A stretch of DNA of 64,000 nucleotides from Hyphomonadaceae bacterium (GTDB lineage Bacteria; Pseudomonadota; Alphaproteobacteria; Caulobacterales; Aquidulcibacteraceae), in NCBI GenBank assembly GCA_022843225.1, contig JALHOC010000008.1, positions 1 through 64,000 on the forward strand, in the 5' to 3' direction. This document shows, piece by piece, positions 1 through 64,000 of this stretch. The notes under the pieces were generated by a model. That model saw only the letters and a program-made list of their open reading frames with translations, had not been told where the DNA came from and did not search any database. Numbering within the stretch: position 1 is the stretch's first letter; every line of letters starts with the position of its first letter. Made by a program: the position numbers and the translations under genes.

Positions 1-152
1 AAGATCGCGCTCAGCGCGACGAGCATGATGGTATAACCGAGCAGCGCCGAATGATCGGATATGTCAGGCTTGGCCCATAGGATGTAGAGGAATGTCGGCG
101 CGATGACGATTAGGCCGGCGATCAGACCGTACGTTAGAATTGTGCGAAGCAT
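1..152 (-). CDS. DUF4199-like membrane protein, cut by the window edge
   Basis: The reverse strand reads from an ATG at 152 for 50 codons to the edge, too short for the ORF track. The peptide begins MLRTILTYGLIAGLIVIAP and contains two hydrophobic stretches (about 5-25 and 38-50). This N-terminus matches the pattern of DUF4199 membrane proteins, whose function is unknown. A strong Shine-Dalgarno (GAGGGGGAG) precedes the start. It follows the VOC gene by 11 bases on the same strand and so is probably the last gene of the LuxR-VOC-DUF4199 operon. The family call rests on only 50 residues and is moderate. Confidence 0.65.
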   Translation of the reverse strand, partial: MLRTILTYGLIAGLIVIAPTFLYILWAKPDISDHSALLGYTIMLVALSAI

Positions 153-163
153 CGTACTCCCCC

Positions 164-550
164 TCATCCCTTGAATGGCTTCGGTTCCCAGAGTTCGATC
201 TTACGCCCCTCGGGGTCCATGATGTGGGCGAACCGGCCATTCGCCTCCTCCGGGAACAGCTTGATCGGCTCTACGCCGTGTTGCTTGGCTCGGGCGAGCA
301 TGGCGTCGAGATCATCGACCACCAGATTGAACATGAAGTCCCGCGTCGACGGCTCGATATAGGTCGTGTCCGGACCCATCGCGTTGAAGACAGTCCCCGC
401 GCCCGGTTGAGCCGCGAACTCCGTCGCGGGAAACCAGATGCCGCCCCATTCCGTCGGCTCAAGGCCGAGAACTTGCGCATACCATTGCCGGGTCGCTTCA
501 AGATTCTGCGTCCTGAAAAACAATCCGCCGATGCCGAGCACTTTTGCCAT
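164..550 (-). CDS. VOC (glyoxalase/bleomycin-resistance fold) family protein
   Basis: A 128-residue single-domain VOC protein. It has two beta-alpha-beta-beta-beta modules: the first begins GIGGLFFRTQNLEATRQWY (about residues 6-24), the second ends with IMDPEGRKIELWEPKP (about 109-124), where a Glu at a typical metal-ligand position is seen. Family members are metal-dependent lyases, dioxygenases or binding proteins; the substrate cannot be told from sequence. GAGG precedes the ATG at 550. It lies between a LuxR regulator and a DUF4199 gene on the same strand, so regulation by the LuxR protein is plausible but inferred. Confidence 0.85.
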   Translation of the reverse strand: MAKVLGIGGLFFRTQNLEATRQWYAQVLGLEPTEWGGIWFPATEFAAQPGAGTVFNAMGPDTTYIEPSTRDFMFNLVVDDLDAMLARAKQHGVEPIKLFPEEANGRFAHIMDPEGRKIELWEPKPFKG

Positions 551-608
551 GGGTCGATCCTCGCGCCGGGATGGCGTGGCGCTGGCACATCACGACCGGC
601 ATGCGGGG

Positions 609-645
609 GCAATCACCCAAAAGGGTGATTTAGGTGCAATCACCC
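609..645. repeat. Three copies of AATCACCC (hairpin plus direct repeat)
   Basis: Between the LuxR gene stop and the VOC start, AATCACCC (611-618) and its exact reverse complement GGGTGATT (623-630) form an 8-bp perfect hairpin with an AAAA loop. A second direct copy, GCAATCACCC, starts at 636, 27 bases after the first GCAATCACCC. There is no T-tract on the minus side, so it is a poor intrinsic terminator. It may be an operator, or an intercistronic processing structure separating luxR from the downstream pair. Confidence 0.6.
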
Positions 646-652
646 CAATTTT

Positions 653-1069
653 CTAAGGAACCAACCCCAATTCCCGCGCCCTCAGGATCGCCTCGGTGCG
701 GCGCGATGCTTCCAGCTTCTCGAACAGGCGCGCGAGATGGGTTTTGATCGTGTTGGGCGACACCGACAGCGCCTGCGCGATTTCCTTATTGGACCGCCCC
801 GCCGCCAAGAGACGCAACACCTCGAACTCACGCTCGGTTATCCCCAGGGACGCCTGGGCGGCGGAATTCGGCGCGAACGGCGCGCTTGGCCGCTGGGTCC
901 GGAAAACGCGCGCGCCCACCCAAACGCCCAAAGCCAAGAAACCCAGCGCGATCAGGCCGACATAGATCTCGCTGGAATGAGCACGCGCCCAGACCTGATA
1001 CTCCAGCCATTGGAGAGCCGCCGCCGCGAGCGCCAAGACCAGGCCATAGATCAAGATCGTCCGAAACAT
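653..1069 (-). CDS. Membrane-anchored LuxR-family transcriptional regulator
   Basis: The protein has 138 residues. Residues about 5-25 and 35-58 are hydrophobic and look like two membrane helices. Residues about 75-135 form a LuxR HTH (ITEREFEVLRLLAAGRSNKEIA, then SVSPNTIKTHLARLFEKL). No receiver or PAS domain is present, so the sensory part, if any, is the membrane hairpin. It is the first gene of a minus-strand set with VOC and DUF4199. Short two-helix LuxR proteins beside DUF4199 genes recur in Caulobacterales (general knowledge). It probably controls its own operon, perhaps through the AATCACCC repeats just downstream; this is inference. Confidence 0.85.
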   Translation of the reverse strand: MFRTILIYGLVLALAAAALQWLEYQVWARAHSSEIYVGLIALGFLALGVWVGARVFRTQRPSAPFAPNSAAQASLGITEREFEVLRLLAAGRSNKEIAQALSVSPNTIKTHLARLFEKLEASRRTEAILRARELGLVP

Positions 1070-1154
1070 CCCCCAAGCCTATGGGCCTGCCAAAGCCAGC
1101 GCTAGCGGTAAGCCACGCTTGGCGTTGGCGCGCCGAGGCGGCTAAACCCTTGTC

Positions 1155-1742
1155 ATGCGCCTTTGGATATTCCACCCGCTGGTCTTCTACCCGCTCGCGG
1201 CCCTTCTCGCCCTACTCGTGGTAGGTGTGAGCGTGCAGCCGCTGGCTTGGCCGAGGCCGGCAGGCATCGTTTCGGGACAGATCGAGGACGGGGCGATCAT
1301 CCTGCGGGCCGACGCACTCGGCGCGCCGGCCGCCGACCCCCGACAGCACCACATCGTCATGCGCGATTTCCTGGGCCGGGCGCAGACCCTGCGCATTGCG
1401 CAGATCCCCGACCAGCCGCCGCCATCCCCGAGTGACGAGGGCGTGCGGATTTTGCTGAGCCCAGAGCAGGCAGCCCTGATCGGGGGGCGGCCAACGCTCG
1501 TCGAGGTTTCCTATCAGCCGCTGCCGGTGAACGCCGCGAGCGGACTTGCCGTCAGCCTCAGGGGCGCTACGCCTTCGCCTTGGGTGCAACGGACCTCGCC
1601 CCCGCAAGCGGCGATGCTGCGCTTTGAATTGCCTGCCTCTTCGAACGTCGCCGCCATTGGCCTGCGCGCCATCAGCCCGGGCAATGATCAGGCCTACGGG
1701 TTGGAAATTACCCGCATCCGCATTGTGCCGCAGGAGAGCTGA
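1155..1742 (+). CDS. Hypothetical protein with N-terminal membrane anchor
   Basis: A 195-residue protein not recognised as a known family. A hydrophobic segment (about residues 10-30, YPLAALLALLVVGVSVQPLAW) is an uncleaved anchor or signal peptide. The rest is rich in beta-prone stretches and prolines and is probably periplasmic. No catalytic motif is visible. It is divergent from the LuxR gene and 72 bases upstream of the phosphomannomutase on the same strand, so it may be co-transcribed with the sugar genes. The composition and reading frame fit its neighbours, which supports a real gene. Confidence 0.7.
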   Translation: MRLWIFHPLVFYPLAALLALLVVGVSVQPLAWPRPAGIVSGQIEDGAIILRADALGAPAADPRQHHIVMRDFLGRAQTLRIAQIPDQPPPSPSDEGVRILLSPEQAALIGGRPTLVEVSYQPLPVNAASGLAVSLRGATPSPWVQRTSPPQAAMLRFELPASSNVAAIGLRAISPGNDQAYGLEITRIRIVPQES

Positions 1743-1814
1743 GCCCTCGCCGCAATTGCACTTTTCCAGCATTTCGCCCAAACCCTCGCCGCCACGCCAC
1801 AATGGAAACTGCCT

Positions 1815-3338
1815 ATGCTGCCCGCACCGCGCGCGAGCCTGACCGCCAATTCGCTCGACTTCGAGAGCTTCCCGCTGGTGAAGCCAACAGGCTTCCGTGA
1901 ATACGACGCGCGCTGGTGGTTCGGCGTTCCGGGTTCGCCGAAGGCGCCTGAGCTCAACGTGCTTGGCGTGCAGGCTTTGGGATTGGGCCTCGGTACTTTG
2001 GTGCGGGAGATGGGCGTGGCCCCGCGCATCGTCGTCGGCCACGATTTCCGCTTCTATTCGCAATCCATCAAACAGGCGCTGACGCTCGGCCTGATGCAGG
2101 CGGGCATGGAAGTACACGACATCGGCCTGGCGCTCTCGCCGACCGCCTATTTCGCGCAATTCGCGCTCGACATCCCGTGCGTCGCCATGGTGACCGCGAG
2201 CCACAACGAAAACGGCTGGACGGGCGTGAAGATGGGCGCGGAAAAGCCGCTGACCTTCGGTCCCATTGAAATGGACCGCCTGAAAGACATCGTGCTCAAC
2301 GGCAAATTCAAAGCGATTGGCGCCGGCTCGTATCAACGCGTTGAGGACATGCGCGAACGCTACATCGCCGACGTCGCCGCGCGCGCTTCACTGAAGCGCA
2401 AGATCAAAGTGGTCGCCGCCTGCGGCAACGGCACGGCGGGCGCTTTCGCGCCGGACGCTTTGCGGCGCATGGGCGCGGAGGTGATTGAGCTGCATTGCGG
2501 GCTCGATTGGACCTTCCCGCACTACAACGCCAATCCCGAAGATTCCGAAATGCTGCACGATATGGCCGCAGCGGTGAAAGCGCATGGCGCCGATCTCGCG
2601 CTCGGCTTTGACGGCGACGGCGATCGCTGCGGCGTTGTCGACGATGAAGGCGAAGAGATTTTCGCCGACAAGGTGGGCCTCATGTTGGCGCGCGATTTGA
2701 GCGCATCTCATGCCAACGCAACGTTCGTCGTGGATGTCAAATCCACGGGGCTCTATGCCGTCGATCCGGTGTTGAAGGCCAACGGCGCAAAAGTCGATTA
2801 TTGGAAGACCGGGCATTCTTATATCAAGCGCCGCACGACCGAATTGAACGCGCTGGCCGGTTTCGAAAAATCAGGCCACTTCTTTTTCCGGCCGCCCTTG
2901 GGGCTGGGCTATGACGACGGCATCGTTGCCGCCGCCGCCGTGCTCGCCATGATGGACCGCAACCCAGGCAAAAAGCTGTCGGATTTGCGTAAGGCGCTGC
3001 CGAAGAGCTTCACCTCGCTCACCATGAGCCCGCATTGCGACGACGAGAAGAAGTACGGCATCGTTGATGCCGTCATCGCGGACTATCAGAGGCTCGCGGC
3101 TGAAGGCGGCAAAATCCTCGGTCGCGCCATTCGCGACGTGAACATCGTCAATGGCGCGCGCGTTACCTTGGAGGACGGTTCCTGGGTTCTCGTGCGCGCA
3201 TCTTCGAATAAACCCGAACTCGTGGCTGTGGTTGAAAGCATGACCAGCGACGACGACATGCGCGCCCTCTTCCGCGAGGAAGTAAAACCGCGCCTCGCCC
3301 GCTTCCCGGAAGTGGGCGCCTACAATCAGGAGATTTGA
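1815..3338 (+). CDS. Phosphomannomutase/phosphoglucomutase
   Basis: The enzyme has 507 residues and is of the alpha-D-phosphohexomutase family, interconverting hexose 1- and 6-phosphates (mannose or glucose). The active-site phosphoserine loop TASHNENGW places the Ser at about residue 129. The metal loop is GFDGDGDRCG, and the sugar loop region (GFEKSGHFFF) and C-terminal phosphate loop (VRASSNKPEL) are present. It lies 3 bases before UDP-glucose dehydrogenase, so the two are almost certainly one operon feeding nucleotide-sugar synthesis for surface polysaccharide. The substrate preference (ManB or Pgm) cannot be settled here. Confidence 0.93.
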   Translation: MLPAPRASLTANSLDFESFPLVKPTGFREYDARWWFGVPGSPKAPELNVLGVQALGLGLGTLVREMGVAPRIVVGHDFRFYSQSIKQALTLGLMQAGMEVHDIGLALSPTAYFAQFALDIPCVAMVTASHNENGWTGVKMGAEKPLTFGPIEMDRLKDIVLNGKFKAIGAGSYQRVEDMRERYIADVAARASLKRKIKVVAACGNGTAGAFAPDALRRMGAEVIELHCGLDWTFPHYNANPEDSEMLHDMAAAVKAHGADLALGFDGDGDRCGVVDDEGEEIFADKVGLMLARDLSASHANATFVVDVKSTGLYAVDPVLKANGAKVDYWKTGHSYIKRRTTELNALAGFEKSGHFFFRPPLGLGYDDGIVAAAAVLAMMDRNPGKKLSDLRKALPKSFTSLTMSPHCDDEKKYGIVDAVIADYQRLAAEGGKILGRAIRDVNIVNGARVTLEDGSWVLVRASSNKPELVAVVESMTSDDDMRALFREEVKPRLARFPEVGAYNQEI

Positions 3339-3341
3339 GTC

Positions 3342-4646
3342 ATGCGCGTCACCATGATCGGCACCGGCTATGTGGGCCTTGTCTCCGGCGCGTGCTTCGC
3401 CGATTTCGGCCACACCGTGACGTGCGTCGATAAAGACGAGGGCAAGATCGCGCGCTTGCAGAAGGGCGAAATCCCGATCTTCGAGCCCGGCCTCGACGAC
3501 CTCGTGAAGGACAATGTCGACCAGGGGCGGCTGTTTTTCACCACCGATCCCAGCCAAGCCATCCGCGACGCCGACGCCGTGTTCATCGCCGTGGGCACGC
3601 CCTCGCGCCGCGGCGACGGTCACGCCGATCTCACCTACGTCTACGCCGCCGCTGAGGAAATCGCCGGCCTCATGCAGGGCTACACGGTGGTGGTCACCAA
3701 ATCGACGGTGCCGGTCGGCACCGGCGATGAAGTGGAGGCGATCATTAAGCGCACGCGACCGGATGCTGATTTCTCAGTCGTGTCGAACCCTGAATTTCTA
3801 CGCGAAGGCGCGGCGATCAACGATTTCAAGCGCCCGGATCGCGTCGTCGTCGGCACCGACGACGAGCGCGCCAAGGAGCGCATGACCGATCTCTATCGGC
3901 CGTTGTTTCTCAATGAAACGCCGATCGTGTTCACGTCGCGGCGGACGTCGGAACTCACCAAATACGCGGCCAACGCGTTCCTGGCGATGAAGATCACGTT
4001 CATCAACGAAATCGCCGATCTCTGCGAGGCGGTGGGCGCGAACGTCCAAGAAGTCGCCAAGGGCATCGGCCTCGACAATCGCATCGGGCGCAAATTCTTG
4101 AACGCCGGCCCCGGCTATGGCGGTTCTTGTTTTCCCAAAGACACGTTGGCGCTGATGAAAACTGCGCGCGACAACAGCGCGCCGATCGAATTGATCGAAA
4201 CCACGGTGCGCGTGAATTCCGCGCGCAAACAGAAGATGGCGCAAAAGATCGTCGAAGCGCTCGACGGCAATGTCAAAGGCAAGACCATCGCCATCCTGGG
4301 CCTCACCTTCAAGCCCAACACCGACGATATGCGCGATGCGCCCGCCCTCGATATCGTGCCGACCTTGCAGGACGAAGGCGCCAAGGTGCGCGCCTTCGAC
4401 CCCGAAGGCATGAAGGAAGCCAAGCACATGCTGAAGGACGTGACTTTCGCGTCTGGCCCTTACGATTGCGTCCAAGGGGCGGACGCGGTGGTGATCATCA
4501 CGGAATGGGATCAGTTCCGCGCTTTGGATTTGGATCGCATGAAGGACGCGCTGAAGACGCCGATCGTCATCGATCTGCGTAACATCTATCGCCCGGCGGA
4601 GATGGCGGCGAAGGGCTTTACGTATGTGAGCGTGGGGCGTCCTTAG
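3342..4646 (+). CDS. ugd: UDP-glucose 6-dehydrogenase
   Basis: This 434-residue enzyme oxidises UDP-glucose to UDP-glucuronate with two NAD+. The N-terminal Rossmann motif is GTGYVGL (7-13). The catalytic cysteine lies in GPGYGGSCFPKD (about Cys263), and the C-terminal UDP-binding domain has FKPNTDDMRDAP. The length is normal for the family. It starts 3 bases after the phosphohexomutase stop, which indicates translational coupling. UDP-glucuronate would serve exopolysaccharide or lipid glycosylation; no glycosyltransferase is in the window, so the end product is unknown. Confidence 0.95.
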   Translation: MRVTMIGTGYVGLVSGACFADFGHTVTCVDKDEGKIARLQKGEIPIFEPGLDDLVKDNVDQGRLFFTTDPSQAIRDADAVFIAVGTPSRRGDGHADLTYVYAAAEEIAGLMQGYTVVVTKSTVPVGTGDEVEAIIKRTRPDADFSVVSNPEFLREGAAINDFKRPDRVVVGTDDERAKERMTDLYRPLFLNETPIVFTSRRTSELTKYAANAFLAMKITFINEIADLCEAVGANVQEVAKGIGLDNRIGRKFLNAGPGYGGSCFPKDTLALMKTARDNSAPIELIETTVRVNSARKQKMAQKIVEALDGNVKGKTIAILGLTFKPNTDDMRDAPALDIVPTLQDEGAKVRAFDPEGMKEAKHMLKDVTFASGPYDCVQGADAVVIITEWDQFRALDLDRMKDALKTPIVIDLRNIYRPAEMAAKGFTYVSVGRP

Positions 4647-4825
4647 GCGAAATCTGCCAAAGGCTGCTTTTGGCCCAGTGCGGTCGGCGAAGACCGGCGA
4701 CGAAATGTCAGAAACGCAGCCGGCAGCGGACGCAACTCTTCAGCACCTTTGTGCTGTGTACTTGCGACGCCCCGCGATGGGCAAAGCCAGCGTCGCCCGC
4801 TACACGACGCATGGGAGGCGAAGGC

Positions 4826-5875
4826 ATGACATCAACCCTGACCGCAGGGCTTTCAGGCGGCTTCATCGCGCTTGCCGTACTGCTTGGCCTGCTCGCTTGG
4901 CGCGACGCGCGCAAGGAGCTGGCGGGACGCCTGATGGCGGGACTGGGCCTTTCGTTGGCGGCCTTAGAGTTGACAACAGGCCCCATTGGCAGCGCCTTGC
5001 CGGAATTGGTCTGGACACCGCTGCGCCTGATTGGCGGCTTTAACGTCGCGTTGCTTTGGCTTTCCCTTTTGGCGGTGCTGCGGGATGGCTTCCGAATTCG
5101 CCAGCTTGAGCAGGTTTGTTTCGTACTCTTCAGTGTCGGCCCTCTGGCCACAATGTTTGAGTTGGACTCCATCTCGGACCTTGGCGTCCTGGCGACGCTG
5201 ATTGGGGTCGCGCCGTTCCTGGCGATTGGCCATGTCATTTGGGTAGCCGTGTCCGAACGCGGCGGCGACCTTGTGGCAGGGCGCCAAACGGCGCGCATTT
5301 GGGTGGTGATCGTTCTGTCCGCCGCCGCTTTGGCTTCAGTGGCATCCGAAAGCCTTGCCGATCGCGAGGCCGCGGCATTGTTGCGGCTGACGTTTGCCAG
5401 CTTGCCCGGCGTCGCGGTCATGGGAGTTTGGCTGGTAGCAATCGAGCCGGGAAGATTGCGCTTTGAAGCGTCGGCTATGGCTGAGGTTGCGGCGATCCCG
5501 CCCGGCGTCGATCCGCGTGATCAAACGCTGCTAGCGGCGTTGGTCAATGCAATGGATGCAGGACTCTATCGCGAGTCGGGCCTTACGATTGAGCGGGCAG
5601 CGGAGGTGTTGAAGACGCCAACGCACCGCTTGCGGGCCGTCATCAATCAGGGTCTCGGCCACCGCAATTTTGCGTCGTTCGTGAACGGGTATCGATTGGC
5701 ATACGCAAAGGCCGCGCTGGCCGATCCCGTCCGCGGTCGCGAGACAGTTTTGGCAATCGCATATGAAGCAGGCTTTGCCTCGTTGCAGACTTTCAACCGG
5801 GTCTTCAAAGAGACTGAAGGCGACACGCCGTCCGGTTTTCGCGAAAAACGCCTTCGCGACGCCGCTCAAAACTAA
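4826..5875 (+). CDS. Membrane-bound AraC-family transcriptional regulator
   Basis: The start is set at 4826 (349 residues) because GGGAGG lies 8-12 bases upstream; the ORF track's 4670 start has no RBS. The N-terminal ~225 residues contain about six or seven hydrophobic segments. The C-terminal ~100 residues form an AraC-type double HTH (FASFVNGYRLAYAKAAL, then VLAIAYEAGFASLQTFNRVFK). This 7TM-like plus AraC layout implies direct sensing in or at the membrane. It lies upstream of the DUF1028 gene on the same strand, 102 bases away. The target genes are unknown. Confidence 0.88.
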   Translation: MTSTLTAGLSGGFIALAVLLGLLAWRDARKELAGRLMAGLGLSLAALELTTGPIGSALPELVWTPLRLIGGFNVALLWLSLLAVLRDGFRIRQLEQVCFVLFSVGPLATMFELDSISDLGVLATLIGVAPFLAIGHVIWVAVSERGGDLVAGRQTARIWVVIVLSAAALASVASESLADREAAALLRLTFASLPGVAVMGVWLVAIEPGRLRFEASAMAEVAAIPPGVDPRDQTLLAALVNAMDAGLYRESGLTIERAAEVLKTPTHRLRAVINQGLGHRNFASFVNGYRLAYAKAALADPVRGRETVLAIAYEAGFASLQTFNRVFKETEGDTPSGFREKRLRDAAQN

Positions 5876-5977
5876 AAAGATCTACCCAATTTCTCATTTG
5901 AGAAGAAGTTCTCGCATTTGAGAGGACGCCCGCGCCGCGCCGACGCATTTGTTAAGCCGCCAATCAAGGAGGCCAAT

Positions 5978-6781
5978 ATGCGCCATCAACTTCTCTCTAT
6001 AGCTAAACACGTCAGGCCGAAGTCGCCTCGCCTCCTGGCCCTAAGTCTGTTTGCCGTCGTCGCTACGTCTCCTGTCGCGCACGCAACCTGGAGCGTGGTG
6101 GCGGTCGATCCGAGCACTGGGCAAGTGGGCGCTGCCGGCGCCAGTTGTTACCCAGGCGTAGATACCATTGCGCGCATCGTGCCCGGCCAAGGCGTGGTCG
6201 TCGCGCAAGGGCTGACGAGCAACCCGGGGCGCGACTATGCATTTGGGATGCTGCAAGAGGGCAACTCAGCGAACGCTGTGGTCGACATGATTAGGTCGGG
6301 CAGAGTGGACAGGAGTTTCTTCCTGACACGGCAGCTCAGGCAATACGGCGTCGCATCGCTGCATGGAGGAGAGGCCACCGTAGCCAGTTCGACCGGCATT
6401 TTCACGAGAGGCGCACGCGGGAGCCGTGAGGCCGCGGGTGTTTCGGTGCAGGGCAACATCCTCGCAAGTGAGAGCGTATTAGACCAGACGCTAGAGCATT
6501 TCGTGAACACGCCGAGATCCGACGGCATGGCGGTTGCCCTGCTCAACGCGCTGGAAGCTGGCGCGCGTGAAGGCGGCGACAAGCGCTGTTCGGCCGAGCA
6601 AAGCGCGCTATCGGCATTCTTGATTGTCGCGCAACCGGGAGACAGCGCGGATGCGCCGACCATTCGGTTGATCGCCCCCAACCAGCCGCGCGGTGGGGCT
6701 AATCCCGTTCTGATGCTGCGTGAACAGTTGCGCGAGCACTTAGCCGAGCAATCGATCTCACTTGACGACAGTGCCCCCTAG
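5978..6781 (+). CDS. DUF1028 family secreted protein (Ntn-hydrolase-like)
   Basis: The start at 5978 (267 residues) is chosen because AAGGAGG sits 5-10 bases before it. A signal peptide of about 37 residues ends near PVAHA. The mature N-terminus TWSVVAVDPSTGQVGAAGAS matches DUF1028, a family with an Ntn-hydrolase-like fold in which the residue after processing is a Thr or Ser; here a Thr follows the AHA cleavage site, consistent with an exposed nucleophile. Substrates of the family are not established. No partner gene is obvious apart from the AraC regulator upstream. Confidence 0.85.
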   Translation: MRHQLLSIAKHVRPKSPRLLALSLFAVVATSPVAHATWSVVAVDPSTGQVGAAGASCYPGVDTIARIVPGQGVVVAQGLTSNPGRDYAFGMLQEGNSANAVVDMIRSGRVDRSFFLTRQLRQYGVASLHGGEATVASSTGIFTRGARGSREAAGVSVQGNILASESVLDQTLEHFVNTPRSDGMAVALLNALEAGAREGGDKRCSAEQSALSAFLIVAQPGDSADAPTIRLIAPNQPRGGANPVLMLREQLREHLAEQSISLDDSAP

Positions 6782-6970
6782 GCCGCCCGCCAGCCGACGA
6801 AAATCGCTCAACCTGTAAGATTTGCGGTCTAGGCGTGACTAAAGGCACGTGATTCAGCCTAGCGCCCGCGCTAAAGTCTGCAATCGGCGAATTTCTACTG
6901 CTCGCTCTTGATGGGAGCGACTGTCCCGATTGGAGCGACCCGGACCCTGGAATCATGCAAGAGACAACTC

Positions 6971-7183
6971 ATGCCTTGGTTCGAGATCATTTATTCTGAG
7001 GACGTCGCCAGCAAGGCGTTGTCTTCAAACAAGGTGGCAGCGCGGGATCGAACGGAAGCCGCCGCCACCGCCATGAGGGGTTTCGCGAACGCGCGGACAA
7101 TGCACGGCGCGAGGTGTTATCGCGTCATTGATGGCTTGGGCTTGGTTGTAGCCCGGGGCCCAAAAGAGATTTCAAAGACGTAG
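6971..7183 (+). CDS. Small hypothetical protein (70 aa)
   Basis: The peptide MPWFEIIYSEDVASKALSSN... is soluble, with a short beta strand at each end and a charged alpha-helical middle. The 6971 start is preceded by a weak purine stretch (AAGAGACA); the track start at 6908 adds 21 unlikely residues. No family is recognised. It is followed closely by the convergent galE end. Reality is moderate; the coding bias of the third positions is weaker than in neighbours. Confidence 0.45.
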   Translation: MPWFEIIYSEDVASKALSSNKVAARDRTEAAATAMRGFANARTMHGARCYRVIDGLGLVVARGPKEISKT

Positions 7184-7228
7184 TCGCGATTGGCTTCGCG
7201 AATGACGCTCTTCGGCGAAAAGCGGACG

Positions 7229-8215
7229 CTAGCCAAACTTGGCAGGTTCAACGCTCGCATGCCATTCCCACGCGTCCGCAATAATCGCATCAATCCCGCG
7301 CGTGGGTGACCAGCCAAGTTCGCGGCGCACCAGGGACGTGTCCGCCACAAGCGCTGGTGAATCGCCATCGCGGCGCGGCGCGGGCGTTGCGGGCACGGCG
7401 CGGCCCGTGACGCGCTCGATAGCGGCCAACAATTCCTTCACTGTCACACCATCGCCGGTGCCAAGATTGGCCGCGAGCGATGCGCCGCCGCCGAGCAAAC
7501 GCTCCACCGCCCGCACATGTGCGTCCGCCAAGTCCAGCACGTGCACGTAATCGCGCAGGCACGTGCCATCGCGCGTGTCGTAATCGTTTCCGAAAACCTT
7601 GAAGCCCTCGCGCCGGCCGAGCAGCGTGAACAATGCCAACGGGATGGCGTGGCTTTCGGGATTGTGCCGCTCGCCAATGCCTTCACTTGGCGCTGCGCCC
7701 GCGGCGTTGAAATAACGCAGATGCGCGAACTTCAGGCCATAGGCGGCGGCGAACTCGCGCGTCGCCTGCTCCACCGCGAGCTTGGTCCAGCCGTAAGGGC
7801 TAAGCGGCGCTTGCGGGTGCGTCTCATCGAGCGGCAAACGCAGCGGCGCGCCATAGGTGGCGCAGGTCGAGGAAAACACGAAATTGTTGCAGCTCGCTTC
7901 CCGCATGGCAGCGAGCAAAGTGAGCGCGCCGGCGACATTATTGTCCCAGAAGCGCGCGGGATCTTTCACCGATTCACCGACTTCGATCAGGGCCGCGCAA
8001 TGGAGAACCGCGTCGGGCTTATGCTCCGCGAAAGCCGCGCGCAGCGCGACCGGATCGCGGATATCGCCCTCAACGAAAGCCCCCCATTTTACGAACTGGC
8101 GGTGGCCGTTGAAGAGATTGTCGTAAACAACCACGCGGTGCCCTGCGCCCGCCAGAGCCATCGCGCAATGCGATCCCACATAGCCCGCGCCGCCGGTAAC
8201 GAGAATTGTCGCCAT
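7229..8215 (-). CDS. galE: UDP-glucose 4-epimerase
   Basis: This short-chain-dehydrogenase-type epimerase interconverts UDP-glucose and UDP-galactose. The start at 8215 gives 328 residues, the normal family length, beginning MATILVTGGAGYVGSH with the NAD motif GGAGYVG. The catalytic Tyr141-x3-Lys145 (YGWTK) and the SSTCATYG segment are present, as is the RYFNAAGA motif. The longer ORF-track start (8521) runs into pgi and has no support. galE and pgi are divergent with 28 bases between starts, so their promoters overlap the coding regions or the short gap. Confidence 0.95.
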   Translation of the reverse strand: MATILVTGGAGYVGSHCAMALAGAGHRVVVYDNLFNGHRQFVKWGAFVEGDIRDPVALRAAFAEHKPDAVLHCAALIEVGESVKDPARFWDNNVAGALTLLAAMREASCNNFVFSSTCATYGAPLRLPLDETHPQAPLSPYGWTKLAVEQATREFAAAYGLKFAHLRYFNAAGAAPSEGIGERHNPESHAIPLALFTLLGRREGFKVFGNDYDTRDGTCLRDYVHVLDLADAHVRAVERLLGGGASLAANLGTGDGVTVKELLAAIERVTGRAVPATPAPRRDGDSPALVADTSLVRRELGWSPTRGIDAIIADAWEWHASVEPAKFG

Positions 8216-8243
8216 GACCGAGTGCTGATAGAGCGATGCGCGC

Positions 8244-9737
8244 ATGAACACCATCCAAAATGCGGCTTGGGCGCGGACCGAAGCCGAGGCCGCGCGGCTG
8301 AAGCGGGCAACGCTGCTTGATCTGTTCGCGGCGGAGCCCGCGCGGGCGGCGCACTTGACGGTCTCGGCGCCACATCTCGTCACCGACTTCTCGAAGCAAC
8401 GCGTCGATTCCGGCGCCATGGGCGCGCTGGCGAACCTCGCCGAAGCCATGGATTTCGCGGGCTGGCGCGCCAAATTATTTGCCGGCAAGATTATCAACAC
8501 CACAGAAGGCCGCGCGGCCATGCACTGGGCGCTGCGCGCGCCGGACGCCCCAGCAAACGTGCGCGAGACCCAGGCAAGGCGCGCCGCCTTCGCGCGTCAC
8601 ATCCGCCCCGAGATCGACGCCATCGTGCACCTCGGCATTGGCGGCTCTGATCTGGGCCCGCGCTTGGTTCTCGATGCGCTCAAGCCGCATCGCGTCGCGG
8701 GACTCGATGTGCGCTTCGCGGCCAATGTTGACGGCGCCGATGTGGTCGATGCCATCGAGGGGCTCGATCCTGCGCGCACGCTTCTCGTCGTCGTCTCGAA
8801 GACTTTCACGACGCAGGAAACGCTCGCCAACGCCGCATTCATCCGCGCCTGGGGACCGAAGCACTTAGCCGCAGCAACCGCCGCGCCAGATGTCGCGGTG
8901 CGGTGGGGCGTTCCCCAAGCCAACGTGTTTGAGTTCTGGGATTGGGTGGGTGGGCGCTATTCACTCTGGTCGAGCGTCAGCCTCGCGTGCGTGATCGCGC
9001 TGCAAGACGGCGTGTTCGATGCGCTGCTTGACGGCGCCGCCGAGATGGACGCGCACTTCCGCGATGAACCCTTCGCGCGCAACCTTCCCGCTCTGTCAGC
9101 GGCGCTGCAAATGTGGAACCGCGAAGCGCTTGGCCATGGCTCGTATGCGATCATCCCCTATTCCGAGCGTTTGCGCCTGCTGCCGCTCTATCTGCAGCAG
9201 CTTGAGATGGAATCGAACGGCAAACGCGTGGCGCGCGATGGCAGCGTGCTCGAGCGATCGGCATGCGGCGTGACCTGGGGCGCGGCGGGCACGAACGCGC
9301 AGCACTCGTTCTTCCAATTGCTGCATCAGGGCGTCGACGAAATTCCGGTGGAGATCATCGTCAATGCCGGCGTGCACGAGGGCCCGACTTCGCACCGCGC
9401 CAAGGTCTTCGCCAACGCCTTGGCGCAAGCGCGCGCACTTATGGTTGGCCGGCGATCCAGCGAACCGCACCGCGACTTTCCAGGCAACCGGGCATCGACC
9501 CTGACCGCTCTCGACGCGCTGACGCCGCAAGCCTTGGGCGCGCTGCTGGCCTTCTACGAGCACCGCACCTTCGCCCAAGCCGTGCTCGCGGGCATCAATC
9601 CCTTCGATCAATTCGGCGTCGAACTCGGCAAGGAAATGGCGAAGGAGCTTCTGCCCGCGCTGGAAGGCGGCGCGCCGCCGGAGACCGCCGACCCCAGCAC
9701 CATAGCTTGGCTTGGGCGGCTCGCCCCACGGCTTTAG
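8244..9737 (+). CDS. pgi: Glucose-6-phosphate isomerase
   Basis: A 497-residue isomerase of glucose-6-P and fructose-6-P. It has both family signatures, GGRYSLWSSVSL and GINPFDQFGVELGK, as well as the IGIGGSDLGPR-type phosphate loop (HLGIGGSDLGPR). It is somewhat shorter than the E. coli enzyme (549), as is usual for alphaproteobacteria. It is divergent from galE. Together with the phosphohexomutase it connects glycolysis/Entner-Doudoroff intermediates to nucleotide sugars. Confidence 0.96.
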   Translation: MNTIQNAAWARTEAEAARLKRATLLDLFAAEPARAAHLTVSAPHLVTDFSKQRVDSGAMGALANLAEAMDFAGWRAKLFAGKIINTTEGRAAMHWALRAPDAPANVRETQARRAAFARHIRPEIDAIVHLGIGGSDLGPRLVLDALKPHRVAGLDVRFAANVDGADVVDAIEGLDPARTLLVVVSKTFTTQETLANAAFIRAWGPKHLAAATAAPDVAVRWGVPQANVFEFWDWVGGRYSLWSSVSLACVIALQDGVFDALLDGAAEMDAHFRDEPFARNLPALSAALQMWNREALGHGSYAIIPYSERLRLLPLYLQQLEMESNGKRVARDGSVLERSACGVTWGAAGTNAQHSFFQLLHQGVDEIPVEIIVNAGVHEGPTSHRAKVFANALAQARALMVGRRSSEPHRDFPGNRASTLTALDALTPQALGALLAFYEHRTFAQAVLAGINPFDQFGVELGKEMAKELLPALEGGAPPETADPSTIAWLGRLAPRL

Positions 9738-9802
9738 TCCGTTTGCACGCGGCTTGGGCTCGGCTAGGGTAGAGGCCGAGGGCGAATGTTTAGGGGGTAA
9801 AA

Positions 9803-10351
9803 ATGCGCGGCGCTTTAGCGGCCATCGCGCTGAGTGTGGCTATTCTTGGCGGTTCTTTCGCCGTTGAGCAGGCGCTCGCCCAGCAGGGCGGCCAGCAATC
9901 GAAGCAAAAGGCGCGGCCAGCCCCGCCGCCGCCGATGCGCTGCCCAGATTTGGCGATCGGCACCTACGCGTTCGTTTCCCAAATCCCCGGCGACGCACCG
10001 CTCGCGCCGAACGAAATCGCGATCCAATGGATCATCAGCAATGCTGGAACAGCGGCGTATGAATCTCGCAACCCAGCTGCGCTATCGCTGCGCCTGGACT
10101 TTATGACGGCCGCCGGCGCGCAACCAATCACATCCATGGCGGCGCCTTCGCCCGCGCCCACCGGCGGAGTCATGCTGGCGCAGCATCAGAGTTGGCACGG
10201 CTATTTGCGCGCCACGCTGCCGCCTGAGGCACAGCGCCGGCGCTTGCGTCTGCGTCTAAGCTATGCTGGCGAGGACCGCATTGCGCCGAACGATTGCAGC
10301 ACGACCAACAACGTCCTGATGCTGTCGCCCGTTCCGCCGCGCCCCAGCTGA
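9803..10351 (+). CDS. Hypothetical secreted protein
   Basis: A 182-residue protein with a clear signal peptide (about 1-26, ending near QALAQ), followed by a Gln/Pro-rich linker (PAPPPPMRCPD) and a likely beta-sandwich domain. The segment NEIAIQWIISNAG...AALSLRLDF resembles the CARDB-like immunoglobulin pattern seen in exported proteins, but this is weak. Two cysteines (about 45 and 166) could form a disulfide. The start has GGGGGTAAAA in front of it. It ends one base before the convergent PLP-enzyme gene. Confidence 0.7.
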   Translation: MRGALAAIALSVAILGGSFAVEQALAQQGGQQSKQKARPAPPPPMRCPDLAIGTYAFVSQIPGDAPLAPNEIAIQWIISNAGTAAYESRNPAALSLRLDFMTAAGAQPITSMAAPSPAPTGGVMLAQHQSWHGYLRATLPPEAQRRRLRLRLSYAGEDRIAPNDCSTTNNVLMLSPVPPRPS

Positions 10352-10352
10352 T

Positions 10353-11579
10353 TTATCGCGCGTAGCCAGGCGCGGGCATGGGCGCTGCGCCTACGCTATC
10401 TTTCATTGAGGCTTCAAGGTCGCGCAGATACTCCTCCGCAACCTCGGCATGCTTAGGCGACAACATGAGGTGCAGGCTCGGCGGCTCTACATTCGAGGCC
10501 GTCATCCAGCCGCGCTTATACATGCCGCGCAGAATGGCGAAGCAATCGGCTTCATCGTGCGTGAACGAAACAATGCCCAGTTGCGGCCGACCCAGCACCC
10601 GGAAGCCAAGCTTCGACACGCCCGCTTCGATTTTCTCGCGCGCCTGGACCACCAAAGCTTGTTTGGCGCGATAGCCTTCGACCCCCAAATAATTCAGCAC
10701 CGCCCAAGCCGCAGCGATCGCCCCGCCAGGGCGGGTGCCTGCCAGCGTCGGCGTTAGCATGCGCCCCATAGGCCAAGGTCCGGCGTCGAACACCATGTGG
10801 TCCTTCATGGCCTTATCGCGAAACAGAAGCGTCGAAGCGCCCTTGGAGCAATAGCCGTATTTGTGCAGGTCCGATGAGATTGAGCGCACGCCGGGCGCGC
10901 GGAAATCCCAAATCGGCAAAGCCGCGCCGTTCATCTCCACGAAAGGCGCGAGGAAGCCGCCGACACACGCATCGACATGCAGCCAAAGATCGTTCCGCAA
11001 CGCTGCGGCGCTCAAGGCCTCGATCGGATCAATCAACCCAAACGGAAAGCACGGCGCCGAGCCGACAAGCATAATCGTGTTGGCATCGCAGGCGGCCTCC
11101 ATGGCAGCAACGTCCGCGAGAAAATCCTTCGTCGGTACGCGGCGGACTTCGAGATCCATCATCATCGCGGCTTTGTGAAATGCGGGATGCGCTGTGTCTG
11201 GCGTAACGAGATTACCTTGCCCGCTCTGGCCATTGGCGCGGGCAAAGTCACGCGCCGTTTTCACCGCCATGACGATGGAATCGGTCCCGCCAGAGGTCAT
11301 GGCGCCCGTAGCGCCCTCCGGCGCATGCAAGAGCGCCAGCGCGTTCGCGACCACTTCCCGCTCCATGCGCGCCAGCGAAGGAAACGCCATAGGCCCCAGG
11401 CCGTTCTCCTCCGAGAACATGGCATAGGCGGCCTTCTTCACGCGCTCCACATCCTCGCCGGCATTGAACACGTACATGCCGGTTCGGCCGTCGCGCCACT
11501 TCACGTCGCCTTGCGCCATGTCGCGCATGCGCGCTTCGAGGTCTGGCCAGGATGAGCCAGTCTGGGTCAGTTGGGTCAT
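10353..11579 (-). CDS. PLP-dependent lyase, sphingosine-1-phosphate-lyase-like
   Basis: A 408-residue group II decarboxylase-fold enzyme. The PLP lysine is at about Lys240 in SSDLHKYGYCSKGAS, which matches the eukaryotic S1P lyase motif (DTHKYGYAPKG) more closely than glutamate decarboxylase. The segment TSGGTDSIVMAVKTARDFAR and HVDACVGGF are also typical. S1P lyase splits phosphorylated long-chain bases into an aldehyde and phosphoethanolamine; Caulobacterales make sphingolipids, so a role in long-chain-base turnover is reasonable but inferred. It lacks the N-terminal membrane anchor of eukaryotic forms. ubiK lies upstream on the same strand. Confidence 0.83.
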   Translation of the reverse strand: MTQLTQTGSSWPDLEARMRDMAQGDVKWRDGRTGMYVFNAGEDVERVKKAAYAMFSEENGLGPMAFPSLARMEREVVANALALLHAPEGATGAMTSGGTDSIVMAVKTARDFARANGQSGQGNLVTPDTAHPAFHKAAMMMDLEVRRVPTKDFLADVAAMEAACDANTIMLVGSAPCFPFGLIDPIEALSAAALRNDLWLHVDACVGGFLAPFVEMNGAALPIWDFRAPGVRSISSDLHKYGYCSKGASTLLFRDKAMKDHMVFDAGPWPMGRMLTPTLAGTRPGGAIAAAWAVLNYLGVEGYRAKQALVVQAREKIEAGVSKLGFRVLGRPQLGIVSFTHDEADCFAILRGMYKRGWMTASNVEPPSLHLMLSPKHAEVAEEYLRDLEASMKDSVGAAPMPAPGYAR

Positions 11580-11617
11580 AGCGATACTTTTGCGCCTCGC
11601 GGTCTGGGCGGCAAGCG

Positions 11618-11872
11618 CTAGCCGCGCGCGGCCAGCGCCGCCTCCAGAGCCTCGACCCGGACGCGCAGCGCGTCTGCCTCGATGCGGGCGGCGGCGGCAA
11701 CCTCCTTTACGGCCTCGAACTCATCTCGGGACACCAGATCCATTTCCGCCACGAAGCGATCCGCCTGGGCCCGCATGAAGCCCTTGGCCTCCTCGCTCGC
11801 GCCTTGGGCCATGCCCATGGCCCCCGTCATCAGCTTCGCCAGATCATCGAACACCGAGCTTTGCGTTTGCAT
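11618..11872 (-). CDS. ubiK: UbiK-type accessory factor (BMFP domain)
   Basis: An 84-residue protein, largely alpha-helical. The N-terminal half (SSVFDDLAKLMTGAMGMAQG) is amphipathic and the C-terminal half (FEAVKEVAAAARIEADALRVRVEALEAAL) is coiled coil, the layout of the UbiK/YqiC BMFP family. UbiK assists aerobic ubiquinone synthesis at the membrane. It is divergent from lgt with 80 bases between starts, an arrangement known in several alphaproteobacteria. Confidence 0.85.
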   Translation of the reverse strand: MQTQSSVFDDLAKLMTGAMGMAQGASEEAKGFMRAQADRFVAEMDLVSRDEFEAVKEVAAAARIEADALRVRVEALEAALAARG

Positions 11873-11952
11873 GTGGACCGAACCTCCGTTGGTACCTTAA
11901 AAGCCCGCTCTCGGGCCCGCGCAATGCGGCCTAACGCCAAGGGTGTGCGCCG

Positions 11953-12993
11953 GTGATTTTCGAAGCGATTCAATTCCCTCAACTCGATCCGGCCGCCTTG
12001 ACCATACCGGCGATCGCGGGCGTAGGGCCGTTTCACCTGCGTTGGTATGCGCTCGCCTATATCGCGGGGCTGGTGCTGGGCTGGCGCTGGATGGTGTGGC
12101 TGATCCGGCGCGACCGGCTCTGGACGCCAGCGCGGCCAGCGATGAGCGTGCCGCAGGCAGATGACTTTCTGTTCTGGGCGACGCTCGGCGTAATTCTGGG
12201 CGGTCGGCTTGGCTATGTGCTGTTCTACAAACCCGACATGATCTGGCGGAACCCGCTCGAAGTGTTCCAGATCTGGCAAGGCGGGATGAGCTTCCATGGC
12301 GGCTTGATTGGCGTCGCCATCGCCGCGATCTGGTTCGCGCGACAGAAGCACGTCAACGAAGAACAATATTCCAAGCTCGCGGCCAAGCATGCTGTCGCGC
12401 AAGCGCCACAAGGCAAAGCCGGCGACTACACACGTCTCGGCGACAAATGGATTCTAAAGACCGAGGCCGAAGCCGCGCGCGAAAAATCGAAAACCGACAC
12501 AGTCGACTTACTGCGTTTGGGCGATCTCGCCGCCGCTGCAGCTCCCTTGGGCTTGTTCTTTGGCCGCATCGCCAATTTCATCAATGGCGAATTGTGGGGC
12601 CGCACGACCACGGCGCCCTGGGGCGTTGTGTTCCCCGAGGGCGGCTACAATTGGGCCACGCGCGAATGGCAATTCCTCGGTTTCGAGCAGGCTCGCCACC
12701 CCACACAATTGTACGAAGCCGCGCTTGAAGGCGTTGCGCTGTTCGTGATCATCAATGTCATGACGCTGCGCTTCGACTCCCTGCGTCGACCTGGGCTGAA
12801 TGTCGGCGTATTTCTCGTGGCTTATGGGTTCTTCCGTTTCCTGATCGAATTCGTGCGCGAACCCGATGCACACATGCCGGAGGCGCTACGCGGCTCGCTG
12901 ACCATGGGGATGCTGCTGTCGGTTCCGATGGTTTTGATCGGCGCGTGGCTGATCCGAAGGGCGTTCGCCTCTCCAAAACTGGCGGCGGCGTGA
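11953..12993 (+). CDS. lgt: Prolipoprotein diacylglyceryl transferase with cytoplasmic insertion
   Basis: An inner-membrane enzyme that transfers diacylglycerol to the lipobox cysteine. It starts with GTG at 11953. The signature GRIANFINGELWGR, the HGG motif (GMSFHGGLIG) and GGRLGYVLFY are present, with about seven membrane segments. At 346 residues it is about 50 longer than usual: residues about 133-184 are a charged insertion (QKHVNEEQYSKL..., KTEAEAAREKSKTD) before the conserved LLRLGDLAAAAAPLG. It overlaps the methyltransferase start by GTGA. Several lipoproteins in this window would be its substrates. Confidence 0.95.
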   Translation: MIFEAIQFPQLDPAALTIPAIAGVGPFHLRWYALAYIAGLVLGWRWMVWLIRRDRLWTPARPAMSVPQADDFLFWATLGVILGGRLGYVLFYKPDMIWRNPLEVFQIWQGGMSFHGGLIGVAIAAIWFARQKHVNEEQYSKLAAKHAVAQAPQGKAGDYTRLGDKWILKTEAEAAREKSKTDTVDLLRLGDLAAAAAPLGLFFGRIANFINGELWGRTTTAPWGVVFPEGGYNWATREWQFLGFEQARHPTQLYEAALEGVALFVIINVMTLRFDSLRRPGLNVGVFLVAYGFFRFLIEFVREPDAHMPEALRGSLTMGMLLSVPMVLIGAWLIRRAFASPKLAAA

Positions 12994-14039
12994 ACGAACT
13001 CAAAAAAAAACTGGTCGAGCGCATCCGCGAAACCGGGCCGATGACGGTCGCGGATTTCATGGCGTCGTGCCTCTACGATCCCGACGACGGTTATTACGCG
13101 ACCAGGCCCTCCATCGGCGGCAAAGGCGCGGATTTTGTCACCGCGCCTGAAGTGAGCCAGATGTTTGGCGAGCTGATCGGGCTTTGGTGCGCGCATGAGT
13201 GGGACGCGTTGGGTAAGCCGGCGCTCAACTTCATCGAGCTTGGCCCCGGGCGCGGCGTGCTGATGCAAGACGCCTGGCGCGCAACGCAACGCATTGAGGG
13301 CTTTCACGACGCCGCTAACATCGTGTTTATCGAAACCAGCGCGCCGTTGCGCGAAGAACAAGGCGAGCGCGTACCACTCGCGGAATGGGGCGAGCGGCTG
13401 GAAGACGCGCCGCCCGGCCCCAGCCTGATTATCGCCAATGAATTTCTCGATTGCCTTCCGATCCGCCAATTCATGCGCGGCGATACAGGCTGGCACGAAA
13501 AGCTCATCGGTCTCGATGATGCCGACCAGCTTGTCTTCGGCCTCAGCGCCGCGCTGCCCGCCGCCGATGATGATGTCCGCGAAGGCGCGGTGCGCGAAAT
13601 CGCGCCGGGCTTGGATGCGCTGATCTATGAGATCGAACAGCGCCTGCACGCAGCGCCCGGGCGTGCGCTGTTTATCGACTATGGCTACATAGCGCCGGAA
13701 GGCGCCGACACGCTGCAAGCGCTTAAGAGGCACACGAAAGTCGATCCGCTTGAAGCGCCCGGTGAAGCCGACCTCACCGCGCATGTGGACTTCGCGCGCG
13801 TCGCGCATCTGGCGCGCGAAGCCGGATTGCAAGTACACGGACCAATGACTCAAGGCGTGTTCCTGAAAGCGCTCGGCATTGACCTGCGCGTGGAGATGCT
13901 GACGAAGGCCAACCCATCGCTTGGTCCTCGCGTCGCGCGTGAAGCGCAACGTCTGACGCATGAAGATGAGATGGGCGCCCTGTTCAAGGTGATTTGTCTG
14001 TCGAGCCCCGACCTGCCCGCACCGGCCGGTTTCTTTTGA
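12990..14039 (+). CDS. Class I SAM methyltransferase, MidA/NDUFAF7 family
   Basis: The start is set at the GTG at 12990, which overlaps the lgt stop (GTGA), giving 349 residues; the track's ATG at 12945 lies inside lgt. Family features are the N-terminal ETGPMTVADFMASCLYDP, the SAM loop FIELGPGRGVLMQD and IIANEFLDCLPIRQF. Mitochondrial NDUFAF7 methylates an arginine of complex I NDUFS2; a similar role on NuoCD is inferred. Codons 5-7 are a run of nine A (LKKKL), a possible slippage site. Coupling with lgt is common in alphaproteobacteria. Confidence 0.9.
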   Translation: MNELKKKLVERIRETGPMTVADFMASCLYDPDDGYYATRPSIGGKGADFVTAPEVSQMFGELIGLWCAHEWDALGKPALNFIELGPGRGVLMQDAWRATQRIEGFHDAANIVFIETSAPLREEQGERVPLAEWGERLEDAPPGPSLIIANEFLDCLPIRQFMRGDTGWHEKLIGLDDADQLVFGLSAALPAADDDVREGAVREIAPGLDALIYEIEQRLHAAPGRALFIDYGYIAPEGADTLQALKRHTKVDPLEAPGEADLTAHVDFARVAHLAREAGLQVHGPMTQGVFLKALGIDLRVEMLTKANPSLGPRVAREAQRLTHEDEMGALFKVICLSSPDLPAPAGFF

Positions 14040-14049
14040 AAGTCGCGGC

Positions 14050-14811
14050 TTGAATCCTGATGCGCCTCCGCGCTGGACATCGACCGCGCTCGGCGACGTG
14101 CGCCATGGCTTTTTTGGCCGCGAGGGCGGTGTTTCGACGGGCATCTACGCTAGCTTGAACGCCGGCACAGGATCAAAGGACGATGCTGACGCTGTCGGGG
14201 AGAACCGCCGCCGCATCGCTGCTGCCCTTGATCTTCCTCCAACACATCTTCTCGGCGTGCATCAAGTGCACTCGCCGAAAGCTGTCTTCATAGACGCGCC
14301 GTGGGCGGGCGAGCGCCTAGAAGCGGACGCGCTAGTGACCACAACGCCTGGCTTGGCGATTTCCATTCTCACCGCCGATTGCGCGCCTGTGCTGCTTGCG
14401 GATGCTCGTGCAGGCGTGATTGGCGCGGCGCATGCGGGATGGAAAGGCGCCTTGGGCGGCGTGCTCGAAGCGACTATAGAACTCATGCGGTCGCATGGCG
14501 CGGAGAGCATCACTGCGGTGATCGGCCCCTGCATCCACCAGACCTCCTACGAAGTCGGGCCAGAATTCGAGGCGCGATTCGTAGAGGTCGAGCCGTTTTA
14601 TCGCCACTACTTCAGCGCGGGCGATGGCGATCGGCGCATGTTTGATCTGCCCGGGTTTTGCGTTGATCGGCTTGAGGCCTGCGGCGTCTCTACCACTGAC
14701 GTCTTGCAATGGGATACATATGCACACCCATCACGCCTTCATTCACATCGCCGCTCGGTGCATGAGAAGCTCGGCGATTATGGCCGCAATTGCTCCGTTA
14801 TCACGCTTTAA
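14050..14811 (+). CDS. pgeF: Peptidoglycan editing factor PgeF (YfiH/laccase-domain)
   Basis: A 253-residue protein of the DUF152 family starting with TTG ten bases after the methyltransferase stop. The zinc triad is visible: His in LLGVHQVHS, Cys in ILTADCAPVLL and His in AAHAGWKGALGG. The C-terminal SRLHSHRRSV motif is also typical. PgeF removes wrongly incorporated L-Ser from UDP-MurNAc precursors; purine-nucleoside activity is reported for relatives. Its position next to the VanX-like dipeptidase and lgt fits an envelope operon. Confidence 0.9.
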   Translation: MNPDAPPRWTSTALGDVRHGFFGREGGVSTGIYASLNAGTGSKDDADAVGENRRRIAAALDLPPTHLLGVHQVHSPKAVFIDAPWAGERLEADALVTTTPGLAISILTADCAPVLLADARAGVIGAAHAGWKGALGGVLEATIELMRSHGAESITAVIGPCIHQTSYEVGPEFEARFVEVEPFYRHYFSAGDGDRRMFDLPGFCVDRLEACGVSTTDVLQWDTYAHPSRLHSHRRSVHEKLGDYGRNCSVITL

Positions 14812-14820
14812 GGCGGCGCC

Positions 14821-15600
14821 ATGACCGCGTTCGGCGATCTCCAGCAGTTGCGTGACAGTCCCATTCCAATTGAGGCAGTGGAACTCGGCGCCGCGCGCGG
14901 GTATCGCAGTCTGCCGATCGACGTTTCCCGCGAAGCGCATACAGAGCCGCTGGTTGACGTGCGCCAGTTCGGCCTCGCGGGCGAAAACTTCTACGCCTCG
15001 TCGCGCAATCCGCCGTATTATCACGCCATTCCTGGCGCCATTGATCGGCTGCTCTTGCGCGAAGGCGTGGCTAAGCGCTTGCAAGCAATCAATGCGCGTT
15101 TGGCGCCGGCGGATTTGGAGCTCTGGCTATTTGACGCTTGGCGCCCGCAGGCCGTGCAAATCTATTTTCACGATCACTGGTTCCCCGCCGACCTCAAGCG
15201 GCGCAACCCAGCGCTGACTGGGCAAGACCTGCTGGCGGAGGTCGAGCGTTATTGGGCCGCGCCCAGCACGGGCGACGATGCGCCCTCGCCTCATTCGACC
15301 GGCGGCGCCGTGGACCTCACCATCCGCTGGCGCGGCGGCGGCCATCTTTGGATGGGCTCTCTGTTCGACGACGCCTCCGAGATCGCGCATACGGCGCACT
15401 TGGAGTCGGCGAGCGACGTTTTCAGCTTCAGCGCCGATGAGGCGCGCGCCAATCGCCGGCTGCTCTACTGGCTGATGACGGAAGCGGGATTCGCCGCCAA
15501 CCCCTCCGAATGGTGGCACTTTTCCTATGGCGACCAGATGTGGGCCAAGCTGATCGGTGCGCCAGCGGCGCTCTATGGCGGGGTCCAGGCCTCGCCGTAA
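14821..15600 (+). CDS. M15 family D-Ala-D-Ala dipeptidase (VanX/DdpX-like)
   Basis: A 259-residue zinc peptidase. The M15D signature SPHSTGGAVDLTI gives metal ligands His158 and Asp165, and EWWHFSYG gives the catalytic Glu230 and the third ligand His233. The DAWRPQAVQ segment holds the conserved Arg. No signal peptide is seen, so it is cytoplasmic like VanX and DdpX, which suggests recycling of D-Ala-D-Ala; no van regulatory genes are nearby, so vancomycin resistance is not implied. It begins nine bases after pgeF. Confidence 0.88.
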   Translation: MTAFGDLQQLRDSPIPIEAVELGAARGYRSLPIDVSREAHTEPLVDVRQFGLAGENFYASSRNPPYYHAIPGAIDRLLLREGVAKRLQAINARLAPADLELWLFDAWRPQAVQIYFHDHWFPADLKRRNPALTGQDLLAEVERYWAAPSTGDDAPSPHSTGGAVDLTIRWRGGGHLWMGSLFDDASEIAHTAHLESASDVFSFSADEARANRRLLYWLMTEAGFAANPSEWWHFSYGDQMWAKLIGAPAALYGGVQASP

Positions 15601-15604
15601 CCGT

Positions 15605-15629
15605 GTCGCGGACGCAACGTCCGCGCGAC
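15605..15629. other. Hairpin between the dipeptidase gene and prs
   Basis: CGGACG (15609-15614) and CGTCCG (15618-15623) pair across a CAA loop, extended outward by GTCG/CGAC with a bulge. There is no T-tract. It lies 90 bases upstream of the prs start, so it could be a leader structure for prs or a weak 3' end for the dipeptidase transcript. Confidence 0.45.
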
Positions 15630-15718
15630 GTGTCACGTAATTGCAGCAAATCATTTCGCGCGACCCGACTCAGCGTCTACAGACGGGCCAACCAGGAACG
15701 CGTGGGGCCCGCTGTCCG

Positions 15719-16654
15719 ATGAAACTCTTGTCCGGAAACTCGAACGCCACACTGGCAAAGGCGATCGCCGATCACCTGGACACGCCTTTGGCGCGCTCGG
15801 AATTCAAGCGTTTCAAGGATAATGAGATTTTCGTCGAAATCCAGGAAAACGTCCGCGGCGAGGACGTGTTCCTGATCCAATCGACCTCCTTCCCCGCCAA
15901 TGACAATCTAATGGAATTGCTGATCGGGATCGACGCGCTGCGGCGCGCGTCGGCGCGGCGCATCACGGCGGTCATCCCGTATTACGGCTACGGACGACAG
16001 GATCGCAAAGTCGGTGGGCGCACGCCAATCTCGGCCAAGCTTGTCGCTAACCTCGTGGTTACCGCCGGCGCTGATCGTGTGCTGACGCTGGAGCTGCACG
16101 CGGGCCAGATCCAAGGCTTCTTCGACATCCCGACCGACAACCTCTTCTCCACGCCCGTGCTGGAACGCGACATCCGCGAGAAGCACAAGGACGTGTCCAA
16201 GCTCATGATCATTTCACCCGATGTCGGCGGCGTGGTGCGTGCGCGCGCGCTCGCCAATCGCCTGGGCGCCGATCTGGCCATCGTCGACAAGCGTCGCCCC
16301 AAGGCCGGCGAGAGCGAAGTGATGAACATTATCGGCGATGTCGAAGGTCGCGATTGCATCCTGATAGATGACATCGTCGATAGCGCCGGCACGCTCTGCA
16401 ATGCTGCCGAGGCGCTGCTCGGTGAGAAAGCCAAGTCGGTTTCGGCCTATGTGACCCATGGCGTTCTCTCCAACGGCGCGGTGGCGCGCGTGGAAGCCTC
16501 GAAGCTGAAGGAATTGGTCGTCACCAACTCGATCGACCCCGCACTGCGCAAGGGCGACAGCAAGAAAGTGCGCGTCATCTCGGTCGCTGCGCTCATGGGC
16601 GACGCGATCTGGCGGATTGCGAATGAACAGAGCGTCAGTTCGCTGTTCGAGTAG
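15719..16654 (+). CDS. prs: Ribose-phosphate pyrophosphokinase
   Basis: The enzyme makes PRPP from ribose-5-P and ATP. The start at 15719 gives 311 residues ([17 protein letters not shown]), the usual length; the track start at 15641 adds 26 residues not found in the family. The PRPP-binding loop [15 protein letters not shown], the ATP region [10 protein letters not shown] and the pyrophosphate loop are intact. No good Shine-Dalgarno is seen. It is the last plus-strand gene of this cluster. Confidence 0.96.
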
Positions 16655-17083
16655 CTAGCCCTTGAACTGCGGCAGCACCGCCGCCAGGCGCGCGCCCATT
16701 TCCGCGCCCAGAGCCTGCAACCCGCTCATCGGTCGGATCATCACTTCAAAATCGACGATCATGCCGTCGGCGTCGAAGGCGATGAGGTCAACGCCCTTCA
16801 AGCTCTTGTCGCCAACACGCGCGCTGAACTCCAGCACCACGCTCATCCCATCGGCGGACGCCGCCTGGCGATGATAGGTAAAGTCTTCGAACACCTGCAT
16901 CACCGTGCCGAGCAGCAACAGCACCGCGTCCCGCGAGGGATACGGTTTGTGCGCCATGGGCGACCTGAACACGGCTTGTGGATGCACGATTGCGGCGAGA
17001 TCGCTCATATCCTTGCGCGCGACCATATCGTGCCAGCGCCGGAGCGACGCGGCGGCTTTTGGATCGAGGCCTTGCAGCGTCAT
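16655..17083 (-). CDS. NTF2-like/SnoaL-like fold protein
   Basis: A 142-residue single-domain protein with the NTF2/SnoaL-like alpha+beta cone pattern (RRWHDMVARKDMSDLAAIVHPQAVF, later VVLEFSARVGDKSLKGVDLIAFDADGMIVDFEVMIRP). AGGAG precedes the ATG. Family members are small-molecule isomerases, hydrolases or binding proteins; no catalytic assignment can be made. It is the gene after the ferritin-like protein on the minus strand (165 bases apart) and converges with prs with no gap. Confidence 0.83.
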   Translation of the reverse strand: MTLQGLDPKAAASLRRWHDMVARKDMSDLAAIVHPQAVFRSPMAHKPYPSRDAVLLLLGTVMQVFEDFTYHRQAASADGMSVVLEFSARVGDKSLKGVDLIAFDADGMIVDFEVMIRPMSGLQALGAEMGARLAAVLPQFKG

Positions 17084-17248
17084 GCCCGCTCCTGGGTCGC
17101 AGCGCTGGAGACGCCATCAAGACGCAGCTTTTTGAACATAGGCGCTCCTCTCGAGCGACGTTAGGTGAAATCCAGGCGGATCGCCAACGACAAAAGGGGC
17201 GGCAACGCAATGCGTCGCCGCCCACAAGGTGGGAGAGATCATGAATGC

Positions 17249-18370
17249 CTACTCGGCGGCGATTCGCGCCGCAGCCAGATTTTCCTTGGTCGGCAATGGC
17301 CGCTCTAATTGGCCCCAATCGATCAGCACGTCGCCAGCGAGATCCTCATACTTCAGCGCGCCGAGCACGTCGTATTTCGGCCGTACGCGATCGGTGAGCA
17401 GGCCGACGCGCTTCAAGTTCGGCATGATCCGCTCGAACAGGAGTTCCTGGAACAGCTTGATCACCATGGAATCCATGATGTGTTTGCGCGCGGCTTCTTC
17501 ATTGAAGCCATATTCCCGCACGACATCCATGCCGAACAGACGATCGCGCATGATCGCGCAGGCTTGATAGGCGAACTCGGCGCGATCCTCGATCTCTTGC
17601 TCCGGCAGCGCCTTTATCCAATCCTCGAGGTAATTGACGCCGAAAGCGACATGGCGGCCCTCGTCGCGCATCACCAGCTCAACGACCTGCTTCAAGAGCG
17701 GGTCCTTCGTCGTGCGCACTTGGGTGCCGAAGGCCGCAAGCGCCAACCCCTCAATGATCAGCTGCATGCCAATGAATTTGAGGTCCCAGCGCTCATCGGA
17801 AAGCACTTTATCGATCAAGGCTTTCAGGTTCTTGTTGACCGGATACATCATGCCGCAGCGACGTCGCAGGTAGCCGTTGAACACCTCGACATGGCGCGCT
17901 TCGTCAAAGGTCTGCGATGCGGCATAGAGCTTCGCGTCCGCCGTTGGCGCACAGGACACCAGTTGCGAGGCCACAAGCATCGCGCCCTGCTCGCCGTGTA
18001 GGAATTGGCTCATGGTTTGCGCATGGCCCTTCCAAGCGAAGCGCACTTTCTCTTCGTGGCTGAGCGCTTCGTATTCATGATAGCCATTCAACGCGCCGAT
18101 GCTTTCGTGCATCGGAAAGTCGTTCATGTCGCAGGGCGCGTCCCAATCGACATCCAACGTCGCGTTCCAGTTATGGACCTTGCCCAATTCATAGAGGCGG
18201 CGAATTTTCGCGTTCGCGCTGTCGTAGTCCCAATTGTATGAGCCCGTCAGCGGCGTCTTGAATATCTCGCGGATGGTCTCGACGTCGCTCATCGTTAGCT
18301 TGTCGGCGAGATCGTCGTTATCGAACGTGCGCACCTCTTGCGGGGGCTGGGTCACGAGCCGAACATGCAT
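17249..18370 (-). CDS. Ferritin-like diiron protein
   Basis: A 373-residue helical protein. Two ExxH motifs are visible, DEARHVEVF and DEGRHVAFG, each preceded by a helix carrying another Glu (HGEQGAMLVAS and IEGLALAAFGT), the full set of ligands for a carboxylate-bridged diiron centre as in ribonucleotide reductase R2 or AurF-like oxygenases. The start has a strong GGAGGAG. The substrate is unknown; genes annotated only as ferritin-like domain proteins are common in alphaproteobacteria. It stands alone, with the NTF2-like gene following. Confidence 0.85.
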   Translation of the reverse strand: MHVRLVTQPPQEVRTFDNDDLADKLTMSDVETIREIFKTPLTGSYNWDYDSANAKIRRLYELGKVHNWNATLDVDWDAPCDMNDFPMHESIGALNGYHEYEALSHEEKVRFAWKGHAQTMSQFLHGEQGAMLVASQLVSCAPTADAKLYAASQTFDEARHVEVFNGYLRRRCGMMYPVNKNLKALIDKVLSDERWDLKFIGMQLIIEGLALAAFGTQVRTTKDPLLKQVVELVMRDEGRHVAFGVNYLEDWIKALPEQEIEDRAEFAYQACAIMRDRLFGMDVVREYGFNEEAARKHIMDSMVIKLFQELLFERIMPNLKRVGLLTDRVRPKYDVLGALKYEDLAGDVLIDWGQLERPLPTKENLAAARIAAE

Positions 18371-18481
18371 TTTTGCGCTCCTCCCTTAAAGATGACGGCA
18401 GCGTCAACTTTCTAGGGCGGTCCGCATTGATTCCGATCAACGGTACTGGGCGCCAGCGCTGGCGCGCCCTAAGTCGAGGGC

Positions 18482-19354
18482 ATGCGCCTCCCCCTGATCG
18501 CGTTCGCTGTGCTCCTGATGTCGGCCTGCGCCGGAAACATCGAAACCGAGGGCGACAAGCGCTTCCCCGTGTCCTCAGATTATCCCTCGGGGACCATGGA
18601 GCGGATCGACTTCACAGCTGGCGTTCCGGAGGCATGGCGCATTTCCGCTCTGCGCACGCCCGAGCGAGCCGAGGCGGATTGGAAGGTCGTGATCGTGACC
18701 GGCACGCCGTCCTGGAGCGAGTACTGGGCGCCCACGCTGGCCGGCGCTCCCGACAATTGGGAAGTCATCGTCGCCGACCGCCCAGGCTTCCAAACCAGTG
18801 AGCCGCAAGAGGCGGTGCGCGATCTGGCGCAACAGGCCGACGCCCTCGCGCCAATGCTGAACGCCCGCGAAGGGCAGCGCGTGCTGCTCGTTGGTCAGAG
18901 CTTTGGCGCGCCGGTGGCGACTTTGATGGCGCAGCGTCACGCGCGCGATGTGGACGCGGTGCTTCTAGTGTCCGCGTTCTTTGGCGACGCAGGGCCGACC
19001 GCGCGACGGATGCTGGGTGTTGGACGTGTGGTTCGCCCGCTGCTGCCGCGCGATCTCAAGAACTCGATCACGGAAGTCTCTGCCCAGCGCGAGCAATTGC
19101 CCGCGGTGTTTGAGGCCTTTGCCGCCCTGACCCAACCTGTCGTCTTCGTTCACGGCGATTCCGACAGTTTCGTGCCGCTCGAAGCCAACCAGCGCATCGC
19201 CGATGAGAACTCTCGTTCACTCATCTCAGTGCCTGACGGCGATCATTTCTTAAATGCGTGTTGTGTGCCGGCTTTGCTCGACGCAATGGCCGCTGCGATC
19301 GCGGAAGCGGAGGCGGCTACAGCAACATCTCGTTCGCGCCCGGTGGACGAATAA
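18482..19354 (+). CDS. Alpha/beta hydrolase, predicted lipoprotein
   Basis: A 290-residue protein. The N-terminus ends in MSAC, a plausible lipobox (Cys16). The serine nucleophile lies in LLVGQSFGAP (Ser140), the acid probably in VFVHGDSDSFVP and the catalytic His in PDGDHFLN. The oxyanion region is VIVTGTPSWSEYW. It could be an esterase or lipase of the periplasm. Its 3' end overlaps the convergent unknown gene by 38 bases. Confidence 0.85.
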   Translation: MRLPLIAFAVLLMSACAGNIETEGDKRFPVSSDYPSGTMERIDFTAGVPEAWRISALRTPERAEADWKVVIVTGTPSWSEYWAPTLAGAPDNWEVIVADRPGFQTSEPQEAVRDLAQQADALAPMLNAREGQRVLLVGQSFGAPVATLMAQRHARDVDAVLLVSAFFGDAGPTARRMLGVGRVVRPLLPRDLKNSITEVSAQREQLPAVFEAFAALTQPVVFVHGDSDSFVPLEANQRIADENSRSLISVPDGDHFLNACCVPALLDAMAAAIAEAEAATATSRSRPVDE

Positions 19355-20468
19355 GCTGTAGCCCGCTGAGCATGCGGTCGAAGTCTTGCACCATCTCCTG
19401 CGCCTCTTCGCCGTCAAGGCGGCGCGTGGCTTTCTCGGGAAACCTGAACCCCCAGAACGAATAGATGTGCTTAACCGCGCCAATGGCCTCCCCCAAGGCG
19501 AGGAATTGCGCCGGCGCGGCGAGCAGAAACGACCGAAACGCAGCTGGATCGCCGCGCGTCAACGCGGAAAACGCGCGCGCATAAGCGGCCATCGCGTCGC
19601 TGGCCGTGAACGTCACCATGTCGATGCGGTGCATGATGCTCTGACGCAACGCGTCGACCTCCTGCCGCACGCGGCGATCGTCGGATGCGATCACGCAGGA
19701 TAGGAAACTCGCCCCGAACGCCTGCTGGCGTTCCGCGAAGTCGGTCAGCATCCACTTATAGTACAAAAAGCCCTTCCAAGCGAACACGCCTTCGCCGAAC
19801 TCTCCGACACTCAAGCGCAATGTGTCTCGCAACGGAGCGAGCAATTGCGCGTTCTCGTCCGTCATCAGTTTTTCAGCGAGCCGCATCGAGAGCGTCTCGG
19901 CACGCCGCCCGGCAGCCCCGAAAGCGAGACCGACGAGCGGTTCGATTTCGCGGCGGACGAATTCCTGCATGGATGAGATGTCGGCGTCCGACATCTCGAA
20001 GAAACATTTCGCGGGTTCGCGCCCCGCCCGCTTCAGATGCTCGCGCATCATGAACGGATCGAAGGACGGCATTTCGTGCAGAAGCTCAATCAGTTCGAGA
20101 TCGGACGCGTAGTCCTCCTCACCCACGGAAGCGCCCACCGCCTTGCGCATCAATTGGTCGAACTTCCGCTCACCGACCATGAGGCTGGCGCCGCCGAGTT
20201 CCAGTTCCGTTGGCGAGTATGGGATCACAAGTTTGGTCGTGTGCGGCTCGGCGCGAAAAAACAGCGCGCGTTCGTGATCGCGCACGACATGTTTCAAGAT
20301 CAGAGTGCGATTGAGCTTGGGGATGCGAAACAACGGCTTGGCGGCGAAATCCGCGCTGTCGCCGAAGCGCTCAAACACCAGCGCCAGATTGAGCACGCGC
20401 GCGGTTGAGCCGCTGGCGCGGATCAAGGACAGGTCGCGGTGGCCGTTACTGGGCTTCGCTTTCGCCAT
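19317..20468 (-). CDS. Conserved-looking hypothetical protein (383 aa)
   Basis: A soluble protein of 383 residues that I do not recognise. It has a beta-rich N-terminus (about 1-90) with many charged residues and a helical C-terminal two thirds. No signal peptide, membrane helix or clear catalytic motif is seen. It follows tolC by 41 bases on the same strand and is probably co-transcribed with it, which is unusual for an apparently cytoplasmic protein. Its length and frame quality argue for a real gene. Confidence 0.75.
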   Translation of the reverse strand: MAKAKPSNGHRDLSLIRASGSTARVLNLALVFERFGDSADFAAKPLFRIPKLNRTLILKHVVRDHERALFFRAEPHTTKLVIPYSPTELELGGASLMVGERKFDQLMRKAVGASVGEEDYASDLELIELLHEMPSFDPFMMREHLKRAGREPAKCFFEMSDADISSMQEFVRREIEPLVGLAFGAAGRRAETLSMRLAEKLMTDENAQLLAPLRDTLRLSVGEFGEGVFAWKGFLYYKWMLTDFAERQQAFGASFLSCVIASDDRRVRQEVDALRQSIMHRIDMVTFTASDAMAAYARAFSALTRGDPAAFRSFLLAAPAQFLALGEAIGAVKHIYSFWGFRFPEKATRRLDGEEAQEMVQDFDRMLSGLQLIRPPGANEMLL

Positions 20469-20509
20469 GGGGCTTTGTAGCGCCCGCCGGCAACCTTTCG
20501 GTTAACGCC

Positions 20510-21802
20510 TTAACGCCCGCGCAGGGCGTCGCGGTTTTCTTCGGTTTCGACCGGGGGCCGGAGCACGCCAACGGCGGCTAGCATCTGGCGCTCGGCGACC
20601 ACAACATCGCGTTCGGCCTGCGCCAGGGCGAGCCGCGCGATCAGCAAATCCTGCTCCTGATCGAGAACTTCCACGGTGGAACGCAGGCCCGTTTCCTGTT
20701 CGAGCGTCACGCCTTCATAGGCCAGTTCAGACGCCTCCACCTGCTCGCGTGCGGAATCGACCGCGGCTCGCGCCGAGGCCAAGCCTGTCCAGGCATTGGT
20801 CACACTTTCCTGTACCGCCCGCTGGGCGTCGGCGAGATCCAGGTTGGTGGCCGCCCGCAAGGCGCGTTGTTGGCGCGTGCGCGAACGGATGGCGCCGCCC
20901 TGCAATAGCGGGATCGCCACGCGAACGCCGAGTGTTTCCCCGTCGAAGCCGCTAGTGTCGTCCTCAAAGTCGGCGCCCTCTTGCAAGCCCGCCTCAACGG
21001 TGACGCGCGCGCGCCCTTGCGAAGCCGCAACATCGACATTTGCGTCCGCCAGTTGGGTGTCAGCCACGGCGCTACGCAGAACGGGACTGGTATCAACCGC
21101 GTTGCTGAGCGCGGTTTCAAGATCCATTGGTAAACCTTGAACAGCGGGCGGCGCTTGAAGATCGGAAGGCGGGCGACCAATCAAACGCAGATAAGCTTGC
21201 GTCGCGGCGGCCAGGCCGCCTTGCGCCTGCACCAATTGCGTACGCGCCTGCGCAAGTCGCGCCTGGCTTTGCGCCACATCGGTGCGCGTGACCACGCCGG
21301 CGTCGAACTGCGCTTGAGCGAATTCATAGAGGCGTGTGAGATTGGTCACCGTAGTTTGGCGCGCCGCGACCACAGCTTGAGCCTGACGCACGTCAGCGTA
21401 AGCGCGCGTCACATTGAGCAGCAAGGATTGCAGCGCGAAATCGTAATCCGCCACGGCGCCGCGAATTTGCGCGCGCGCCGCGCGCGTGGACGCCAGCACG
21501 CGCCCAGAACCAAAGATCAGTTGCGACGCGTTAGCCGACGCTACCCAGTCCTCGCTCTCCACATTTTGCGGCGGCGTATCGCTTTCACGATCGCTGCGCT
21601 GGGCTAGGCCGCTGACGTTGATTTGCGGCAAGGCCTCCGCCCAAGCTTGCGGCAGCGCTTCCCGCGTCGCGCGAAGCCTCTGGCGTTGCGCCGCGAGGCT
21701 GGGGTTTGAGTCGACCGCCGCGATCATCGCCTCTTCAAGCGTATCGGCGGACGCCGGGACGGCAGCCATCAGCGCCACAAGGGAAACAATCAATCCGCGC
21801 AT
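20510..21802 (-). CDS. TolC-family outer-membrane efflux protein
   Basis: A 430-residue protein with a signal peptide (MRGLIVSLVALMAAVPASA) and two internally similar halves of coiled-coil helices (e.g. LEEAMIAAVDSNPSLAAQRQRLRATREALPQ and the later LSNAVDTSPVLRSAVADTQLADANVDVAASQGR), the TolC/OEP layout. It forms the outer-membrane channel of efflux pumps or type I secretion. No pump genes are adjacent, so the partner is unknown. Length matches alphaproteobacterial TolC homologues. Confidence 0.92.
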   Translation of the reverse strand: MRGLIVSLVALMAAVPASADTLEEAMIAAVDSNPSLAAQRQRLRATREALPQAWAEALPQINVSGLAQRSDRESDTPPQNVESEDWVASANASQLIFGSGRVLASTRAARAQIRGAVADYDFALQSLLLNVTRAYADVRQAQAVVAARQTTVTNLTRLYEFAQAQFDAGVVTRTDVAQSQARLAQARTQLVQAQGGLAAATQAYLRLIGRPPSDLQAPPAVQGLPMDLETALSNAVDTSPVLRSAVADTQLADANVDVAASQGRARVTVEAGLQEGADFEDDTSGFDGETLGVRVAIPLLQGGAIRSRTRQQRALRAATNLDLADAQRAVQESVTNAWTGLASARAAVDSAREQVEASELAYEGVTLEQETGLRSTVEVLDQEQDLLIARLALAQAERDVVVAERQMLAAVGVLRPPVETEENRDALRGR

Positions 21803-22015
21803 GAGAACTTCTTCCTCGGCTCGCTGTTCAGCCGCGCAATAATTCTGCGACCGACGTGCGAATGTGGGGTTAAGAACCGCTTTCAGGGAGGGCGATGCAA
21901 GCCCTTTCGCGCAAAAAAGCAGGCGCGCGCGCTCACGTCACACCAGCGTTTTCTGACACCTGTCAATGTGTTGCGCGTTGCGTCATCAGACCTTCATCGA
22001 AGGTGCGCGCGGAAT

Positions 22016-22048
22016 GCGACCGGCGCTTGTGAGGCAAACGCCGGTCGC
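22016..22048. other. Perfect 10-bp hairpin in the 324-base tolC upstream gap
   Basis: GCGACCGGCG (22016-22025) pairs perfectly with CGCCGGTCGC (22039-22048) across 13 bases. It lies in the gap 21803-22126 between the tolC start and the EF-hand gene stop, both on the minus strand. No T-tract follows on either side. It may mark the 3' end of the EF-hand transcript. Nothing else was recognised in the gap. Confidence 0.5.
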
Positions 22049-22126
22049 GAGACGCAATCCCGGATGGGAGGACCCAGGCGCGGCTATCCAAGTCAAACGC
22101 CGAGAGACGGCAGGTTCCGTCGTTTA

Positions 22127-22618
22127 CTAGCGTTGCGGCGGCAGTTCGCCGGGAGTTGGGCGTCGCGGAGTCGGCGGCCGCGCCTGGCCAACCAACCTCA
22201 CGAGCTCGGCGCGCACGAGCACACCGTTTTCGTCGGAATCATAATCACTGACCCGTGCCCTGATCTCGGCTTCGAACTCTTCCCGCGTGATCACATTATC
22301 GACGTTTCGGTCGAAATCGAGCCGATACGGCCCCATTTGCGTGCCGCCGAGCGCCACGTTCGACCAATTCTGAAACTCGATGGGCTGGAGTGCGTTGTCG
22401 CGATTGGCGTCCGCGCGTGTGAATTCGCGGGAGAGGCCGGCATCGACCTCGGCGGCGCTCGTCGACAAATCCGCATCCGCATCGAAACTCACCAGCATGA
22501 GCGCGTCAGCGGACAAGATCGCCCGAATTGGGGACGTATCGCGCGATGGCGCGCTGCCGCCCGAGGCGCACGCACCCAATGCGACAGCGCACGCCGCCGC
22601 CAGAACTTGGACCTTCAT
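22127..22618 (-). CDS. EF-hand lipoprotein
   Basis: The start at 22618 (163 residues) follows GAGGGG; the track start is 39 codons too long. The lipobox is ALGAC (Cys about 16). Four EF-hand-like loops are present: DADADLSTSAAE, DANRDNALQPIE, DRNVDNVITREE (partly shifted) and DSDENGVLVRAE, so it should bind calcium in the periplasm. The C-terminal tail is Pro/Arg rich. Function beyond calcium binding is unknown. Confidence 0.83.
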   Translation of the reverse strand: MKVQVLAAACAVALGACASGGSAPSRDTSPIRAILSADALMLVSFDADADLSTSAAEVDAGLSREFTRADANRDNALQPIEFQNWSNVALGGTQMGPYRLDFDRNVDNVITREEFEAEIRARVSDYDSDENGVLVRAELVRLVGQARPPTPRRPTPGELPPQR

Positions 22619-22742
22619 GCACGACCCCTCTTTATTCCGCCGCATCGGACAGCCCGACCTAGGCAGCCTTGTGGCGGCATTGCGCCCAAGGCCCCATACA
22701 GGGGAAGATTGGCGCCGAGCCATATCAGAAGGCAAGCAACCC

Positions 22743-22778
22743 CCTAAGAAAAACGGCGCCGCTCGCGCGACGCCGTTT
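22743..22778 (-). terminator. Intrinsic terminator of the TraB/GumN gene
   Basis: AAACGGCG (22751-22758) and CGCCGTTT (22771-22778) form a perfect 8-bp stem. Read on the minus strand, the stem is followed by TTTTTCTTAG, a good U-tract. It starts 22 bases after the stop codon of the TraB/GumN gene. Confidence 0.8.
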
Positions 22779-22799
22779 CCTCGGAGCCTAACCAGCGCC

Positions 22800-23720
22800 T
22801 TAGCCCGGTGCGCCGACGCGCTCTACTGTGACGCCGCGCGCGCGCAATTGCGCCACTAGACCATCGGGGCCAACCAGGTGGGCCGCGCCAACGCCGACGA
22901 AATCGACGCCCGAACCGCCGAGCTCTTGAACCAATGTCGCAACCCACGCTTGATTACGCTGCGTGATCAACACCGCATACACTTCAGGATATTCATCGCG
23001 CATCTGCTCGTTGAGCAGCGTCTCTAGCGCCGACACATCGCCGCGCTCCCAGGCCGCGCTCATTTGATCGAGCATTTCCGCGCCGCGATCGGCTTCATCG
23101 ATGGCTTCGACCAACATCTGCCGCTGCAGCTCAGGCGAGAGATTGGCGAAGAACCCGATCTGCTGTTGCGGCGTTTCAAAGGCGCGCATGCGCTTGCCAT
23201 TTGCATCGCCAAACGCATCGATGGCGCGATCAACGCCAGCTTGGGGATTGTAGCCAGCTTGCATCATCGGCAGCACGGTCAGCGTCAACGCCGCAAACCA
23301 TGGCTGCAGGGGTTCGAGTTGTTGCGCTTGCAGTCCAAAACGCTGCGCGGTCGCGGCCAGGCGCTGGTTCTCGTCGGGCGTCAGCCAGCTCGATAGCGGC
23401 CGCCCCGCCGGCGCGATGCCGCTTTGCATCGCCAATTGTTGCGTCTGCGCTTCCGCTTCGGGCGAGATTTCGAGCTCAGTCCAGATCTCTTCTGATCGCG
23501 CTAAGGCCGCTTCGACATCGGGGCTGCCCCAAGGCTCGCCGTCGCGGCGCAAATGGATCGTGCCGTAGAGATAGATCGCGGAGTCCGCATCGCGCGCGAC
23601 ATAAAGCGCGGGACCGCTTGTCGCTTGCCGCGCGGGTTCAGTTTGAGCCGGCGCGCCGCTGGAGGCGCATCCCCACACCAAGGCGATCGAAGCGATCGCC
23701 GCCAATACCCGTTTTTTCAT
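22800..23720 (-). CDS. TraB/GumN family lipoprotein
   Basis: The start at 23720 gives 306 residues, MKKRVLAAIASIALVWGCASS, with lipobox VWGC; the track's longer start is unlikely. The family motif LYGTIHLRRDG (about residues 50-60) and the C-terminal FVGVGAAHLVGPDGLVAQLRARG are clear TraB/GumN features. The family has an EreA/ChaN-like fold with proposed metalloprotease activity; the biological role in bacteria is uncertain. It ends with a strong terminator. Confidence 0.88.
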   Translation of the reverse strand: MKKRVLAAIASIALVWGCASSGAPAQTEPARQATSGPALYVARDADSAIYLYGTIHLRRDGEPWGSPDVEAALARSEEIWTELEISPEAEAQTQQLAMQSGIAPAGRPLSSWLTPDENQRLAATAQRFGLQAQQLEPLQPWFAALTLTVLPMMQAGYNPQAGVDRAIDAFGDANGKRMRAFETPQQQIGFFANLSPELQRQMLVEAIDEADRGAEMLDQMSAAWERGDVSALETLLNEQMRDEYPEVYAVLITQRNQAWVATLVQELGGSGVDFVGVGAAHLVGPDGLVAQLRARGVTVERVGAPG

Positions 23721-23733
23721 GGCCTTCTCTCCT

Positions 23734-23949
23734 TTATTCCGCCGCCTGAGCAGCAACGGTTTCGTCAAAGAAAATCTCTTCGATATGCAGCTTGAACAGC
23801 CGCGCGATTTTGAATGCCAACGGCAAAGAGGGATCGTATCGGCCGGTCTCAATGGCGTTGATGGTCTGGCGTGACGCGCCGAGCTTTTCGGCGAGATCGG
23901 CCTGGCTCCATTCGCGCTCGGCGCGGAGCACTCTGAGGCGATTTTTCAT
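23734..23949 (-). CDS. XRE-family small HTH regulator
   Basis: The start at 23949 gives a 71-residue Cro/C1-type HTH (MKNRLRVLRAEREWSQADLAEKLGASRQTINAIETGRYDPSL) with a short helical tail. It is fused translationally to the gene before it: the ATG overlaps the TGA stop of the membrane protein (ATGA). Such small XRE proteins normally repress their own operon; the palindrome and repeats at 24979-25085 are the likely operators (inference). It is followed 13 bases later by the TraB/GumN gene start. Confidence 0.9.
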   Translation of the reverse strand: MKNRLRVLRAEREWSQADLAEKLGASRQTINAIETGRYDPSLPLAFKIARLFKLHIEEIFFDETVAAQAAE

Positions 23950-24848
23950 GCGGGCTTGCCCACGGTGGAGAAGTGTCCCACCGCCATGCTGGTCACGTAT
24001 GACGTCGCGATCATTTGGACGAGCACGAGCGCCAGGAAGACGCCAACCGCATCCAGACCAGGAGCGTAACCCAGCGCTTGCAGGCCGGCCCAAACGAAAG
24101 CCGCGAGCGTCAAAAACGCGCCCGAATACGCGTACCCCTCGACCACGTGGCGGCGCTGCATTTCGTCAAAGCCGCTCCACAAGCGATAATTGGCGAAGGC
24201 GCTGGCGAAGGCGGTGATGAAAGCGACGACAACCGGGGCAAGTCGGGCCGCTTCGTCGGCTTGACGACCAACCGCAAGCGCGGCGCACGCCACGCCAATC
24301 GTGATCGTCGCGAAGGACGCCCACGCATAGACACGCCGCTCCAGCCTGCGCACCTCAAGGCATTCGGCATCCGCTTCATCTATCTGCAGTGCAGCGACCG
24401 CGGGCCGGCCGCCGAATGCGATGGCGCCGATGAGACCGCCCATGGTGATGCAATACGCGGCCAGGATCCACAGGAAGCTGTCCAGCAAGGTCGCTTCAGC
24501 CAGCGGCCCGGTCAGGCGCGCCGCCAACTCGGGTACACCGGCGAAAAGATCGAGCGCGAATGCCATGCCCGCCCCGGCGAATGCGCCGAACACACCGTAA
24601 ATCACCCATCGCATGCCTTGAGTGCGGCCCTTACCGAGCCATTGGCCAAGGACGATCGCGCCCACGATCAGCACAACCGGCGTCGCGTGTAGCAGGGCAA
24701 TCGCGATACCCTGCGGCACGCCTGCGCCCGTGAGGCCGGCGAGCGCGTCCGCCTCAGGCCTTCCCGTCGCCGATAACAGCGCGGCAAGCGCCGCCAGTGT
24801 AACGAGGCCGAAGCCTCGCACCCGGTTCGAGTTCGCAGCTTGGGTCAT
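23946..24848 (-). CDS. Multispan membrane protein coupled to the XRE regulator
   Basis: The start is placed at 24848 (300 residues), the second Met of the track ORF. About eight hydrophobic segments are seen (e.g. GIAIALLHATPVVLIVGAIV, MRWVIYGVFGAFAGAGMAFAL, AVGVFLALVLVQMIATSYVT). A cytosolic loop in the middle is charged (ALQIDEADAECLEVRRLERR). I do not recognise the family. The stop overlaps the XRE start. Pairs of a membrane protein with a small XRE repressor are widespread; the membrane protein is often the regulated output. Confidence 0.75.
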   Translation of the reverse strand: MTQAANSNRVRGFGLVTLAALAALLSATGRPEADALAGLTGAGVPQGIAIALLHATPVVLIVGAIVLGQWLGKGRTQGMRWVIYGVFGAFAGAGMAFALDLFAGVPELAARLTGPLAEATLLDSFLWILAAYCITMGGLIGAIAFGGRPAVAALQIDEADAECLEVRRLERRVYAWASFATITIGVACAALAVGRQADEAARLAPVVVAFITAFASAFANYRLWSGFDEMQRRHVVEGYAYSGAFLTLAAFVWAGLQALGYAPGLDAVGVFLALVLVQMIATSYVTSMAVGHFSTVGKPA

Positions 24849-24856
24849 GACATCCC

Positions 24857-24967
24857 TCACGCGAACATCTGCGCGGACTGGCCGAGCACGGAGAGGCCGA
24901 TCGGCGCGACCAAAGCAATTGCGAGAGCGAGGCTGGCGAGCCGGCCCAGGAACGAAAACACTTTCAT
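24857..24967 (-). CDS. 36-residue membrane peptide, first gene of the XRE operon
   Basis: The ORF is absent from the track because of its size. From ATG at 24967 it reads MKVFSFLGRLASLALAIALV... and stops at 24857, with one hydrophobic helix (about residues 10-28). AAAGGGG lies 6-12 bases upstream, better than the RBS of the next gene. The stop is 9 bases before the ATG of the membrane protein, so this is either a leader peptide or a small partner subunit. Support is sequence-only but coherent. Confidence 0.6.
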   Translation of the reverse strand: MKVFSFLGRLASLALAIALVAPIGLSVLGQSAQMFA

Positions 24968-24978
24968 GGCAAACCCCT

Positions 24979-25005
24979 TTGTCTAAGTGACAAGGGTATT
25001 TGTCA
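24979..25005. promoter_or_regulatory. Palindromic operator-like site TTGTC-N5-GACAA
   Basis: TTGTC (24979-24983) and GACAA (24989-24993) form a perfect palindrome with a 5-base spacer, 12 bases before the start of the 36-aa peptide. A third half-site, TTGTCA, follows at 25000-25005. The layout fits a dimeric XRE/Cro repressor; the coupled XRE gene makes autoregulation the simplest reading. Confidence 0.6.
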
Positions 25006-25032
25006 TGGATGCACCCTGCGTGTCAAGTATCT

Positions 25033-25085
25033 TTTCCAAAAAGATCCTGAAACTTTCCAAAAAGACTGGGTGGTTTTCCAAAATG
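25033..25085. promoter_or_regulatory. Three TTTCCAAAA repeats spaced exactly 21 bp
   Basis: TTTCCAAAAAGA occurs at 25033 and 25054 and TTTCCAAAATG at 25075, with a period of 21 bases, i.e. two helical turns, so all three lie on the same DNA face. They lie in the gap between the XRE operon and the dcd stop, upstream of the palindrome. The spacing and sequence differ from the TTGTC site, so a second regulator may be involved. Confidence 0.65.
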
Positions 25086-25150
25086 TCGGGTGCCGCGCGG
25101 TCGCCTTCGGCCGCAGGCTCGTAGCTTATGAATTTGATTTTATTTAGTAT

Positions 25151-26161
25151 TTAGCGCCAGGGCGCGAAGTGTTTGGAGAGCTTCAGCCCCTGCCCCTGAT
25201 AATTGGAGCCGGTCTCTCCGTAGAGCCGCTCCACCGGCGCGGACATCTTCTCGAACACCAGTTTGCCGACCGGCTGGCCGTCCTCGACGATGAAGGGCAC
25301 GTCGCGCGAGCGCACTTCCAGCACGGCGCGACCCTCGTTCGGCGCGATGCCGAAACCTGGATCGAAAAAGCCCGCGTAGTGCGCTCGGAACTCGCCCAGT
25401 TCGGGCCGGATCGGCGCCATCTCGGCAGCCTCGTCGGGCGGGATCAGTACATTTTCCTTGGAGGCGAAAATGTAGAACTGACCGGGATCGAGCACGACAC
25501 GCCCACGCCGCGCTTCCATCGGCTCCCAGAAATCGCGCGGGTCGTAACCACCTACGCGATCCACATCGATGACGCCAGAATGACGCTTGGCGCGAAAACC
25601 CACTGGACCATGCATCGCTAGATCCATGGTGAATTCGATTTCGCGTTTGGGATGGGGCGGCCCGCGGCGTAGGCGCAACTGGCTGAGGCGCGAGCCCGTA
25701 CGCGCAAGCACCGAGAAGGTGCACGGACTGATTTCCGCCCACATCGGCCCATTGTAGCCCATTGGAATATGGTCGAACGATTGCGCGCCGTCGGTGATTA
25801 AGCGCGTGAACACGTCGATGCGTCCGGTTGAGCTTTTGGGATTGGCGGCGCCGTGGATATGCGCGGGCAACGCCAGCCTCTCTTGCACCTGCACGAGATA
25901 GACGCAGCCGGTTTCCAACACCGCGCCGGCGCGAAGATCGATCTCGTGCATAACCAATTCGTGGTCGAGCCGGTCGGCCACCTTAGCGCCAGCGCCGGGC
26001 AAAAAGCTTGCGCGCAACCGGAAAGCGGTGGTTCCCAAACGCAGATCGATGCTCGCCGGCTGGATTTGATCTGGAAGAAAAGCCGCGTCGGCGCTGATCC
26101 AGCCTTGCTGAATCGCGCGCTTTATTTCGGTGTCGGAGAGAACGCCGTGCTGGTTGCTCAC
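25151..26161 (-). CDS. dcd: 2'-deoxycytidine 5'-triphosphate deaminase, long form
   Basis: A 336-residue protein, nearly twice the length of E. coli Dcd (193), consistent with the alphaproteobacterial form made of two dUTPase-fold repeats. The N-terminal DTEIKRAIQQGWI and QIQPASIDLRLG, and the active-site-like NPKSSTGRIDVFTRLI, are clear. The second half has its own FYIFASKENVLIPPDEAAEM and GFFDPGFG, the dCTP deaminase pattern. It makes dUTP from dCTP for thymidylate synthesis. It is divergent from apaG with 65 bases between. Confidence 0.9.
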   Translation of the reverse strand: MSNQHGVLSDTEIKRAIQQGWISADAAFLPDQIQPASIDLRLGTTAFRLRASFLPGAGAKVADRLDHELVMHEIDLRAGAVLETGCVYLVQVQERLALPAHIHGAANPKSSTGRIDVFTRLITDGAQSFDHIPMGYNGPMWAEISPCTFSVLARTGSRLSQLRLRRGPPHPKREIEFTMDLAMHGPVGFRAKRHSGVIDVDRVGGYDPRDFWEPMEARRGRVVLDPGQFYIFASKENVLIPPDEAAEMAPIRPELGEFRAHYAGFFDPGFGIAPNEGRAVLEVRSRDVPFIVEDGQPVGKLVFEKMSAPVERLYGETGSNYQGQGLKLSKHFAPWR

Positions 26162-26226
26162 AGCCGCGACCTCTGGCGCGCGCCGCCCTCTTTGTCCAGC
26201 GCTGCGGGGCGGGCTATGCTGCCTGC

Positions 26227-26622
26227 ATGTACGAACAAGAAACCGCCGGGCTCCTGGTCCGTGTCGAGCCGCGCTTCCTGCCGGCGGAATCCGCGCCGGA
26301 CGCTGGGCGCTTCGTTTGGGCCTATACGATCGAGATCGAGAACCGGTCGGCGGACAAGGTGCAGCTCATCTCGCGCCACTGGCGCATCATGGATGAGAAC
26401 GGCCTGACCCAAGAGGTGCGGGGCCCCGGCGTCGTCGGCGAGCAACCCGTGCTCTCCCCAGGGGAGCGGTTCCGTTACACCAGCGCCTGCCCCTTGGCTG
26501 CACCTTCAGGGGTCATGGTCGGCGCCTATCAGATGGTTCGGGTGGCGGACGGCGTCGCTTTTGACATCGCCGTGCCGGCGTTTCCTCTCGATAGCCCTCA
26601 CAATTCCAAACTTGCGAACTGA
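26227..26622 (+). CDS. apaG: ApaG family protein
   Basis: A 131-residue fibronectin-III-like beta-sandwich protein. The family pattern YTIEIENRSADKVQLISRHWRIMDENG and VVGEQPVLSPGERFRYTSACPL is complete. ApaG was first linked to Co2+/Mg2+ efflux; its biochemical role is unsettled, but pyrophosphate binding has been suggested for relatives. It is followed one base later by the cupin gene. Confidence 0.93.
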   Translation: MYEQETAGLLVRVEPRFLPAESAPDAGRFVWAYTIEIENRSADKVQLISRHWRIMDENGLTQEVRGPGVVGEQPVLSPGERFRYTSACPLAAPSGVMVGAYQMVRVADGVAFDIAVPAFPLDSPHNSKLAN

Positions 26623-26623
26623 C

Positions 26624-27163
26624 ATGCCTCATCCCGCCTTCGCTGAAGCCATGCGCCGCGTCATCACAGGTGAAACCGCCGATGGCCGGTCGGTGATGAT
26701 TGTGGATGGTCCGCCCTCCGGAGAGATCGGCGCGGCGGGCTTGGGCGGCCTGTATGAGATCTGGCAGGAAGCCGCTTCGGGTTCGATCGATCCGAAAGAC
26801 ACGACGGATAAGGGTGAGGTCACGCCGCTACTTTCCCCTGCAGCGGGTAAGGTCAAAGTGCGCTGGTTCGTGATTGAACCGCCGCCCGAGGGCGCGCCGC
26901 CGGACATGATCAAGGCAGCGGCGCGCGAGCGTTTCGCTCAATTCGGCGCTGCCCACGAATTGCGCGACCAGGATCGCCACCCCGCCATGCACCAAACCCA
27001 GACCCTGGACATCATCTGCCTGATCTCGGGCGAAGCCTCCCTAGTACTTGACGAGAGCGAAACCCGGCTCAAGCCGGGCCAGATCGTGATCCAACGCGGC
27101 ACAAGCCATGCCTGGACCGCCCATGGCGGGCCCGCGCTTTTCCTGGCTGTTTTGATTGATTGA
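26624..27163 (+). CDS. Cupin-domain protein
   Basis: The start at 26624 is one base after the apaG stop (TGACATG), giving 179 residues; the track's 26561 start lies inside apaG. The C-terminal half is a cupin with HPAMHQTQTLDIICLISGEASLVLDESE and LKPGQIVIQRGTSHAWTA, which keep His residues for metal binding. The N-terminal half has IWQEAASGSIDP, as in cupins that accompany 3-hydroxyanthranilate-like oxygenases, but the substrate is unclear. Confidence 0.87.
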   Translation: MPHPAFAEAMRRVITGETADGRSVMIVDGPPSGEIGAAGLGGLYEIWQEAASGSIDPKDTTDKGEVTPLLSPAAGKVKVRWFVIEPPPEGAPPDMIKAAARERFAQFGAAHELRDQDRHPAMHQTQTLDIICLISGEASLVLDESETRLKPGQIVIQRGTSHAWTAHGGPALFLAVLID

Positions 27164-27257
27164 TCCTGACGCGCGAAGCGAGCTTACTTAAGTCGCGGCA
27201 ATAATCAGTGTGAGCGCTTGACGATAGGCGCCTCGGTTCTGTTGAAACATCAGAGGC

Positions 27258-28772
27258 ATGGCGGACGTCTTCATAGCAGCTGCAGCTGAAGGCAATTTAG
27301 GCGCGCGCGGTCTCGCGGACGCCCTCGCCGCGCTTGGATTCAAGACGGACGCTGAACCGCCTTCCGAGGCCGAACTCACCAAGGCCATCGACGGGATCAA
27401 ATGCGTTCTGGCGTGGTGGCCGGCCACGGGCGCGCCAACACCGCCATGGCTCGCCGCGTTCGCCGCCTTGGCGTTGGAGCGCAACAAGCTCGTTTCGCTG
27501 GAGCTGGCCAAGGAGGCAACGCCGGCCCTATTCCGCGCCGCGCCGCGCGTCGAACTCGACCCCGCTGATCAAATCGGCTTCAAGGCGCACTTTGAAGCGC
27601 TCGTGGCCGAACTCGACAAACTCGCGCCGCGCGAAACGCCCGCGCCGAGCGAAAAGCAGACCGAGGCGCTCGGCAAGGCCTATGCGGCGCTTGGCCCAAA
27701 GCCCGCGCCGGCGCCCCCACCAGGAGAGGCCGCACCAACACCGCCAACGCCGCCTGCGGCAAAACCCGCGCCGCCCAAATTCCGCTGGACCTTCGGCATG
27801 GTTGCCGCAGCGGTCGCGGTTTTGTTCATTGTCGGATTTGGTGTGGGGCGGTTGATCAACGCGGCACGATCGGGCGATCTATTGGTGAGTCCGCGCACAG
27901 GCGATGCGACAGCGGTCGCCGCTGCATCAACGCAGCAAGCGCCGCTTGGCATCACGCTCGCCGAGCTCGAAGCGCTGCCCTGGCGCGAGGCGGCGGCCAA
28001 AATCGACGAAGCGGCCGCACAGCGCATCAAGGCGCAAGCTCAGAATGGCGACGCGTTCGCGCAGACTCTTGCGTGCCTTGGTCATTTGGCTGGGGCGCCC
28101 GGGTTTCTGCCCAGCCCCGCTGCGGCACGCCAATTGTGCGATGCGGCTTCCGGCCAAGGCTATCCCGCCGCGCTTTATCTCTCCTACGTCGTGCGCCGCG
28201 CCGCGCCACACGCCGCGATCAGCGAAGCCGATGCCCGCGCGCGTTTGCGCGCCGCCGCCGAGCAACGCTGGCTGCCAGCGCAATTGGATTATGCTCAACT
28301 CCTGGCGGGAGACTTCCGCACATCTTTGACAGATCAAACCGAAGCTGGCCGCTTGTGGCTTCTCGTTGCTGAAGAAGGCGATGCGCGCGGCCAATTCAAT
28401 TATGCGCGTTGGCTGCGCGATAGCCCCGCTGGTCCGCGCGACCCCAGCGCTGCGGTTCCGTTCCTCGAACGCGCTGCCGACAGCGGCTTGGCTGAGGCAC
28501 AGCATATGCTCGCGACGCTCTATCGCGACGGCATCGGCGTGGCGCGCGATCCGGTGCGTGCTCGGACTTTGTACGAGCGCGCCGCGGCGCAAAACTTTCC
28601 CGCATCGATGTTCAATCTCGCGGCGATGATCGATGCCGGGCCGGTCTCTGATCAAGCGCGCGCGGCAGAATTGTACCGCAGCCTCTCGTGCATGCGCGAT
28701 GAGCAGCAAATTCAGCCGATGGCGGCCGCACGGCTGCGCGCGATGCGCCAATTGCCCGCCGTTTGCGGCTGA
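27258..28772 (+). CDS. Membrane-anchored TIR-like/Sel1-repeat protein
   Basis: The 504-residue protein has three parts. Residues 1-115 resemble a TIR-like fold (MADVFIAAAAEGNLGARGLADALAALGF; VLAWWPATGAPTPPWLAAFAALAL), but the TIR catalytic Glu position in the PPW segment appears to be Phe or Ala, so NADase activity is not expected. Residues about 150-180 are Pro/Ala linker, 183-205 a membrane helix. Residues about 240-500 hold Sel1/TPR-like repeats (FLERAADSGLAEAQHMLATLYRDGIGV). It overlaps the pseudouridine synthase start (TGATG). It may be a scaffold protein. Confidence 0.75.
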   Translation: MADVFIAAAAEGNLGARGLADALAALGFKTDAEPPSEAELTKAIDGIKCVLAWWPATGAPTPPWLAAFAALALERNKLVSLELAKEATPALFRAAPRVELDPADQIGFKAHFEALVAELDKLAPRETPAPSEKQTEALGKAYAALGPKPAPAPPPGEAAPTPPTPPAAKPAPPKFRWTFGMVAAAVAVLFIVGFGVGRLINAARSGDLLVSPRTGDATAVAAASTQQAPLGITLAELEALPWREAAAKIDEAAAQRIKAQAQNGDAFAQTLACLGHLAGAPGFLPSPAAARQLCDAASGQGYPAALYLSYVVRRAAPHAAISEADARARLRAAAEQRWLPAQLDYAQLLAGDFRTSLTDQTEAGRLWLLVAEEGDARGQFNYARWLRDSPAGPRDPSAAVPFLERAADSGLAEAQHMLATLYRDGIGVARDPVRARTLYERAAAQNFPASMFNLAAMIDAGPVSDQARAAELYRSLSCMRDEQQIQPMAAARLRAMRQLPAVCG

Positions 28773-29533
28773 TGAAGTTTTCCAAGACGTACGACGGCGA
28801 TGCGCCGCTGCGAATCAACAAATGGCTGGCGCAGGAGGGCGTCTGCTCACGGCGTGAGGCTGAAGCGCTCATCGCCGAAGGGTTTGTGCGCATCGATGGC
28901 GCGCGCGTCGACGATCCGGGCCGCAAGATCATGCCTGGACAAACGCTCGACATCAGCCAAACGGCGACGCGCGCTCAAATCTCCGTGGTCTTGAACAAAC
29001 CCGTCGGCTACGTGTCGGCTCAACCCGAGAGCCATCAAATTCCAGCGGCGCGACTCGTGACGATGGCGAACGCAATTGGCCCCGTTGCGCACGTTCCAAC
29101 CAGGGACACATCGCTCGCGCCGCTTGGCCGGCTCGATCAGGATTCGCGCGGGCTGTTGTTGCTCAGCGAAGATGGCGTGCTGACGAAGGCCGTGATTGGA
29201 CCAGACTCCAAGCTCGACAAGGATTATCTTGTCCGCGTTTCGGGCGCGATCAATGATCGTAAGCTCGCCCTACTCCGTCATGGGCTCTCCTTGGATGGAC
29301 GACACTTGAAGCCCGCGAACGTCAGCGTCGTCGAACCGCAGGTGCTGCGGTTCGTGCTCATGGAAGGCCGCAAACGGCAAATTCGGCGCATGTGCGAGGC
29401 GGTCGATGTGCAGGTGACCGACCTCTTCCGCACTCGCATCGGGCCGCTCAGTCTTGGTGATTTGCCGGAAGGCAAGTGGCGCGCGCTGACCGTCGATGAG
29501 CGCAACGCGATGATCCGCGCCTCCAAGGATTGA
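28772..29533 (+). CDS. Pseudouridine synthase, RluB/E/F-type
   Basis: The start at 28772 overlaps the preceding stop (TGATG), giving 253 residues. An N-terminal S4 domain (LRINKWLAQEGVCSRREAEALI) is followed by the RsuA/RluB-type catalytic domain with the Asp in GRLDQDSRGLLLL and the C-terminal motif EGRKRQIRRMCEAVDV. The best resemblance is to the 23S rRNA U2604-type (RluF) enzymes, but the target site is not certain. Coupling to a Sel1 protein is odd. Confidence 0.9.
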   Translation: MKFSKTYDGDAPLRINKWLAQEGVCSRREAEALIAEGFVRIDGARVDDPGRKIMPGQTLDISQTATRAQISVVLNKPVGYVSAQPESHQIPAARLVTMANAIGPVAHVPTRDTSLAPLGRLDQDSRGLLLLSEDGVLTKAVIGPDSKLDKDYLVRVSGAINDRKLALLRHGLSLDGRHLKPANVSVVEPQVLRFVLMEGRKRQIRRMCEAVDVQVTDLFRTRIGPLSLGDLPEGKWRALTVDERNAMIRASKD

Positions 29534-29591
29534 GCCGGATCAAGGCGCGCAGCGCGGCGTTTCATCAGCCTACGGCCGATGGAGGCATCGC

Positions 29592-29687
29592 ATGGAAGCG
29601 CATTGGTTTGTTTGGTTCGTGGTCGGCGCCATGGCGACGTTCGGCTTGGTGCTCGGCGGCGTGACGTGGCTGACGAGCGGCAAGTAG
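29592..29687 (+). CDS. 31-residue single-pass membrane peptide
   Basis: The reading frame is below the ORF-track limit. From ATG at 29592 the peptide is MEAHWFVWFVVGAMATFGLV... with one hydrophobic helix and a polar tail (TSGK). GGAGG lies 7-11 bases upstream. It sits 58 bases after the pseudouridine synthase and before two convergent tRNA genes. Similar tiny membrane peptides are common but rarely annotated; function unknown. Confidence 0.5.
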   Translation: MEAHWFVWFVVGAMATFGLVLGGVTWLTSGK

Positions 29688-29724
29688 CTAGGCGTTGTTG
29701 GAACGCGCGACCTGCGGCGGTGAC

Positions 29725-29814
<90 letters not shown>

Positions 29815-29840
29815 GGAGCGCTTGGTCTGCACTGTTCCAA

Positions 29841-29915
<75 letters not shown>

Positions 29916-29988
29916 GAACCTCGTCAAAGGTCAATCGTTGGGTGGAGGCGTATAGACCGACGCCGGGCTGCGCCGCAAGTTGGTGAAA

Positions 29989-30351
29989 TCACGCCGCCGC
30001 GATAACGCGCTCGATCTCGACCACCAGATCCTTCAGGTGAAACGGCTTCGACAGCACCTTGGCGTCCTTGGGGGCCTGGGCCTGGGCTGAAAGCGCCACG
30101 GCCGCGAACCCGGTGATGAACACGATTTTCATCGCCGGATCGGCCTCCGCGCCCCGGCGCGCCAATTCAATACCGTCGAGGCCCGGCATGACGATATCGG
30201 TCAGAAGCAGGTCAAAGGCGCCGAACTCCAGCGCCTCCCACGCGGAATCGCCGTCGCCATAGGCGGCCACTTCATGGCCGGCGCGGCTTAAGCTCGTCAC
30301 CAGGAAGCCCCGGAGCGAGTCGTCATCTTCGGCCAAAAGGATACGCGCCAT
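29989..30351 (-). CDS. cpdR: CpdR-type single-domain response regulator
   Basis: A 120-residue receiver with no output domain: phosphoacceptor Asp52 in LLLTDIVMPGLDGIEL, acidic pair ED in LLAEDDDS, and the conserved Lys in VLSKPFHLKDL. The segment KIVFITGFAAVAL is characteristic of CpdR, the ClpXP adaptor that controls proteolysis (e.g. CtrA turnover) and is inactivated by phosphorylation from CckA-ChpT. The neighbouring N-formylglutamate amidohydrolase is in the usual divergent place for CpdR loci in alphaproteobacteria. Assignment is strong. Confidence 0.92.
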   Translation of the reverse strand: MARILLAEDDDSLRGFLVTSLSRAGHEVAAYGDGDSAWEALEFGAFDLLLTDIVMPGLDGIELARRGAEADPAMKIVFITGFAAVALSAQAQAPKDAKVLSKPFHLKDLVVEIERVIAAA

Positions 30352-30380
30352 GCGCCGCTCCCACCCACAAGTCCCCGCGA

Positions 30381-30422
30381 CCGTTCGGTGTTGGGGATTC
30401 GGTAAGCCTTAGCACCGAACGG
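30381..30422. promoter_or_regulatory. 10-bp inverted repeat in the cpdR/FGase intergenic region
   Basis: CCGTTCGGTG (30381-30390) and CACCGAACGG (30413-30422) are perfect complements separated by 22 bases. The pair lies 30-70 bases upstream of the cpdR start and 79-120 bases before the divergent amidohydrolase. It could be an operator with half-sites three helical turns apart; the protein is unknown. Confidence 0.5.
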
Positions 30423-30500
30423 GTAAAGGGCCCCTGAATTGCGCCATCGCTTTGACGACGCATTGACGCCCCAGCCCTGCCCAGAGAACACTAGTCCCGC

Positions 30501-31409
30501 ATGGACCCGGTTGATCACAGGCGCGCCGCACAGGCCTTGGGGCGGGACGATTGGCCCGAGCCGTCGCCGCACGAACCGCCCTTCATGCTGATCGAGCCCT
30601 TGCACCGGACCGCGCCGCTGATCTTCGCCTCGCCGCATTCGGGTCGGCGTTACCCTGCGGAATTGTTGGCGGAAGCGCGCGTCGGGCTCATGAGCCTGCG
30701 GCGCTCGGAAGACGCCTATGTCGATGAATTGTTCGCGGGCGCCGCCGCACATGGCGCGGCGGTGCTGTCGGCGACGATCGCGCGCGCTTTCGTGGACCTC
30801 AATCGTAACGCCGCCGATCTCGACCCCGAAATGTTCGAGGAGCATACGCCCCGGCGCGGGGCGCAAACCTCCGCTCATGTTCAAGCCGGTTTAGGCGCTA
30901 TTCCAAGGGTTTCCGGCGACGGGCAATCGATCTATCGGCGTAAGCTTTCGCTCTGCGAGGCCGAACGCCGGATCGCGGACGTGCATCGGCCCTACCACGA
31001 GATGCTCTCCAATTTGATCGCTGAAACGCAAGCGCTGTTCGGCTGCGCGGTGCTGATTGATTGCCACTCGATGCCATCGAGCGCGCGCGGCGCACATGCG
31101 CCTGACATCGTGCTGGGCGATCGATTTGGCGCCGCCTGCCACCCCTCCGTTACAGCGCTGGCGGAGGCGACCTTGCGCCGCCTCGGCTATCGCGTGGCGC
31201 GCAACACGCCGTTCGCGGGCGGTCACACCACACAGGCCTATGGCCGCCCAACCCAGCGCACCCACGCCCTGCAGATCGAGATCAGCCGGGCGCTCTACAT
31301 GGATGAGCACACCCTCGAGCGCGCGCGTGGCTTTGACCGTGTGCGCGCCGATATGGGCCGGCTGGCCGAAGCCCTCGCCGCGGCCGCCCTGCACAAGAGC
31401 CTCGCCTAG
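30501..31409 (+). CDS. N-formylglutamate amidohydrolase family
   Basis: A 302-residue zinc hydrolase. The family pattern is present: APLIFASPHSGRRYP (first metal region), RSEDAYVDELFAGA, ALFGCAVLIDCHSMPS and AYGRPTQRTHALQIEISRALYMDE. Characterised relatives cleave N-formylglutamate to formate and glutamate, the last step of one histidine pathway; no hut genes are nearby, so the substrate may differ. It is divergent from cpdR. Confidence 0.92.
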   Translation: MDPVDHRRAAQALGRDDWPEPSPHEPPFMLIEPLHRTAPLIFASPHSGRRYPAELLAEARVGLMSLRRSEDAYVDELFAGAAAHGAAVLSATIARAFVDLNRNAADLDPEMFEEHTPRRGAQTSAHVQAGLGAIPRVSGDGQSIYRRKLSLCEAERRIADVHRPYHEMLSNLIAETQALFGCAVLIDCHSMPSSARGAHAPDIVLGDRFGAACHPSVTALAEATLRRLGYRVARNTPFAGGHTTQAYGRPTQRTHALQIEISRALYMDEHTLERARGFDRVRADMGRLAEALAAAALHKSLA

Positions 31410-31412
31410 CCC

Positions 31413-31505
31413 AAGAAAAAACCGCCGGGCTTTGGGGCCCGGCGGCGAAGGTCAATTAGGGAGGAAACGCCCAAAAGGGCGGGAGCGACGTCGCGAAACG
31501 CCGCA
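31413..31505 (-). ncRNA. Predicted alpha-r8/suhB (MmgR/CcnA)-like small RNA
   Basis: On the minus strand, in the gap after the amidohydrolase, a hairpin CGCCC-TTTT-GGGCG is followed by the single-stranded TTTCCTCCCT core (31458-31467) and then a terminator: GCCGCCGGGCCCC..GCCCGGCGG (stem 31422-31445) with TTTTTTC. The UUUCCUCCCU core before a terminator hairpin is the hallmark of the alpha-r8/suhB sRNA family (anti-Shine-Dalgarno base pairing). No minus-strand gene needs this terminator. The 5' end is a guess from a weak -35/-10 (TTGCAA, TAGCTT). Confidence 0.72.
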
Positions 31506-31592
31506 ACACGTCAAAGCTAGTTTGCAGCGCAGCAATTTGCAAGCGCACAGATACCTAGTCGCCCCACGAAAAATCTTAAAATCATGTTTTTA

Positions 31593-31621
31593 TTGTATTT
31601 TATGCGCCGCCATGCTATTAC
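31593..31621 (+). promoter_or_regulatory. Predicted typA promoter
   Basis: TTGTAT (31593-31598) and TATTAC (31616-31621) are spaced 17 bases in a markedly AT-rich segment. The typA start lies 117 bases downstream, which leaves a long leader containing a strong RBS-poor, GC-rich end. The assignment is by pattern only. Confidence 0.4.
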
Positions 31622-31737
31622 GCAGGTGCACAAATCCAATTCCGCATGGGCAGCGCACAAAGATTCTCCAGACTTGCCGTTGAAGCAGGCGGTCAACGCG
31701 GGCAGAACCCGCCCCTCCTCCGAAGAAAGCCCCTGAA

Positions 31738-33570
31738 ATGGCCGAGCGCCTGCGTAACCTCGCGATCATCGCCCACGTCGACCATGGCAAGACGACCCTG
31801 GTTGACCAATTGCTCGTTCAGGGCGGCGCCTTCCGCGCCAACGAGGCCCACGCCGAGCGCGCGATGGATTCCAACGACCAGGAGCGTGAGCGCGGCATCA
31901 CCATACTGGCCAAATGCACCTCAATTCTGTGGGGCGACGACTGGCGTCTGAACATCGTCGATACGCCCGGCCACGCCGATTTCGGCGGCGAGGTAGAGCG
32001 CATTCTCGGAATGGTCGATGGCTGCGTGCTGCTGGTCGACGCCTCTGAAGGCGTGATGCCGCAAACCAAGTTCGTGCTGTCGAAAGCGCTGAAGCGTGGC
32101 CTCAAGCCGATGGTCGTGCTCAACAAGGTCGATCGCGCCAGCGCCGATCCCGATAAAGCGCTCAACGAAATCTTTGAACTCTTCCTCGCGCTGGGCGCGA
32201 CAGATGAGCAAGCCGACTTTCCGATCTTGTACGCTTCCGGCAAGGAAGGCTGGGCTAAGACCGATATGAAAGCCGAGCACAAGGACCTCACGCCTTTGTT
32301 CGAGTTGATTGTTCGTCACGTGCCTGACCCAGAACCGACTCAAAAGAAGGATCAGCCGTTCGCGTTCCTCGTGACCATGATCGATTCGGACCCGTTTCTC
32401 GGCCGCATGCTGACAGGACGCGTCGAGGCCGGCCGCGTGAAGGTTGGCGATCCCGTTAGAGCGCTCTCACGCGAAGGCAAGGAAATCGAGCGCGGCCGCC
32501 TCACCAAATTGTTGTCTTTTCGCGGCCTAAAGCGCGTGCCGGTCGAAAGCGCTGAAGCTGGCGACATTATCGCCATCGCCGGGTTGGTCGAAACCACGGT
32601 CGCTGACACGATCGGCTCGCCCGAACTCGCAACCCCCATTCCCTCAACCCCGATTGATCCGCCAACGCTGGCGATCACGGTGTCAATCAACGATTCCCCG
32701 CTCGCTGGCCGCGCCGGCGACAAGGTGCAGAGCCGCGTGATCCGCGCGCGCCTGCTCGCCGAAGCGGAAAGCAACGTCGCTATTCGCGTCACCGAAACCG
32801 CCAACAAGGACGCCTACGAAGTGGCTGGACGCGGCGAACTGCAACTCGGCGTGCTGGTTGAAACCATGCGTCGCGAGGGTTTCGAGCTTTCGCTGTCGCG
32901 CCCGAAAGTGTTGACCAAGAGCGAGAACGGCCAAACGTTGGAGCCCGTCGAAGAAGTCGTCATCGACGTGGACGATGAGTATGCGGGTGTCGTCATCGAA
33001 AAGATGAGCATTCGCAAAGGCGAATTGCAGGACATGCGCCCTTCGGGTGGCGGCAAGACGCGGCTTGTCATGTACGCACCGTCGCGCGGCATGGTCGGCT
33101 ATCACGGTGAGTTCCTCACCGACACGCGCGGCTCCGGCGTAATGAACCGCTTGTTCCATTCCTGGGGCCCATGGCGCGGCGACATTGCAGGCCGGCGCAA
33201 CGGCGCTTTGATCTCGAACGACAAAGGCCAATCCACCGCCTACGCGCTCTGGAATCTCGAAGAACGCGGCCAGATGTTCATTGCCGATGGCGAAGATGTC
33301 TATGAAGGCATGGTGATCGGCGAGAACTCGCGCGGCGAGGACCTCGACGTAAACCCGCTCAAGGGCAAGAAACTCACCAACGTGCGCGCTTCGGGCAAGG
33401 ACGAAACCATCCGCCTCACACCGCCGCGCCGGCTCACGCTCGAGCAAGCGATGGCCTGGATCGAGGATGATGAATTGGTGGAGGTCACGCCCGCCGCCAT
33501 CCGCATCCGCAAAGCGCACCTTGACCCGAACGAGCGTAAGCGCGCCGCCCGGGCCAAGGAAGCGAGCTGA
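31738..33570 (+). CDS. typA: TypA/BipA ribosome-associated GTPase
   Basis: A 610-residue translational GTPase. G1 is AHVDHGKTTL, the effector region RERGITIL, G3 DTPGHADFGGEVERIL, G4 NKVD. The C-terminal BipA domain (GMVGYHGEFLTDTRGSGVMNRLFHSWGPW) distinguishes it from EF-G and LepA. It binds the ribosome, particularly under stress or cold, and supports assembly. The gene ends six bases before the convergent OmpA-like gene. Confidence 0.97.
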   Translation: MAERLRNLAIIAHVDHGKTTLVDQLLVQGGAFRANEAHAERAMDSNDQERERGITILAKCTSILWGDDWRLNIVDTPGHADFGGEVERILGMVDGCVLLVDASEGVMPQTKFVLSKALKRGLKPMVVLNKVDRASADPDKALNEIFELFLALGATDEQADFPILYASGKEGWAKTDMKAEHKDLTPLFELIVRHVPDPEPTQKKDQPFAFLVTMIDSDPFLGRMLTGRVEAGRVKVGDPVRALSREGKEIERGRLTKLLSFRGLKRVPVESAEAGDIIAIAGLVETTVADTIGSPELATPIPSTPIDPPTLAITVSINDSPLAGRAGDKVQSRVIRARLLAEAESNVAIRVTETANKDAYEVAGRGELQLGVLVETMRREGFELSLSRPKVLTKSENGQTLEPVEEVVIDVDDEYAGVVIEKMSIRKGELQDMRPSGGGKTRLVMYAPSRGMVGYHGEFLTDTRGSGVMNRLFHSWGPWRGDIAGRRNGALISNDKGQSTAYALWNLEERGQMFIADGEDVYEGMVIGENSRGEDLDVNPLKGKKLTNVRASGKDETIRLTPPRRLTLEQAMAWIEDDELVEVTPAAIRIRKAHLDPNERKRAARAKEAS

Positions 33571-33576
33571 GTTGGC

Positions 33577-33999
33577 TCACACGCCAGTTTGAGGCCGCGG
33601 TGTCGCTGCATTGAGCGCCGGCGGCGGCGCGGTCGCCATCGTCACGTCCGCATAGTCCGGCCCGGCTGCGGCTTCGGTCAGCATGCGGGGTGCGATGCGC
33701 ACGGCGTCCCAGTCGCGACCATCGGCAGCGACGCGGATCGCTGCGGCGCGGCGCGCTGCCAATGGGCCATCAGCAGCGATCGAGACATTGAGTTCCGCAT
33801 AGGCGCAGCCCGCGACAGCGCGCGCGGCCGCGTCGAGCGTTTCCTGAGCCGCAGGGCTCAAGCGCGACGAGCCGTGCGCGAAGTACACGCGAAACGAGGT
33901 CGCCTCGCACTGCGGCGCCGGGGCTTCGGCATAGGCCGGCGCGGCCAGAGCGGCGATCAGGGCGGCTGAACACGCGATTGCGGCGGAACGTAGGGTCAT
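33577..33999 (-). CDS. Secreted OmpA-like-fold hypothetical protein
   Basis: The start at 33999 follows GGAG at 9 bases (140 residues). A signal peptide ends near APAYA. The region TSFRVYFAHGSSRLSPAAQETLDAAARAVAG and the following beta strand LNVSIAADGPLAARRAAAIR resemble a small OmpA-like domain in order (FxF-x-S-xLs, helix, strand, helix), but the peptidoglycan-binding Asp/Arg set is not convincing. The protein is about half the usual size and may be a degenerate member. Confidence 0.7.
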   Translation of the reverse strand: MTLRSAAIACSAALIAALAAPAYAEAPAPQCEATSFRVYFAHGSSRLSPAAQETLDAAARAVAGCAYAELNVSIAADGPLAARRAAAIRVAADGRDWDAVRIAPRMLTEAAAGPDYADVTMATAPPPALNAATPRPQTGV

Positions 34000-34134
34000 G
34001 TCGGTCATCTCCATCGGCCAGAAGCGGCAGCATTGGAGACTTGGTTACCGAGCGTCTAAGGTCGTCGCCGTGACGATGGTCACATTAGCCGCGCGTTTAA
34101 CGTCAAAGCGCCAAAGTGCGCGCGGAGACGCGCC

Positions 34135-34389
34135 GTGACCCCTGGATGCTTTGTGTACATCATCGGCAGCACTGGCCCGCGTGGGATGGTTACCTACGTC
34201 GGCTGGACCACCGACCTCTCACGCCGTGTTGAACAACATAATGCCGGCACCGGCGCGAAATCGACGCGCGGCCGGGTCTGGACCCTGCTCTACGCCGAAC
34301 GCCACGACAGCCCGCAAGAGGCTATGCGGCGCGAATGGCGGCTCAAACGCGACCGCGCCTTCCGTGCACGACTGCGCGCAGCGCATTAG
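34135..34389 (+). CDS. GIY-YIG nuclease superfamily protein
   Basis: An 84-residue protein starting with GTG. FVYIIGSTGP...TYVGWTTDLSRRVEQHNAG is the GIY-YIG core (YII...YVG, Arg in the helix, His-Asn after), and RVWTLLYAERHDSPQEAMRREWRLKRDR holds the conserved Glu. This is the small YhbQ/UPF0213 type, proposed to act in DNA repair. It is followed by a small hairpin with T-tract. Confidence 0.88.
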   Translation: MTPGCFVYIIGSTGPRGMVTYVGWTTDLSRRVEQHNAGTGAKSTRGRVWTLLYAERHDSPQEAMRREWRLKRDRAFRARLRAAH

Positions 34390-34403
34390 CGTTAAGCGCA
34401 CGG

Positions 34404-34430
34404 GCGCCGTTTCGGCGCAGTTTTCCTCTT
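34404..34430 (+). terminator. Probable intrinsic terminator of the GIY-YIG gene
   Basis: GCGCCG (34404-34409) and CGGCGC (34413-34418) form a 6-bp stem with a TTT loop, followed by AGTTTTCCTCTTT. It lies 15 bases after the stop codon. Confidence 0.6.
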
Positions 34431-34568
34431 TCACGCGCATCTCGTGCCCAAGCGACGCGTGAAAGCAGGCCGAAAGCGCCCCAACCGCGTGGCACGGCTC
34501 GTGCTGCTCCCTTGTGCGTAGAACAGGCGGGCCCATGGGGGAACCGCCACGAACAAGGGCGCATACTC

Positions 34569-34970
34569 ATGGCTAACGCCACTGACCTCCATGTCGGCAA
34601 GCGGCTCCGCCGCCGTCGCCGGCTTCTGGGCCTCACCCAGCAACAGCTGGCTGAGTCCATCGGCATCCGCTTTCAACAAATCCAAAAGTACGAATGCGGC
34701 GCCAACCGCGTCACCGCGAGCCGTTTGTACGAACTCGCCGTCGCGCTCAACGTGCCTGTCAATTACTTCTTCGAAGGGTTGCAACAGGTCGCGACGCCCG
34801 CCGCGCCTGGCGCGCCAGCCAACGACCGCGATCTCATCGCGGCCGATGTGTTGAGCCAAAAAGAGACGCTCGAACTGATCCGCGCTTATTACAAGCTTGG
34901 TGAACGTCCGCGTCGTCGCCTGCTCGACCTCGCCAAGGCGCTGCAGGATGAATCCACCGACGCCGCCTAA
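34569..34970 (+). CDS. XRE-family transcriptional regulator
   Basis: The start at 34569 gives 133 residues; the track's long start overlaps the GIY-YIG gene. The N-terminal HTH is VGKRLRRRRRLLGLTQQQLAESIGIRFQQIQKYECGANR, followed by a helical tail (LELIRAYYKLGERPRRRLLDLAKAL). This is the widespread alphaproteobacterial helix-turn-helix protein that often controls motility or stress genes in relatives. No operator is assigned here. Confidence 0.9.
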   Translation: MANATDLHVGKRLRRRRRLLGLTQQQLAESIGIRFQQIQKYECGANRVTASRLYELAVALNVPVNYFFEGLQQVATPAAPGAPANDRDLIAADVLSQKETLELIRAYYKLGERPRRRLLDLAKALQDESTDAA

Positions 34971-35105
34971 GCGTCGGCCATCGCTTTCACTGCGCCCTCC
35001 ACGCGAGGGCGGCAGGGGAACCCGGGGGAAACGGGCTCGCCAGAACGGCGGGCCTGTTTTCGTTTGCCCTGTCCCACAGGCCGCGAAGCCCTGTATGCTC
35101 TCGCC

Positions 35106-35894
35106 ATGGCGCACGACATTCAACGCTTCCTCACTTTCGCCGACACGCTCGCCGACGCCGCACGCGAAGCGATCCTGCCCTATTTCCGCGCCGATCACGC
35201 CATCGTCCATAAAGGTGGAGATCGCTTCGATCCCGTCACCGACGCTGACCGCGCCGCTGAACGGGTGATGCGCGAGCTGATCGCGCGCGCCTTTCCAGAT
35301 CATGGCGTCTTGGGCGAGGAATTCGCCGAGACCGAGGGAACCAGCCCTTACCAATGGGTGCTCGATCCCATCGACGGCACCCGCGCCTTCATCGCCGGCC
35401 TGCCGACTTGGGGCGTGTTGATCGGGCTATCCTACAACGGCCAGCCAATCATCGGCATTATGGATCAACCCTATCTCGACGAGCGCTATCGCGGCTGGAA
35501 CGCGGGCGCGAACGTCACGACGCGCAGCCACACGCGCACACTCAAAACCCGCGCCTGTACAGCTCTTGATGAAGCGATCTTGTCCACCACTGACCAGAAC
35601 TTGTTCGTGGGCGATGAAGCCGACGCCTTCGCGCGCGTCCGCGACGCCACGCGACTCACGCGCTATGGCTTCGATTGCTACGCCTACGCCATGGTCGCGG
35701 CAGGCCATATCGATTGCGTGGTCGAAAGCGGGCTCAAGACTTTCGACATTCAAGCGCTCATACCCATCGTCACCGGCGCTGGCGGCGGCGTTTGCGCCTG
35801 GAACGGCGGTAACGCTGCGCAAGGCGGACAGGTGCTGGCCTGGGGCGATAAGCGAGTGCGTGACGCGGTAAGCGCCAAGCTGACAAAGGCTTAA
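35106..35894 (+). CDS. hisN: Inositol-monophosphatase family, probable histidinol-phosphatase
   Basis: The start at 35106 gives 262 residues. Metal-binding motifs are GEEF (about 73), DPIDGTRAFI and the C-terminal WD-like segment, here SGLKTFDIQALIPIV. The DPIDGTRAFIAGLPTWGVLIGL form is that of the HisN histidinol-phosphate phosphatases of alphaproteobacteria rather than SuhB. Assignment to histidine synthesis is by motif resemblance; other IMPase activities remain possible. Confidence 0.87.
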   Translation: MAHDIQRFLTFADTLADAAREAILPYFRADHAIVHKGGDRFDPVTDADRAAERVMRELIARAFPDHGVLGEEFAETEGTSPYQWVLDPIDGTRAFIAGLPTWGVLIGLSYNGQPIIGIMDQPYLDERYRGWNAGANVTTRSHTRTLKTRACTALDEAILSTTDQNLFVGDEADAFARVRDATRLTRYGFDCYAYAMVAAGHIDCVVESGLKTFDIQALIPIVTGAGGGVCAWNGGNAAQGGQVLAWGDKRVRDAVSAKLTKA

Positions 35895-36080
35895 CGTCCG
35901 AGAAGCGGCGCAAGCGCCTGTAATCGTGCGCGAATTATCAAGCCCCCAATAATGCGGCGCGCCCCTGCTGTTTCGGGACTTTCAGAGCGACAGGTTCCAC
36001 GCTAACGGAACCGGTCGCCGGATGTTCGGCGATGTCTTTGTGTCCGGGCGCGCGCTCGGGCCGTCTCAAGGAGAAGAACC

Positions 36081-36323
36081 ATGAGGATTGCGTACCTCCT
36101 CGCAGCGGCCGCCGTGCTCGGCCTCGCCGCCTGCGGCCAAACCACCGAAACCGCTACCGAAGACGCCGCCGCCACCACCGAGGAAGCCGTTGACGCGGTC
36201 GGTGAAGCTGCGGATGCGACGGGCGACGCCGTTGAAGGCGCCGTAAATGACGCCGCCAACGCTGTGGCCGACGCGACCGACGACAACCCGGCGACGGGCC
36301 CGGCGCCGGCGACGACGCCATAA
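36081..36323 (+). CDS. Small acidic Ala/Thr/Asp-rich lipoprotein
   Basis: An 80-residue protein with an excellent RBS (AAGGAGAAG) and a lipobox LAAC (Cys18). The mature part is a low-complexity run of Ala, Thr, Asp, Glu and Val in near-heptad repeats (AVDAVGEAADATGDAVEGAV), suggesting an amphipathic helix or coiled coil. It resembles entericidin-like short lipoproteins, without a proven relation. It has its own terminator. Confidence 0.8.
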   Translation: MRIAYLLAAAAVLGLAACGQTTETATEDAAATTEEAVDAVGEAADATGDAVEGAVNDAANAVADATDDNPATGPAPATTP

Positions 36324-36350
36324 TTTTTCGCGCTTAAGCGAGGAGTGGAA

Positions 36351-36385
36351 CGGGCGGCGCAGAGATGCGCCGCCCGTTTTTCTTT
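36351..36385 (+). terminator. Strong intrinsic terminator
   Basis: CGGGCGGCGCA (36351-36361) and TGCGCCGCCCG (36366-36376) form a perfect 11-bp stem with a GAGA tetraloop, followed by TTTTTCTTT. It ends the lipoprotein transcript just before the convergent MerR gene. Confidence 0.95.
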
Positions 36386-36388
36386 GCG

Positions 36389-37174
36389 TTACTCGGCGCC
36401 CGGGTCATTCAACTTCAGTTCCGCGAACGCGCGGCTCAGAAACAAAGTGTGCGCGGTCGTGCCTGGGCCTTGTGCGGCGATTTCGGGATCAGCCATCATG
36501 TCGCGCTTCATCGCGGTCGCGGCTTTGAACATCGCCGGATCGCCTCCCGTAAACTCATCAATCAGCGCCTTCGCTCGGCGCGCAATGTCGAGCGCTCGCT
36601 CCGATGTCGGATTGGCGTTCACGCCCAGCGCATCGATATCGGCGAAGACTTGCGCCCATGCCGCCGACACGCGCGCTTGATCTTCTGCCGCGAACGGCCG
36701 CGCGCGGAGTGAGGCTAATTGCTCTGGCGTATAGTTCTTTTGCGCCAAGGCTTCCATTTTGTCGTTCCACTTGAATTCAGTCATTGCCGTGCTCCTGACG
36801 AGTTTACCCAATTCGTCCGGAGAAAGAGCGCCGTCGCGTGCCAGCTTAGTCCGCGCCGCGCGCACCAGATTGAGCGCGGCTTGCGTTTCCGCCTTAGCGT
36901 CTTCGAGCGCGGCTTCCTGCAGCACAAGCGCGGCTGCAAGATCGCCCTTGCCCCGCAGCAACTCACCAATCCGTTTGAGCGGGAGGCCAAGCTGCTTCAG
37001 CGCCAGAATGGCGGAGAGCCGTTCCAGCTCAGGCGGGCGATAAATGCGCCAACCCGCGATGGTGCGGGCGGGTTTGATGAGGCCGGCGTCCTCGTAAACG
37101 CGCAGCGCCTTGACCGATACGCCGAAGCGTTTGGCCACAGCGGCGGCGGTCTCCTGGAAAACACTCGGCTTCAT
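36389..37174 (-). CDS. MerR-family regulator with TipAS domain
   Basis: A 261-residue protein. The N-terminal MerR HTH (VSVKALRVYEDAGLIKPARTIAGWRIYRPPELERLSAIL) is followed by a coiled-coil dimer helix (about 80-120). The C-terminal TipAS-like domain (WNDKMEALAQKNYTPEQLASLRARPFAAEDQARVSAAWAQVFADIDAL) is the globin-like drug-binding domain of TipA and SkgA. Relatives respond to thiopeptides or control stationary-phase catalase in Caulobacter. Targets here are unknown. Confidence 0.92.
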   Translation of the reverse strand: MKPSVFQETAAAVAKRFGVSVKALRVYEDAGLIKPARTIAGWRIYRPPELERLSAILALKQLGLPLKRIGELLRGKGDLAAALVLQEAALEDAKAETQAALNLVRAARTKLARDGALSPDELGKLVRSTAMTEFKWNDKMEALAQKNYTPEQLASLRARPFAAEDQARVSAAWAQVFADIDALGVNANPTSERALDIARRAKALIDEFTGGDPAMFKAATAMKRDMMADPEIAAQGPGTTAHTLFLSRAFAELKLNDPGAE

Positions 37175-37352
37175 TGCTGCTCTTCCTTCGAACGGCGCGG
37201 ATTAAAAGGCCGGCCCCAAGGGACGGCTCAAGAGATTTGTTCTGGGTCCGGCCTTCCGCCATCGACGATTTTCATCGCAACGATCACGTCGCGAGCTCTT
37301 GTTCGATGTACGGCTGCGCCCAAATGCACAACACCATCGGAGGAGGTCAGTC

Positions 37353-37496
37353 TTGCGCGTTTCCCGCACCATCGCCGCAGCGTCTGCAGCCCCGCTCATG
37401 TTCAGTGTCGCCGCGTGTGGTGAAATCGGCGAGGAAGGTGAGGAAGAAGAAGCCGGCAGCGAACAAAGCGAAGGCGGCGGCGAAGACGAAGACTAA
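37353..37496 (+). CDS. Tiny acidic lipoprotein with TTG start
   Basis: A TTG at 37353 has GGAGGAGG 7-14 bases upstream, far better than the track start at 37299. The 47-residue product has an N-terminal helix ending in VAAC (lipobox) and a mature tail of almost only Glu, Gly, Asp, Ser (GEIGEEGEEEEAGSEQSEGG). Such a short strongly acidic lipoprotein could bind cations or a cationic partner. It runs 4 bases into the convergent LapA-domain gene. Confidence 0.62.
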   Translation: MRVSRTIAAASAAPLMFSVAACGEIGEEGEEEEAGSEQSEGGGEDED

Positions 37497-37768
37497 ACGT
37501 TGCTGCTCGGAGGCCCCGCCTGGGCCGGCTTGGGCGCCGCCTTCGGCGCGGGTTTCGCCGTCGCCTTATGAAGCGAGTGGCGCAGGAACGAGAGAACGCT
37601 GCCGCCGGTGAGCATGCCCAGCATGTAAACCGCCACGATCATCGCCGCGAGCGGCGCGGTGATCTGCCAGCCGAGAAACGACAGCGTCGCGCTGGACAGA
37701 TTGCCCAGCGCAAACGCCAGAAGCAGCGCCACGAACGTAATGACAAGAAAGAGATAGAGGTAGCGCAC
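37493..37768 (-). CDS. LapA-domain (DUF1049) membrane protein
   Basis: A 91-residue protein with two membrane helices (about 3-24 and 39-62) in the LapA/YciS layout: LAFALGNLSSATLSFLGWQITAPLAAMIVAVYMLGMLTG. The C-terminus is a Lys/Ala/Pro tail in the cytosol (KATAKPAPKAAPKP). LapA of E. coli regulates LPS assembly with LapB; no lapB is nearby. It starts one base after the clpB stop and may be co-transcribed with it. Confidence 0.85.
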   Translation of the reverse strand: MRYLYLFLVITFVALLLAFALGNLSSATLSFLGWQITAPLAAMIVAVYMLGMLTGGSVLSFLRHSLHKATAKPAPKAAPKPAQAGPPSSNV

Positions 37769-37769
37769 C

Positions 37770-40361
37770 TTACGCCGCCTTCTTGTCGCTCGCGCCGTTG
37801 AACAGGAAGTCGTTGCCGTCGAAGCTCACGCCGATGCGGTCGCCGTCCTTGATGGCGCCTTCGAGAATCAGGCGCGCAAGCGGGTCCTGCACATCTTTCT
37901 GGATCACGCGTTTCAACGGCCGCGCGCCCCAGGCCGGATCGTAGCCGCGTTTGGCGAGTTCGCTCTTGGCGCGTGAATCCAACTCCAGCGCCATATTGCG
38001 TGCGGCGAGCAACTTTTCCAAACGCTTCAGCTGAATATCTACGATGGCGCCCATCTGCGCGCGCTCAAGGCGCTTGAACAGAATGATCTCGTCGATGCGG
38101 TTCAAGAACTCCGGGCGGAAACGCGCGCGCACTTCATCCATCACCGGCTTGCGTACGTCTTCGACGTCCGCGCCTTCGGGCTGATCGGCCAAATACTGAG
38201 CGCCCGCATTCGAGGTCATGATCAAGATCACGTTCTTGAAATCCACCGTGCGGCCCTGGCCGTCCGTGAGGCGGCCATCGTCCAACACTTGCAGCAATAC
38301 GTTGAACACGTCCGGGTGCGCCTTCTCGATCTCGTCGAACAGGACGACCTGATACGGGCGCCGGCGCACGGCCTCCGTGAGCGCGCCGCCCTCCTCGTAG
38401 CCCACATAGCCTGGCGGCGCGCCGATCAGACGCGAGACCGAGTGTTTCTCCATGTACTCGGACATGTCGATGCGGCTCATCGCTTGCTCGTCATCAAACA
38501 GAAACTCCGCCAACGCCTTGGTGAGTTCAGTCTTGCCGACGCCGGTCGGCCCCAGGAACATAAACGAGCCGATAGGTCGATTGGGGTCCTGCAATCCCGC
38601 GCGCGCGCGCCGCACCGCATCGGCGACAGCCTTGAGCGCGGGCTCCTGACCAATCACGCGATTGCGCAGATTGGTCTCCATCTGCAGCAACTTCGCCTTC
38701 TCGCCTTCGAGCATTTTTTCGACCGGCACGCCGGTCCAGCGCGCCACCACCGAGGCAATGGCTTCGGCGTCCACCACTTCCTTCACCAAGCCCTCGCCGC
38801 CGGCCTTCTTTTCCGCGTCCGCGATTTGCTTTTCGAGCTGCGGGATACGCCCATATTTCAGCTCGGACGCGCGCGCGAGATCGCCGCGGCGAACCGCCTG
38901 CTCGTAGTCGTTCTGCAGCCGCTCCAGCTCTTCCTTCGACTTGGAGGTAACTTGAAGCTTTTGCTTCTCCGCACCCCAGGTCGCGGTGAGTTCGGCGGAG
39001 CGGGTTTCGAGGTCTTTAATCTCGGCATCGAGTTTCTTGGTGCGCTCCTGTGAGGCGGGGTCTTTTTCCTTCTTCAACGCTTCGATCTCGATCTTGTATT
39101 GCAGAATGCGGCGATCGAGTTCGTCCAGTTCTTCGGGTTTGGAATCGACCGCCATCCTGAGGCGCGAGCCCGCTTCGTCCATCAGGTCGATGGCTTTATC
39201 CGGCAGGAAGCGGTCGGTGATGTAGCGGTGCGAGAGTTGCGCAGCCGCGACAATCGCTGCGTCCGAGATGCGCACGCCGTGATGCTGTTCGTAGCGATCT
39301 TTCAGGCCGCGCAGGATCGAGATGGTGTCTTCTACAGAGGGCTCGTTCACGAACACAGGTTGAAACCGCCGCGCCAGCGCCGCGTCCTTCTCCACATGCT
39401 TGCGGTATTCATCGAGCGTGGTGGCGCCGACGCAATGCAATTCGCCGCGCGCCAGCGCCGGCTTCAAGAGATTCGACGCATCCATCGCGCCTTCGGCTTT
39501 TCCGGCGCCGACGAGCGTGTGCATCTCATCGATGAACAGAACAATGCCGCCTTCGGCTGCCGTGACTTCGTTCAGCACCGCTTTCAGGCGCTCTTCGAAC
39601 TCGCCGCGGAACTTCGCGCCCGCGACGAGAGAGCCCATGTCCAGCGCGAGCAATTTCTTATGCTTCAGACTTTCCGGCACGTCGCCATTGATGATGCGCA
39701 GCGCCAAGCCTTCCGCAATCGCCGTCTTGCCCACGCCCGGCTCGCCGATCAGCACCGGATTGTTCTTGGTGCGCCGCGATAGCACTTGGATCGTGCGACG
39801 GATTTCCTCGTCGCGCCCGATCACCGGATCAAGCTTGCCCTTGCGCGCGTCCTCGGTGAGATCGCGAGCATATTTCTTCAGCGCCTCATATTGATCCTCA
39901 GCCGAGGACGATTGCGCGGTTCGACCCTTGCGCAACTTGCCGATCGCTTCTTCCAGTTTCTGAGGGGTGAGCCCCGCCTTCTTTAGAATCTCGCTCGCCT
40001 TGCCTTCGGCGATGACGAGGCCGAACAACAAACGCTCCGCCGTCACGTAGCTGTCGCCGGCTTTGGTCGCGGCTTGTTCGGCGGCGTCGAGCGCGCGAGC
40101 AAAGGAGTTCGCCGCATACATGCGGTCTCCGCCACCCTGCACTTTTGGCAGCGCTTGTACGGCGGCATTGACCTCATCACCGGCCTTGCGCGGATCGGCG
40201 CCGGCGGTGCGCATCAGCTCAGACGCCAAGCCCTCGCGGTCGTCGAGCAGCGCTTTGAGCAGATGTTGCGTTTCGAGCTGTTGGTTCTGTTCGCGCAGCG
40301 CAATGGTTTGGGCGGCTTGCACGAATCCGCGCGCGCGCTCGGTCAGCTTTTCCATATCCAT
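37770..40361 (-). CDS. clpB: ATP-dependent disaggregase ClpB
   Basis: An 863-residue Hsp100 protein with an N-terminal repeat domain, NBD1 (Walker [16 protein letters not shown]), the coiled-coil middle domain (about 410-520), and NBD2 ([14 protein letters not shown]; Walker [11 protein letters not shown]). It resolves aggregates with DnaK. The gap to the upstream stress gene contains a small hairpin (GTGTGG/CCACAC at 40442-40461) and may hold a heat-shock promoter, which I cannot assign firmly. LapA gene follows. Confidence 0.97.
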
Positions 40362-40473
40362 GTCAGACCCTCTTCAGGCGTCTCGCGCTCGCCGCCCCGA
40401 AGGCGCGGCTTGGCGCGGGTATGTGTCCTCGCTTCAGGTAGGTGTGGCGTTCAAACCACACAAGGGGGACGCA

Positions 40474-41316
40474 TCAATGCGCCATCAGCAACGGCACATT
40501 CGCGACGCGCAGCAAGTCGCGTGTGGCGCCGCCGAACACCAATTCGCGCAACCGCGAGTGCGCGTAACCGCCCATCACCACCAGATCTGCCTGCAGCGCA
40601 TTGGCCTCTTCCAAGATGGCCAGAGACGCCGCGCGGCCCATGCTGTCGACATTACGCACGTCGGCTTTCAGGCCGCGCCGCGCCAGGTGCGCGGCGATAT
40701 TGGCGCCCGGCTGATCGCCATGACCAAACATTTTCGGCTTTGCGTCCACTGTCACCACGGTGATCTCCGCGGATGCGCCTAAGAGCGCCCGCGCCTCTGA
40801 GAGCGCGCGCGTCGCCTCGCGGCTAGCGTCCCACGCCACCACGACACGCTGACCAATCGTTCCGCCCTTCCAATTCGGCGGCGCGATCAAAGCCGGGCGC
40901 CCGGAATGAAACAGCACGCCCTCGACGATCTCCTCGCGCAGTTCGCCGCCGGCGCCTTCGCTGGGGCGCGTCATGATCGCGACATCGGCATAGCGGGAAT
41001 GCACCGCCGCCACCCGGCCCAAATCGCGCGATAGCGCTTCGGCGCTGCGCAGCTCGCATGTGCGCTCAAACCGCCCGACTCGCGCCTCCACTTTTTTGCG
41101 CTCAGCTTCCGCCTCTTGGCGCGCGCGGCTCAGCAGCTCAGCCCAAACGCCGGCAACCACCGTTGGCTCATAGGCCAAGGGCTCGTCCGGCAGCGGCGTT
41201 AGGAAGGCGGCGGCAAGCTGCGCATCGCATTGGCTCGCCAGCGCTTCGCCGAGCGCCAAAGCAGGCTCGTCGGCTTCGGCCTCGGCGACCAGAACGAGAA
41301 TATCTTTCCATCCCAT
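40474..41316 (-). CDS. Universal stress protein family (tandem UspA)
   Basis: The start at 41316 has GAGG 8 bases upstream (280 residues); the alternative 41343 has no RBS. Two UspA-like halves are seen, the second with the ATP-binding-like VVMGGYAHSRLRELVFGGATRDLLR. The first half is divergent, lacking the G-x2-G-x9-G motif. Usp proteins are induced by stress and starvation. It is upstream of clpB on the same strand, 112 bases away. Confidence 0.88.
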   Translation of the reverse strand: MGWKDILVLVAEAEADEPALALGEALASQCDAQLAAAFLTPLPDEPLAYEPTVVAGVWAELLSRARQEAEAERKKVEARVGRFERTCELRSAEALSRDLGRVAAVHSRYADVAIMTRPSEGAGGELREEIVEGVLFHSGRPALIAPPNWKGGTIGQRVVVAWDASREATRALSEARALLGASAEITVVTVDAKPKMFGHGDQPGANIAAHLARRGLKADVRNVDSMGRAASLAILEEANALQADLVVMGGYAHSRLRELVFGGATRDLLRVANVPLLMAH

Positions 41317-41444
41317 GGGGAGGACCTCGCTTTGCTGACTCATCTTACGCGCTTCGCTCTCTGCTGACCAGAAATGTTACACCGACCCTTGGCGCCGGCC
41401 TTGAGCCTGCGCAAAGTCGCGGGCAACGCAATCAAGGAACCCAA

Positions 41445-42881
41445 ATGAACCTTCGGTCAGATGCTTATATCGACGGCCAATGGCGCACCGCGGCGCACCG
41501 CTTCGACGTCATTAACCCGGCGACGCAAGACGTGATCGCACGCGTGCCCGATCTGGGCGCTGCGGAAACCGAGGAAGCGGTGGCGGCGGCGGATCGCGCC
41601 TTGCCCGCTTGGGCGACGAAAACAGCCAAGGAGCGCGCCGTAATTCTACGCGCCTGGTACGATCTGATGATCGCCGAGATTGATCGACTTGCGCGGCTGA
41701 TCACCCTAGAGGGCGGCAAGCCCTTGGCCGAAGCGCGCGGCGAGGCGCTTTATGGCGCGAGCTTCGTTGAATGGTTCGCGGAGGAAGCCAAGCGCGCCTA
41801 TGGGCGCACAATCCCGACCACGACCGCGACGCGCCGCTATGTCACGATCAAACAGCCGGTCGGCGTGTGCGCCGCGATTACGCCCTGGAATTTTCCGATG
41901 GCGATGATCACGCGCAAGGCAGGGCCGGCGCTGGCGGCGGGCTGCTCGATTGTGCTGAAACCGCCGTCGCAAACGCCATTGACGGCGCTGGCGCTCGCGG
42001 AATTGGCCGAGCGCGCGGGCGTGCCGGCGGGCGTGTTCAATGTCGTGACCACGCACAGCCACACGTCCGCCATTGGCAAGGTGCTGTGCGAGAGCCCCTT
42101 AGTGCGTAAATTTTCGTTCACGGGGTCAACCGATGTCGGCAAGCGGCTCGGCTCGGCATGCGTGGGCTCAACAGTGAAACGCGTGTCGCTGGAACTTGGC
42201 GGCAACGCGCCTTTGATCGTGTTCGCCGACGCCGACATCGACAAAGCCGTCAAAGGCGCCATCGCTTCTAAATTCCGCAATGCAGGGCAAACCTGTGTGT
42301 GCGCTAATCGGATCCTGGTGGAGGATTCCATCTACGATGCGTTCTCGAAGAAGCTCGCGGATGCCGTGTCGAAACTCAAAGTCGGCGACGGGAAAGCGGA
42401 GGGCGTCGAGATCGGACCATTGATTGACGCGCACGCCATCGCCAAAGTCGAGCAGATGGTGGCCGAAGCGATCGGCGCCGGCGCCGTCGCGCTGACCGGC
42501 GGCAAGAAGCACGCCGCCGGAGCGCAATTCTATGCGCCCACCGTGCTTGCCAACGTTACCCGCGAGATGCGCGTCAATCGCGAGGAAATCTTCGGCCCCG
42601 TCGCGCCGCTCATTCGCTTCAAGACCGAAGACGAAGCCATCGCCATCGCCAACGACACGGAGTTTGGTCTCGCCGGCTATTTCTTCAGTCAGGACGTAAA
42701 CCGCTGCTGGCGCGTCGCCGAGCGGCTGGACTATGGCATGGTCTCGATCAATGACGGCATCTTCTCCAACGAAGTGATCCCGTTTGGGGGCATGAAGGAA
42801 TCCGGCCTCGGCCGCGAAGGCGGGGTCGAGGGGTTGGAGGAATACTTGGAGACGAAGTTCGTGAACTTCGGGGGCTTTTGA
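41445..42881 (+). CDS. gabD: NAD(P)-dependent succinate-semialdehyde dehydrogenase
   Basis: The start at 41445 gives 478 residues, the family length; the track's longer start is not supported. The Glu motif LELGGNAP and the Cys motif FRNAGQTCVCANRILV, the latter specific for GabD-type SSADHs, are present, as are ITPWNFPMAMITRKAGPALAAGC and the C-terminal GRLD-like YGMVSINDG. It oxidises succinate semialdehyde to succinate. No gabT is nearby. It is divergent from the universal stress gene. Confidence 0.93.
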   Translation: MNLRSDAYIDGQWRTAAHRFDVINPATQDVIARVPDLGAAETEEAVAAADRALPAWATKTAKERAVILRAWYDLMIAEIDRLARLITLEGGKPLAEARGEALYGASFVEWFAEEAKRAYGRTIPTTTATRRYVTIKQPVGVCAAITPWNFPMAMITRKAGPALAAGCSIVLKPPSQTPLTALALAELAERAGVPAGVFNVVTTHSHTSAIGKVLCESPLVRKFSFTGSTDVGKRLGSACVGSTVKRVSLELGGNAPLIVFADADIDKAVKGAIASKFRNAGQTCVCANRILVEDSIYDAFSKKLADAVSKLKVGDGKAEGVEIGPLIDAHAIAKVEQMVAEAIGAGAVALTGGKKHAAGAQFYAPTVLANVTREMRVNREEIFGPVAPLIRFKTEDEAIAIANDTEFGLAGYFFSQDVNRCWRVAERLDYGMVSINDGIFSNEVIPFGGMKESGLGREGGVEGLEEYLETKFVNFGGF

Positions 42882-42938
42882 GGGGCGGGCGGAAGAAATT
42901 GACCGCTCAACAATCTTTCGCGAGCACCTCGTGGCCCG

Positions 42939-43430
42939 CTAATCCTGCGGAATTTCAAATCCGATCCAGCGCACCGAGCAATCGTACCCGGGCCATTGCG
43001 ATGTATCGAACTGCATCCAATGGCCGCGTTTTGAAATACGACCCGGCGGATCGTCCTCGACGCGCTGCCCGACCTTACCGTCGGAGCCGTCGGTCCAGAT
43101 TTCGCACTCCTCGAAGCAGCGCTCGATCCAGCCGCGTCCGAACCAGGCGCCGTCGCGATAGAAGTCCGCGCGCAGCCAAAGACTAGGTGCGATCGAAAAC
43201 TCTATGCGCCCGTTAATGGCGCCGGAGAGCGTGATGAGCGCGTCCTGCTGCGTCTCGCGTTCCACTGTTACGCTTATTTCCCGCCCTTCGCGGTCACGCC
43301 ATGTGCGCGAGAATCGAGCGAAATCGCACAGCAAGGACAAGAGCCCTTGCGCCGAAGATAAGGTGGCAGGCCCATAGTCATCCCAAATAAAATGCGGCGC
43401 GCGAGTTGGCGGGCGTGGCTCCATTCTCAC
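42939..43430 (-). CDS. Hypothetical protein (163 aa)
   Basis: A soluble protein of 163 residues, rich in Trp, Arg and Asp, starting with GTG at 43430 or ATG at 43424; neither has a good RBS. It has the look of a small beta-rich domain (LLSLLCDFARFSRTWRDREGREISVTVERE). No family is recognised. The coding potential is decent, but shortness of evidence keeps confidence moderate. Confidence 0.55.
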   Translation of the reverse strand: MRMEPRPPTRAPHFIWDDYGPATLSSAQGLLSLLCDFARFSRTWRDREGREISVTVERETQQDALITLSGAINGRIEFSIAPSLWLRADFYRDGAWFGRGWIERCFEECEIWTDGSDGKVGQRVEDDPPGRISKRGHWMQFDTSQWPGYDCSVRWIGFEIPQD

Positions 43431-43564
43431 ATGAAATTGGACGGGCGGCAGTCCGTCAACTGTTCAATCTCACGTTCGACGATGCGCATCGGAGAATTTT
43501 ATTGCAAATCTCCCCGCGTTATTGGGCGCACGCTACTTCCTCAGCCTTCGGACGCGGCCCATAA

Positions 43565-44470
43565 ATGGCGCCCATGTCCCTCCCCTTCGCCACCTATGAC
43601 GTCTTCACCGACACGCGCTTCTCCGGCAACCCGCTCGCGGTGGTGTTCGAAGCCGATGGTGTGAGCGACGCGCAGATGCAAGCCATCGCGCGCGAGTTCA
43701 ATCTCTCGGAGACGATCTTCGTGCGCACGCCAGCTGATGCACGCCACGAAGCCAGCGTACGCATCTTCACGCCGGGCAAGGAGCTGCCGTTTGCAGGACA
43801 TCCCACGATCGGCTGCGCCATCGCGCTGGCGGAAAAGCGCCACGGGCGCGGCGAGAACAAAGACGTGCTACTGGTGCTCGAAGAACAAATCGGCCCGGTG
43901 CGTTGCGGCGTGAAGATCGCGCGCGAGGGCGCAAGCTTCGCCGAATTCACCGCGCCGCGCCTCTCCACACCAGCGGGCGACGATCCGAGCATCGATGCCA
44001 CCGCCGAAGCGCTAGGCCTTTCGCCCGCCGATATTGGCTTTGAGGCGCACACTCCATCGCTCTTCTCCGCGGGCGTTCCGTTCGCGATGATCCCTGTCGC
44101 GAGCCTTGAAGCGCTTGCGCGCGTGAAGCCCGCGCCCGACCTCACGCGCCTGCTCGGCGTGGGCGACATTTACGTTTATACAAGAAGCGAGCCCAGCGCG
44201 CCGCATGCCTTCCGCGCTCGCATGTTCGCGCCGGAGATGGGCATCGTTGAAGACCCGGCGACGGGCGGCGCGGCGGCGGCGTTTGCCGGCGTATTGGCGC
44301 GGTTCGAGGACTTGCCCGATGGCTGGCACACCTTGCCGATCCTCCAAGGCGTCGAAATGGGTCGGCCCTCGCTCATCGGGCTTGAGATCCATATTGAAGC
44401 CGCTACGCTCGCAGGCGCGCGCATAGCCGGCAAGGCGGTTCTGGTTACGCGCGGCGAGATTTCTATGTAG
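43565..44470 (+). CDS. PhzF-family isomerase
   Basis: A 301-residue diaminopimelate-epimerase-fold protein. The catalytic Glu49 lies in EFNLSETIFV, the N-terminal pattern is YDVFTDTRFSGNPLAVVF, and the C-terminal EDPATGGAAAAFAGVL is also typical. PhzF of the phenazine pathway isomerises DHHA; this homologue has no phz genes beside it and probably acts on another substrate. It converges with the ABC-F gene. Confidence 0.93.
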   Translation: MAPMSLPFATYDVFTDTRFSGNPLAVVFEADGVSDAQMQAIAREFNLSETIFVRTPADARHEASVRIFTPGKELPFAGHPTIGCAIALAEKRHGRGENKDVLLVLEEQIGPVRCGVKIAREGASFAEFTAPRLSTPAGDDPSIDATAEALGLSPADIGFEAHTPSLFSAGVPFAMIPVASLEALARVKPAPDLTRLLGVGDIYVYTRSEPSAPHAFRARMFAPEMGIVEDPATGGAAAAFAGVLARFEDLPDGWHTLPILQGVEMGRPSLIGLEIHIEAATLAGARIAGKAVLVTRGEISM

Positions 44471-44476
44471 CGGCTT

Positions 44477-46300
44477 TTAGCCCGCCAGAGTTTGGCGCCG
44501 GTCCTCCAGCTCCAGCCATTCGGTCTCGACTGCGTCCTTCTCCGCGCGCGCGGCCTCTAAGCGTCCAGCGGCGGCGGCGAATGCTTTTGAGTCCTGCGCA
44601 AAGAAAGCCGCGTCCGCGAGCTTCGTCTCAAGCGACGCGATCTCGGCCTCGAGGGCCGGCATACGCGCTTCGAGTTCGGCGAGCCTGCGCTCCTCTTTGT
44701 AGGAGAGTTTGCGCTGCAGGCGCGGCGCGGCAAGCGGCTGTTCTGTTTTCTCGCGCCGCTCTGCCCGCTCCGGCACGCGGAAACTTCCATGCTCGCGCTC
44801 GAAATCGGAATAGCCGCCGGTTGTCTCCACCCAGCGTCCGTCACCGAGCGCGCCGACGATCTGCGTGGCGACGCCATCGAGAAACGCGCGGTCATGGCTG
44901 ACGATCAGCACGGTGCCGTCATAACTCGCCAGCATGTCCTCCAGGCCGTCGAGCGTCTCCATGTCGAGATCGTTGGTCGGCTCATCCAGTACCAGCACAT
45001 TGGCCGCGCGCGCGAGCGCCACCGCCAAGCACAAACGATTGCGCTCGCCGCCCGAGAGCGCGCGCGTGGGCTGGCGCAATTGTTCGGGCTTGAACAAAAA
45101 GCTCTTGGCGTAGGCGGCGACATGGCGCGGCGCGCCGCGCACCATCACTTGGTCGCCGCCCAGCGGACAGAGCGTGTCCCAGATCGATGTATTGGGATCC
45201 AATCCCGACCGCATCTGATCGACATAGGCAATTTCGAGATTGGTTCCGAGCCGGACCGATCCCGACGTCGGCTCGCGCCGCTTGAGCAAAATGTCGAGCA
45301 AGGTCGATTTGCCTGCGCCATTGGGGCCAACGAACCCGACGCGATCGCCGCGCATCACCTTGAGCGTGAAATTGCTGATGATAGCGCGCTCGCCGCCTTG
45401 ATCGGCGTTGGCGAAACTCTGGCTGATCACCTTGGCTTCCAACACCAAACGCCCCGGGTCCGCGCCCTTGTCGGCGACGAGGTCGGCGTTCGACTTCGTC
45501 AACAGCGCCTTGCGTTGACGCCGCTCAACACGCATCGCTTGCAGCTTGCGGCGGCGACCCTCATTGCGCGAGCGGCGCGCGGTGACGCCGCGCAGCAGCC
45601 AATGCTCCTCTGCGGCAAGCTGCGTTTCGAGCCGCGACAGCACTTTCGTCTCAGCGGCTTCCACGCCTTCGGCCCAGGCTTCGAACGCGCTATAGCCGCG
45701 ATCGAGCTTCACTACGGCGCCATTGCGCAGCCAAAAGCATCCCGTCGATACACGTTCCAAGAAGCGGCGATCATGGCTGATGATCAAGCATGCGCCGGAG
45801 AAGCCCTGCAGTCGTTTTTCGAGATCCTCGATGGCGATGATGTCGAGATGGTTGGTCGGCTCATCCAGCAACAGCACTTCAGGATCGGCGGCAAAGGCTC
45901 GCGCCAACGCCGCACGTCTGATCTCGCCCCCCGACAGGCCCTGTGGCGAACGATCTGGGTCCAGACCATAGGCGTGCAGCAGGGCCTCGGCTTGGTGGCG
46001 CGGCGTCGCCAGCGCATCGCCGACGGGCGCCTCGCAGAACGCCCGCAGCGTCTCGAAGCCCGCAAGGCTTGGCTCCTGCGGCACGAGGCCGATCCGAACG
46101 CCGCTCGCGCGCGTCACCTCGCCGCTGTCGGCTTCCAGATCACCGGAAAGTATCCGCAGCAAAGTGGACTTGCCCGCGCCATTGAGGCCGACCAGGCACA
46201 TCCGCTCGCCTTGACCAAGCGCTAGATCCACGCCCTCGAACAAGGGTGCGCCGCCTAGGCTCAGGCGCACATTCCGCAATTGGGCCAGGACTCGCGCCAT
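44477..46300 (-). CDS. ABC-F family ATPase (Uup-like)
   Basis: A 607-residue soluble protein with two ABC domains: Walker A GLNGAGKSTLLRIL and GPNGAGKSTLLDIL, signatures LSGGE (GLSGGEIRRAALARA and ALSGGERNRLCLAVA), Walker B LLLDEPTNHLD and LVLDEPTNDLD. The linker between the domains is rich in Arg/Lys, and the C-terminal helical extension (residues about 520-600) is the Uup CTD-like coiled coil that binds DNA. Such proteins act at the ribosome. No drug-resistance marker is evident. Confidence 0.94.
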   Translation of the reverse strand: MARVLAQLRNVRLSLGGAPLFEGVDLALGQGERMCLVGLNGAGKSTLLRILSGDLEADSGEVTRASGVRIGLVPQEPSLAGFETLRAFCEAPVGDALATPRHQAEALLHAYGLDPDRSPQGLSGGEIRRAALARAFAADPEVLLLDEPTNHLDIIAIEDLEKRLQGFSGACLIISHDRRFLERVSTGCFWLRNGAVVKLDRGYSAFEAWAEGVEAAETKVLSRLETQLAAEEHWLLRGVTARRSRNEGRRRKLQAMRVERRQRKALLTKSNADLVADKGADPGRLVLEAKVISQSFANADQGGERAIISNFTLKVMRGDRVGFVGPNGAGKSTLLDILLKRREPTSGSVRLGTNLEIAYVDQMRSGLDPNTSIWDTLCPLGGDQVMVRGAPRHVAAYAKSFLFKPEQLRQPTRALSGGERNRLCLAVALARAANVLVLDEPTNDLDMETLDGLEDMLASYDGTVLIVSHDRAFLDGVATQIVGALGDGRWVETTGGYSDFEREHGSFRVPERAERREKTEQPLAAPRLQRKLSYKEERRLAELEARMPALEAEIASLETKLADAAFFAQDSKAFAAAAGRLEAARAEKDAVETEWLELEDRRQTLAG

Positions 46301-46365
46301 ACCCGTTTCTTAGCGGGTTCGCGGGGATCAAGGCCAGCGGCGACGTCCGAAGATCGATAACGCGT

Positions 46366-46674
46366 TTACGCGCACCGATACTCAACCCGATACGCCCCAT
46401 CCCCCTGCGGCATGACGTTGTCCACCGCGCAGCCCTCGGGCGCGGCGGCTTGGGCAGCGGCCATCGGGTCGGTCATCGTCTCAGCGCCAGTCTCCGAGGT
46501 CGCAAAGCGCAGCTGAAGCACGAACGCATCGTGACCCGGCACGCGGGTTACGCCAAAGCCGATGCCGCGCTGATCAAGGCGCTGCTGCGCACGCAAGACA
46601 TCATCGAATGGATCAGACGTGGCGCACGCGGCAAGAAGCGCGAGCGCGAACAAGTATCGTTTGCGACTGACCAT
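46366..46674 (-). CDS. Small lipoprotein overlapping the EF-G-like gene
   Basis: The ATG at 46674 overlaps the TGA of the EF-G-like gene (TGATG), so it is translationally coupled. The 102-residue product has a signal peptide and lipobox LAAC (Cys17), then a mature domain with VTRVPGHDAFVLQLRF and two further Cys (about 82, 101), possibly a disulfide. The track's longer 206-residue reading is an internal shadow of the upstream gene. Unknown function. Confidence 0.7.
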   Translation of the reverse strand: MVSRKRYLFALALLAACATSDPFDDVLRAQQRLDQRGIGFGVTRVPGHDAFVLQLRFATSETGAETMTDPMAAAQAAAPEGCAVDNVMPQGDGAYRVEYRCA

Positions 46675-48671
46675 CACGCGGCATCCTTCTGCGCTTTCTT
46701 CGCCGCTTCCTCGGCGCGGCGACCATTGATCTCGACCATATGGTCGAATGCCGCCTCGAACGTCGCCAAGCCTTGCGTGAGCGAGCGTAATTCGATGATG
46801 AAATCCTGCCGCTCCGCATGCGGGAGATAGGCATCGACGCGATCCCAACCGGGCCAGCCCTCGCGCACCTCGAAGCCTAGTATTTGCCCATTGTGGCTCG
46901 ATACGGCTGAGTTGATTTTCGCGGTGCCGGAATTGGGCGTGTAGATGGCGAGCTTCTCGATCGGCTCGAGGATCACGGGGTCGCACTCGGCGAGCGCATC
47001 GTGCATGCCAAGGCGACCCGCCATCTGGAACGAGTATTCGGATGAATCGACGGCGTGATACGAGCCATCAATCAAAGTCACCGAAACATCGACGACAGGA
47101 AAACCAATCGGGCCTCGCTGCATCGCGTCCTTGGCGCCAGCCTCGACGGCAGGAATCCATTGCCGGGGAATGGCGCCGCCATGGATTTTGTCGACGAACT
47201 CAAAGCCGCCGCCGCGCGGCAACGGTTTCACTTGAATCACGCAATCGCCAAATTGGCCGTGACCGCCCGTCTGTTTCTTGTGCCGACCGCGTTTCTCGGC
47301 GCTCTTGCGGATCGTTTCCTGATAGGGCGTAGTAGGACGCGCCGTCGACACATCGACGCCAAAGCGGGATTTTAGACGGTCGATCACGTTGCGCAGATGC
47401 GGTTCGCCCTGCCCCCGCAGCAGGATTTCATGCGTGATTTGATCGTGCAGCACGGAGAGGCCTGAATCCTCGTCGACCAATTTTTGCAGCGCTCCAGACA
47501 GGCGCACATCGTCCTTGCGATCCTTGGTGGCGATCGCGAGTTGATACACGGGAAAGCGCGCGCGCGGCGCAAACTTGGCTTTTTGCGCCGGCCCGACGCT
47601 CGCGAGCAGATCGCCCGCCGCAACCGGGTCAAGCTTGCCGATGGCGACAACATCACCCTCTGGCGCACGTGCGACCTTCTTGGTCTGCGTCCCCTGCACC
47701 GCGAACAGGGCGCCTGGACGCTGCGTTGAGCCGTCGCTCAGCGTGAGCTGATCAGAATCCGCGATCGCTTTGCCAAAGACACGCGCATATGCAAGCTTGC
47801 CCGCTTGACCGGCGTGGGAAATCTTCATCACGTACGCGCCAGCGCCCTTTAGACCCAAGCGCGCGGCTGCATGCTCGGGTTCTGGCGTATCGTGGCGCAG
47901 CGCCTTCAAGAGCCGACGAATGCCGAAACCTTGCCCGGTCGATCCGAAAACGACGGGCGCGATCAATCCCTCCTGCGTCTCGCGCATGAGATCGGCGAAA
48001 ACAGTGTCGCGATCCGGCTGAGCGTCGGAGAGCAATTGCTCCATCAGCGCATCGTCGAAGTCAGCCAATTGTTCAAGCATATGAAAACGCGCTTCGTGCT
48101 CGCGCTCGGCTAGTCTCTTCGGAATCTCGATAACGCGCGACGGCTTGCCCGCCTCATAGTGATACGCGCGCTCAAGCGCGAGATCGATGAAGCCCGTGAC
48201 TTTCTCATTTTCCCAGATCGGAATCTGACGCGCGACCAAAGGCAGCGCACTCACCGGCTGCAACGCCTCCAAGAGATCGCGGATGCGCCCTCGCGCTTGG
48301 TCGATCTTGTTGATGAAAACGATGTGCGGAACCTGGAAGTCTTCAACGGCTTTCAAGAAAGGCTGAAGCAGCGCGGCTTTGTCCGGATCGGAATCGGCGA
48401 CCACGATCGCGAGATCAGCCGCCGGCAGCGCGTAATCGGCGTCCGCCAGAAAATCGACCGCGCCGGGCGTATCGATCAACGCGTAATGATCGCCCAAATA
48501 ATCGATCGCGGTGAAAGCGGTCTCGGTGGACTGGCCCGCCGCGGTCGGGATCGCGCCCGAACCGCCCGAGGCGACCGATGCCAAAGCTTGCGTCAACGCC
48601 GTCTTGCCCGCCCCGGTCGGACCGACGACGGCAATAGCTCTCACCGCATTGGCTGTCTTGCTTTCAGGCAT
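46674..48671 (-). CDS. EF-G-like translational GTPase (second type)
   Basis: A 665-residue protein with G1 VVGPTGAGKTALT, G3-like LIDTPGAVDFL and G4 NKID. The EF-G domain IV/V order is kept (HGQFGDCVIQVKPLP; GFPVVDVSVTLIDGSYHAVDSSE), but the G2 effector region lacks the REKGITI motif of real EF-G. Such divergent EF-G paralogues occur in alphaproteobacteria, where FusA sits in the str operon. It is likely a special-purpose or stress GTPase and not the main EF-G. It has a structured leader and is coupled to a lipoprotein. Confidence 0.88.
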   Translation of the reverse strand: MPESKTANAVRAIAVVGPTGAGKTALTQALASVASGGSGAIPTAAGQSTETAFTAIDYLGDHYALIDTPGAVDFLADADYALPAADLAIVVADSDPDKAALLQPFLKAVEDFQVPHIVFINKIDQARGRIRDLLEALQPVSALPLVARQIPIWENEKVTGFIDLALERAYHYEAGKPSRVIEIPKRLAEREHEARFHMLEQLADFDDALMEQLLSDAQPDRDTVFADLMRETQEGLIAPVVFGSTGQGFGIRRLLKALRHDTPEPEHAAARLGLKGAGAYVMKISHAGQAGKLAYARVFGKAIADSDQLTLSDGSTQRPGALFAVQGTQTKKVARAPEGDVVAIGKLDPVAAGDLLASVGPAQKAKFAPRARFPVYQLAIATKDRKDDVRLSGALQKLVDEDSGLSVLHDQITHEILLRGQGEPHLRNVIDRLKSRFGVDVSTARPTTPYQETIRKSAEKRGRHKKQTGGHGQFGDCVIQVKPLPRGGGFEFVDKIHGGAIPRQWIPAVEAGAKDAMQRGPIGFPVVDVSVTLIDGSYHAVDSSEYSFQMAGRLGMHDALAECDPVILEPIEKLAIYTPNSGTAKINSAVSSHNGQILGFEVREGWPGWDRVDAYLPHAERQDFIIELRSLTQGLATFEAAFDHMVEINGRRAEEAAKKAQKDAA

Positions 48672-48694
48672 GGGCCTTGACCTCCCTTAAGTCC

Positions 48695-48777
48695 CCATCA
48701 GGGGTCCGGGCGGCGCCCAAGTCTGCGCTCAACGAGCGGCTGGGCGCCGCTTCTGCGTCTGTCGACTTCAACGACAG
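48695..48777 (-). promoter_or_regulatory. Highly structured 5' leader of the EF-G-like gene
   Basis: Three hairpins lie between the pirin stop and the EF-G-like start on the minus strand: CTGTCG/CGACAG (48759-48777); a long stem GCGGCGCCCA/TGGGCGCCGC (48710-48719 with 48741-48750) with an inner GCTC-AAC-GAGC hairpin; and CCCC-ATCA-GGGG (about 48693-48704). The Shine-Dalgarno GGGAGG comes just after. It resembles a leader or attenuator more than a terminator, as no U-tract follows. Confidence 0.55.
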
Positions 48778-48815
48778 GCGAGTACTGTTTCACGGAGTGA
48801 ACGAAGGCTCAAGCA

Positions 48816-49694
48816 TCAAGCCGAGGGCAGCGGAATAAACTCCCGCTCGTCCCCCGGCACGGCGCCGAAGCGGCCAGCTTTCCAGTCGTCCTTGGCCTGC
48901 TCGATGCGCTCTTTGCGCGAGGAAACGAAATTCCACCACATGTGGCGGGGTCCGTCGAGGGCAGCGCCCCCCAAAAGCATGAAGCGCGACGGCTGGAGCG
49001 CCCGGATCGTGTTGCGGTCGCCAGGCCGGAACACAAGCAAGCGCCCGGGCGCGAAGCGATCGCCCGCGATGTCGATCTCGCCCTCCACCAGATAAAGTGC
49101 GCGCTCTTCATGCTCGGCGTCGAGCGGCAACAAGGCGCCTGCATCTAGCCGCGCATCGGCGTAGAACAAGTCTGACAAAACCCGCACTGGCGCACGCGCG
49201 CCATAGAGCGCGCCCGCGATCACGCGCACCTCCGCGCCCGGCGTCTCGATCAAAGGCAATGTGGGTTTGGGATGGTGCGCGAAGCTCGGTGCGCTTTCCT
49301 CTTCCGCCGCAGGCAGCGCCACCCAAGCCTGCAGGCCCGACACATCCGAGCCCGCCGCGCGCACGTCCGGCGCGGTGCGTTCTGAGTGCGCGATGCCGCG
49401 CCCGGCGCTCATCCAATTCACATCACCGGGCCGGATAGTTTGCGCGGACCCAAGCGTATCGCGATGCAAAATCTCGCCCGCGTACAGATACGTCACCGTG
49501 GCGAGATTGATGTGCGGGTGCGGACGCACGTCCATGCCGTGGCCGGGCGGAAATGTCGCCGGCCCCATCTGATCGAGAAACACAAACGGCCCGACCATAC
49601 GCCGCTCCACCGCAGGCAACGCGCGCCGCACCTCGAACCCGCCAACATCGCGCGCACGGGGAATTATGACCATATCAAGTGCGGAATTGCTCAC
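48816..49694 (-). CDS. Pirin family protein
   Basis: The start is a GTG at 49694 overlapping the ilvE stop (GTGA), giving 292 residues. The bicupin pattern is clear: [29 protein letters not shown], then [17 protein letters not shown] with His and Glu metal ligands, and the C-terminal cupin [24 protein letters not shown]. Bacterial pirins can act as quercetinases or regulators. Coupling to the aminotransferase is clear from the overlap; the functional link is not. Confidence 0.92.
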
Positions 49695-50569
49695 GCCGCA
49701 TTCTTCCGTCGGGTGAGCGCGGAGAAGTCGGCGATCAGTTGTTCGGTCATGGCCGCCGGCTTGAAGTTCATGCCCGCGATTTCGCGGATCGGTGTGATCT
49801 CCGCGGCCGATCCGGTGAGAAAGCATTCGCTGAACGTCGCCAGCTCGTTCGGCCAGATCGCGCGTTCGATCACCTCAATGCCGCGTTGACGCGCGAGCGC
49901 AATCACGGTCTGGCGCGTCAACCCGTTCAGGAAGCAGTCCGGCGTTGGCGTATGGATCACGCCATCGCGGATGAAGAAAATGTTGGCCCCGGTGGCTTCC
50001 GCGATCTGGCCGCGCCAATCGAACATCAGCGCGTCGTCGAAGCCGGCATCCGTCGCGGCATGGCGGGACAACGTGCAAATCATGTAAAGACCTGCCGCCT
50101 TGGCGTTCGCGGGCGCGGTGTCGGGCGCGGGTCTGCGCCACGGCGCGATCATCAGCCTTATGCCCTTCATCTTGTCGGCGAAGTAATCACCCCACACCCA
50201 AGCGCTCACCGCCACATGCACGTCGTCGCGCTTGGCCGACACGCCCATTTGCTCCGAGCCGCGCCAAGCAAGCGCGCGCACATAGCAATTCGGGAAGCCC
50301 TGCTTCTGCACTAACTCCCGCTTCACACGGTCGAGTTCCTCGACACTGTACGGGACTTCGAAGCCCAAGATTTTCGCCGAGAAGTGCAGCCGTTCGCTAT
50401 GCTCGCGGCTCTTAAACACAACGCCGTCATAGGCGCGTTCGCCTTCGAACACGCATGAGGCATAGTGCAAGGCGTGGGTTAGCACATGGACCTTGGCGTC
50501 GCGATGGGGCACGAATGTCCCGTTCATCCACACCCAGCCGTCGCGGTCGTGAAAGGGCTGCGCGGTCAT
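49691..50569 (-). CDS. ilvE: Branched-chain amino acid aminotransferase
   Basis: A 292-residue class IV aminotransferase. Motifs are [21 protein letters not shown], the segment around the PLP lysine (the conserved [43 protein letters not shown]), and the C-terminal GSAAEITPI. It transfers the amino group between glutamate and the branched-chain keto acids. The stop overlaps the pirin start. Confidence 0.93.
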
Positions 50570-50742
50570 GCCTGGAACTCCTCAAAGCGTTGCCGCAGGC
50601 CAAGACGTGACCTCACGGGGACAGATTTTCAGCAGAACGTCTAGACTGCAACAAGATGCTCAATCAAGCTGGGCTGAAACTGAAACACCTTGCCCCCTGC
50701 AGCGCCCTACCCGATGATTTCTACCCCAAAGCCCGTCCAAAT

Positions 50743-51450
50743 ATGACCACCGCCCCCGCTTTCGACGCGCTGGATCGCCCGCCGCACCTCCTCTTGGTGG
50801 ACGACGACGATCGCATTCGCGAACTGCTCAAACGCTATCTGACACAAGCCGGCGCGCGCGTGTCGGCGGCCTCCGACGCCGCCGCCGCACGCCGCTTGAT
50901 CGCGGCGATGGATTTTGACCTGCTGATCCTGGACGTGATGATGCCCGTCGAGGACGGCTTCTCGCTGGCCGAGAGCGTGCGGCGCACATCGAAAGTCCCG
51001 ATCGTGTTGTTGACTGCGCGCGGTATGCCGGAAGATCGCATCCGCGGCCTTTCCATCGGCGCCGATGATTACGTGCCAAAGCCGTTCGAACCGGCAGAGC
51101 TGACGTTGCGCATCAACGCCATTCTACGCCGCACGATCGCCAATCGCGGCGAGGCGCCCGAGATCGTGACCTTCGGCGCTTTCGCGTTCAACAGCGCACG
51201 CGGGGAGCTAACGCGGGATAGCGCGCCCATGCGCCTTACCGAAGCAGAGGTCTCGCTGCTGCGGGTTTTGGCGGCGCGCCCCGGCGAGGTCGTCAGCCGC
51301 GAAGACCTTGCGCGGCGCACGGGCGCTGGCCTCGAACGTTCGGTGGACGTTCAAGTCACCCGCCTACGCCGCAAGATCGAGATCGACGCTCGCGCCCCTG
51401 TATTCCTACAAACTGTGCGGGGCGTCGGCTACAGATTGGCGGCGGATTAG
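50743..51450 (+). CDS. OmpR/PhoB-family response regulator
   Basis: The start at 50743 gives 235 residues (the track's start adds 29). The receiver has phosphoacceptor Asp64 (LLILDVMMPVEDG), acid pair DDD (about 20-22) and Lys in YVPKPFEP; the C-terminal winged helix is VSLLRVLAARPGEVVSREDLARRTG...DVQVTRLRRKIE. It is an OmpR-type regulator paired with the sensor kinase that overlaps its stop (TAGTG). Its target genes are unknown. Confidence 0.93.
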   Translation: MTTAPAFDALDRPPHLLLVDDDDRIRELLKRYLTQAGARVSAASDAAAARRLIAAMDFDLLILDVMMPVEDGFSLAESVRRTSKVPIVLLTARGMPEDRIRGLSIGADDYVPKPFEPAELTLRINAILRRTIANRGEAPEIVTFGAFAFNSARGELTRDSAPMRLTEAEVSLLRVLAARPGEVVSREDLARRTGAGLERSVDVQVTRLRRKIEIDARAPVFLQTVRGVGYRLAAD

Positions 51451-52790
51451 TGACCGCGAACCAGCTTCCCCGTATGCGCGACATCCTGCCTAAAGGCCTG
51501 TACTGGCGCACCGCGCTGATCATCATTGTGCCCGCCGCTCTGCTGCAAATCCTGATCACATTGGTCTTCCTTGACGATCATTGGCGGCTCACCTCCAAGC
51601 GCATGAGCCAAGCGATGGCGGGGGAAGTCACGCTGCTGCTGCAGACCTATCAAGCCGATCCCACGCCAGAGAATTTCGAGCGCGTGCGTCAAATGGCCGA
51701 GAGCCCGCTCGGCTTTCAGCTTACACTCGATGCCGACGGGCCGCTTGAGCGCGCGCCTTGCGGTCGTTCGCGCAGCGTGTTCGTCGATCGATATCTTTTG
51801 GAGCCGCTGATCAACGAGTTCGGGCAAACCATCTGGTACGACCCCACCTGCCCCGGCCGCTACGTGTTTTTGCGGATCGCAGCGGGTGACGGCGCAGTCT
51901 TCGAGATCACAGCGCGGCGCGATCGCGTGCAGGCGCGCTCGGGGCCGCTGTTTGTCACCTGGGTGATCTTCGGCACCACGTTCTTCTGCTTGGTGTCGAT
52001 CCTATTCATCCGCAGTCAGGTTCGCCCCATCGAAAAGCTCGCCGACGCCATGGAACGCTTTGGTCGCGGCGAAGATGCGGGTCACTTCCGCGTGCGCGGC
52101 GCCCGAGAGGTGCGCGGCGCGACCCACGCCTTCTTTGACATGCGCCAGCGCATCAAGCGTCACATCGAACAGCGCGCGCAATTGCTCGCTGGCGTCAGCC
52201 ACGATCTGCGCACGCCGCTGACGCGACTGAAATTACAGCTCGAATTGATGCCGGCTTCGGCTGAAATCGATGACGCCAAACGCGACCTCGCTGAAATGGC
52301 CGAGACGCTCGATGAGTACCTTGCGTTCGCCAAGGGGCTCTCGGAAGAGGCGCCTGAACAGGTCGATCTCGCGCGTTTGGTCAGAGACATCGTCGGCGAC
52401 GCCGCGCGAACCGGCGCCAACATCGCCGTAACGCAGAGCGGCGATGTTGGCGCCACCGGGCGGACGCGGGCGCTCAAGCGCTGTCTCAATAACCTGATCG
52501 ACAACGCGGCGGCCCACGGCGATCAAGTCCGCGTGGAGGTCCACGGCGGCGACGGATTCGTGACGGTGTCCGTCGACGACAACGGCCCTGGCATTGCCGA
52601 AGATCAATATGAGGAAGCGTTCCGGCCATTCTCGCGGCTGGATGAGACCCGCTCGCGCAACCAGAAAGGCGTTGGCCTCGGCCTGGCCATCGCCCGCGAC
52701 GTGGCGCGCGGCCATGGCGGCGACGTTACGTTATCCACAAGTCCGCTCGGTGGATTGCGCGCCACCCTGCGATTACCACGCCCGGCCTGA
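51450..52790 (+). CDS. EnvZ-like sensor histidine kinase
   Basis: A 446-residue kinase starting with GTG one base into the regulator's stop. Two membrane helices (about 22-42 and 168-187) enclose a periplasmic domain of about 125 residues with a Cys pair (104, 134). A HAMP region follows, then HisKA with His251 in AGVSHDLRTPLTRLK, and HATPase motifs N (NNLIDNAAAHG), G1 (VDDNGPGI), G2 (KGVGLGLAI). The closest resemblance is to EnvZ-type kinases. Confidence 0.94.
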   Translation: MTANQLPRMRDILPKGLYWRTALIIIVPAALLQILITLVFLDDHWRLTSKRMSQAMAGEVTLLLQTYQADPTPENFERVRQMAESPLGFQLTLDADGPLERAPCGRSRSVFVDRYLLEPLINEFGQTIWYDPTCPGRYVFLRIAAGDGAVFEITARRDRVQARSGPLFVTWVIFGTTFFCLVSILFIRSQVRPIEKLADAMERFGRGEDAGHFRVRGAREVRGATHAFFDMRQRIKRHIEQRAQLLAGVSHDLRTPLTRLKLQLELMPASAEIDDAKRDLAEMAETLDEYLAFAKGLSEEAPEQVDLARLVRDIVGDAARTGANIAVTQSGDVGATGRTRALKRCLNNLIDNAAAHGDQVRVEVHGGDGFVTVSVDDNGPGIAEDQYEEAFRPFSRLDETRSRNQKGVGLGLAIARDVARGHGGDVTLSTSPLGGLRATLRLPRPA

Positions 52791-52872
52791 CTTCCCTTTC
52801 CGGGCGATTGCAATATGGTCGCGCTCCCGCGTGCCTATCCGGGCACGGCGGACAAGACATCTGGGCCGCTTC

Positions 52873-54246
52873 ATGTGGGACAGCTCCCCTCAACCTGACT
52901 GGACACGCGCGCGCATCTGCATCGATTTCGGCACGGCGTTGTCGAAGGCGAGCATCTGTCTCGACCCGACGCTGCCGCTTGAAGTGGGCGTAAAGCCGTT
53001 GCCGATTGGCGGCATCTCCGGCGCCGAGCACCCGCTGCTCACGCCGTCGGTGCTCTATGTCGATGGCGGGCGGTTGTATTTCGGGCCACAGGCGCTCGAG
53101 CTCGCGCGACGCGGCGTGGAGACGGATCGCGATCCGCTGCTCTCCTTCAAGACCGTACTGGGCGCAGGCAATGTACAAGAAGCATTGGCGCAGAAAATGC
53201 CGCCTTCGATCGATCCCACCGGCACCTTCAAGGCGCGCGACGCGGTGGCGCTTTATCTCGCTTATCTCGACCAATTGATCCGCGAGGCGATCGATCTCGC
53301 GCCCAACATGCCGCCTGGCGTCGCCAATGCGCGCCGCCGCTACACTAGCCCCGTCTGGCGCGCCGGCGGCATGGTCGATCTCGCCTTCGAGGCCATTTTC
53401 AACGAAGCCGCCGCGATCTCGATCAAGCTGGGCCGGCTACTGTTGTCGCCGGAGGGCATTTCCATCGCCCAGTGCAAGGACGCGCTCGACAAAGCCGCCG
53501 CCATGCCGGGCGACGGCCTGCTTGAGAGCGGCGTGTTCGAGCCCCACGCCGCCGCCGCGGCGAGCCTGGCCTTCACCAGCGCGCCGACGCGCTTCGTCAT
53601 GGTGTTCGACATGGGCGCCGGCACCACCGACATCGCCGCCTTCGAGTTCGACGAAAGCACCGATCCGCCCATGCTCGGCGAGATCAAGGAGGCGCGCCAA
53701 TGCAGCGCGCTCGCCGGCGACGAGATCGATCGCATCCTGATCGCCCTTCTGTTCCGCAAACGCGGCCAAGAGCGCAGCCAAGCCGACGACCAGCGCGCGC
53801 TGCGCTCAACGCGGCTCTCGGCGCGCGATCTCAAGCGCGACCTCTTCACGCAAGGCAAGTGCGCGCTGAAGAATGGCTGGATCGCCACCACGATCAAGAT
53901 CAGCGACCTGCAGGAAGACCCACACTTCCGCCAATACCTCGCTGCCCTGGTTGAAACCATCGCCAAGAGCCTCGCCGCCGTCACGCAACGCGCCGAGAGC
54001 GTTGGCGCCGAAGTGGTGGATGTTGTGCTCGCTGGCGGCGGCTCGCATCTGCCGTTCTTGCCGGAGCTTGTGCGCGCCGCCGCGCACCGCGTGCGCGCAA
54101 CGGTGCGCTTGCGCGTGGGCCCGCTCTCGCCCGCTAATGCGCTCTATCAGGGCGTCGACACCTCGCTGCGCGGCGTCTTCCCGCAGATCGCGATGTCGGT
54201 CGGCGGCGCGCTGGTGGAAATGCCGGACCGCCCCGCAGCGGCTTAA
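52873..54246 (+). CDS. Hsp70-like ATPase without substrate-binding domain
   Basis: The start at 52873 gives 457 residues (the track's longer start enters the kinase). Actin-fold motifs are present: phosphate 1 CIDFGTALSKAS (about 17-28), phosphate 2 VFDMGAGTTDIAAFEF (about 245-259), adenosine VVLAGGGSHLPFL (about 390). The chain ends where the DnaK substrate domain would begin. Such proteins are annotated Hsp70 family and may act in scaffolding or nucleotide-dependent regulation. It sits 82 bases after the kinase on the same strand. Confidence 0.85.
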   Translation: MWDSSPQPDWTRARICIDFGTALSKASICLDPTLPLEVGVKPLPIGGISGAEHPLLTPSVLYVDGGRLYFGPQALELARRGVETDRDPLLSFKTVLGAGNVQEALAQKMPPSIDPTGTFKARDAVALYLAYLDQLIREAIDLAPNMPPGVANARRRYTSPVWRAGGMVDLAFEAIFNEAAAISIKLGRLLLSPEGISIAQCKDALDKAAAMPGDGLLESGVFEPHAAAAASLAFTSAPTRFVMVFDMGAGTTDIAAFEFDESTDPPMLGEIKEARQCSALAGDEIDRILIALLFRKRGQERSQADDQRALRSTRLSARDLKRDLFTQGKCALKNGWIATTIKISDLQEDPHFRQYLAALVETIAKSLAAVTQRAESVGAEVVDVVLAGGGSHLPFLPELVRAAAHRVRATVRLRVGPLSPANALYQGVDTSLRGVFPQIAMSVGGALVEMPDRPAAA

Positions 54247-54329
54247 GCCTCCGACGACGTGGCAGATACGTGTAGTACCAATGCTAATGCAGGCAATTCG
54301 ACGCGAAGCTCGAATCCGAAAATCGAACT

Positions 54330-56135
54330 TCAATCCCCATCCATCTTCAGCGCCGCAATAAAAGCTTCCTGCGGGATGTCGACCTTGCCGAATTGGCGCA
54401 TCTTCTTTTTGCCGGCTTTTTGTTTGTCGAGCAGCTTGCGTTTACGCGACGCGTCGCCGCCATAGCATTTCGCAGTCACGTCCTTGCGCAGCGCCGACAA
54501 TGTCTCGCGCGCAATGATGCGGCCCCCGATCGCGGCCTGGATCGGGATTTTGAACATGTGCTGCGGGATCAGCTCTTTCAGCTTCTCCACCATGGCGCGC
54601 CCGCGGCCTTCGGCGCGCGCGGCATGCACCAGCATGGAGAGCGCGTCCACCGGCTCGTCATTCACCAGGATCGACATCTTCACCAGATTGCCGGCGCGAT
54701 GATCGATCAGCTGATAATCGAAACTGGCATAACCTTTTGAGATGCTTTTCAGCCGATCGTAGAAATCGAACACGACTTCGTTCAGCGGCAGCTCGTACAC
54801 GAGCATGGCGCGCGAGCCGACATAGTTCAGCTCCTTTTGCACGCCGCGCCGATCCTGGCAGAGCTTCATGATGGCGCCGAGATACTCATCCGGCGTCAGC
54901 AATGTCGCCTTGATCCACGGCTCCTCGATCTCCTTGATGTGCACCACATCCGGCAGATCAGCGGGATTGTGCAGCTCCTTCACGTCGCCATTGTTCATGT
55001 GCACGCGATAGACAACGCTGGGCGCGGTCGCGATGAGATCGAGATCGAATTCGCGTGAGAGCCGCTCCTGGATAATCTCCAGATGCAATAGCCCAAGAAA
55101 GCCGCAACGAAAGCCGAAGCCGAGGGCGGCGGAGGTTTCCATTTCGAACGAGAAGCTCGCATCATTGAGGCGCAAGCGGCTCATAGCGGCGCGCAAATCC
55201 TCGAACTTGGCGGCGTCTACGGGGAAAAGCCCGCAGAAAACGACCGGCTGCGCCGGCTTGAAACCCGGGAGCGCGGCGGCGGTTTCGCGGCGATATTCGG
55301 TGATGGTGTCGCCGACGCGCGCGTCCGCCACTTCCTTGATCGAAGCGGTGAGCACGCCGATCTCGCCGGGGCCGAGCTCGCTGACATCCTGGCGCTTGGG
55401 GCGGAGTACGCCGAGCGTGTCAATATTGTAGTCGGCGCCGGTCTGCATCAATTTGATGCGCATGCCCTTCTTGGCGACGCCGTCGATAACACGAAACAGC
55501 ACGACGACGCCGAGATAGGAATCGTACCAAGCGTCCACGAGCAACGCTTTCAGCGGCGCGTTGGCGTCGCCGGTCTTCGGCGGCGGCAGGCGGGTAACGA
55601 TGGCTTCGAGAAGTTCCGGGATGCCCTCCCCGGTCTTGCCCGAAGCGAGGATGGCCTGGGAGGCGTCGAGGCCGATCACATCTTCGATCTGCTGCTTGAC
55701 TCGATCAGGCTCGGCGGCGGGGAGGTCGATCTTGTTCAGCACCGGGACGATGTCGAGGTCGTTGTCGAGCGCCTGGTAGACGTTCGCCAAGGTCTGTGCC
55801 TCGACGCCCTGGGAGGCGTCCACGATCAGCAGCGCGCCCTCGCAGGCCGCCAGGCTGCGGCTCACCTCATAGGCGAAGTCGACGTGGCCAGGGGTGTCCA
55901 TGAGGTTGAGGATGTAATTCTGGCCGTCCTTGGCTGTGTATTCGAGGCGCACGGTTTGGGCCTTGATCGTGATCCCGCGCTCCTTCTCGATGTCCATGGA
56001 ATCAAGCACTTGCTCGGTCATCTCGCGCGCGCTCATCGCCCCCGTCTCCTGTATGAGACGGTCGCTCAGGGTCGATTTGCCGTGGTCGATATGAGCCACG
56101 ATGGAGAAGTTGCGGATGAGGTGCTTGGGAATCAT
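54330..56135 (-). CDS. lepA: Elongation factor 4
   Basis: The start at 56135 gives 601 residues, the family length; the track start adds 38. The GTPase domain has [39 protein letters not shown] and NKIDLP. The LepA-specific C-terminal domain ([25 protein letters not shown]) is intact. LepA acts in translation initiation and ribosome assembly and back-translocation in vitro. It converges with the Hsp70-like gene. Confidence 0.97.
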
Positions 56136-56203
56136 GGGGCTGGGGCGAATTTCGGGCGCTCCGCGTAGCATCAGCCCCCGCGCGCCACAATGCCGTGCGC
56201 CTG

Positions 56204-56779
56204 TCAGCTCGGCGTGAGCGCCCAATAGAGGGCGTAGAACGCCACCCAACCAAGGCCGAGCGTCAGCGCCAGCGCGCGCATGCCGACCCGAGGCTCAAGC
56301 CAGCGCGCGATCAGGGCAGGCACTAGCGCCAGAATCAGAAAGCGCGGCAAGCGCACCAGCACAGACACCAGCGCGAATGCCAGCAAAGGCGCACCGGCAT
56401 CCGGGGCGAGCACCGCGTAGAGCTTGTAGGGCGTGGTCGAGAGCGGCCCGAGCAGCGTCGCCACGGCCCAGCCGTGTTCGGCCATGGCGGCTTCGGCCGC
56501 GCGCGCCATCCCTTCGTTGATGGCGGGAACCGCGAGCACTGCGGCCCGCGCCGCCTCAGCCTGAGCGGCGCTCCAGAGGTACATGACCGTCCCGCCCAAG
56601 CCGGCGCCGAGCGCGGCCAAGCCCGACGCCAGCGCACCCGCCCGCGCGCCGCGCTTGAGGCCGATCCAACTCAAGAGAACATCAGGTACGATGAAGAACA
56701 AAGTCGCTTCCGCGAAGCCCCAGGCGAACGCGGCCAAATGCCAAAAGGGTTGCCGGTGCGTGTCGGCCATATGCATCAT
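56204..56779 (-). CDS. YqaA-like/VTT-type membrane protein
   Basis: A 191-residue membrane protein with about five hydrophobic segments. The start is uncertain among several Met codons ([11 protein letters not shown]); AGGAG favours 56779 or 56776. The segment [57 protein letters not shown] resembles the YqaA/SNARE-associated family, whose role is unclear. It is upstream of lepA on the same strand, 68 bases away. Confidence 0.75.
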
Positions 56780-56898
56780 ATGCATCTCCTGGCGTGCCCT
56801 TATCGCGAGCACGACGGCTGCCAAAGCGGCGCGTCAGGCTCCATTGACGCGCTAGGCCCTCTCCCCTAAACCCCGCCGACTTCTACCAGGTTTTTTGG

Positions 56899-56985
56899 GC
56901 CCGGATGGCGGAATTGGTAGACGCACCAGCTTCAGGTGCTGGCGCTCGCAAGGGCGTGGAGGTTCGAGTCCTCTTCCGGGCACCA
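56899..56985 (+). tRNA. tRNA-Leu (anticodon CAG)
   Basis: The 87-base gene has acceptor GCCCGGA/TCCGGGC, discriminator A and encoded CCA. The anticodon loop TTCAGGT in CCAGC/GCTGG reads CAG (CUG codon). A long variable arm is present as in class II tRNAs. Its 3' end is the probable attachment site of the element that follows. Confidence 0.97.
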
Positions 56986-57122
56986 TTCCCCTAAAATCCA
57001 GGGCTTCGCGGCATTCCGCGATATTCCAACAAATTCCAATCAATTCGTTGCTTTTACAGGGTTTTTCGCCTCTCGGGCGTGATGCGCCCGGAGGGCGAAG
57101 AAAGTGCCCATCAAAGCAGTCT

Positions 57123-57172
57123 GACGGTATTTTGTCGGTATCGGCAGACACCGCCACGAAGGCGATACCGTC
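57123..57172. promoter_or_regulatory. Repeats before the integrase start
   Basis: GACGGTAT (57123-57130) and CGGTATCG (57136-57143) form a direct repeat of CGGTAT, and CGATACCGTC (57163-57172) is the inverse of both. The last arm abuts the integrase ATG, where an RBS would be. Binding here would block translation or transcription of the integrase, so an operator or an integrase arm site are both possible. Confidence 0.5.
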
Positions 57173-58384
57173 ATGAAGCTTTCCGACGCGAAATGCAGAA
57201 ACGCGCGGCCGAAAGAACGGCCTTACAAACTCGCGGACGGGCACGGTCTTTACTTGCTCGTGGGCGCGCACGGATCGCGCTTGTGGCGTCTCGATTATCG
57301 GTTTGATGGCAAGCGTCTGACGATGGCAATCGGCGCCTATCCAGACACAACGCTTGCCGACGCGCGCGAGGCGCGCGATGCCGCGAGAAAACATCTCCGC
57401 GATGGCCGCGATCCGATGGAGGAACGCAAAGTCTCGCGCACCGTGGCGCGCGTTGCGAGGGCGACGACGTTCGGACTCGTGGCTGATGAACTGCTCGCCA
57501 AATTGACGCGCGAGGGCAAGGCCGAGGTTACGATCGCAAAAAGGCGCTGGCTGTTACACGACCTTGGCGCTCCTCTGTGCACACGTCCCGTGGCGGCAAT
57601 CACGCCAGCGGAGGTTCTTGCACTCCTGCGCGAGGTGGAATCGAAAGGCCATTTGGAGACCGCCCGCCGGCTGCGCGCCGCAATCGGCCAAGTGATGCGG
57701 TTAGCAGTGGCGACCAATCGCGCCACAATGGATCCAACGTCTGCCCTTCGCGGCGCCATTGCATCACCGGTCGTAAAGCATCGCGCCGCGATCACCGATC
57801 CCAAGGGCGCTGGAAAATTGATGCTTGCCGTCCAAAGCTATGACCGGCCAGTCGTGCGCGCCGCTATGTTGATCATGGCTTATTGCTTTCCACGCCCGGG
57901 AGAGTGCCGGCTGGCGCGCTGGAATGACGTCGACTTCACCGCAAAGATCTGGACCATTCCAGCCGAGCGAACCAAAATGCGGCGCGAGCACAAAATCCCG
58001 CTCTCGCGTCAAGCATTAGCGACCTTTCAGGCGCTTCATGATCTTACTGGCCACGACGAAGAGAATCTTTGTTTTCCAGGACAGCGGGCGATGGACCGTC
58101 CGATCAGTGAGAATACCATCTGCGTCGCCTTAAGGACCCTCGGATTTCCAAAAGAGGAAATGAGCGCGCACGGATTCCGAGCGCTCGCCTCCACCCTTCT
58201 CCATGAGACGTCAAAGTTCTCGTCTGAAACGATCGAACGCGCGCTGGCGCATCAGGATCACGACGCCGTCCGGCGCGCCTATGCGCGGGGTCAGCATTGG
58301 GCGGATCGTATTCGGCTCATGCAATGGTGGGCCGATCGTTTGGATAAGCTGCGAGACGAAGCGCTAACGCAATTTCCGCCCTGA
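57173..58384 (+). CDS. P4-type tyrosine integrase
   Basis: A 403-residue integrase. The N-terminal domain KLSDAKCRNARPKERPYKLADGHGLYLLV is typical of P4/CP4 integrases. The catalytic residues are Arg in FPRPGECRLARW, HxxR in SAHGFRALAS, a second His in ALAHQDHDAVRRAYA and the Tyr in RRAYARG, and the C-terminal MQWWADRLDKLR matches the family. The attachment site is the adjacent tRNA-Leu. No Shine-Dalgarno is visible. Confidence 0.96.
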   Translation: MKLSDAKCRNARPKERPYKLADGHGLYLLVGAHGSRLWRLDYRFDGKRLTMAIGAYPDTTLADAREARDAARKHLRDGRDPMEERKVSRTVARVARATTFGLVADELLAKLTREGKAEVTIAKRRWLLHDLGAPLCTRPVAAITPAEVLALLREVESKGHLETARRLRAAIGQVMRLAVATNRATMDPTSALRGAIASPVVKHRAAITDPKGAGKLMLAVQSYDRPVVRAAMLIMAYCFPRPGECRLARWNDVDFTAKIWTIPAERTKMRREHKIPLSRQALATFQALHDLTGHDEENLCFPGQRAMDRPISENTICVALRTLGFPKEEMSAHGFRALASTLLHETSKFSSETIERALAHQDHDAVRRAYARGQHWADRIRLMQWWADRLDKLRDEALTQFPP

Positions 58385-58421
58385 TAATTTCGGGCGCAGC
58401 GCTGAGCAGCTCGGGGAGTGT

Positions 58422-58739
58422 CTAGGCACGATCGTCTGCGTCGCCGAACGCTCTTTGAGTGGCCATCGGTTTGCGAGGCTCGCTTGATGAGCGCCGAGGC
58501 GCGGAGACCTGGCTGACGAAATACTCGTCAAGGTGCGCCTGTCTATACATCGCCCGATCGCCGACATGCGTACACAGAGGGCCCGTCCCCTCGTGGAACT
58601 TCCGCGCGAGCGTTTGGGGCGCCGTTTCCAAACCGCGCTCGCTGAGGTACTGCGCGGCGTCCCGGCGCGAGAGCAGCTGACTCAAGATTTCGGTTTCCTC
58701 GTGCACCATGTCCCACTCCTTCTGAGCCTTGAGCGCCAT
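58422..58739 (-). CDS. Small HTH protein, excisionase/AlpA-like
   Basis: The start at 58739 (MALKAQKEWD; 105 residues) is preceded by a purine-rich AAAGAGAGAAGATA; the track start lacks an RBS. A winged-helix-like stretch (SRRDAAQYLSERGLETAPQTLARKFHEG) and AMYRQAHLDEYFVSQV is the typical sequence of MerR/AlpA-type DNA-binding proteins of integrated elements, where they regulate or direct excision. It faces the integrase tail to tail. Confidence 0.72.
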   Translation of the reverse strand: MALKAQKEWDMVHEETEILSQLLSRRDAAQYLSERGLETAPQTLARKFHEGTGPLCTHVGDRAMYRQAHLDEYFVSQVSAPRRSSSEPRKPMATQRAFGDADDRA

Positions 58740-58983
58740 TATCTTCTCTCTTTCGTGCGCGACCTTTGATCGTGAGCTCATCGTGCGCGATTCAGGTTTC
58801 GCACTCGATGAGCAGCGGCGAGCATGCGCCGCTCGGCGCGCGCATCAAGCAAACACCACAGCGAGTTGAACCTCGCATCGCGCATAAATTTACAGAGCGC
58901 TGCGCACGCCGCTGTCCCTGTTGTGCGACAGCGCGCTATTGCGTTGCGTTCCGTTGTCGTCTGCTCGCGGTACATGTTTCCCA

Positions 58984-59017
58984 GTGTTGCCTTGCGTTTC
59001 TTAAACGCAGAGGCAAC
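58984..59017. other. 15-bp hairpin with one bulge in the gap 58740-59043
   Basis: TGTTGCCTTGCGTTT (58984-58998) pairs with AAACGCA-G-AGGCAACA (59002-59017) around a CTT loop, with one bulged G. The 304-base gap lies between the HTH start and the relaxase stop, both on the minus strand; no gene is supported in it. It has no U-tract downstream on the minus strand (ACTGGGAAAC). It may be a transcription end or an oriT-like inverted repeat near the relaxase. Confidence 0.55.
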
Positions 59018-59043
59018 AATTCCCGCCTCACGAGAAAGATCAT

Positions 59044-60813
59044 TCAGCGATCCAAGCCGAGAGACGGCGTCGTTTTGACTTTGCCGTTCGTGATCGAGAG
59101 CGAATAGGCCTTCCCCTGCTTCAACAAGGGCGAGCGCGTAACGCGCAACAAGGCCACGCCATCATTGCGCTCAAGCATCGCGAACCTGCCCTGGTGAAGC
59201 TGAACGAAGCCGCGCACGCGCCACTCGCGCTCCAACCCGTCGCCGATGTTGATCACTCTTTTCCCTGTCGCGCGCGTCAGTGCCTTTTCGGCGCTTGACA
59301 ATTCAGACGCGCGAAGACGATCCAACGCGCCTTGATTGAACTCAAAGTGACCGGTGAGGTCCCGGCCACCGTGCCCCTCTCTTTGATGCCAACCGATCCG
59401 CGCGGTGATGGCGTTGCGGACCTCTCGTATGTTTGGCAGGCGCGGCGCCTCGCCCGCGAGCTGGCGGACGATTTCACGATCAAGCTCGGTCTCGGCGGGC
59501 GCCTCGATCTGCGTGGCGAGCGGCGTTTCGGAAAGCCGGTCGATCTTAACTCGGGTTCCCGCGCCCTCATGGACTTTCGGTTCGATTGCAACGAGCGCGC
59601 CCGGCACCAAACCTGCGCCATCGCGCTCACGCACATTGGCGAGCACCGGGCGCTTCATGCCGTCGAGCACAATCACGTAGCCCTTGCCCGCCTCGCCGCG
59701 TCTGCCAGATTCCAGTACGGGGCCGGCTAGACGCCCCATTGAAGGGTCGTAGAGTTTGAGCCGGCCCTGGCCTGGCTCAAGTTCGCGTCCGAGGCGGCGG
59801 CGAAGATCGATGTCCTTGCCGATCTCCTCAAGGCGGGCTGCCCAGTCGTGATCGAGACGGAAGCGATCGCGCTTCTCCTCTCGTCCCAGCCCCATGCGGG
59901 CCAACTCGCGAACGCGGTTTCGAAGCGCCGCTCTGAGCGTGGGCTCAAGCGTGCGCCCGATCGACTGAATGCGATGCACCTTGCCGGGCTTCAGTTCGGC
60001 CGCCAGCAGCTGATCGAGCCGCGTAGACCGCTCGGCGCGCGTCTCGCGATCAAGCGCCAACCGTTCGTCATCGCGCCCGCGATCGCCCAGCATTTGCGTG
60101 GCCACTTCCCGCGCCGCGTGCCGGAGCCCCCACGTCGCGTACTCCCGTGGGATAATGAGATCTGGTCCGTCGCGCCTGCGGCCGCGCAGGATCACATGGA
60201 CATGCGGGTTGTCGGTGTTGTGGTGATCGACCGCCACCCATTCCAAGGGCATGCCGAGATCGCGCTCCATCTGCGCCATCGTCGCACGCGTGAAGTCCTT
60301 CAGATCCTCGATGCGGGCGCCGCTCTCTGGCGCGAGCATGAGGCGCATGTGGCGCTTGTCCTCGGCCGCCCATTCCGCCAAACGCGGCGCTGCCTCGGCG
60401 CGATCCTGCTCTTGGTCATAGAACTGGCCCCGCTCTCCTTCCGGACCGGCCCCATCGCGTTCGAGATACTTGCCGTGTGCGATCAGCTTGGCTGCGCCAC
60501 TGCCGCCGTGGCCCTGATAGAACACAGTCACTACGACGCGCTGGCGCTTGTCTTGCGCGAATGAGGCGTTTGCGCCGCCTGCGCGAAGGCGTCCACCGGG
60601 CCGGCGGCCTGACAGCAGCTTGGATAGTTGTCCGCCGAGCGCGCCGCTGCGTACGCGGCCGCGTAGTGATCGCGTCTTCTGGACTTTGCCGGTGAGCGCA
60701 TCTTCCTCGCGAAACACAGCCATGTCGCGCACCGCTGCGAGCGCGTGCGCCACATCGTTTGGACGCACCAGCGCCGACGTCTTCAAGCGCTCAGATAGTG
60801 ATGCCTTGGCCAT
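59044..60813 (-). CDS. VirD2-like relaxase with DUF3363
   Basis: A 589-residue protein. The metal-binding His motif of MOB relaxases is DHHNTDNPHVHVILRG (about 200-215). The N-terminal part (VVVTVFYQGHGGSGAAKLIAHGKYLERDG) and the C-terminal VLANVRERDGAGLVPGALVAIEPKVHEG match the relaxase/DUF3363 proteins of alphaproteobacterial elements. It nicks the origin of transfer. The active Tyr is not obvious in the N-terminal 30 residues. The start at 60813 is uncertain. Confidence 0.88.
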   Translation of the reverse strand: MAKASLSERLKTSALVRPNDVAHALAAVRDMAVFREEDALTGKVQKTRSLRGRVRSGALGGQLSKLLSGRRPGGRLRAGGANASFAQDKRQRVVVTVFYQGHGGSGAAKLIAHGKYLERDGAGPEGERGQFYDQEQDRAEAAPRLAEWAAEDKRHMRLMLAPESGARIEDLKDFTRATMAQMERDLGMPLEWVAVDHHNTDNPHVHVILRGRRRDGPDLIIPREYATWGLRHAAREVATQMLGDRGRDDERLALDRETRAERSTRLDQLLAAELKPGKVHRIQSIGRTLEPTLRAALRNRVRELARMGLGREEKRDRFRLDHDWAARLEEIGKDIDLRRRLGRELEPGQGRLKLYDPSMGRLAGPVLESGRRGEAGKGYVIVLDGMKRPVLANVRERDGAGLVPGALVAIEPKVHEGAGTRVKIDRLSETPLATQIEAPAETELDREIVRQLAGEAPRLPNIREVRNAITARIGWHQREGHGGRDLTGHFEFNQGALDRLRASELSSAEKALTRATGKRVINIGDGLEREWRVRGFVQLHQGRFAMLERNDGVALLRVTRSPLLKQGKAYSLSITNGKVKTTPSLGLDR

Positions 60814-61054
60814 TGCCGCGTCACGCGCCGTTGAATATGCAGCGATACCGCTGTTTCCACCGCGCGATGATCACGCATGCCGCATGAAAACACCAGGATT
60901 CACAAGCCTCAGAAGAAAACCTGCGGCGCTCTTAATCTTGCTCTCCACCGCAACCCTTCTTCATCGCGCCTCCACTCCGCTACTCGCTTTCGCAGGCAAG
61001 CTTACGCCGCAATGTTGCTGCGTGTTTCGCTACGATGCCTAGTGTTGGAAATTC

Positions 61055-61567
61055 TCAGAGCGGACGCCAGACGCCTTCGATCAAATCGACGGCGATCGGT
61101 CCCCAATAACGCCCGTCAAACGAGTCTGGGCTATCGCCAAGCAGGAGAATTTCGGAAGGCGCGAGTGTGCGGCACCCGACCCATCCTTGCGGTGCGCCGG
61201 GTCGATTCTGCACCGCCGCAACTGTGACGCCATCAACGCTGAGCATGCGTCCATCACTGCACACGTGCTGACCTGCGGCTGCGGCTAGCCGTTTGATGAA
61301 ACGGTCTCCCTCGTCGTCGTAATGGTGCGCGGCGGCTTCGATCGGAGCGACATCGCGGGCGCGCACGGTGACGAACATCCCCCGAGCAGGATCACCCGAC
61401 TCTCGAATGTAGAAGCCGACCGGCACAGATGGACTGTGATTGAACAGCACTACATCTGCTTGTGCGCCGCTCAGAACGAGCGCAGCCAACGCCAAACCGG
61501 CGCCGCCTATCAAGAAGGGATATGTCTTCGAACGCACCACTGCAGTCAAACGCACGCGCGCATTCAC
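61055..61567 (-). CDS. traF: TraF-type S26 signal peptidase
   Basis: A 170-residue membrane peptidase with one helix (about 17-34). The serine nucleophile lies in NHSPSVPVGFYIRES (Ser47) and the catalytic Lys is in DRFIKRLAAAAGQ (Lys92). The C-terminal LLLGDSPDSFDGRYWGPI is typical. TraF processes and cyclises the conjugative pilin in RP4; here it is usually found beside relaxases of mobilizable elements. It is upstream of the relaxase on the same strand. Confidence 0.9.
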   Translation of the reverse strand: MNARVRLTAVVRSKTYPFLIGGAGLALAALVLSGAQADVVLFNHSPSVPVGFYIRESGDPARGMFVTVRARDVAPIEAAAHHYDDEGDRFIKRLAAAAGQHVCSDGRMLSVDGVTVAAVQNRPGAPQGWVGCRTLAPSEILLLGDSPDSFDGRYWGPIAVDLIEGVWRPL

Positions 61568-61597
61568 CTCACCTCAATTCATTCAGGGCGCGTGGGC

Positions 61598-61667
61598 GGG
61601 TCTCGCGATAGGGATGGAAGCCCGAAGGGCCGAGACCCTCTGGGCTCGGTGCGAAGCACGACAGCCC
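61598..61667. repeat. Conserved-looking hairpin block upstream of traF
   Basis: Nested stems are visible: GGGTCTCG (61598-61605) with CGAGACCC (61631-61638), inside it GCCC-GAA-GGGC (61620-61630), then GGGC (61642-61645) with GCCC (61664-61667) enclosing TGC-GAA-GCA. The block is 30 bases from the traF start. From memory, similar blocks accompany traF-like genes in other alphaproteobacterial elements; this could not be verified. It may be a structured RNA leader or an origin of transfer. Confidence 0.6.
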
Positions 61668-61856
61668 TGCCCGGCGGCGAAGCTGACGGGATCGCCCTTA
61701 CAATCAAAAAACGAAAATGCGGCGCCTTGCTGCAAAAACACCGCGCGGACGGACTTCACCGCCTCTCGTGATCTAAGCAAGCGTCGGCTTGGGACGTCGC
61801 CACGTTTGGTCGCCGGCGCCAAGCGCTGGCCTTTCAAGCGTTGTCCCAGCATTTCA

Positions 61857-61884
61857 TTGCGACCACGGAACTTTATGCTATCTA
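61857..61884 (+). promoter_or_regulatory. Predicted promoter of the MBL gene
   Basis: TTGCGA (61857-61862) and TATCTA (61879-61884) are spaced 16 bases. The MBL start lies about 30 bases downstream. Pattern-based only. The rest of the 345-base gap 61568-61912 holds the hairpin block and no supported gene. Confidence 0.4.
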
Positions 61885-61912
61885 GAGTTGACGAACTGCA
61901 ATGGGGGCGTTC

Positions 61913-63430
61913 ATGCCGGGGCTGCATGGGTACTACACCGAGGTTCTCGGGCTAGATCTCGCCGACATCCAATACATCGACGATGACGTTGTCTTCGCTA
62001 GGCTCGAAGATGACAGCATCTACGAACTGGCGTTCGGCGACCCGGTTATGGACGTGCAGTCCGCGAGCGGTCGAACGTCGTTCAAGATCATTGGCGGGCG
62101 CTATCACGGCCGCAAAGCTTCGATCAAAGGCGAGCTCTCACTGCGCGATGAAGGCGTCCTGCGCCTATCGATGATCGACGTACAGCAGGGCGACGGCCTC
62201 ATCCTCGACACCCCGGACGGCAATCTCATCACCATCGACGGCGGGGATAATCAGCTGTTCGCCCGCCACATAGCGGCGCGGTTTGCCGGGACCAGTAAGC
62301 AAAAGCCGCTCGAAGTCGACGCCATGATTGTGACGCACGGCGACGCCGATCACTTCGGCGGCCTCTCCGACATCGAAGCATCCGAACGCGACAAGCGGGC
62401 GGAGAAACGCATCTTCATTCATCCTACGCGTGTCTATCACAACGGCCTCGTCAAACGGCCGGCGAAGACAGCGGACGGCGAAACGCGCAAACAAACCGAG
62501 ATGCTGGGGACCGCCAAAAAAGTTGGCGACGACCACTACATCACTGGACTCGTCGATGACCCGCGCAAGGTCGCGGAGGCAGAGCGTAACAAGCCGTTCA
62601 AGACCTGGACTAAGACCCTCGACAAATGGGATGCCCGCCGGCAGGCGCTTGGGCTCGATCCGATCGAGCTTGCGCGCATCGACCAGGATTCAGGCGATGC
62701 CTTCGACTTCGTCTCCGACGCCACATTTGAGATCTTTGGACCGATCACAGAAAAGCAAGGCGCAAAGCCTGCGCTCGTGTTCCTGCGCGAGCCCGATAAG
62801 AACGTCGACATGCACCTAGGCGGCCCGGACGCTCCGCGCGGGAGCGCATCGGCGTCGCACACGATCAACGGACATTCGATCTCGCTAAGGCTGACCTACG
62901 GCAACGTGCGCTTCCTCTTCACCGGCGACCTGAATCAGGAGGCGATGGCCCGGGTGAAAACGGCCCTCCCCGACTTCGACCTCAAAGCCGAGATCTTCAA
63001 GACGCCCCACCATGGCTCCGCCGACTTCGACTTCAACTTCGTGAAGGAGACTTCACCGGTCGTTTCGATCATCTCATCGGGCGATGAGAGCCGAGCCAAG
63101 GAATACATCCACCCGCGGGCAACTTTGGTCTCTGCGCTCGGCCGCTGCTCGCGCGGCGATACCGGCATCATCTTCATGACGGAGCTTGCAGCGTTCTTTG
63201 CGACGCGCGGCTACGCCAAGGAAACGGACCCGGGTTCGGCCGCGGAGAAGGACGAGTTCTACGCCTTCGAGCGCATCAATTACGGCATCATCCATATTCG
63301 CACCGACGGCGAACGCGTCGTCGCGCTCACGCACAGTGGCAAGCGCGGCATGAACGAGGCTTACGGCTTCACGGTAGCTGCAAACGGCAAAGTAAAAATG
63401 ACGCCGAAACTGAAGGTCAAGAAGGGCTGA
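61913..63430 (+). CDS. ComEC/Rec2-like metallo-beta-lactamase hydrolase
   Basis: The start is set at 61913 because GGGGG precedes it; 61901 is an alternative. The 505-residue protein has an N-terminal beta-rich domain (about 1-85) and an MBL domain with the ligand motif THGDADHFGGL (Asp in place of the second His, as in ComEC), TGDLNQEA and KTPHHGSADFDF. This MBL type occurs in DNA uptake nucleases and in uncharacterised cargo proteins. No ComEC membrane channel is fused. It is followed by a small membrane protein in the same operon. Confidence 0.85.
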   Translation: MPGLHGYYTEVLGLDLADIQYIDDDVVFARLEDDSIYELAFGDPVMDVQSASGRTSFKIIGGRYHGRKASIKGELSLRDEGVLRLSMIDVQQGDGLILDTPDGNLITIDGGDNQLFARHIAARFAGTSKQKPLEVDAMIVTHGDADHFGGLSDIEASERDKRAEKRIFIHPTRVYHNGLVKRPAKTADGETRKQTEMLGTAKKVGDDHYITGLVDDPRKVAEAERNKPFKTWTKTLDKWDARRQALGLDPIELARIDQDSGDAFDFVSDATFEIFGPITEKQGAKPALVFLREPDKNVDMHLGGPDAPRGSASASHTINGHSISLRLTYGNVRFLFTGDLNQEAMARVKTALPDFDLKAEIFKTPHHGSADFDFNFVKETSPVVSIISSGDESRAKEYIHPRATLVSALGRCSRGDTGIIFMTELAAFFATRGYAKETDPGSAAEKDEFYAFERINYGIIHIRTDGERVVALTHSGKRGMNEAYGFTVAANGKVKMTPKLKVKKG

Positions 63431-63439
63431 GTATGATTC

Positions 63440-63727
63440 ATGACTTTACTGCTGGCCGGCTTCTATGTCGGCGCGGTCGACCACCTTGCTAACCCGGAAG
63501 GCTCAACGGCGCCCGCTGTTTATGCGGAAGTCGCGGCCAACCTTTGGCAGGCGCTCGGGTCGCCCGAGAGGGAAATAACATTTAATACCGAAGGCTCTTT
63601 CGATATCGGCGTTTCGCTCTTCGTCGTCTCCCTCGGTATCTACTTCCTGTTGAACGGCGCATTCGGGTTCACCGCCCTGATCGGCGGCGCCGTCAAAGAA
63701 GCCGAGACCGCCCAGGCCAACCTTTAA
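63440..63727 (+). CDS. Small membrane protein paired with the MBL gene
   Basis: A 95-residue protein that starts 9 bases after the MBL stop and is in all likelihood co-transcribed. One strong hydrophobic segment is seen (ISLFVVSLGIYFLLNGAFGF-like, about 58-82) and a weaker one near the start. I do not recognise a family. The pair may form a membrane-associated effector and regulator; this is inference from context. Confidence 0.68.
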   Translation: MTLLLAGFYVGAVDHLANPEGSTAPAVYAEVAANLWQALGSPEREITFNTEGSFDIGVSLFVVSLGIYFLLNGAFGFTALIGGAVKEAETAQANL

Positions 63728-63760
63728 CGAGGGGACGCGTCCCGCTTTACGACGCTGAGC

Positions 63761-63887
63761 TGTGTCCGATGTTTGTGATCATATTTCGGTCAACCCTTTT
63801 ACTTCATCGGCAACACGCCGTGCGCTATGCCCATAGAGACCGGATGCGCACGCCGCGTCCGAAACTTGTAAGCAACTTTCGGACACA
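63761..63887. repeat. Inverted repeats of a TGTCCGA core in the last intergenic region
   Basis: GTCCGAAA (63857-63864) pairs with TTTCGGAC (63877-63884), with three more pairs (TTG/CAA) after a mismatch. TGTGTCCGA (63761-63769) is the exact inverse of TCGGACACA (63879-63887). No ORF is supported after 63727. The three copies may be sites of a regulator or an oriT/integrase-binding region of the element. Confidence 0.5.
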
Positions 63888-64000
63888 TCGGTCCGTCCGT
63901 TGCCGAGCCATTTCAAGGGACCGCTGACACGCCGCCGACCGGCGCGTCAGAGCCGCTTCAATATTCGCTGGGCAGAAAAATCACATGGTTCTGAAGCCAG

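Follow-up and report, generated by a model that had tools for sequence, protein, structure and literature searches.

The locus described here raises the question of what controls a compact operon that opens with an unlisted hydrophobic peptide, whether the two kinds of repeat in front of it serve one regulator or two, and what the peptide itself might be. Within the 64-kb stretch of DNA that was analyzed (the window), the genes encoding the peptide (36 aa, MKVFSFLGRLASLALAIALVAPIGLSVLGQSAQMFA; 24857..24967), a multispan membrane protein (300 aa, without a Pfam family; 23946..24848) and an XRE regulator (71 aa; 23734..23949) form a coupled set on the minus strand, and the regulatory sites run in the same strand direction. 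The TGA stop of the peptide gene overlaps the ribosome-binding sequence of the membrane-protein gene (TGAGGGATGTCATG), and the membrane-protein stop and the XRE start codon share an ATGA. A gene for a TraB/PrgY/GumN-family protein (22800..23720, minus strand; gene calls and domain match) starts 13 bp after the XRE gene ends and is probably transcribed with it as a fourth gene of the operon. The palindrome, the three repeats and the three-gene operon with its unlisted peptide, all reported in the initial annotation, were recovered on the sequence at the same coordinates.

The most regular feature of the upstream region is the 9-mer TTTCCAAAA, which occurs at 25033, 25054 and 25075 with a period of exactly 21 bp. 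It is the sole in-phase 9-mer triple in the window, and no such triple arose in 20 Markov shuffles of the window or in 5000 local shuffles. Read on the transcribed (minus) strand and counted from the −35 box, the distal repeat (25075..25083) belongs to an operator-like unit at −63, TTTTGGAAA, the middle repeat (25054..25062) to a unit at −42, GTC-TTTTT-GGAAAG, and the proximal repeat (25033..25041) to a unit at −21, ATC-TTTTT-GGAAAAG; all three assignments draw on the shuffle tests and on the matrix tests given below. The −35 box TTGACA (25021..25026, minus strand) lies within the same 21-bp register and is kept in 10/10 promoters of the genus. A probable but weak −10 box, ACAAAT (24998..25003, minus strand), 17 bp from the −35 box, was missed by a strict promoter scan and overlaps a GACAA half-site at 25000-25004; relatives have TATGAT or TAAAAG at the −10 position. 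The core operator TTGTC-N5-GACAA (TTGTC-TAAGT-GACAA; 24979..24993, no strand) sits at the predicted transcription start and overlaps the 5′ leader. Only two exact copies of this operator occur in the entire 2.86-Mb alphaproteobacterial draft genome, compared to 0 for the reversed control. The second copy (G000:C34:7934-7948; L051) lies in the promoter of another XRE-type gene, in the gap that separates this gene from a divergently oriented neighbor. Sites with two mismatches were no more common genome-wide than in the control (59 versus 56), giving no signal of a degenerate-operator regulon, and a degenerate site alone therefore proves little.

The intergenic sequence was also compared among relatives. 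Loci L002-L008 and L014, all from the same genus, keep the TTGACA −35 box, GACAA at −10, TTGTC-N5-GACAA and the peptide. The initial annotation had named loss of the repeats from relatives that keep the operon as the outcome that would count against its reading; since repeats, palindrome and peptide are all conserved in the operon-bearing relatives of the genus, that reading holds on this point. In these relatives, the 21-bp blocks nearest the promoter read GTC-TTTTN-GGAAAAG, and the outer blocks, in the same register, read GTC-ATTTA-GACAAA, with distal copies of the form GTC-ATTTA-GACAAAGG; in L004, the GACAAA register extends to 84 bp upstream. Other genera show the same layout with fewer units, and in one of them (L013) the upstream unit is a perfect operator, TTGTC-ATTTT-GACAA. 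The 21-bp phase reaches the −35 box, continues into the core promoter and recurs in relatives, a pattern that fits binding on a single face of the DNA.

The relation between palindrome and repeats was quantified using a weight matrix for which TTGTC-N5-GACAA sites were the sole training set and which was scored at all upstream offsets of nine genus promoters. Offsets −21, −42 and −63 had the best three mean scores of 97, and 0/20000 rotations were equally good; in the window itself, the repeats at these offsets rank 3, 1 and 4 of 97. Because a matrix blind to the repeats ranks them so highly, and because GACAAA occurs in register in relatives, the upstream repeats resemble degenerate versions of a single operator. 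Across the wider set of related XRE operons, the exact operator precedes 18/42 (L066 counted once), compared to 0 for seven control patterns, and 21 bp is the commonest spacing of near-repeat pairs (17 occurrences, compared to about 0.3 per spacing in shuffles), although both counts somewhat overstate the strength of the association because related loci, including those of the same genus, are not independent. The inverted repeat is present in the promoter of its own locus and is linked to this family of XRE regulators. In a further family of the order, too, an XRE operon is immediately preceded by the dCTP deaminase gene (L059 and L060), which suggests that this neighborhood is an old shared locus.

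The initial annotation had taken the two repeat types as a sign of two regulators, with the XRE protein acting on the palindrome and a different protein on the TTTCCAAAA repeats. The two sequences do look different in this one genome, but relatives bridge them continuously in the same register, their distal copies being of the GTC-ATTTA type, and the matrix scores the repeats as operator variants. We have therefore rejected two separate regulators on the register and matrix tests and regard such an arrangement as very improbable. Slightly less probable again is an RNA-level role for the palindrome, in which a hairpin would mask the ribosome-binding site in front of the peptide. Its stem does overlap the GGGG ribosome-binding stretch, and a terminator-like hairpin was called on the opposite strand; the operator arms, however, stay invariant from genus to genus instead of changing in a compensatory way, are degenerate on one side only, and are also found upstream of the −35 box, outside the transcript.

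A more serious competitor, possible if still doubtful, is that the main role of the proximal repeats is to be contacted by the alpha subunits of RNA polymerase, as UP elements or as A/T tracts in helical phase, and that only the palindrome is an operator. The textbook UP pattern is TTTTnnAAAA just upstream of the −35 box, and the proximal repeat, as the unit TTTTTGGAAAA-N5-TTGACA, fits it. The near-promoter repeats are consistently GGAAAA rather than GACAA, a form kept in most genus promoters, and may be low-affinity sites or have some other function. Against a purely UP-type role, the left half GTC is conserved although an UP element needs none, the distal units carry GACAAA, and other genera have operator-like sequence rather than A/T tracts at the same place. 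The UP-element and operator roles may coexist.

The putative ligand of these sites is encoded within the operon. The XRE protein consists of an HTH_3 domain with no further domain and falls into the CylR2-like class (PbsX/COG1476) by domain and structure-sequence matches. Its closest match among solved sequences is the PbsX-family regulator 9k3w (E = 1.6e-25 over 62 residues), and it also matches CylR2 of Enterococcus faecalis (structure 1utx; E = 2.6e-11). Our literature search found no paper on 9k3w and none on XRE operators spaced two helical turns apart. CylR2 is a small XRE dimer that represses a promoter within its own locus and is encoded beside a predicted membrane protein, CylR1, which is thought to relay a signal (PMC3709268). 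The window operon likewise pairs a small protein of the XRE-dimer family with a predicted membrane protein. In contrast, CylR1 has three predicted membrane helices where the 300-aa partner in the window has more, and the window operon lacks cytolysin-type genes, having instead operators arranged in tandem and a peptide gene at the head of the operon. CylR1/CylR2 may work analogously in part, and we do not claim membership in the CylR system.

We consider it likely that the operon is autoregulated: along with a membrane protein and a peptide from a lineage-restricted multicopy family, it would encode a CylR2-like repressor of the XRE type whose dimers occupy the core operator and its degenerate copies spaced at 21 bp. 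The sequence itself shows the sites, their register, how they are conserved and their link to this regulator family; binding, repression and cooperativity belong to the proposed model. In this model, an XRE dimer would most likely bind the perfect TTGTC-N5-GACAA at the transcription start, and further dimers would bind the weaker copies through and upstream of the promoter, helped by neighbors on the same face; since 21 bp corresponds to two helical turns, all bound dimers would lie on the same side of the DNA. Occupancy would shut the promoter, so that the operon represses itself, and we infer that the membrane protein relieves this repression upon a signal. The proximal unit beside the −35 box may double as an UP element. 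If correct, the operator array offers a well-defined example, open to testing, of a minimal repressor of 71 residues on a helically phased row of sites, and predicts the operator sequence for a whole family of XRE regulators.

The membrane protein itself matched no Pfam or NCBIfam family above cut-off. The DEMQRR region near its C terminus can be aligned with the membrane proteins (DEFQRR) that other XRE operons encode (hhalign probability 92). A structure model of moderate confidence (pLDDT 68) gave no Foldseek match at E = 0.001. Within the genus, the protein was matched in 11/30 genomes, in one of the 11 weakly. At one locus (L014, genome G025), it is cut down to the C-terminal part, and the peptide, promoter and XRE gene are retained.

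The peptide occurs at the same place in nine loci of the genus, with a pN/pS of only 0.56 within the operon loci. Its short length, its position as the first, coupled gene of the operon and its absence from some relatives, including L011, where the operon is retained without it, would suit a regulatory leader or a nonfunctional open reading frame. We nevertheless think that explanation unlikely, since a model of the operon peptide found many more copies outside the operon, defining a family of 92 unique loci, mostly outside the operon studied here, with coding-type substitution and invariant residues. Members are hydrophobic and about 30 residues long (consensus MTKFYALIAACAVFAPVAFATLNQAAQIVA). 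Conservation figures for the family come from members gathered by a protein model and are therefore somewhat favored by that selection: P16 and Q24 are invariant in 77/77 thirty-residue members, the two outer positions of the A-x-A-type site at 18-20 are kept in 76/77 and 71/77 members (A or S), substitutions mostly affect third codon positions, and close pairs have a pN/pS of 0.23. The window peptide was found at E = 2.2e-7 by a family model built without it that included two operon peptides of relatives, and a seed model free of any operon peptide also finds it, at E = 3.7e-8 among the loci examined. Its P22, Q30 and A36 align with Pro-16, Gln-24 and the terminal Ala of the family, and it has G and S at the A-x-A positions. 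The operon peptide is very probably translated. It may stay in the membrane as a microprotein or be the precursor of a short exported peptide. Paralogous XRE operons (L038, L041, L042, L044, L053, L054 and L055) also open with a short hydrophobic open reading frame directly after the same operator, a pattern seen in a handful of loci, of which L042, with MTKLNKWPWLGILAVAALVALAMSLGFFG, is one example.

The family has a narrow distribution. At E = 1e-4, 29/30 genomes of the genus have 1 to 24 copies, some members occur in three further genera of that taxonomic family, and no other genome among 299 sampled from the order gave a match; at E = 1e-5, it was found in 0/384 other genomes of a sample of the class. 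It matched no entry in Pfam, NCBIfam or Rfam, and a literature search on QAAQIVA returned no paper. By these searches, the family is previously unannotated, lineage restricted and multicopy. The genome that contains the window has eleven more members, the majority in tandem pairs (G000:C3:115839-116057, C11:43906-44118, C58:2330-2547, C100:1806-2032 and C20:17515-20530). Across the family there are 33 tandem pairs, with spacings of 15-48 nt. As predicted from their upstream sequences, the window member has come under XRE operators in part of the genus, and most others form tandem pairs under CRP-type promoters. The peptide is arguably the larger point of this locus, as it led to an unannotated family of about 30 residues that is conserved residue by residue, paired, preceded by a constant CRP-type promoter and confined to a few genera. 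Routine annotation misses such families, whose members might act as membrane regulators, as toxins or as signals.

Small bacterial membrane proteins and the tandem type I toxin genes (such as Ldr and Ibs) are likewise very short hydrophobic peptides in repeated copies that annotation often misses. The present family shares these traits with Ldr and Ibs but has no sequence-family match, and its genes are paired in the sense orientation under CRP-type promoters. A further difference is that Pro-x-Ala-x-Ala near its end resembles a signal-peptidase site, which favors a precursor of an exported decapeptide in the wider family and does so more weakly in the operon members. We speculate that the peptides could be exported signals, cut after A-x-A to release a decapeptide like TLNQAAQIVA, which the membrane protein would sense, releasing the XRE repressor, with signal genes also present in many copies under CRP-type control. 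This scenario is a long shot; if true, it would constitute a peptide-signaling circuit in an alphaproteobacterial genus.

The promoters of the peptide pairs are themselves uniform. GTGA-N6-TCAC, with at most one mismatch, precedes 30/30 nonredundant first genes of pairs (shuffles: mean 0.93, maximum 5), and in 29/30 the distance from it to a conserved TCATCG-like stretch close to the presumed start is 38-39 nt, a TA-x-x-TT box lying in between. Class II CRP-type promoters have this geometry; two CRP/FNR-sized regulators are encoded in the genome. Pairs such as L120, L147 and L108 have a variable hairpin directly ahead of the ribosome-binding site. A stem is predicted in every pair leader folded, and as only some fold clearly better than shuffles, an RNA element is not claimed. 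Single peptide genes (L110, L127, L151, L152 and L153) tend to another layout, with GCATCC and GGCATCT about 17-18 bp apart, perhaps reflecting another sigma factor or regulator.
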